Positions 1 through 25,607 of a DNA stretch of 25,607 nt are shown piece after piece. Numbering within the stretch: position 1 is the stretch's first letter; every line of letters starts with the position of its first letter. Under the pieces are notes generated by a model. It ran no database searches and was not told the origin of the DNA. It worked only from the letters and a program-made list of their open reading frames with translations. The stretch comes from a virus. A program made the position numbers and the translations under genes. The stretch lies in the IMG/VR virus record IMGVR_UViG_3300043548_000685, positions 1 through 25,607 of that record; one strand, 5' to 3'.

Positions 1-90
1 ACCGAGCTCGTCAACCAAACCACGCCGCATCGAGCGTGGCAGGTAGCGCTCCCTATCCGCAATGAGCAAGTACAGCGCACTTCTCTTTAA
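1..90 (+). CDS. Possible 3' end of an upstream gene
   Basis: The bases before the first complete gene are open in two frames. Frame 1 is open from base 1 to a TAA ending at 90 and would overlap the next gene by 29 bases. Frame 3 is open to a TGA at 63-65 that would form an ATGA overlap with the ATG at 62, the type of junction seen elsewhere in this operon. I cannot decide between them, and neither short peptide is recognisable. In lambda-like tails the gene before G is usually the tube or terminator gene. Confidence 0.25.
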   Translation, partial: TELVNQTTPHRAWQVALPIRNEQVQRTSL

Positions 91-610
91 GCCCGCAACC
101 TATTGTGAAATCGGGCCATTCCGCTTTCCTGTTTATCACGATTTAGTGCCTGGTGAAGCCAAGGGCATCGAGGAATTCTCTAAGAAGCAATCGCGCTCTA
201 CGTTTAAGTCTATCAAGCTTGCGCAGCGTATTGCTAAAGACAAGGGCATTAGCACCAAAGAAGCAGTTGAGCTGCTAGGCAAAGTAGGAAGTGAAGAAAC
301 AGACCTTGTCTACGAATACGCAGCAGAATTAGACGATCTTCAAGTCGATAGCATCGGTGCCGTACAGCAGCGAGTAGAATTCGTAACACTGTTTATGCAG
401 TACAGGGGTGAATCCAAGCTGGACGGCGAGCAATGGGTACAACTAAAGGACTGGGAACAAGAAGACACCGAAAATATGCCGTCTAAACTCATGGATCAAG
501 TCTTCGAGCTCGTCATGTGGGAGCGCGACGGCTGGCCCCAGAAGGACGAAGCAAAAAACGCAGACGACAACGCGGAGCAGGAGTTCAGCCCACCCCGGAA
601 GAAATCCTAA
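62..610 (+). CDS. Tail assembly chaperone, lambda gpG-like (zero-frame product)
   Basis: This 182-residue acidic, helical protein sits immediately upstream of a frameshifted partner and the tape-measure gene, the position of the G/GT chaperones in lambda-like siphoviruses. These chaperones coat the tape-measure protein during tail assembly and are absent from the finished virion. The identification rests on position, size and the frameshift signal rather than a diagnostic domain. The C-terminal tail is rich in Asp, Glu and Lys and contains the codons GCA AAA AAC that form the slippery heptamer. No clear Shine-Dalgarno precedes the ATG, so translation may be coupled to an upstream gene. Codon use is AT-richer than in the genes to the right. 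The assignment is fairly secure; the fold is not shown. Confidence 0.75.
   Translation: MSKYSALLFKPATYCEIGPFRFPVYHDLVPGEAKGIEEFSKKQSRSTFKSIKLAQRIAKDKGISTKEAVELLGKVGSEETDLVYEYAAELDDLQVDSIGAVQQRVEFVTLFMQYRGESKLDGEQWVQLKDWEQEDTENMPSKLMDQVFELVMWERDGWPQKDEAKNADDNAEQEFSPPRKKS
553..559 (+). promoter_or_regulatory. Programmed -1 ribosomal frameshift site (A AAA AAC)
   Basis: The heptamer A AAA AAC lies exactly in phase with the G-like frame: X is the last base of GCA (551-553), followed by AAA and AAC. A slip back by one base enters frame 1, which is open to 1041. A purine-rich Shine-Dalgarno-like AAGGA at 542-546 lies six bases upstream and could stimulate slippage, as in dnaX. I see no obvious stable hairpin or pseudoknot just downstream. 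A -1 shift at this gene junction is conserved in long-tailed phages. Confidence 0.8.
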
Positions 611-1041
611 GCGAGTGCGAGACCTTACTTAGAACTCCATTAACGGACTGGGACGATATCTACTTTAAGCTGCGGGCATCCCCTCTCAAAGATGACTTCA
701 CCCGAGAGCGGTTTGTCCGCACGCCCGTATCAGTCATACGTTGGGCAACCAAGCGTGCTTTAGATCACGAACAAGAGCAAGCCAACTTGCAAGCGCTGGC
801 AACAGCACGATTAACAGCTACTCTAATACAAATAGCGCATGGTTTTTCTGGCTCTAAGGGCCCTGCGCCTAAATTGCAAGTAAAAGATTTCTTGCCTTTC
901 CCTGACTGGAAACCTGACTTAGAAACTGCTGAAGGTCCGGACGAAGTTACTAGATACACATTGAGCAACTTGGCCCGAGCTCGAAGAATTCCAATGCACG
1001 TCTTCTCGGCTCTGATGACTCCCGCCAACCGGCAGTCTTAA
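559..1041 (+). CDS. T domain of the G-T tail assembly chaperone, reached by -1 frameshift
   Basis: This is the downstream frame of the G/GT pair. After the slip at 553-559, reading resumes at 559 with a basic stretch (RRRQR) and continues 160 residues to a TAA at 1039-1041. The full fusion is encoded by 62-559 joined to 559-1041, about 326 residues. An ATG at 517 exists in this frame but has no visible ribosome-binding site and lies within the G coding region, so independent initiation is less likely. By analogy with lambda gpGT, the T domain would recruit tail-tube subunits to the chaperone-coated tape measure. The tape-measure gene starts 30 bases downstream. The role is inferred from organisation. 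Confidence 0.7.
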   Translation, partial: RRRQRGAGVQPTPEEILSECETLLRTPLTDWDDIYFKLRASPLKDDFTRERFVRTPVSVIRWATKRALDHEQEQANLQALATARLTATLIQIAHGFSGSKGPAPKLQVKDFLPFPDWKPDLETAEGPDEVTRYTLSNLARARRIPMHVFSALMTPANRQS

Positions 1042-1071
1042 CATAGACATACCGCATGGTCGCAGAGCAAG

Positions 1072-4000
1072 GTGGCTGACTATACGATCCGAGTTGTCGC
1101 AGAGACCAAAGAAGCTGATGATAAAGTCAATAAGCTAGACAAGCGTCTAAGCAATATCAGTCAAGACAAGAAAATCAATATAAGTATCCCAAGTATAAAT
1201 GAGACTATAGCTGGGGTAAAGCAATTAGGAGAGGCATTAGGGACAACATACAAGATAGCGCGCCAAATGCCTATTATAGGCGGCCGCATTCAAGACATTG
1301 AAGACCTAGGAGATATAGCGTCTAAAACAGGAGAGAAAGTCGTAAAAGCCTTTAGGCTAATTTCCAGTGCAACTCCAGGAAATTTACTAGGCACATCAAT
1401 TAGCGCGTCGCTAAACGGTGTCGACAGCTTAACTAAAGCCACAGCCAATCTCGGCTACACCGTATTTGGAGTAACTCAATCTGTAAACACACTAAAAAGT
1501 GCATTCGGAGCTTTCTTTACCGATACTATCGGAAGGGAGATCCAGCTGCAAGAAGCCTTACTGCGTACAAAAACAACTCTAGTATCTACAGCCGATGTCG
1601 CGGTCAACGGTCGCCGAATAACGGATCCCTACGAAGCGATTCTAAAACTAGAAAAACCCATAAACAACACAATCGACAATATCAGACAACGTTCCCTTGA
1701 AATTGCGGGTACAACGTCCGAAGCTATTGTTCAAGTCTTTGGCGTCGTAGCATCTCAAATCGGCAATATCGGAGGAGGTCTAAAAGATGCTGAAGATCTA
1801 GCTATTACTTTTAGTGCCGCTCTCGGTACCCTTGGGCTCTCTGACCCGACGTATGCCACCCAAGAAATCCGCTCCATCCTGACCGGTACGATCGATCAGA
1901 ACTCAGTCCTCGCGCGCTCTCTAGGACTCACCAACGAGGACGTCACAAAAGCAAAGAACTCTGCTGAGGGTTTGGTTGCCTTTTTGCAGCGACGGCTTTC
2001 AGCCTTCACCGCTGGTCAAGCGATGGCCGCAAAGGGCTTCGCCGGCATCACCAGCAACATCGCTGAGTTTCAAGACGAGCTGAAGCGTGCCTTTGGTAAA
2101 GGACTTCTAGCCCCACTTCTTGATGGCTTGACCATCCTGTATGAGCGCCTCCAGCTCGTCCTCAAAAGTTCCTTCGGGATCGCAGACGCACTGGGTAAAG
2201 CCTTCGGAGCAGTCGCACGAGGTGTCGTGGGCGCTGCAGCAGCGGCCCCAACCCTTGCCAACTTCAGTCAACGCCGCCAAATCGGCGTAGGGCAGCAAGG
2301 CGAGCAGGCCGCTGTTCAGATGTTCCTGCAGATCCAGAGCGCGGTGGACCGCTTGCGTCCCCAAATCGCAACTCTGGCGGATCAAGCCGTAAAAGCGGTA
2401 GCGCAGATCGCAAGTGGATTAGCAAATCTTGCAAAAGGCTTCGCTGCTTTTAAGTTTGAGCAATTCAAGATTTATCTAAGCGCTCTGATCGGCGTTGGAG
2501 AAGTACTTAACAAAACAGTAATCCCCGCATTTACCGCACTGCTAAATATATACGGTGAAATTCTAAAGAATCCCATAGCTCAGTACCTAAATCAGCTCGG
2601 AGCGCAGTTCGATGTTTTGAACCGCGTAGGTGTACTTCCTTTGGCGAAGACTTTATTTGTACTTCGCAATGTTGTTCCAAGTGTTCTAGATACCGTACAA
2701 AAACTAGGACAAGGCTTCAACTGGCTCAAAGTACAGCTTGCCGGTGTCGCTGATCTGATACTTACTGGTTTTTCTGCAGCTATCGCAGGTGCATCGACCT
2801 TAGTATCGAATCTAGGTCGAGTACTCGTCACAGCAGTTACAACGGGCATAACTGCCCTGATTGTCGGACTACGAGCTGCAGTTGTTCAGCTTGGCGTCTT
2901 CTTAATTCAGATAGCCGAGCTCGTGCAACAGTCTGGTCCGAAATTCGGACAAGTCGCTGTTTTTATTAGTCAGATCGGACAGGCACTGCTAGGCGTAGAC
3001 GCAGCTTTCCAAAAAGCTCAAATTAGTGTTGCTCAGTTCGGCATAAGAACAGCCAATGCCCTTGATAGTCTGCAGGTAAAAACACAACAAGTGCGACAAG
3101 GTATCGCAGATTTCAATACTAGCGTTAGAGACAACTTAGGGAAAGCCAGCCAAACAGTCGGCTCCAAAATAAAGGAAATGATCACGAGCTTTGTAAGTTT
3201 CTCTCTACAGCTCGTTGCCCTACAGCTAGCAATTACTCTAGCTTTTGATTTGTTCCAGCGTTTCCAACGGGCCCAACAAGAGATCGCCGACCAAACACGC
3301 GCAGAACTGGCGGTCAAACGACTGAGCACTGTTTACGCCGAGGTCGGAGAAAACGCCACAGCAGCAACCAAAGCAGCCAAAGCGTTTGAGCAACAAATAC
3401 TCAGCAGTCGTGTAGATGATCTAACTAAAAAACTGGGTGGCCTAGTAGATCAATACACCAAACTGAGAGACCTCGAGGCCGAGATAGCTTCGAGCTCGGG
3501 TGGTGCTGACAACATAGCCGCAAATGCCAAGGCATTCTTCTTAAGCTTTAGCCAGAGTCTAGATCCTCAGAAGATCCGCACACAAATTGCACGAGTTAGA
3601 GATGAATTAAATCGCCTATCTGAGTTTCAGGATCGCCTAAAAGAAAATGATAAAGCCAAGGACGACGTTCAGATACTTGCCAAGGAACGCCTAGGACTTG
3701 AAAAAGAGCTGAAAGAGGTTCGCAAACAGCTCACGAAAGAGATCACAGATTTTGAGTGGAGTGAGCGGCAGAAATCTCTGCAATTAGAGCAGCAGATGCG
3801 TGATGCGCTGGCACAGGAGCAGCGTTCCCAGCTAGAAGAGCGTCAGCGAATTGAGAATCGAGGATTAAGTGATATAGGCAACAATCTCAAACAAATCTTT
3901 GACGAGTACGAGACAGCTCTCTTCGACGCCCAGGTCGAAAGCCAGCGTCAGCAGACCGAGCTCGTTATCAAACGCAATGAGATTGAAAAACAACTAAGCG

Positions 4001-6732
4001 ACTACAAATACAAGCTGGAAGAGCAGACATTAAAGCTACGCGAGAAGATGGGGCAGATGAACAAGAAAATCGTAGATTACGAAGCAGCACAACGGATTCG
4101 CGCATCCAAAGAAGCCTTACGCTACGCATTACAAGCAGCAGCCATTCAAGGTGAAGACTTTGTAGTTACTGACGAAGACAAAAAGAGTTTCCTTAATGCC
4201 GCGGCTCAACAAGGCGTGAGTGCCGAGCGCGCCCTAGCCCTTCTTAAAACTGGAGCTGGACGCAACCTCGGTCTTAGTAGCGCCACACCAGCTCAGCAAG
4301 TCATCGCTGCCCTGAAAGAGAACTATGCGGGAGCTTTGACCATGTCTGCTCCCGAGTTTGAGAATGCGCTGAATATGAGAGCCAAAGCCTTTATGGGTCA
4401 GTCCCAAGGCGGAACTTTTGCTCTTCAATTAGCAGAACAGGAGCTAGGTACTGGGCGGTTTAAGCGTACAGCTCCTGTAGCACCACCCAAGATGGAGGAG
4501 CTTGGTTCATTCGTGGATATTGGTGGTAACACCGCACGTATGCGCGCCAGTCTCGAAAGTAACTTCGCTCTAGCTCGCGAGCTCGTAGACAGGACAAGCG
4601 CAATTCGTGACAACCAGGACTTAGCTCGATTCCTGGAACGCCTCGGAGACCCAGCTAACTGGGGTGTAGCCGCAGCTGAAGTGGGGCGACTCGACAAAGA
4701 AATACTGCAGCTTAAGAATGATACCGAAGCTCTTAGCAAATCCATTGCCAGCGGATTAACTGATCCGTCAGCTCTTCAGAGCATCACGCCTGTTAAAACC
4801 GCTATAGATGTATTCCTGACTCAAGTTTATGATCAACTCGCCAAGAGCTCTCTTCTTAAAGGTGTATCTCCGGACATTATCTCACGCAACAAGCAAGGAG
4901 TATCTGATGTCTTAAGGAGTGCCGCAACAGGCACTACGTCTCTAGCAGCAGCCCGCGCTGAGATTGATCGCTTACTCGGTGGCGCGCCCATACTTGCAGA
5001 CGCGATCAAAGCAATACTTGGAGATCCCGGCAAGAACACTGGAATCATCGGCGCTCTACGCAATGCCGCCGATTTAACCAAGCGCCAATCGCAGCTTCTG
5101 CTGGAAACCCTTAGAAATGACTTCACCAAGCTCATACAGCAAGCTATTGATATTCGTCCTGGAGTTCAAGGGCTGCTTGATCGCTTCAGTCAAGCTCAAC
5201 AAGCACTGACTCTTCCGGGTTACTCACTGGAGAATGCAAACCGACGCTCAGATCTAGCTGCTCAGACTTATCTAGGCTCGCAGTTGAACCGACTGACACC
5301 CGAGCAACGAGCTGCAAACCCGAACTTAGTTCCAGAGCTCCAAGCCCAAGCAAGTCAGCTCGCAGAAAGCTACCGCCGTACCAACGAACAGCTCGATCCA
5401 CTGAATAGAGCCGTGGAGAACTTCGAGCAGAGACTCGGAATGGCTGTCGCAGCTACGGAGGCATACGCCACAGCCAGTCGTGGCCTTCTCGAGAGCCTCT
5501 TCAGCGGAACCACCGACTTCCGGGAAGCACTAAGCAATTTCACACAGACTATTAGCCAAGGATTCGTACAGCAATTCCTAGATATCGCAATGGCACCCAT
5601 GCAAGAGCAAGTGTTCGACCGCATGAAGAAGCTATTTGGTGTTGAATCAGCTCAGGAGAAAGTAAACCGAGAATTTGCCAACACCGGCATTAAATTCGAT
5701 ACCGCAGTAAGCACCTTTGATGCTGCGGTCAACACTTTCCGCTCTAGTCTCAGTGCAGGCATTGGTGGCCCCGACCTTGATGCCAACACCTCAGGGATCC
5801 CTTACGGCATCCGAATTGGCGACACCGTCGGTTCTTTAGCCCCAAGAAAACAAGTACCTGCAGCCGGTATCAAGCTTCCCGCTCTTACCGGAGCCGAATC
5901 CGAGTACGAAATGATGACGCGACTTGGAAACCTCGGTCCTGACTACGTCACAGAGATCGAGGGAATGCTCGAGCAATCCTTCAAGGGCATCGGCGAATCC
6001 CTGACCCAACTCGGCACCGTCGCCGAAACCACCAGCCAGCAGACCGGAAACGCCGCCGCCACCGGCGAAAAAGGCTTCGGCAAATTCCTCGGCGCCATGA
6101 CCGGTGTTGCCACCGGCGCCCTCGCCATCACCGGCGCCATCCAAGCGATGCAGGACTCCGAGAGCGGCACCTACGGCACCTTGATGGGCATTGCCGGCAT
6201 CCTCGGCGGCCTCGGCGCCATCGCCGGTGGCATCGGCGGAATCATGAAACCCCCCGGCCGCGCAGCCGGTGGCCCCGTCTCTGCCCGTCGCCCTTACATC
6301 GTCGGCGAGGTCGGCCCCGAGCTGTTCATCCCGGGCGCCGGCGGCACGATTATCCCCAACGACCAAATCGCCTTCACCGGCGCAGGCGGCGCTACTGCCG
6401 AGTCCGGCGGCTCCGGCATGACCGTGCCCTTCCAGCAAGGCGGCTCCTCGGTCTCGAACGCCTTCTCCACCATCAACAGCACGGCGATCCCCTTCACCAA
6501 GTCCACCGAGCGCATGGTCGCCGAGCGCTCCGAGCGCGAAACCATCGCCGCGATCAACAATCCCAAGCCCCTCGACGTCCGCTACGAGTCCAGCGTCATC
6601 AACAACGTCGAGTACGTCACCGCGGAACAGCACCAGAAGGGCATGGCCGAAGCCGCCGAGCGCGGCCGCACCCTCACGCTGTCCGCCCTGCAGAACTCCA
6701 TCAAATCCCGCCGCCAGGTTGGCCTCGTCTGA
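1072..6732 (+). CDS. Phage tail tape-measure protein
   Basis: This 1,886-residue protein sets tail length and lines the tail lumen. The start is a GTG at 1072; the same frame has a stop at 1039-1041 and no better start between. It is rich in helix, with hydrophobic stretches around residues 575-615, a long charged coiled coil around 843-1010 (Lys/Glu/Gln/Arg-rich), and a Gly/Ala-rich membrane-like segment at about 1676-1727. That segment is followed by the C-terminal signature YIVGEVGPELFIPG (from about base 6295) seen in many lambda-like tape measures. At the usual 0.15 nm per residue the tail would be about 280 nm if the whole protein spanned it. Composition changes sharply: much of the gene up to about 5900 is AT-rich, whereas 5930-6732 is strongly GC-rich. 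The stop overlaps the next ATG (TGATG). Confidence 0.93.
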   Translation: MADYTIRVVAETKEADDKVNKLDKRLSNISQDKKINISIPSINETIAGVKQLGEALGTTYKIARQMPIIGGRIQDIEDLGDIASKTGEKVVKAFRLISSATPGNLLGTSISASLNGVDSLTKATANLGYTVFGVTQSVNTLKSAFGAFFTDTIGREIQLQEALLRTKTTLVSTADVAVNGRRITDPYEAILKLEKPINNTIDNIRQRSLEIAGTTSEAIVQVFGVVASQIGNIGGGLKDAEDLAITFSAALGTLGLSDPTYATQEIRSILTGTIDQNSVLARSLGLTNEDVTKAKNSAEGLVAFLQRRLSAFTAGQAMAAKGFAGITSNIAEFQDELKRAFGKGLLAPLLDGLTILYERLQLVLKSSFGIADALGKAFGAVARGVVGAAAAAPTLANFSQRRQIGVGQQGEQAAVQMFLQIQSAVDRLRPQIATLADQAVKAVAQIASGLANLAKGFAAFKFEQFKIYLSALIGVGEVLNKTVIPAFTALLNIYGEILKNPIAQYLNQLGAQFDVLNRVGVLPLAKTLFVLRNVVPSVLDTVQKLGQGFNWLKVQLAGVADLILTGFSAAIAGASTLVSNLGRVLVTAVTTGITALIVGLRAAVVQLGVFLIQIAELVQQSGPKFGQVAVFISQIGQALLGVDAAFQKAQISVAQFGIRTANALDSLQVKTQQVRQGIADFNTSVRDNLGKASQTVGSKIKEMITSFVSFSLQLVALQLAITLAFDLFQRFQRAQQEIADQTRAELAVKRLSTVYAEVGENATAATKAAKAFEQQILSSRVDDLTKKLGGLVDQYTKLRDLEAEIASSSGGADNIAANAKAFFLSFSQSLDPQKIRTQIARVRDELNRLSEFQDRLKENDKAKDDVQILAKERLGLEKELKEVRKQLTKEITDFEWSERQKSLQLEQQMRDALAQEQRSQLEERQRIENRGLSDIGNNLKQIFDEYETALFDAQVESQRQQTELVIKRNEIEKQLSDYKYKLEEQTLKLREKMGQMNKKIVDYEAAQRIRASKEALRYALQAAAIQGEDFVVTDEDKKSFLNAAAQQGVSAERALALLKTGAGRNLGLSSATPAQQVIAALKENYAGALTMSAPEFENALNMRAKAFMGQSQGGTFALQLAEQELGTGRFKRTAPVAPPKMEELGSFVDIGGNTARMRASLESNFALARELVDRTSAIRDNQDLARFLERLGDPANWGVAAAEVGRLDKEILQLKNDTEALSKSIASGLTDPSALQSITPVKTAIDVFLTQVYDQLAKSSLLKGVSPDIISRNKQGVSDVLRSAATGTTSLAAARAEIDRLLGGAPILADAIKAILGDPGKNTGIIGALRNAADLTKRQSQLLLETLRNDFTKLIQQAIDIRPGVQGLLDRFSQAQQALTLPGYSLENANRRSDLAAQTYLGSQLNRLTPEQRAANPNLVPELQAQASQLAESYRRTNEQLDPLNRAVENFEQRLGMAVAATEAYATASRGLLESLFSGTTDFREALSNFTQTISQGFVQQFLDIAMAPMQEQVFDRMKKLFGVESAQEKVNREFANTGIKFDTAVSTFDAAVNTFRSSLSAGIGGPDLDANTSGIPYGIRIGDTVGSLAPRKQVPAAGIKLPALTGAESEYEMMTRLGNLGPDYVTEIEGMLEQSFKGIGESLTQLGTVAETTSQQTGNAAATGEKGFGKFLGAMTGVATGALAITGAIQAMQDSESGTYGTLMGIAGILGGLGAIAGGIGGIMKPPGRAAGGPVSARRPYIVGEVGPELFIPGAGGTIIPNDQIAFTGAGGATAESGGSGMTVPFQQGGSSVSNAFSTINSTAIPFTKSTERMVAERSERETIAAINNPKPLDVRYESSVINNVEYVTAEQHQKGMAEAAERGRTLTLSALQNSIKSRRQVGLV

Positions 6733-7211
6733 TGAGCACCTTCGCCTTCGTCAACTACGCCCGGTTCCTCCAGAACGACGGCACGGCGACTTCGCCTCTC
6801 CACGCCTATCAGAACTTCTCCGTGAATCAGCCCCGCATCTACGGCGGCGTCACCTACCAGTTCGCCCCCTTCGGTGTCTCCACCGGTGCCGGTGCCAAAG
6901 GCGGCGACCGCTCAGAAGCCACCCTCGGTGCGGGCACCAACGCCATCACGGTCAACGTCTTCGCCGAGGCCGTCAACAGCCGCTGGCTGCTCGAGCTCAA
7001 GACCGTCTCTCTCGACCCAGACACCTTCGCCGACGCCGTACTGATCCGCACCGAGACCTGGCGCGTCGCCCGCTACGAGATGGACACCGAAAAGATTTTG
7101 CTCAAACTCACTTCACCGCTGGACGCAGTCCGCGACCAAGTGCCCCGCCGCTATCTCAGCACAAAGCTCGTTGGCGCTCTACCGAGCTCGGCAACGTTGG
7201 TGGTGAGCTGA
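6732..7211 (+). CDS. Minor tail protein, DUF1833 / gpL-like
   Basis: This 159-residue protein starts at an ATG that overlaps the tape-measure stop (TGATG at 6730-6734) and ends in another TGATG overlap with the next gene. It resembles the DUF1833 family of phage tail proteins that sits between tape measure and gpK and is thought to join the tip complex where lambda gpL does. The conserved-looking C-terminal PRRYLS segment is near residue 138. There are no cysteines, so the iron-sulfur cluster reported for lambda gpL is not expected. Codon use is GC-rich, like the end of the tape-measure gene. Confidence 0.75.
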   Translation: MSTFAFVNYARFLQNDGTATSPLHAYQNFSVNQPRIYGGVTYQFAPFGVSTGAGAKGGDRSEATLGAGTNAITVNVFAEAVNSRWLLELKTVSLDPDTFADAVLIRTETWRVARYEMDTEKILLKLTSPLDAVRDQVPRRYLSTKLVGALPSSATLVVS

Positions 7212-7588
7212 TGCCGACTTGGATGCGCTGGATCGGCCTGCCCCACGGCTTTGGTGCTCACCCCGAGGACGGCATCGCCTGCGACTGCGTCCTCATGGTC
7301 TGGGCCGTCCTCGATGAAGCAGGCGTCCCCCATCCCTCATTTGAACAACGCTGGCTTGACCTGGCCAGGTCAGGCGACTGGCCCACTCTTGAGCACCTCT
7401 GGGCCTCCGGCACCCGAGAGCTGCCTGCCCCCGAGCCCTACGCCGTGACGCTCCTCCACAACGGTCCCGCCGGCCTCGGTGTCGGTGTGGTCGTGGACGA
7501 CGGGCTCCTCATGGTCCACCACAAGCGCGGCGTCTTTTGGGCGCCGTTGTCCGCCTTCAAGCGCCTGCCCTTCTACGCCTTCGTCTGA
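7211..7588 (+). CDS. Tail tip NlpC/P60-like protein, gpK-like
   Basis: The protein is 125 residues long from the ATG at 7211 (TGATG overlap). The same frame is open further upstream, but the overlap and homology favour this start. It has the compact layout of the NlpC/P60 cysteine peptidase domain of lambda gpK: a Cys motif near the N-terminus (ACDC, residues 23-26) and a C-terminal strand with VDDG followed by HH at 103-104. The His normally just before the small-residue strand (HxG) appears to be replaced, since the segment reads GLGVGVVV, so peptidase activity is doubtful. Family members help assemble the tail tip and may cut peptidoglycan during DNA entry. It lies between the L-like and J-like genes, matching lambda order. 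Confidence 0.65.
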   Translation: MPTWMRWIGLPHGFGAHPEDGIACDCVLMVWAVLDEAGVPHPSFEQRWLDLARSGDWPTLEHLWASGTRELPAPEPYAVTLLHNGPAGLGVGVVVDDGLLMVHHKRGVFWAPLSAFKRLPFYAFV

Positions 7589-10500
7589 TGGACCCTCGGC
7601 TCCTTCCCTCTGACCGCTACCTCGCTTCTTTGTTGGGCCTGACCGACGAGGAATACGCCTGGTTCAAAGCCGAGGTCCGCCGCCGCAACGCAGAGGCTCC
7701 GGTACCCGCCGTCACCGCAGGCGCCGAGACACTCGCGATCATCTCCCTGGTGCTGACCGTGCTCTCGGTCGGCTTCACCATCGCTGCGAGCTTCTTCAAA
7801 CCGAAGCCCAACGAGGGCGATCCTGCTCAACTCAAGGCGCGAAATCGAGGAGGCCGAGCCCGCACCGAGAACGAACGCTTCGTCCCGCGCTACGGCTTCG
7901 ACTCCTCCCAGGACATCACCACCCTCGGTGCTGTCATCCCCATCGTTTACGCCCTGCGCGAAACCATCGGTGGCACCACCTACGGCGGCGTCCGGGTCAA
8001 CACCACCCTGCTGTGGTCCCAGCTCTACAGCCTGGGGGGCTCCCAGCTCCTACGCGCCATCTTCCTGGTGAGCGAAGGCCCGATCACCTCGCTCGACGCA
8101 CGGAACTTTGCCTCCGGCGGAAACACCCTCGCCAGCTACGACTTCGGCAACGCAACAGCCAACCAAGTCGGCTCCCGCATGGCCGTCTACGGCCGCTACG
8201 CCAGCGGTCTGACCACTCGCATCGCTTCCGGCAACCAGATCTACGGCCGCTCTGCGAGCGCGGACGCCGGCAACGCGCAAAACGCCGGGGGCAGCGACGT
8301 CTTCATGGTGCGCCGCGGTAGCACCTGGACCGCTGACTTCTGCTCCGCCAATCGCCCCAGCAACCAGACCACCTTCGGCGTCTACGCCCTCTGCGGCAAC
8401 GACTTCGGCATGCGCATCAACCCGGTGTTCAAGCCGCAGGTCCAAGCCCAACTCATCCCCGAGGGCGATGACGGCGACGCCAAGGTGAAATGCACCATTG
8501 ACGACGTGGCCTGGGCCCAACGCCGCAAAGCCCGTGCCTTCTTCGGCTCCCGCAGCGGCATCACCTCGAGCGGCCTCGGCTCTATCGGAGGCACAACCAC
8601 ATACACGCTGTATTCCAGCAGCGACAAGGACACCGCTTTCAGCCGCGACATCAAGAGCCTGACCACGCCAGGCGACTGGCAACGATCAGTCACGACCGTT
8701 ATCAACGATGGTGCAGGTGTCTATACCAAGCCTAGCAACAAAGCTTGGAACAACATCTACGACAATACGCAGGATCAATCAAGCTATATCGCCACACTAG
8801 AGAACAAGATTTCCACAACTGTAACAAGTGTCACCGTTGACTCAAAAGGAAAGGGCGTACTAAATGCAACAATATCCTTTAACATAACAGGATTCTACAA
8901 CGATAATGACAACACCGACGACATCAACGAGTTACTGGAAGTCCTGAAATCAGCCAGATTCAGACTCAAGTGGCGCAACCCCCTCACCGCAGACGACCCC
9001 GAGGACGACGTCGTTGTCAAGTACACATTAAAAGTATTAGTAAAAACCAGATCAAAGCAAGTATTCACAAGTGACGGCGGAACGGTTAGTGCGCCTTCTC
9101 TAAGTGTGTCCAAAAATGGAGATGGCTTAGTCACTAACGTCACCATCTCCGGCGGAGGTGGCACAATCTCCGGGCTGTCAACCACCAACACTCGCGACAA
9201 ACCCCGCTTCAAGATTCGAGGCTCCGGCGTAGGCTCTGTCACCGAAGATGATGCATCCTCCATTTCCATCAACGTCTCGCTCAAGTTCAACGCCAAAAAG
9301 GCATACATCGAAAAATGCGAAGACATCGCCTCCACCGTCGCCGGCCGCCAAAAGTCCTGGGATGACGCCCTGATCGTTGGTGAGCTCTACAAAATCGGCT
9401 CTGGCTTAGCCATCTGCACCGCACGCACCGACGCCGCCTTCGTCTCCGAGTCCGATATCAGCAGCGGCAGCGGCACACCAGTCACTGCCACCTTCACCAC
9501 GGTGCGCCCAGGCGCAGTGAGCACCAACTCGGCCGCGCTGATCGAAAAGACTGGCCTCGCCTGGCTGGACGAAGACTCTGCCACCCGCGAATGGCGCAAC
9601 GTCGCCACGACTGATGGCCACGTCCTGCGTTGCGCCATCGCCAGCATCTCCACCACGCGCCCCTGCCAAGCCATCGAGCTCGGTATCCGCTCACGCCTCG
9701 GCATCCGCATCAACGGACTGACCAACTTCCGCGAAACGATCAGCTTCGACGAGTGCGATAACCGCGCCTGCCTGGACTACAAGGACGACATTGTCGAGCA
9801 GGGCAGCACACTACAGACGGACATTCACCAATCCAACACGCTCAGCGCCCCGGTCGAGCGCTACAGCTTCTTCGCCATCTACTACCGCGAGGCCGGCACC
9901 ACCGGTGGCTTCACCAAACTCAACAACGCTTATGGCGTCCGCGGCGCCACCCAGCAGAACCTGTTCAACTACATCCAGCTCAACATGCCCGCTATCAAAC
10001 AGTGGGAAATCCAGGTTGAGCCCTACTCCGGCTGGGAAGTCCGCAACGGCGGCATTGGCACCTTGTACGTGCTCGAAGCGAGCTTGTCCTCCCGTCAGAC
10101 CGTCTCTGAAGCCGGCGGTGTCTCGGTCACATTCAACGGAACCACGGTCGCCCACTCAGCCGACACCTTCGGCATCGCCGTCGGCCGCCGCAAACTCGCC
10201 AAAGGCGGCCTGAGCTACCCGAGGACGGACAACACAGACTTCCCCAACGGCGACTTCTCATACATCGACACGTGGGGAAAGCTCGCCGAAGCCTTCATCT
10301 ACGAAGAAGTTCAGTCCTCAGCCTCCACCGGCCCCGAGCACGAGATCGTCTACATCAACGAGATCGTTCCGAACGACACAGCGCCCGTCTACGACAACTT
10401 GGCCCTGCTCGGGGTCAACATCATGTCCTCGGTCGAATGGCAGCAGTTCAACCAGTTCAGCTGCTACGTCACTGGCGGCAAAACATGCCGGCGCTTGCTC

Positions 10501-11544
10501 AACAACAAGAGCGTTGGCTCCACCCACCTCTTCCCGGATATCCTCCTCGACCTCCTCACCAACACGACCTACGGAGCCGGCAACCTGATCAGCGACGAGA
10601 TGATCGATCTCGCGTCCTTCGAGTCCGCCGCCCAGTGGTGCCAAGACCGCACTTACTTCTACGACGGAGTCATCGCCGACCGCGTCAACCTCCGCCAGTG
10701 GGCTGCCGACACAGCCGCCACCCACCTGCTGATCTTCGGCGAGCGCGACGGCAAGTTCTTCCTACGCCCCGCTCTCCAATCCACCGCGGTCTCAATCAAG
10801 GGCCTCTTCACCGCCGGCAACATCGCCGAGGGCTCCTTCCAACTGCAGTACCTGGACCCTGAGGACCGCGACCCAATCCGCGTGTCGGTCCGCTTCCGTG
10901 AAGAGCGCGCCTCGACCGACCTGACCAACCCGGGCATCTTCCCCACGGTGCGCGAGATCCTTGTCGCTGAGGCCGGAACCGACGCCGGCGCTCCAGTCGA
11001 ATCCCTCGACCTCAGTGATTACTGCACCAGTCGCGCCCACGCTGTCGATGCGGCGAAATTCATCATCCGCATGCGCCGCGTACCAACGCACTCGGTGCGC
11101 TTCACCACGACCCACGAGGGCGTGCTCTCCCAGATGGCCCCAAGCGACTACATCCGGGTGGCCATGGACGAAACCGAGTACGACGAGTTCAACAATGGCG
11201 TCGTCACCCAATCTGGCGCCCTGATCAGCACCAAAGCGCTAAGCGACGGCGCGTACAACGTGATCGCCTGGAACGGCGAAAGTGCATCCGCCCCAGCCGA
11301 CACCACCCTTGCCGTTAGCGCCGGCGGCACCCAGGCCACACCTACCGGCATCGTTTTCACCGTCAAGCTCCCGAGCACGCAAGTTCGCACCTACCAAATC
11401 GAGCGCATTTCTCCCAACGAGGACGGCACCTTTACGATTGAAGCGGTCCACATGCCGACAAGCTCCACAGGCGTTCTGGATCTCTACCAGAACATCGAGC
11501 TCGGCACAACAACGACCACAGCGAACTGGATCATCGAAGGCTGA
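7588..11544 (+). CDS. Tail tip / host-specificity protein, gpJ-like
   Basis: This is a 1,318-residue protein when started at the ATG at 7588 (TGATG overlap with the K-like gene). The frame is open to 7537, but that extension would overlap K by 50 bases. Residues 48-70 form a hydrophobic segment, as in the N-terminal part of gpI/gpJ tip proteins. The C-terminal third (residues about 900-1200) has the gpJ-type pattern: a Trp-rich region, a segment of type GERDGKFFLRPAL, then NIAEGSF and REERAS blocks. In lambda, J forms the central tip and contacts the receptor. A low-GC island at about 8690-9180 codes for a Ser/Thr/Val-rich beta segment that may be an inserted domain. The stop overlaps the next ATG. 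Confidence 0.82.
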   Translation: MDPRLLPSDRYLASLLGLTDEEYAWFKAEVRRRNAEAPVPAVTAGAETLAIISLVLTVLSVGFTIAASFFKPKPNEGDPAQLKARNRGGRARTENERFVPRYGFDSSQDITTLGAVIPIVYALRETIGGTTYGGVRVNTTLLWSQLYSLGGSQLLRAIFLVSEGPITSLDARNFASGGNTLASYDFGNATANQVGSRMAVYGRYASGLTTRIASGNQIYGRSASADAGNAQNAGGSDVFMVRRGSTWTADFCSANRPSNQTTFGVYALCGNDFGMRINPVFKPQVQAQLIPEGDDGDAKVKCTIDDVAWAQRRKARAFFGSRSGITSSGLGSIGGTTTYTLYSSSDKDTAFSRDIKSLTTPGDWQRSVTTVINDGAGVYTKPSNKAWNNIYDNTQDQSSYIATLENKISTTVTSVTVDSKGKGVLNATISFNITGFYNDNDNTDDINELLEVLKSARFRLKWRNPLTADDPEDDVVVKYTLKVLVKTRSKQVFTSDGGTVSAPSLSVSKNGDGLVTNVTISGGGGTISGLSTTNTRDKPRFKIRGSGVGSVTEDDASSISINVSLKFNAKKAYIEKCEDIASTVAGRQKSWDDALIVGELYKIGSGLAICTARTDAAFVSESDISSGSGTPVTATFTTVRPGAVSTNSAALIEKTGLAWLDEDSATREWRNVATTDGHVLRCAIASISTTRPCQAIELGIRSRLGIRINGLTNFRETISFDECDNRACLDYKDDIVEQGSTLQTDIHQSNTLSAPVERYSFFAIYYREAGTTGGFTKLNNAYGVRGATQQNLFNYIQLNMPAIKQWEIQVEPYSGWEVRNGGIGTLYVLEASLSSRQTVSEAGGVSVTFNGTTVAHSADTFGIAVGRRKLAKGGLSYPRTDNTDFPNGDFSYIDTWGKLAEAFIYEEVQSSASTGPEHEIVYINEIVPNDTAPVYDNLALLGVNIMSSVEWQQFNQFSCYVTGGKTCRRLLNNKSVGSTHLFPDILLDLLTNTTYGAGNLISDEMIDLASFESAAQWCQDRTYFYDGVIADRVNLRQWAADTAATHLLIFGERDGKFFLRPALQSTAVSIKGLFTAGNIAEGSFQLQYLDPEDRDPIRVSVRFREERASTDLTNPGIFPTVREILVAEAGTDAGAPVESLDLSDYCTSRAHAVDAAKFIIRMRRVPTHSVRFTTTHEGVLSQMAPSDYIRVAMDETEYDEFNNGVVTQSGALISTKALSDGAYNVIAWNGESASAPADTTLAVSAGGTQATPTGIVFTVKLPSTQVRTYQIERISPNEDGTFTIEAVHMPTSSTGVLDLYQNIELGTTTTTANWIIEG

Positions 11545-11948
11545 TGGCAGTCACTTTCCCCAGCATCGAGCCCACCTCGCGAAGCTTCAATGCCCCGAAG
11601 TGGCCCACCAGCGGGGTGACCTCCCAGTCAGGTGTCACCACTCGCCGCCTGTGGGGTAGCCGCCCCTCCCAGGCGCAATTAGCACTGACGTTTGCCAATA
11701 TCACTGATGACAACGCCGCTTTAATCCTTGCTGCTTACAACAGCGCTAAAGGTGCCACGATTGATCTCACACTTCCCAGCATCATCTTCAACGGCGCATC
11801 AGCGAACCTGACCAACTGGCTGAATACCTTCTCCACAGGGGCCGGTATGCAGTGGTTCTTCTCAGAAGATCCCCCGAGCTTGGAAAGCGTTGCTCCCGGT
11901 CGCTCCAGCGTTCGAATCACGCTCGTAGCCGAACTTAGACTGACGTAA
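11544..11948 (+). CDS. Small tail protein, family not recognised
   Basis: The protein has 134 residues and starts at the TGATG overlap after the J-like gene. Near the C-terminus it has DPPSLESVAPGRSSVRITLV, which reads like a beta-rich minor tail protein ending; FFSEDPP implies a compact beta fold. I do not recognise a named family with confidence. Its position between the tip protein and the tube-like genes suggests a virion or tail-assembly role. There is no signal peptide or membrane segment. Confidence 0.6.
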   Translation: MAVTFPSIEPTSRSFNAPKWPTSGVTSQSGVTTRRLWGSRPSQAQLALTFANITDDNAALILAAYNSAKGATIDLTLPSIIFNGASANLTNWLNTFSTGAGMQWFFSEDPPSLESVAPGRSSVRITLVAELRLT

Positions 11949-11962
11949 CGCCCCCGAGAACG

Positions 11963-12379
11963 ATGGCCGTAAAAACTAGCGCTACTGCACTTCTTAAGTT
12001 CAAAGTCAGTTCTAGTGCTGCATATTCCACCATCGCAAAAGTGCGCGACGTCAAGCTGGATATCAACCGCGATGCCCTCGAGACCACCGGCATTGGACAG
12101 CGCGACCGCACCTACGCCTACGGCATCCGCAGCACCAGCGGTAGCGGCACCCTGCTCTACGACCCTGCCGACACCGGCACGGCAGATCTGATGAACCAGA
12201 TCCTGAGCGACACCGACACCCTCTCAGGTCTGCAGCTCGTCCTCGACACAGCCAGCACAGACGGCACTATCTCCGGCGACGCCCTGATCACAGCCGCCGG
12301 TCCCAGCGTCAGCGTCGGCGATCTGGTCTCTGTGCCCATCAGCTTCACCATCTCCGGCAAACCCACCGGCGCGTTCTGA
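11963..12379 (+). CDS. Tail tube-like protein
   Basis: This 138-residue protein has the look of siphovirus tail-tube proteins (TP901-1/lambda gpV group). It contains alternating beta strands, a central segment on the pattern DALETTGIGQRDRTYAYGIR (about residues 36-55), a YDP motif after it, and a C-terminal VGDLVSVPISFTISG strand. Tube proteins stack as hexamers around the tape measure. The start is ATG at 11984 or earlier at 11963; the latter is preceded by a weak GAGAA. The gene lies downstream of J, whereas lambda's tube gene V lies upstream of G, so the order is unusual. The stop overlaps the next gene in TGATG at 12377-12381. Confidence 0.6.
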   Translation: MAVKTSATALLKFKVSSSAAYSTIAKVRDVKLDINRDALETTGIGQRDRTYAYGIRSTSGSGTLLYDPADTGTADLMNQILSDTDTLSGLQLVLDTASTDGTISGDALITAAGPSVSVGDLVSVPISFTISGKPTGAF

Positions 12380-13974
12380 TGGCACTTCTCGGCAACGGCG
12401 GAATCCTGGAGCTCAGCCGGGAATGGCCGGAGCCGATGGCGCTCGCCCCAGCGGCGATCACCTTCACCACCAACCCCGTCCGCATCGAGCTCGGCAACGA
12501 CAACTACTGGACAGGCGACCGCGTTCTTTTCACGGCCGCCAACGGCATCCCACTCGACCTCAACGGCGACGGCTATGCCGACTGCCCCGAAGGCCACGGC
12601 ATTTATCGAGGCTCCATCTACGAGCTCGGCCCTGCCCGCGACTTCTACAACGGTCCCGAAACCAACGAAAACGGTCCGCACTACCGCGTCGAGCACGTCG
12701 GCATTGCGTCCTCTCAGATCAACAACACCCCCCTGCCGGCCTCGCTAACCGTCAACGCGAGCAACTTCAAGACCGGCGACCGGGTGATCTTCGCGAGCAC
12801 CGCCGGTGTCCCAATCGACTTCAACGGTGACGGCTACGCCGACTGCCCGAGCGGTCTCGGCGTCTATGCCGGCTCGTACTGGCAAGTCGGCCCAGCGCGA
12901 GATCACACCACCACCGAGAACGACCCCTACTACCAAACCGGTGACGACACTGCTGCCTTCTACAACAGCAATGCCGCTACAGGACTGACCACCAACTTCA
13001 CGGCCTACATCGTCAAGGACGCCAATAACCGAGTCCGCTTCTACAGCGCCCCCGGTGCGGGTGCAACCGAGTACGTGATCCTCCCAGCAGACTGTGGCAA
13101 TATCGTTCTGAGTAAATACCAAAGCGACTCCGGTTATACAGCCGCGATCAATACAGCTGCAGCTGACCTGAGCACTCTGACGCTGAGCCCTGCAGAGCAA
13201 GCACTAGAAGATTTGATTACGCTGCCTGCTCTCCTTCAGTTCTTCTATTACAACAGAAACGAAGACACCGGCTTCACAACGCAATTCGACGGCTTCATCG
13301 AGCAGGACGCCCTCGGTCGAATCCGTCTCTACGACTCCGAGATCTCAGCACACAATCAGATCACAGCCGATACCAAGCCCCTACGCCGCGTCGATTGCGG
13401 CAACTTCGTCATCGCCCGCTACGCCGACTCTGCGTCCTACCAAACAGCACTGAACAGCGCAGCCAATTCGATCAAGCCCCTGACACTCCCGAGCACATCG
13501 CAACCACTCTCAGACGTAATCACCGTCCCGAGTGCGATCACGGCCACGCTGGATGACCCCGCTAGCCGCGGCTGGCTCTTCCAAGCCGACCTCCAGGAAT
13601 GGGCTCTCGACATCGACGCTGCCAACCTGGACATGACCGCCATCGGCGAGACCTTCGGCGAAAACACCAAAGCCCTGGTCCGCGGCGCCGGCTCCCTGCA
13701 GTTCCTCGTCGATCACAAGGCCACGAGCGCGGGCCAGGACTCCATGGCCCTACTGCGCCTGGTGCTGTTGACCCAGCAAGGCTGCAAGAGCAATGCCAGA
13801 TTCTGGCTCTATCAGAACCGCGATAATAATTGCGGACAACTAAGCGGCTCCGCCTACTATCAATGCGACCTATTACTCACTAACACTCGCATCAATACCC
13901 GTGCTGACGCACTCATCGCAGGCAGCAGTGATTTCGTCGTAACCGGTGAAATCGCCATCAAGATCGCCCCGTAG
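12379..13974 (+). CDS. Large tube-related structural protein with duplicated EF-hand-like modules
   Basis: The 531-residue protein is visibly built from duplicated modules. Residues about 33-103 and 122-186 are copies, each with TGDRV, a DxNxDGxxD loop (D60-D68 and D147-D155) and a Y-x-x-GPARD segment. Residues about 193-285 and 289-385 are a second pair, each with TGxTTxF, a xxDAxxRxRxY strand and a DCGNxVxxxY motif. The C-terminal 130 residues (WALDIDAANLDMTAIGETFG, then a final strand set) resemble the tail-tube fold of the preceding gene. The DxNxDG loops match calcium-binding dockerin/EF-hand loops, so calcium may stabilise the module. It may be a second tube protein or a tail decoration. 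The function is inferred; no named family was recognised. Confidence 0.6.
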   Translation: MALLGNGGILELSREWPEPMALAPAAITFTTNPVRIELGNDNYWTGDRVLFTAANGIPLDLNGDGYADCPEGHGIYRGSIYELGPARDFYNGPETNENGPHYRVEHVGIASSQINNTPLPASLTVNASNFKTGDRVIFASTAGVPIDFNGDGYADCPSGLGVYAGSYWQVGPARDHTTTENDPYYQTGDDTAAFYNSNAATGLTTNFTAYIVKDANNRVRFYSAPGAGATEYVILPADCGNIVLSKYQSDSGYTAAINTAAADLSTLTLSPAEQALEDLITLPALLQFFYYNRNEDTGFTTQFDGFIEQDALGRIRLYDSEISAHNQITADTKPLRRVDCGNFVIARYADSASYQTALNSAANSIKPLTLPSTSQPLSDVITVPSAITATLDDPASRGWLFQADLQEWALDIDAANLDMTAIGETFGENTKALVRGAGSLQFLVDHKATSAGQDSMALLRLVLLTQQGCKSNARFWLYQNRDNNCGQLSGSAYYQCDLLLTNTRINTRADALIAGSSDFVVTGEIAIKIAP

Positions 13975-14013
13975 AGCATCGCTAGACTGCGACTAACTGA
14001 GCGCTAAAGCGGT

Positions 14014-17000
14014 GTGGCTCGCCTGAAATACGCCGGCGTCACAGGCGCCATCGACAACATCAATGCGACGCAGGCCGAATTCCGGCAGCAGATCGCCACG
14101 CTCAACGACCTGATGCGTCAGTTGGCGGGTAACGCCAACGTCAAGGCGGGCAACACCGAGATGGTGGACCCGCTCACTGCACCCTTCACGCTCTACGTCA
14201 ACCCCTATACCGGCAGCGACACATTCGCCTCGGGCGCTTACAACGACTACGAGCTCCCAGCAGGCGCAACTGACAACGAAAAGATCGCCGCCAAGCTCAA
14301 GCGCCTCGAAAAGCAGCGCCTCACCTGCGGCTACACACCCAGCCGCCCCTTCAAAACAATCAACCGTGCGGTCATCGAGGCCGCCATCATCACCAGCAAG
14401 AGCTGGTACACGTACACCGACCCGAGAGCGCACCTCGATTGCGTCTCGATCGTCCTCGCCCCTGGCGTCCACACGGTCTACAACGACCCCGGCACCAGCA
14501 ACCCCACGCCTAACTGGGTCGACGGCTACGAGCCCGACTCCGCAGAGCTGATCAAGTTCAACCCCGCCAGCGGCGGTGTGCTCCTGCCCCGCGGCTGTTC
14601 CCTCTGTGGGCCGGACCTGCGCAAATGCACCTTCCGCCCTACCTGGGTACCGGCCAACGCAGACGAACTGGCTAACCGGAGCAACCGCAGCGAGATCTTC
14701 AAGATCACCGGCACTGGCTACTTCTTCGGCTTCACCTTCATGGACAAGGTGAACGCCAGCAGCAGCCACCACCTGCTCTCCGGCTTTGGCTTCGCCAGCA
14801 AAACCGAGCTCGACGCCTTCTACACCAAGGTGTACAGCTCCGTGGGCTCCGGCGGCAACCTCAGCGCCGCACTGACGGTCACGCGAGCCACCGAGTACAA
14901 GATCGTCGGCCCTATCGATGACACCCCAGGCCCGGACTGGGACACCACCGCCAGCGCCTCCCCCTACATCTTCAACTGCTCGGTCCGCTCCGAGTACGGC
15001 ATGGGCGGCATCCACGCGGACGGCGCCAAGGTCGAGGGCCTCAAGTCCATGGTGACCGCCAACTACACCGGCGTGTCCCTGCAGAAGGACATGACCTGCT
15101 GGGAGCTGTACCAAACCAACGCTTGGCAGCAGATGCCGAGCTACGAGACGTACATCACCAGCGATCCGAACAACGTTCGGATGAAGCCCTCCCGCCGTAG
15201 CTACCACATCCGCGCGATCAACGGCGCCTTCATCCAAGAAGTCTCGATCTTCGCCATCGGCCAAGGCGTCCACCACGCCACCGAGAGCGGCGCCGAGATC
15301 TCCATCACCAACTCAAACAGCTCCTTCGGTGGCTGCGTCGCTATCTCGTCTGGCTACAAGTCCAAAGCCTTTGATCTGGACAAAGAATGGCGCTTTGCCT
15401 ACTTCAAAGTCCCGCTCAATCTGAGTGCTAAGACAGGCAATATCCAAAAGTATTACCTCGGCACGGTCGATAGCTACGTCGACGGTGATATCCGCATCTA
15501 CCTGAACGATGACCTCGTCGCGCAGGACGGATCCACCACGGTGCCCAAAATCCTGGGCGACCTCGGCTACAGCCTCCGCGCTGACAGCTACATCTGGGTC
15601 GAAAACCCCAACGGCACCGACTGGCGCGCCCAGCTCGCCTCCAACGCTTGGAGCACTGCCGACGCCAACCTGATCCGCCTGAAAGGGACTGCCGGAGACG
15701 CCCCTGGTCTCCAAGACGAGAACGGCACCAGCCCGGGCATCCCTGCAAACAGCGTCACCAACCGCGCCGTCGGCCGCCGCGTTTACATCCGCCGCCTGGT
15801 CGACACCCGCACTGCTGCCGAGCGCCGACTCTCGATCGGCATGTTCTCCGTGGCTGCGCCGACCCGCCTGGTGCAACGCGACTACATCCTGCAGCTGGAC
15901 CCGACAGCACCGACTCTCTTCGGGGACGTCGATCCCTACGTGAACGGCACCCTGCCCACGAGTGAGCCGCTGACGATCAGCAGTGTTGTCAACGTCGACA
16001 TCACAGCAGCGGACTATCCCCAGTTCAACGCCATCTACAAGGGGATGGAAATACAGCTGCGGCGTACCAACCCCAGCGTCACCTACGCCAACAGCACCTT
16101 CTACCGCGAAGGCACAACCGTCACTTACAACAGCAAGCACTTCACAGCGCTGCGTGACAACACCACCCCGAGCTCGGGGGCACCTCCTGCGGCGGACTGG
16201 CAAGAGTCCTACGTCCACATGCCCAATGCCCACCAGGGGGACGAGAAGCAGAACAACGAAAGCTTTGCCCTGGTCCTGGACAACGACACGGCAAACGCCC
16301 AGGCCAGCACCACGCTCGGCTTCGACTTCTCAACGCTCTGGACCGCCAGCGGCGCCACCGGCGTAACCAAGTCCCTGCAGGATCAATACCGCTCCAGCAA
16401 CGATTACCTCGGGGCCTACCAATTCCTCCGGGCTCTGGGCTTCAGCGAAAGCGCAGCGCACGCCGCACTCCAACCGAGGGCGGCCACTGAGCGCATCCGC
16501 AAGGTCAACAACACCACGCACTTCCCCACCGCGCCTTCCGGTGGTCTGGCCACCTCCCGGAACTGCTGGGCCGCTGAGTTCCGCCGCCCCTCGGTGCTGC
16601 GCCTCTTCGCTCACGCTTTTGAATGGGCCGGCACGCTCAACTACTCCAAAGCATTCCCGGCGGTGCAGCAGCAGCTCTCCGCCCTCAACAAGTTCACCTA
16701 CTACTTCACCAACGAGCTCGGGGGCCGCGTCTACCCCTCTGGCTTCAACGAAGAGGGCTTCATCGTCAAGAGCACCGGGATCGAGGATCTCAACACCGGT
16801 CAGTCCCAAAGCCTGACGGCCTTGGCGACGGTGGAGGAAGATCCCGTCAGCGAGTTCCCCACCGGCATCAGCGCCGGCGGCACTAGCACGTTCAACGACA
16901 TCAGCATCCTCGGCAAGCCAACGTTCTCGCTGAGCGCGGGCCTATCGACGGACCCCAGCCCACTCGGCGCCGTGGCTTTGGCCACACTCGAAGACATCCA

Positions 17001-17541
17001 AGGCGGTGCCATCCCGAGTGCGGACGCTGCGATCCTCGATAACAACCAGCCCAAGGTCATCACCAACCTTGGCCTGAACTACTGGCGCCAGTACAACGCG
17101 CTGCTGAGCGCCAAGGTCTTCAGCTTCGAGACCGGCACCGACCCTGACGAAGTCCCTGTCAGCGGAATGCTCGGCCGTATGGCCTTCGTCGATGAGTGGT
17201 GCGGCTACGCCCAGGGTGGCGGCACTGTCACGCAATCCACGAGCAAGGCGACAGCGGTGACGCTCAACACGCCTTGCGGCCTGATCATCACCAACGCTTC
17301 GGAACTGGAAAACGGCTTCTTCCAAGGCTTCACGCTCAACAACACCGCCATCGCACCCAACGATGTTGTCGTTGCGTCGATCCAATACCCACCTTCCGGT
17401 AGTTACACAGGTGGGTACACGGTTCAGGTGCTGGGTACCCAAACCGGCTCAGTCCGCCTGTTACTTACAAACCTCGGTGCAACCGCCTCTGAGGCGGTCT
17501 ACATCAACTTCGCCCTCGTCAAGTCCACCACCATCTCCTGA
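14014..17541 (+). CDS. Large tail fibre / virion structural protein of the cyanophage type
   Basis: This 1,175-residue protein starts at GTG 14014 and has MARLKYAGVTG at its N-terminus. It resembles a fibre-like virion protein family of marine cyanophages, with a conserved N-terminus of the type NPYTGSDTF (residues 63-71) and RPFKTINRAVIEA (111-123). The middle is Gly/Asn/Ser-rich and probably beta-helical, as expected of a receptor-binding or depolymerase-like fibre. Near the C-terminus (residues 1043-1062) GTDP followed by MLGRMAFVDEW marks a fibre-tip motif also found in the minus-strand fibre at 20886-21383. There are no transmembrane segments. It follows the tube-like genes after a 39-base gap without an obvious promoter. 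The receptor is unknown. Confidence 0.75.
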   Translation: MARLKYAGVTGAIDNINATQAEFRQQIATLNDLMRQLAGNANVKAGNTEMVDPLTAPFTLYVNPYTGSDTFASGAYNDYELPAGATDNEKIAAKLKRLEKQRLTCGYTPSRPFKTINRAVIEAAIITSKSWYTYTDPRAHLDCVSIVLAPGVHTVYNDPGTSNPTPNWVDGYEPDSAELIKFNPASGGVLLPRGCSLCGPDLRKCTFRPTWVPANADELANRSNRSEIFKITGTGYFFGFTFMDKVNASSSHHLLSGFGFASKTELDAFYTKVYSSVGSGGNLSAALTVTRATEYKIVGPIDDTPGPDWDTTASASPYIFNCSVRSEYGMGGIHADGAKVEGLKSMVTANYTGVSLQKDMTCWELYQTNAWQQMPSYETYITSDPNNVRMKPSRRSYHIRAINGAFIQEVSIFAIGQGVHHATESGAEISITNSNSSFGGCVAISSGYKSKAFDLDKEWRFAYFKVPLNLSAKTGNIQKYYLGTVDSYVDGDIRIYLNDDLVAQDGSTTVPKILGDLGYSLRADSYIWVENPNGTDWRAQLASNAWSTADANLIRLKGTAGDAPGLQDENGTSPGIPANSVTNRAVGRRVYIRRLVDTRTAAERRLSIGMFSVAAPTRLVQRDYILQLDPTAPTLFGDVDPYVNGTLPTSEPLTISSVVNVDITAADYPQFNAIYKGMEIQLRRTNPSVTYANSTFYREGTTVTYNSKHFTALRDNTTPSSGAPPAADWQESYVHMPNAHQGDEKQNNESFALVLDNDTANAQASTTLGFDFSTLWTASGATGVTKSLQDQYRSSNDYLGAYQFLRALGFSESAAHAALQPRAATERIRKVNNTTHFPTAPSGGLATSRNCWAAEFRRPSVLRLFAHAFEWAGTLNYSKAFPAVQQQLSALNKFTYYFTNELGGRVYPSGFNEEGFIVKSTGIEDLNTGQSQSLTALATVEEDPVSEFPTGISAGGTSTFNDISILGKPTFSLSAGLSTDPSPLGAVALATLEDIQGGAIPSADAAILDNNQPKVITNLGLNYWRQYNALLSAKVFSFETGTDPDEVPVSGMLGRMAFVDEWCGYAQGGGTVTQSTSKATAVTLNTPCGLIITNASELENGFFQGFTLNNTAIAPNDVVVASIQYPPSGSYTGGYTVQVLGTQTGSVRLLLTNLGATASEAVYINFALVKSTTIS

Positions 17542-17550
17542 TCCACTGCC

Positions 17551-20361
17551 ATGGCCATCAAGGAACTCTTCTACGACCAGCGCCCCATTGCACTGCTGGA
17601 CCCGAGGGCGTCGCAGCGGATCGATCCTCGGTTTAAGTTCACGCGAAATTCGACGGGAACATATGTGGATCGCGACGGGATTCTTAAAACCGCAGAAGCA
17701 GGTAAACCCAGATATGAATATGATTATGCGAGCGGCAATTTCAATGGACTCCTTGTGGAGCCAAGCTCTACTAATATAATTAGGAATAGCTCCGAATTAG
17801 ATAATGAAACCAGATGGGTAAAAGAATTTGTCACTGTAACCGCAAACAACGCAGCTGCACCTGACGGGACCGTGACAGCAGAAAAGATAACAGAAACAAA
17901 TGTTTTTAATAGTCATTATATGTACAATGAAACGTCGGGAGCCACTAGCGGAACCAAATATGTAATGTCAGCGCATTTTAAGCGAGGAAACGGCAGATAT
18001 GTGGTTTTAGCAGACAGAGGAGACCAAGCCTGGCACGTAATGACGTTCGACTTCGATACCGAATCAGTAGTTCACTCTGTGAATACCAACTTTACAGGAG
18101 TGCGAAAACTAGCAAACGGCTGGTTCAGATTGTACTTCGGCGCTACGCGAACAGGATCACAGTCCTTCTACGCGCTATCTATAGCGGGAGCAGTCGATCC
18201 AGGCAACCTAAATGTACCAAGCTATCAAGGCGACACAAGTCGCCATTTTTACGCTTGGGGAGCGCAGGTTGAAATAGGCACATCACTTTCGTCTTATATT
18301 CCAACCACTTCAGCGGGAGTTACTAGAGAGGCAGATCTGCTATCTGTCGATTCTGTCAGTATCCCATCTAATGGATCAATCTACATTGACGCCCAAGCCA
18401 CAAGCACGGCGCCGAACAGCTCCCTTATTTCCCTCAAAAACGCCTCCAACCAGAAGATCAACCTGGCCATGGAGCAGCGCAGCGAGACATACAACAGCCT
18501 CGCGCTGATCAACACTTACAGCGGCACGGCCAAGTCCTCCCTGCCTCTCCCCGTACCAACCACCAACCGAGAGCGCAACATCATCACCTGGGGCGCCAAC
18601 AACTACCAGTACACCAAAGACAGCTCCCGCTTTGCGCCCTCGCTCAGCACCTCAGTTCCGGCCAACCTCACTTCCCTCTCGATTGGCCACGACTCGGTAG
18701 ACCCGACGAAGGCGTTTAACGGCTACATCAATAGCGTCTACCTCTACAGCGGTGAAATCGCTCCTGCTGTCGCAGAGGCCCTGGTCCGCGGCGAACTCAA
18801 CCCGGTGAACGCCGACACCTACAGCCCCTCCGGCCCCGCTGGCTCCCTGGCGCTGGTGATCAACACCCAAGGCGCTTCTGCCTCGGGTGACAAGGTCTTC
18901 GCCCTGCCAGCCGAGAGCGCCGCTAACGACAACGACCTCGTCATCACCTGGGGCGACGGCACCGAATCCGCCCTCGAGCTCGCCGCTGCCGAGGTCGGTG
19001 CCGCCGGCCTGTCCCACACCTACCCCTCTGCCGGCATCTACCCCGTGTGGGTGGCGGGCAAGATGCAGAACCTCTACTTCAACAACAGCGCCAGCGCGCC
19101 GGATCTCCTGCGCATCGCGTCCTGGGGCACTGGGCAGATGTTCACCTCCCCGAGCACGATGAACTCGGCGTTCTATGGGTGCTCACAGCTAACGAGCATT
19201 TCAACTAATGGGCTGCCCAATACAAATACAGTAACGGATTGGTATCGAGCATTTAGAGGCTGTAGCTCACTAGCAGGAACCTTCCCTTCGTTTACCTTTA
19301 GCGCAGCAACAACACTTAACGAAGCATTTCTCGGCTGCTCTGCACTAACTTCTTTTCCTGACTTAGGTAACCAAACGCAGAATGTAACGAATTTTATCGA
19401 CACTTGGAACAGTTGTTCCAGTCTTACTAGCTTTCCGCTAATTAATACAGCAGCTGGAACGAACTTTGCATCCGCATGGCGTAGCTGCTCCAGTCTTACT
19501 AGTTTTCCTCTCATTAATACAGCAGCTGGGACTGATTTTACATCCGCATGGCGTAGCTGCTCCAGTCTTACTAGTTTTCCTCTCATTAATACAGCAGCTG
19601 GGACGAATTTTACATCTGCATGGTTACAATGCTCTAACCTAACTAGTTTTCCTCTTATTAATACAGCAGCTGGGACGAATTTTACATCTGCATGGTTACA
19701 ATGCTCTAACCTAACCAGCTTCCCCCTTATCAACACCGCAGCCGCGACAACCTTAGAGTCTACTTGGCACAGTTGCATCAGCCTTACTAACTTCCCCTCT
19801 ATAAACACAGCAGCGGTAACAAACTTTAGACAAGCTTGGTATAACTGTACCGGTCTGACAAGCTTTCCACAACTAAACACCTCGTCAGGTGTTAATTTTT
19901 CTTATACCTGGTACAACTGCCCTGCGCTCACGGCCTTCCCACTTATCGATACATCATTGGCCACGACTCTTTATGGGGCTTGGTATAACTGCAGCACTCT
20001 AACCAACTTCCCTTCTCTGATATTTACTTCTTCAGTTACTGGCAACGCTACAGATCCCCCGAGTGCAGCTTCTGGTTTTGTCTCAAGCTGGGAAAACTGT
20101 TCGTCACTCACGAATTTTCCGGCCAATCGTTTCAACAACGTAACAAACTGCAATCGATTCCTCGAAGCTTGGACCGGCTGTGCCTTAACCGCTCAGTCCA
20201 TCGAGAACATCCTGGTCAGCATCAACGCCGCTGGCACCAGCAACGGCAACCTCGGAATCGGTGGCGGCACCAACGCAGCCAAGACCACCTGGTCCACTGC
20301 TGCCAACACCGCCTACAACGCCCTGGTCGCTCGCGGCTGGACGATCACCTTCAACGCCTGA
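17551..20361 (+). CDS. Tail fibre with lectin-like N-terminus and BspA-type leucine-rich repeat array
   Basis: The 936-residue protein is a clear mosaic. Residues about 15-77 carry the attachment module common in phage tail proteins (LLDPRAS, IDPRFKFTRNSTGTYVD, GLLVEPSSTN). Residues about 80-260 look like a carbohydrate-binding beta sandwich, and about 265-410 like a second, LamG-like one. A PKD/BspA-like segment with WGDGT and HTYPSAGIYPVW follows near 470-500. Residues about 535-880 hold roughly 13 repeats of about 24 residues (pattern W-x-x-C-x-x-LTSFP-x-I-N-T), the BspA/DUF285 leucine-rich type. The ending, ALVARGWTITFNA, is typical of such surface proteins. Low-GC blocks cover about 17640-18360 and 19190-20160. 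The likely role is host-surface recognition. Confidence 0.78.
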   Translation: MAIKELFYDQRPIALLDPRASQRIDPRFKFTRNSTGTYVDRDGILKTAEAGKPRYEYDYASGNFNGLLVEPSSTNIIRNSSELDNETRWVKEFVTVTANNAAAPDGTVTAEKITETNVFNSHYMYNETSGATSGTKYVMSAHFKRGNGRYVVLADRGDQAWHVMTFDFDTESVVHSVNTNFTGVRKLANGWFRLYFGATRTGSQSFYALSIAGAVDPGNLNVPSYQGDTSRHFYAWGAQVEIGTSLSSYIPTTSAGVTREADLLSVDSVSIPSNGSIYIDAQATSTAPNSSLISLKNASNQKINLAMEQRSETYNSLALINTYSGTAKSSLPLPVPTTNRERNIITWGANNYQYTKDSSRFAPSLSTSVPANLTSLSIGHDSVDPTKAFNGYINSVYLYSGEIAPAVAEALVRGELNPVNADTYSPSGPAGSLALVINTQGASASGDKVFALPAESAANDNDLVITWGDGTESALELAAAEVGAAGLSHTYPSAGIYPVWVAGKMQNLYFNNSASAPDLLRIASWGTGQMFTSPSTMNSAFYGCSQLTSISTNGLPNTNTVTDWYRAFRGCSSLAGTFPSFTFSAATTLNEAFLGCSALTSFPDLGNQTQNVTNFIDTWNSCSSLTSFPLINTAAGTNFASAWRSCSSLTSFPLINTAAGTDFTSAWRSCSSLTSFPLINTAAGTNFTSAWLQCSNLTSFPLINTAAGTNFTSAWLQCSNLTSFPLINTAAATTLESTWHSCISLTNFPSINTAAVTNFRQAWYNCTGLTSFPQLNTSSGVNFSYTWYNCPALTAFPLIDTSLATTLYGAWYNCSTLTNFPSLIFTSSVTGNATDPPSAASGFVSSWENCSSLTNFPANRFNNVTNCNRFLEAWTGCALTAQSIENILVSINAAGTSNGNLGIGGGTNAAKTTWSTAANTAYNALVARGWTITFNA
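19411..19770 (+). repeat. Five tandem 72-bp units coding the leucine-rich repeats
   Basis: Units begin at 19411, 19483, 19555, 19627 and 19699, each exactly 72 bases (24 codons). Units 2 and 3 differ at only a few bases; units 3 and 4 share their second halves, and the first half of unit 5 nearly repeats that of unit 4. This is recent duplication by slippage or recombination, and in-frame gain or loss would lengthen or shorten the fibre without breaking it. Flanking repeats have diverged further. Confidence 0.9.
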
Positions 20362-20363
20362 TC

Positions 20364-20579
20364 ATGGCCCACCACACCTTTGACGAACTGACCTACGCCG
20401 TCATCCACAGCGATGACGGCTACCTGCAGTACAGCGAGATGGAGCCCGGCACTGCGCTGGTGACTCCCCACACCGTCGAGACCTTCACCGACGAAGCACT
20501 CGCCAAAGCCCGTGCCGAAGAACTGGGCTACGTGTTCATCGATCCCAACGCTCCTCCCGTACCGCCCGAACTGCCATGA
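20364..20579 (+). CDS. Small fibre-associated protein, unknown
   Basis: This 71-residue acidic protein starts at the ATG at 20364, two bases after the fibre stop; the frame is open further upstream inside the fibre gene, but there the reading is a shadow. It contains a segment FTDEALAKARAEELGYVF and ends in PPVPPELP. Its stop overlaps the next ATG (ATGA at 20576-20579). Small ORFs behind fibre genes can be fibre chaperones or accessory adhesins. No family was recognised, and the role is only suggested by position. Confidence 0.6.
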   Translation: MAHHTFDELTYAVIHSDDGYLQYSEMEPGTALVTPHTVETFTDEALAKARAEELGYVFIDPNAPPVPPELP

Positions 20580-20881
20580 CCGCCACCATCTTCCTGCGCT
20601 TCCCTGATAAGGCCACCTTCATCAGCGCCTGCGAAACCGCCGGCTTCTGGATCACCGAAGCGCCCGAGCGCCCGCTGCTGCTCTCCCACACCCACACCTT
20701 CGACGTGATAGGCGTGATCACCGAGGGTGGCGAGTGGGATCCCGAGACCGGCGAGGAGATCACCCCTCCCACCGTGCTCGATGGCTGGCACGTCAACGCC
20801 AAGCTGCAAGAGCTGCCCAACGACTGGGACGCCTACGTGGTGACACCGGCCTCACCCGTGCGCATCTTCGCTGGCGACTGA
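20576..20881 (+). CDS. Small fibre-associated protein, unknown
   Basis: A 101-residue protein coupled to the previous ORF by an ATGA overlap. It is acidic, with segments MTATIFLRFPDKATF and WDAYVVTPASPVRIFAGD at the two ends and an EWDPETGEEITPP loop in the middle. It could be a fibre-assembly chaperone in the manner of small tfa-like proteins, but I see no diagnostic motif. It ends four bases before the stop of the converging minus-strand fibre gene. Confidence 0.62.
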   Translation: MTATIFLRFPDKATFISACETAGFWITEAPERPLLLSHTHTFDVIGVITEGGEWDPETGEEITPPTVLDGWHVNAKLQELPNDWDAYVVTPASPVRIFAGD

Positions 20882-20885
20882 GCCC

Positions 20886-21383
20886 CTAGCTCAGCGTCAA
20901 CGTCGTTGAGCGCAGCGCCCCATCCGCCCCGCGCATCCGGATCTTGAGCTGCGTGTCCGACACGTACTCAAAATTGATCTCCTTGGATGCTCCGGGCGGA
21001 TTTTGCGACGGCAACAGCACGGCCACCTCATCCAGGAACGCCATGCGCCCGAGCATGTGATTCACCGAGATCTGATTCGGATCCGTCCCAATATCCACCT
21101 GCGACACGAAGGGGTAGTACGTCCCTCCGTAGCTCTCCGTGGAGTTCAGCGCCAGCTGCACCGAGCCCGTAAACGTTCCACCGCTCTTGGGCATCGCCGC
21201 CGCAGCCGCAGCAACCGTCGCCTCTCCACCTATCTGAACAATACTTGCAGTACCGCTGACTTCTTTTCTAGTAAATAGCTTCGCATCTGTCGTATTAAGA
21301 CCTAGCTCACCAAGACTCAAATCACTTGTCGTAGGAACTTTACCAGCAACTGCCGACTTTTTAATCTTTACTGGATTGGCCAT
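20886..21383 (-). CDS. Short tail fibre protein on the opposite strand
   Basis: This 165-residue protein starts MANPVKIKKSAVAGKVPTT, an N-terminus widespread in phage fibres (x-IKxKRSxVAGKxPTxxDLxxGELxxN). It has an alanine-rich linker around residues 54-64 and a C-terminal part with GTDP and MLGRMAFLDE (bases 21027-21059), related to the end of the 1,175-residue fibre. A good AAGGAGA Shine-Dalgarno lies at 21391-21397 on its strand. It is transcribed against its neighbours and so needs its own promoter upstream of 21384. The first ~55 codons are AT-rich and the rest abruptly GC-rich, suggesting a fusion of two sources. It may be an alternative or accessory fibre. Confidence 0.75.
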   Translation of the reverse strand: MANPVKIKKSAVAGKVPTTSDLSLGELGLNTTDAKLFTRKEVSGTASIVQIGGEATVAAAAAAMPKSGGTFTGSVQLALNSTESYGGTYYPFVSQVDIGTDPNQISVNHMLGRMAFLDEVAVLLPSQNPPGASKEINFEYVSDTQLKIRMRGADGALRSTTLTLS

Positions 21384-21661
21384 TGGGCAGTCTCCTTACG
21401 CCTATAGAGGCAGACACAGCAGTTTAAGAATTCCTCCCGATCGCTAATCTGAAGCAATCGCCCACTTCCGTTGGCCGTCAAGAGCAAAACAGGCGTCTCT
21501 GCAGCTCGCCTGACCTTCCGCCCCGGCGCCCCCAAAACAACCTCGCAAGGCCAGGGCGCACACTCGCGCCCCCAGCGAAAAGGGAAGAAAAAGAGCAGAG
21601 GCCAGGGATAACACACCTGCGCTCAATCGCTACTGTGTCTTAGAACGCCCTCCGCGCTGCC
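21384..21661. other. Divergent intergenic region between minus-strand fibre and membrane-protein operon
   Basis: This 278-base region separates divergent genes and must hold promoters for at least the minus-strand fibre, but I could not find convincing -35/-10 pairs; TTGACG read on the minus strand near 21470-21480 and TATAGG near 21400 are weak candidates. A perfect 6-bp inverted repeat GGGCGC/GCGCCC (21554-21559 and 21566-21571) and a purine-rich tract at about 21575-21598 are the visible structures. I see no convincing coding sequence on either strand. Confidence 0.5.
21391..21397 (-). promoter_or_regulatory. Strong ribosome-binding site for the minus-strand fibre
   Basis: Read on the minus strand this is AAGGAGA, seven bases before the ATG at 21383. 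It is one of only two strong Shine-Dalgarno sequences in the window and fixes this start. Confidence 0.8.
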
Positions 21662-21904
21662 GTGATTGAAGTTGCCGCCGCCGCTGTTGGCGCCTCCATC
21701 ACCATCGGCGCTATGGGCATCGGCAGCGCTTTCAGTCGTTCCCGAGATGGGCGTGACACCGTAATACGCCTCACAACTGCAGTCGAAAACGTCGCTAGTC
21801 GCTTAGAAGAAATACACGTCGATATCAAAGAAGATCGCAAACAGACCTACGGCTTACTCAACGACCTCGACCGCCGCGTCACAAAGCTCGAGGCCCTGAG
21901 ATGA
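21662..21904 (+). CDS. Small membrane protein with coiled coil (possible lysis-module protein)
   Basis: This 80-residue protein starts at GTG 21662. Residues about 3-22 form an Ala/Gly/Ile-rich hydrophobic segment, and residues about 33-78 an amphipathic coiled coil with heptads (VENVASRLEEIHVDIKED, then LLNDLDRRVTKLEAL). This is the reverse of the haemolysin XhlA layout, where the coil precedes the membrane anchor, but the same class of small lysis-associated protein is plausible. Its stop overlaps the next ATG (ATGA at 21901-21904), so the two may be made together. No ribosome-binding site is obvious. The function is unproven. Confidence 0.55.
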   Translation: MIEVAAAAVGASITIGAMGIGSAFSRSRDGRDTVIRLTTAVENVASRLEEIHVDIKEDRKQTYGLLNDLDRRVTKLEALR

Positions 21905-22149
21905 ACCACCCAGCAGTCGTCGGCCTTGTCCTCAAGCTGCTCGTCGGTTGCTACAGCTACATGCTCTTGATGTCGAGCGCGAACGTCGCCAGCTGCGAGA
22001 TCCGTCGCCCCGGCCAGTGCGGCAACCAGTGGACCCAAGCCTTCACCGTCGCCGGCGGCGCCGCCTCCACGCTCTGGGCCTTCATCACCGACTCACCAAA
22101 CACCCCGAGCTCGGCACAGCGCAAGCGCAATGGCCCTCCTACCTCCTGA
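21901..22149 (+). CDS. Small membrane protein, candidate holin
   Basis: The 82-residue protein has two hydrophobic segments (residues about 6-28 and 47-64) separated by a short loop with two cysteines (SCEIRRPGQCGNQW) and a polar, basic tail (QRKRNGPP). Two-segment small membrane proteins of this size are typical of class II holins, which release or activate the endolysin. A VASC sequence before the first cysteine could be read as a lipobox, but the second hydrophobic segment argues for an integral protein. It is coupled to the preceding gene and overlaps the following one by 20 bases. The endolysin is about 2 kb away on the other strand, so the holin role is inferred. Confidence 0.5.
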   Translation: MNHPAVVGLVLKLLVGCYSYMLLMSSANVASCEIRRPGQCGNQWTQAFTVAGGAASTLWAFITDSPNTPSSAQRKRNGPPTS

Positions 22150-22462
22150 GCTCATGACCCTCCGCACCCTGATCGATGGCCTCGTCGCCTTCCTTGTGAT
22201 GGGTATCACCGAAGCGATCCTCAAGCCTCTGGCAGCCGCAGCAATCGAACGCCCCCTCAAGCGCGCTCTGCCCTACATCTACGAGCGCCTCGACGACGAG
22301 ATGCCAACGCTGCTCCGCACAGCCAGCCCGGAAGTCATGACTGCCGAGATCGCCTCCACCATCGCCCAAGCCACAGGCAACCCCGCCACCGCCCGCCAAA
22401 TCGACCAAGTCGTCGCGCTCTATTCCCCCATCAAAGCCGTGCTGCGCAACGCTTCTCGCTAA
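22130..22462 (+). CDS. Small membrane-associated protein, unknown
   Basis: A 110-residue protein with one hydrophobic segment near the N-terminus (residues about 12-37, LIDGLVAFLVMGITEAILKP) followed by a polar helical domain. The ATG at 22130 overlaps the previous gene by 20 bases; a second ATG at 22154, five bases after the previous stop, would give a protein eight residues shorter and is an equally good start. It is the third consecutive small membrane protein and probably belongs to the same lysis or envelope cassette. I recognise no family. Confidence 0.55.
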   Translation: MALLPPELMTLRTLIDGLVAFLVMGITEAILKPLAAAAIERPLKRALPYIYERLDDEMPTLLRTASPEVMTAEIASTIAQATGNPATARQIDQVVALYSPIKAVLRNASR

Positions 22463-22484
22463 TCCGAGCTCGGTAAACTACCCC

Positions 22485-22490
22485 AGGAGG
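22485..22490 (+). promoter_or_regulatory. Strong ribosome-binding site (AGGAGG)
   Basis: A perfect AGGAGG lies eight bases before the ATG at 22499. It marks independent, efficient translation of the adaptor/fibre gene set that follows, in contrast to the coupled starts elsewhere. A CCGAGCTCGG palindrome sits just upstream at 22464-22473. Confidence 0.9.
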
Positions 22491-22498
22491 ACTCGCAA

Positions 22499-22837
22499 AT
22501 GATCCAGCCCGGGGTTTACAACATCAGGTTGCAGCGCCGTGCGGACTACAGCGTCCAACTGCGCTTCCTAGACAGCAATAAAGCCGCTATCAACCTCGCA
22601 GGCTGGACTGTTTACTCCCAGATCTGGGATCAAGCCCGTAGCAAGAAATACGCCGACTTCACAATCACCTATACAGATCGCGCTGCCGGCAAAATTAAAA
22701 TGTCGCTTCCCGCAGCAACCACAGAAACACTCCCTGATCAGACCGTTTACGACGTCTTACTTGTAAATGCCATTGGCGAAAGAGAGTATTACTTAGAAGG
22801 CGGAATAGTCGCAGAACAAGGATATACAACACCATGA
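22499..22837 (+). CDS. Fibre/baseplate adaptor-like beta-sandwich protein
   Basis: This 112-residue protein has the pattern of N-terminal domains of phage baseplate or upper-fibre proteins (BppU-like): a polar start (MIQPGVYNIRLQRRADYSVQLRF would be strand 1), then AINLAGWTVYSQIWDQ, a GKIKMSLP strand and a C-terminal VYDVLLVNAIGEREYYLEGG. Such domains attach fibres to the tail. A strong AGGAGG site precedes it, and its stop overlaps the next ATG (ATGA at 22834-22837). GC content is lower than in its neighbours. The assignment is by pattern only. Confidence 0.6.
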   Translation: MIQPGVYNIRLQRRADYSVQLRFLDSNKAAINLAGWTVYSQIWDQARSKKYADFTITYTDRAAGKIKMSLPAATTETLPDQTVYDVLLVNAIGEREYYLEGGIVAEQGYTTP

Positions 22838-23100
22838 CAACAGTCGTCGCCACAACGACCTCTGCCTTCGTCGAAGTAACCGAAATCTCCGGCGCTTTTA
22901 CGCTGGTAGAAGCTACGAGTGCGACCGCCACCGTCGAGATCGTCACTGCAGGCCCTCAAGGCCCAGCGGGTGTCGAACTTCCGGTCCTTGCTGTTTCCCC
23001 TGTCGACGGCTCTCTCGTGTACTACGACAACGCAGTTGGCGCCTTCAGAGCAGACGCCGCCCACACCTTCCTCACCACCACCGACGGAGGCAACTTCTAA
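22834..23100 (+). CDS. Small collagen-like linker protein of the fibre module
   Basis: An 88-residue protein rich in Thr, Val and Ala in its first half, then a short collagen-like GPQGPAG (about residues 45-51) and an acidic C-terminal part with DGSLVYYDNAVGAFRAD. Collagen-like triplets in phage fibres form trimeric stalks or joints. It lies between the adaptor-like gene and the fibre, coupled to the former by ATGA and three bases before the latter, so it probably connects them. No family was recognised. Confidence 0.6.
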   Translation: MTTVVATTTSAFVEVTEISGAFTLVEATSATATVEIVTAGPQGPAGVELPVLAVSPVDGSLVYYDNAVGAFRADAAHTFLTTTDGGNF

Positions 23101-23103
23101 GCC

Positions 23104-23937
23104 ATGGCCAACCCAGTTCGCATCCGCCGTCGTGTCTCTGGTGAAGCCGGAGCTCCTTCTTCGCTCCTGAACGCTGAAGTTGCCTTCAACGAAGTCAACG
23201 AGATCCTCTACTACGGCAAAGGTACAGGCGGCGAGAACGGCACAGCCACCGCAATCATTGCCATCGGTGGCCCCGGCGCCTTCGTCAATCTCACTGGCGC
23301 CCAGACGATCTCGGGTAACAAGACGTTCACTGGCACGGTCGACCTGAGCGGCGCCTCGATCGGCTCGTTCTCGACCACCGGCAACGTCACCGTCGGCGGC
23401 AACCTCACCGTCAACGGCACGACCACCACGATCAACAGCACCACGGTCAGTGTTGACGATCTGACCCTCGAGCTCGGTGCCACCGCCTCCCCCACCGACG
23501 CCGGCGCGAACGGCGGGGGCATCGTCCTCAAAGCCGGCACCGACAAGACCTTCCTCTGGTACGACGCCACTGACAGCTGGACGTCCAACCAGAACATCGA
23601 ACTGGCCTCCGGCTTCTCGTTCCGCATCGACGGGACCAACGTCCTCAGCAAGACCGGCCTCGGTAGCGGCGTCGTCTCCAGCTCCCTGACCTCGGTCGGC
23701 ACCCTGACCTCCGGCACCTGGAACGCCAGCACCATCGGCGTGGCCTACGGCGGCACCGGCGCCACCACCCTCACCGGCTACGTCAAAGGCTCCGGCACCA
23801 ACGCGCTCAGCGCTTCCGCCACCATCCCCAACACCGACATCACCGGTCTCGGGACGATGAGCACTCAGAACGCCAACAACGTGGCAATCACCGGCGGCAC
23901 CATTGATGGCATCACCATCGACGGCGGCACGTATTGA
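23104..23937 (+). CDS. Tail fibre protein of the cyanophage T4-like type
   Basis: The 277-residue protein starts MANPVRIRRRVSGEAGAPSS, a divergent version of the minus-strand fibre N-terminus. It then shows the repetitive fibre pattern familiar from Synechococcus/Prochlorococcus T4-like phages: GNVTVGGNLTVNGTTTTIN, SVDDLTLELGATASPTD, GGIVLKAGTDKTFLW and LTSVGTLTSGTWNAS, ending in TIDGITIDGGTY. Such proteins form trimeric beta-structured shafts. It is strongly GC-rich. Its stop (23935-23937) is the first half of the palindrome TGATCA, the second half of which is the stop of the converging 45-residue ORF. It probably is a distal or side fibre that decides host range. Confidence 0.75.
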   Translation: MANPVRIRRRVSGEAGAPSSLLNAEVAFNEVNEILYYGKGTGGENGTATAIIAIGGPGAFVNLTGAQTISGNKTFTGTVDLSGASIGSFSTTGNVTVGGNLTVNGTTTTINSTTVSVDDLTLELGATASPTDAGANGGGIVLKAGTDKTFLWYDATDSWTSNQNIELASGFSFRIDGTNVLSKTGLGSGVVSSSLTSVGTLTSGTWNASTIGVAYGGTGATTLTGYVKGSGTNALSASATIPNTDITGLGTMSTQNANNVAITGGTIDGITIDGGTY

Positions 23938-24075
23938 TCAGCCGAACTCCGGCCCAGGATCACGCCCGGTCATCACCACCGCAACCGCTCTTCGGTAGAA
24001 CGAGCAGTCGGTCTTCCCTGCCTTCTCCAGAGCGGCCTTGACCTTGGCCCAATTCTCCCGAGTGCGGTCGTCCAT
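23938..24075 (-). CDS. 45-residue ORF coupled to the endolysin
   Basis: This short ORF starts at an ATG at 24075-24073 that overlaps the endolysin stop (TGATG on the minus strand) and ends at the TGA at 23940-23938, converging exactly on the fibre gene. The product begins MDDRTRENWAKVKAALEKAG, has a central CSFYRRAVAVVM and ends GRDPGPEFG. It is amphipathic with no membrane segment. It is too short to be certain, but the coupled start, tight packing and even composition argue that it is translated. It could be an endolysin partner or regulator. The family is unknown. Confidence 0.55.
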   Translation of the reverse strand: MDDRTRENWAKVKAALEKAGKTDCSFYRRAVAVVMTGRDPGPEFG

Positions 24076-25229
24076 CAGTACACCCACTCAGCAGCAGGCC
24101 GCGCCCCGGCCCCGGGCACGAAGCCTCCGCCTCCGCGCGTGTCGAGATGAATGAACCCCCGAGGACGGCCATCGCCTAGCCCGCCAGTCCACCGATGCCG
24201 GATCCACTGGTAGAAGCTCTCCAGACTCCGGTCAACCGGATAGATGTCAAACGCCTCCCCGCTGACGTGCCTCGAACCCGGCACTCCGCCCACCTCACCA
24301 TTGATGGGCTCCGGCCTGTAGAAGCTCGTCACCCCCAGCGGCCGCCCCCACGCTTCCCGCACCCGCTGAAATTCTGCAGCAGTTCGCAGCAGTCGCGTCC
24401 GAACCGAAGCCGCCGGCCCGGGCACACGCCGCTTGTCGAACTGCAGGATCTCCCCCACGCTGAGGTTGGGCGTCACCAGGCAGTTGAAGTCACTCCAGTC
24501 GACCTCTGCCCGCATCGCCTCACCCGAGCCCACGACCTTCCGCCAGTGCGGCTCAAACAGGAACCAAGTCCCACCGCCTGAGGCCAACTCCACCCGAGCG
24601 TGGCCATCAGCAGCAACCTCGGAGTATGCAACGACTGCATAATCCCGCCCCTTCGGGCAGTACACCTTCTCCTTCTCCCCGAGCTCGGCTGCTTGCACCG
24701 GCTCCTTCTTCAGCCACGTCGCCTGCACCGCCTCGACGCGATACAGAATCGGCTTGGGGTTGGCCTTGATCACGGGCGTGGCCGGCTTTTCCGCCTTCGC
24801 TTCGTTCTCGTCGCAGATGCGCAGCAACTTCTCCGCATAGGCCGGATCCGTCGCGTAGCCCTGCTTGACCAGCTCCTTAGCCGCCGCCTCGAGCGTGGGA
24901 GCCCGATCCACCCCCTCGTACTTGTCCCAATCCTTGTACCACCGGGTCACGAGGTAGCGGACGCAAGCCCCAAGGTCGGGAAAGTCCAGGAAGTCCGCTT
25001 CAATGTGAACCCTGGCGCCGTTGACGTACTCGGTGGTCATCCGGGTCGTGCCCGCCCCCTTCAGCCCGAAGTAGTTGTTCCTGCCGCTGGTGTGCTTCCC
25101 ATAGCCCGACTCCAACGCCCACTGCGCCGCGACAAGCTGGACCCACTTCGCCCCTGCATCCTTGGCCGCCTGCGTGACCCCCTGCCAGGTATTGGGGTAG
25201 TTCTTTGCCCTGCTGCCGGCCATTCGCAT
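24075..25229 (-). CDS. Modular endolysin: GH73-like glucosaminidase, SH3-like domain, M15 peptidase
   Basis: The protein is 384 residues from the ATG at 25229. The frame also has ATGs at 25271 (398 residues, start overlapping the 18-bp integrase-arm repeat) and 25223. Numbering is from 25229. Residues about 10-125 match a glucosaminidase (GH73/FlgJ-type) domain, with the likely catalytic Glu in WALESGYG (E40) and NNYFGLKG. Residues about 162-231 form a cyanobacterial-type SH3-like domain (KEPVQAA, EKVYCPKG, WFLFEPHW). Residues about 250-384 are an M15 peptidase with SRHVSGEAFDIYP (H321, D328) and FIHLD (H361) as zinc ligands. Cutting both sugar and peptide bonds would release progeny. It is on the strand opposite the tail genes, next to the attachment site. 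No signal peptide is evident, so a holin is needed. Confidence 0.85.
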   Translation of the reverse strand: MRMAGSRAKNYPNTWQGVTQAAKDAGAKWVQLVAAQWALESGYGKHTSGRNNYFGLKGAGTTRMTTEYVNGARVHIEADFLDFPDLGACVRYLVTRWYKDWDKYEGVDRAPTLEAAAKELVKQGYATDPAYAEKLLRICDENEAKAEKPATPVIKANPKPILYRVEAVQATWLKKEPVQAAELGEKEKVYCPKGRDYAVVAYSEVAADGHARVELASGGGTWFLFEPHWRKVVGSGEAMRAEVDWSDFNCLVTPNLSVGEILQFDKRRVPGPAASVRTRLLRTAAEFQRVREAWGRPLGVTSFYRPEPINGEVGGVPGSRHVSGEAFDIYPVDRSLESFYQWIRHRWTGGLGDGRPRGFIHLDTRGGGGFVPGAGARPAAEWVY

Positions 25230-25251
25230 GGTGCCTATGAACCAGGCTAAC

Positions 25252-25269
25252 GGTCCACAAATGGTCCAC
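25252..25269 (+). repeat. Arm-type direct repeat, left copy
   Basis: An 18-bp sequence, GGTCCACAAATGGTCCAC, consisting of two GGTCCAC units 11 bp apart (one helical turn). The identical 18 bases recur at 25495-25512 on the other side of the tRNA fragment. Short, helically phased tandem repeats on both sides of a tRNA-type core are characteristic of integrase arm-binding sites. Integrase binding is inferred. Confidence 0.7.
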
Positions 25270-25326
25270 ATTCTTCGCTTCAGAAAAACGAGATCAGCTA
25301 TCGCAAGGGTTCTCGGGATATATCAG

Positions 25327-25384
25327 ACGGTCTTGAAAACCGGCGAGGTGAAAGCCTCCGTGGGTTCGAATCCCACCCTCTCCG
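25327..25384 (+). other. Attachment-site core: 3' part of tRNA-Ser(UGA)
   Basis: The sequence contains the anticodon stem-loop (stem CGGT at 25328-25331, loop CTTGAAA at 25332-25338, anticodon TGA at 25334-25336), a class II variable arm (GAGG...CCTC around 25345-25358), the T arm (GTGGG-TTCGAAT-CCCAC at 25360-25376) and the 3' acceptor strand CCTCTCC plus discriminator G to 25384. The D arm and the 5' acceptor strand (expected GGAGAGG) are missing upstream, so this is not a working tRNA gene. It is the piece that rebuilds a host tRNA-Ser when an element integrates at the anticodon loop. No CCA is encoded. Confidence 0.85.
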
Positions 25385-25393
25385 TTCCAACCA

Positions 25394-25413
25394 GGGCCTG
25401 AAATCTCAGGCCC
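25394..25413. repeat. Perfect 8-bp inverted repeat after the tRNA fragment
   Basis: GGGCCTGA (25394-25401) pairs with TCAGGCCC (25406-25413) across an AATC loop, nine bases after the tRNA end. There is no T run on either side, so it is a weak intrinsic terminator candidate; it might instead be part of the host-derived sequence downstream of the tRNA or a DNA-binding site in the attachment region. Confidence 0.6.
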
Positions 25414-25494
25414 CAACTGGCGCTTCACCAATACGAGGGCGTGCGCCCTTCCCTGGCCCTTCGCGTTGATTCGCACCGTTGCGCGTGGGAAAGT

Positions 25495-25512
25495 GGTCCA
25501 CAAATGGTCCAC
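25495..25512 (+). repeat. Arm-type direct repeat, right copy
   Basis: This is an exact second copy of the 18-bp repeat at 25252-25269, here extended to TGGTCCAC-AAA-TGGTCCAC. It ends four bases before the integrase ATG, so integrase bound here would cover its own translation start region and probably influence its expression. Confidence 0.7.
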
Positions 25513-25516
25513 GCTC

Positions 25517-25607
25517 ATGCTTGACCTGGCTCCTGTGAACGAAAACCTCCGTTCTCGGGGGCTCCGGATGCTGATCGAGCAACGCCGCCAGGCGCTTGTC
25601 GTGCGAG
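25517..25607 (+). CDS. Tyrosine-recombinase integrase, N-terminal fragment (runs off window)
   Basis: Only 30 codons are visible from the ATG at 25517. The peptide contains LAPVNENLRSRGLRMLIEQR, which I recognise as the start of cyanobacterial tyrosine-type integrases. An in-frame GTG at 25493 and the open frame further upstream offer other starts, but the motif normally lies within a few residues of the N-terminus. The context is decisive: a tRNA-Ser attachment core lies 130 bases upstream with repeats on both sides. The enzyme would integrate the element into the host tRNA-Ser gene. There is no Shine-Dalgarno in the expected place. The catalytic domain is outside the window, so integrity cannot be judged. 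Confidence 0.65.
   Translation, partial: MLDLAPVNENLRSRGLRMLIEQRRQALVVR

Follow-up and report, generated by a model that had tools for sequence, protein, structure and literature searches.

The window analysed here, a 25.6-kb IMG/VR record, is a linear fragment whose right end cuts into a tyrosine integrase gene (Table 1). Between this gene and a minus-strand endolysin gene on its left, two exact copies of the 18-bp repeat GGTCCACAAATGGTCCAC flank the 3′ part of a tRNA-Ser(UGA) gene. Each copy, hereafter arm, holds two GGTCCAC units at a pitch of 11 bp. The left arm lies upstream of the endolysin gene, ~30 bp from the start codon, which was placed at about position 25223 on the basis of a MAG start conserved among relatives; 4 bp separate the right arm from the integrase ATG (25517). 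The original prediction had described the locus in these terms, with identical two-unit arms around the 3′ part of tRNA-Ser(UGA), a lysis gene on one side and the integrase on the other, and every element of that description held.

Table 1. Features of the att region at the right end of the window.
Feature	Position	Strand	Basis
Endolysin (glucosaminidase and peptidase M15)	24075..25223	-	Pfam PF01832 and PF08291; PHROG endolysin
Left (endolysin-side) arm	25252..25269	+	GGTCCAC at 25252 and 25263; exact copy; kept in relatives
attP core: 57-bp 3′ part of tRNA-Ser(UGA)	25328..25384	+	Identical in complete tRNA-Ser(UGA) genes of five host genomes
Probable crossover segment CGGTCTTGAAAACCGGCGA	25328..25346	+	Sole stretch common to G072 attL and attR
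Right (integrase-side) arm	25495..25512	+	GGTCCAC at 25495 and 25506; exact copy
Start of tyrosine integrase gene	25517..25607	+	Contig end cuts gene; full gene in overlapping contig

No further match to GGTCCACAAATGGTCCAC was found in the window when up to three mismatches were allowed, and none of 100 shuffles yielded two copies of the 18-mer. The longest direct repeat of the 408-bp att region was 18 bp, the maximum in 300 Markov shuffles being 13 bp. The identical 18-mer does occur as a single copy in two other IMG/VR contigs (L005 and L009), where it sits within an unrelated integrase ORF; we took these matches as chance. They could be cited in favour of an accidental repeat in the window as well, but that explanation is contradicted by the shuffles and by the conservation described below, and its probability is negligible.

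The core comprises, in order, the anticodon loop CTTGAAA (25332-25338), the variable arm, the T arm and the acceptor 3′ strand. ARAGORN found no complete tRNA in the window, and the sequence upstream of the core is not a tRNA 5′ half. As host genomes we searched 400 genomes from the family to which the Synechococcus sp. UW140 MAG belongs. The exact 57-bp core was present in five of these, always inside a complete tRNA-Ser(UGA), which is the host counterpart that had been proposed as a check. Identity between phage and host begins, on the left, at 25328, and GGTCCAC was not found within 300 bp of the five host cores. A core match in L096 was rejected as an att site; it belongs to a complete phage-borne tRNA-Ser within a tRNA cluster. 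Directly past the tRNA 3′ end the window carries an inverted repeat, GGGCCTGAAATCTCAGGCCC (25388-25440), which is similar in relatives and is perhaps a phage-supplied terminator for the restored tRNA.

Relatives were recruited by an exact 18-mer search of IMG/VR. The order endolysin, arm, core, arm, integrase was common to seven contigs representing six distinct phages, in which phage genes lie to the left and right of it. One contig, G002, matched the window at 99.99% identity over 7973 bp and runs on past the integrase into phage replication genes; G001, G003, G006, G007 and G009 displayed the same arrangement at 69-92% DNA identity in the att region. The left arm of G001 is the same as that of the window and reads CGGTCCACAAACGGTCCAC in G003, G006 and G007, and the right arm is kept in G001, G002, G003, G006 and G007. 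To the right of the integrase follow KilA-N, DNA polymerase and a primase region, then ThyX and a sigma factor, with terminase, portal and capsid genes farther round the genome. G007 also has a tRNA-Arg(ACG) beside the endolysin (L016:11469-11540) and a tRNA-Met elsewhere, neither of which was found in the window.

These relatives bear on the idea of a dead remnant of nested elements, in which attL and attR of different islands have come to lie side by side. Islands do collect at tRNA genes, and some integrated ones carry related integrases (see below), but the arms are identical, the core is exact, a tRNA 5′ half is lacking and the gene order is kept in six phages despite their divergence, flanked left and right by phage genes. 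Two signs of such nesting had been named in advance, host genes past the integrase and a full tRNA as a boundary of the element. Neither was found: G002 runs on into the region of DNA polymerase and primase, and the phage records with this att contained no complete tRNA-Ser. A remnant of this kind is thus extremely improbable.

The two ends of G007 (70,476 bp) repeat each other directly over 484 bp at 97.1% identity, and the join between them is crossed by both G001 and G002; we therefore read G007 as a circular map of ~69,992 bp. This map contains a single core match, one att and one integrase. Since a prophage would be interrupted at the core, one att on a circular map, flanked by phage genes, indicates an attP in free phage DNA, in agreement with the intact, unintegrated attP of the original prediction. 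The junction of two tandemly integrated prophages would also read arm, core, arm, with the same sequence as attP, and the window alone is only a linear fragment. Tandem elements do exist at tRNA-Ser: in the cyanobacterial genome G072 attR is immediately followed by the start of an integrase-like ORF (MLSDKAIQALRPDPERPG...; C1 ~412,200), which suggests tandem islands. However, G007 forms a closed map in which att and integrase each occur once, and the IMG/VR records found with exact arms and core, which come from several metagenome samples, are all attP, with no attL or attR form among them. We consider a tandem junction very unlikely.

Integrated relatives were found in the 400 cyanobacterial genomes. 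The closest integrases include those of G072 (72% identity), G010 (66%) and G198 (65%), all of which adjoin a complete tRNA-Ser(UGA); integrases of 37-47% identity lie at tRNA-Ser(UGA) or tRNA-Arg(CCT), or have no tRNA within 1.5 kb. In the UW140 MAG a 65%-identical integrase directly follows a complete tRNA-Ser(UGA), and on the other side are host genes, by inspection prfC-like and ribonucleotide reductase-like. Elements in G072, G198 and G055 carry a complete tRNA-Ser, an arm and the integrase at one end and an arm with a tRNA 3′ fragment at the opposite end. The distance to this second tRNA 3′ copy is 35.9 kb (G072), 21.1 kb (G198) and 18.3 kb (G055), and the second arm immediately precedes the copy. 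The arms thus stand at opposite ends of the element, as had been anticipated for integration, and rejoining the host flanks yields an intact tRNA-Ser. In the variable arm the two tRNA 3′ halves of G072 diverge, and CGGTCTTGAAAACCGGCGA is all that they share; the crossover was therefore placed at the anticodon loop, and CTTGAAA is likely to form its 7-bp overlap.

No integrated copy of the window's own phage was found in these genomes, and a search of IMG/VR by arm and core revealed no integrated forms either. When the joined G072 flanks were used to search other genomes for an empty site, only the tRNA matched, with no long flank match. A tblastx comparison of the window with the host elements returned low-complexity noise only and was left unused. 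More distant integrase matches, typically of ~30% identity and ~390 amino acids, bring the number of host-family genomes with a match to 354 of 400; they look like a widespread cellular tyrosine-recombinase gene.

The arms of these elements are built from different words repeated at the same 11-bp pitch, each word being the same in both arms of its element: GGTCCAC in the window group, GGCTCAC in G072, GGTCAAG in G198 and AGGCTCA in G055. The word of G009 is GGTCCAA, with a degenerate left arm, and the one available arm of G010 contains TTAGGCCACC. In five of five elements the right-arm word matched the left arm of its own element best, a result equalled by at most 1 in 2000 shuffles. As few elements were available and the word was picked by eye from repeat-finder output, this co-variation is supporting evidence, not formal proof. 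Such a repeat was found upstream of most integrases with ~35% identity or more, usually with an 11-bp and in some cases a 10-bp pitch, compared with 10 of 745 background 200-bp windows. On the simplest reading, the repeats are arm sites of the integrase and change in step with it. The swapped arm words would then constitute natural mutants for integrase specificity.

The repeats could instead be operators at which a repressor controls the divergent endolysin and integrase genes. Their closeness to both start codons fits such a role. This explanation does not account for the constant position of the repeats relative to the core in elements with both arms, for the co-variation of the word within each integrase's own element, or for the retention of the left arm at attR of integrated islands, far from the integrase. 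Moreover, autoregulation by the integrase through its arm sites, known for KplE1 intS (PMC2951348), would account for both roles. Operators in place of arm sites are accordingly quite unlikely.

The integrase (P0001) is 376 amino acids long in relatives (full gene, L014) and was not recognized by Pfam. Among 15 homologues, PF00589 matched eight weakly (best E 0.0045), and the PHROG integrase match had an E value of 0.0026; searches of NCBIfam, PDB profiles of solved structures and INPHARED phages gave no match. In an alignment of the 15 homologues, from which L095 (31% identity) was left out since the translated stretch contained a stop, R226, R326, H349 and Y358 are invariant and K247 nearly so, and the first histidine of the HxxR motif is replaced by tyrosine. 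Arm-binding domains have a strand-strand-strand-helix fold. This arrangement was predicted for residues 18-72, mostly at high pLDDT, in a structure model that is weak as a whole (mean pLDDT 64; catalytic half of low confidence). The top fold matches were TelA, lambda integrase and XerA, all weak, with lambda Int and XerA ranking second and third at E of about 0.02.

A gene for a ~90-amino-acid HTH_17/MerR-like protein adjoins the integrase and is conserved in phages and islands; its product is a candidate excision factor. The gene (L022:5043-5318 and equivalents) is oriented opposite to the integrase in the window's group (G001, G002 and G007) and in the same direction in G006, G009, G072 and G198.

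Taken together, we put the probability at roughly 0.94 that positions 25252-25512 constitute the intact attP of an uncultured tailed phage of Synechococcus-like cyanobacteria, in its non-integrated form, with putative integrase arms and tRNA-Ser(UGA) as its target. This assignment draws directly on the sequence and its conservation, the host core match, the split arms of integrated relatives and the co-varying words. Protein binding and strand exchange are inferred: the N-terminal domain of the integrase would hold both outer repeat pairs, and its C-terminal catalytic domain would recombine the anticodon-loop segment of attP with the same segment of the host tRNA-Ser(UGA). On integration the phage copy would make the tRNA whole again, and the arms would come to lie at opposite prophage ends. 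Arm-bound integrase probably also represses its own gene, because the right arm ends so close to its start codon, and the HTH_17/MerR-like protein may act in excision.

More broadly, we see a little better than an even chance that the integrase represents a picocyanobacterial tyrosine-recombinase family that is nearly invisible to models and common to phages and islands. In such a family the arm word would be free, the 11-bp pitch and spacing would be fixed, and the tRNA-Ser target would be fixed in the subgroup nearest the window. The paired changes would then make the N-terminal recognition code readable from sequence alone.

Anticodon-centred sublocation 'A' is an established class of tRNA integration sites (Islander, PMC4383910). 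Like sites of this class with a lambda-type arm and core layout, the attP carries a tRNA 3′ part with the probable crossover at the anticodon loop, would restore the tRNA on integration, and has direct-repeat arms on both sides and an adjacent integrase. In contrast to them, the integrase hardly matches library models, and the arm words vary at a constant 11-bp pitch. The att site is ordinary in type; what makes it of interest is the uncultured cyanophage group together with the co-varying arms. As in KplE1 of Escherichia coli, the promoter of the integrase would lie within reach of the att region and overlap it; for intS, negative autoregulation has been shown, and it is predicted for the gene order tRNA then integrase (PMC2951348), but host and integrase are unrelated in detail here.

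Among cyanophages, the T7-like S-TIP37 and P-SSP7 also have an integrase and an attP matching a host tRNA gene; they target tRNA-Leu, not the tRNA-Ser(UGA) of the window, and integrate without becoming stable lysogens (PMC8776855). Membership of the T7-like cyanophages was rejected on the basis of the tRNA-Ser core and of a tape measure, major tail, portal and terminase of another type. The nearest isolate found was Synechococcus phage S-CBS4 (capsid protein 56% and portal 38% identical), with a genome of 69.4 kb versus ~70 kb here; like every INPHARED record, it lacks a match to the integrase. The cyanosiphoviruses S-LBS1 and P-SS2 likewise have an integrase and a proposed att site, in S-LBS1 a 14-bp motif inside coding genes (PMC6157547) and in P-SS2 a 53-bp match to non-coding host DNA (PMC2784084). 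In Synechococcus RS9917 a tRNA-Ser bounds a relic prophage island (PMC2784084), which is possibly related.

In marine picocyanobacteria intact prophages have been reported absent, and in tests to date T7-like cyanophages integrated but formed no stable lysogens (PMC8776855). The portal of G007 matched one of the 400 genomes, G198, in which a portal fragment of ~53% identity lies between attL and attR of the 21-kb element at tRNA-Ser. This element, which also carries the integrase and a primase-region homologue, is a prophage remnant, and the fragment therefore indicates that related phages did integrate here. The G072 element was rejected as an intact prophage, no structural genes being recognized among its 10 proteins, and a complete prophage of the group with structural genes was not found in the 400 genomes. 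For this uncultured cyanophage group there are now near-complete free genomes with a complete attP, an integrase and a candidate excision factor, exact attB sites in host genomes of a named family, and at least one prophage remnant at the predicted tRNA-Ser, which together make integration in the group directly testable.

The window also covers a tail-fibre-like region. A large ORF (17551-20361) contains internal repeats with a 72-bp period (19400-19880), the number of which varies among relatives. Within this plus-strand region lies a minus-strand ORF (20886-21383) whose start (MANPVKIKK...) resembles that of plus-strand ORFs (MANPVRIRR...), and which is perhaps an inverted or exchanged fibre segment.
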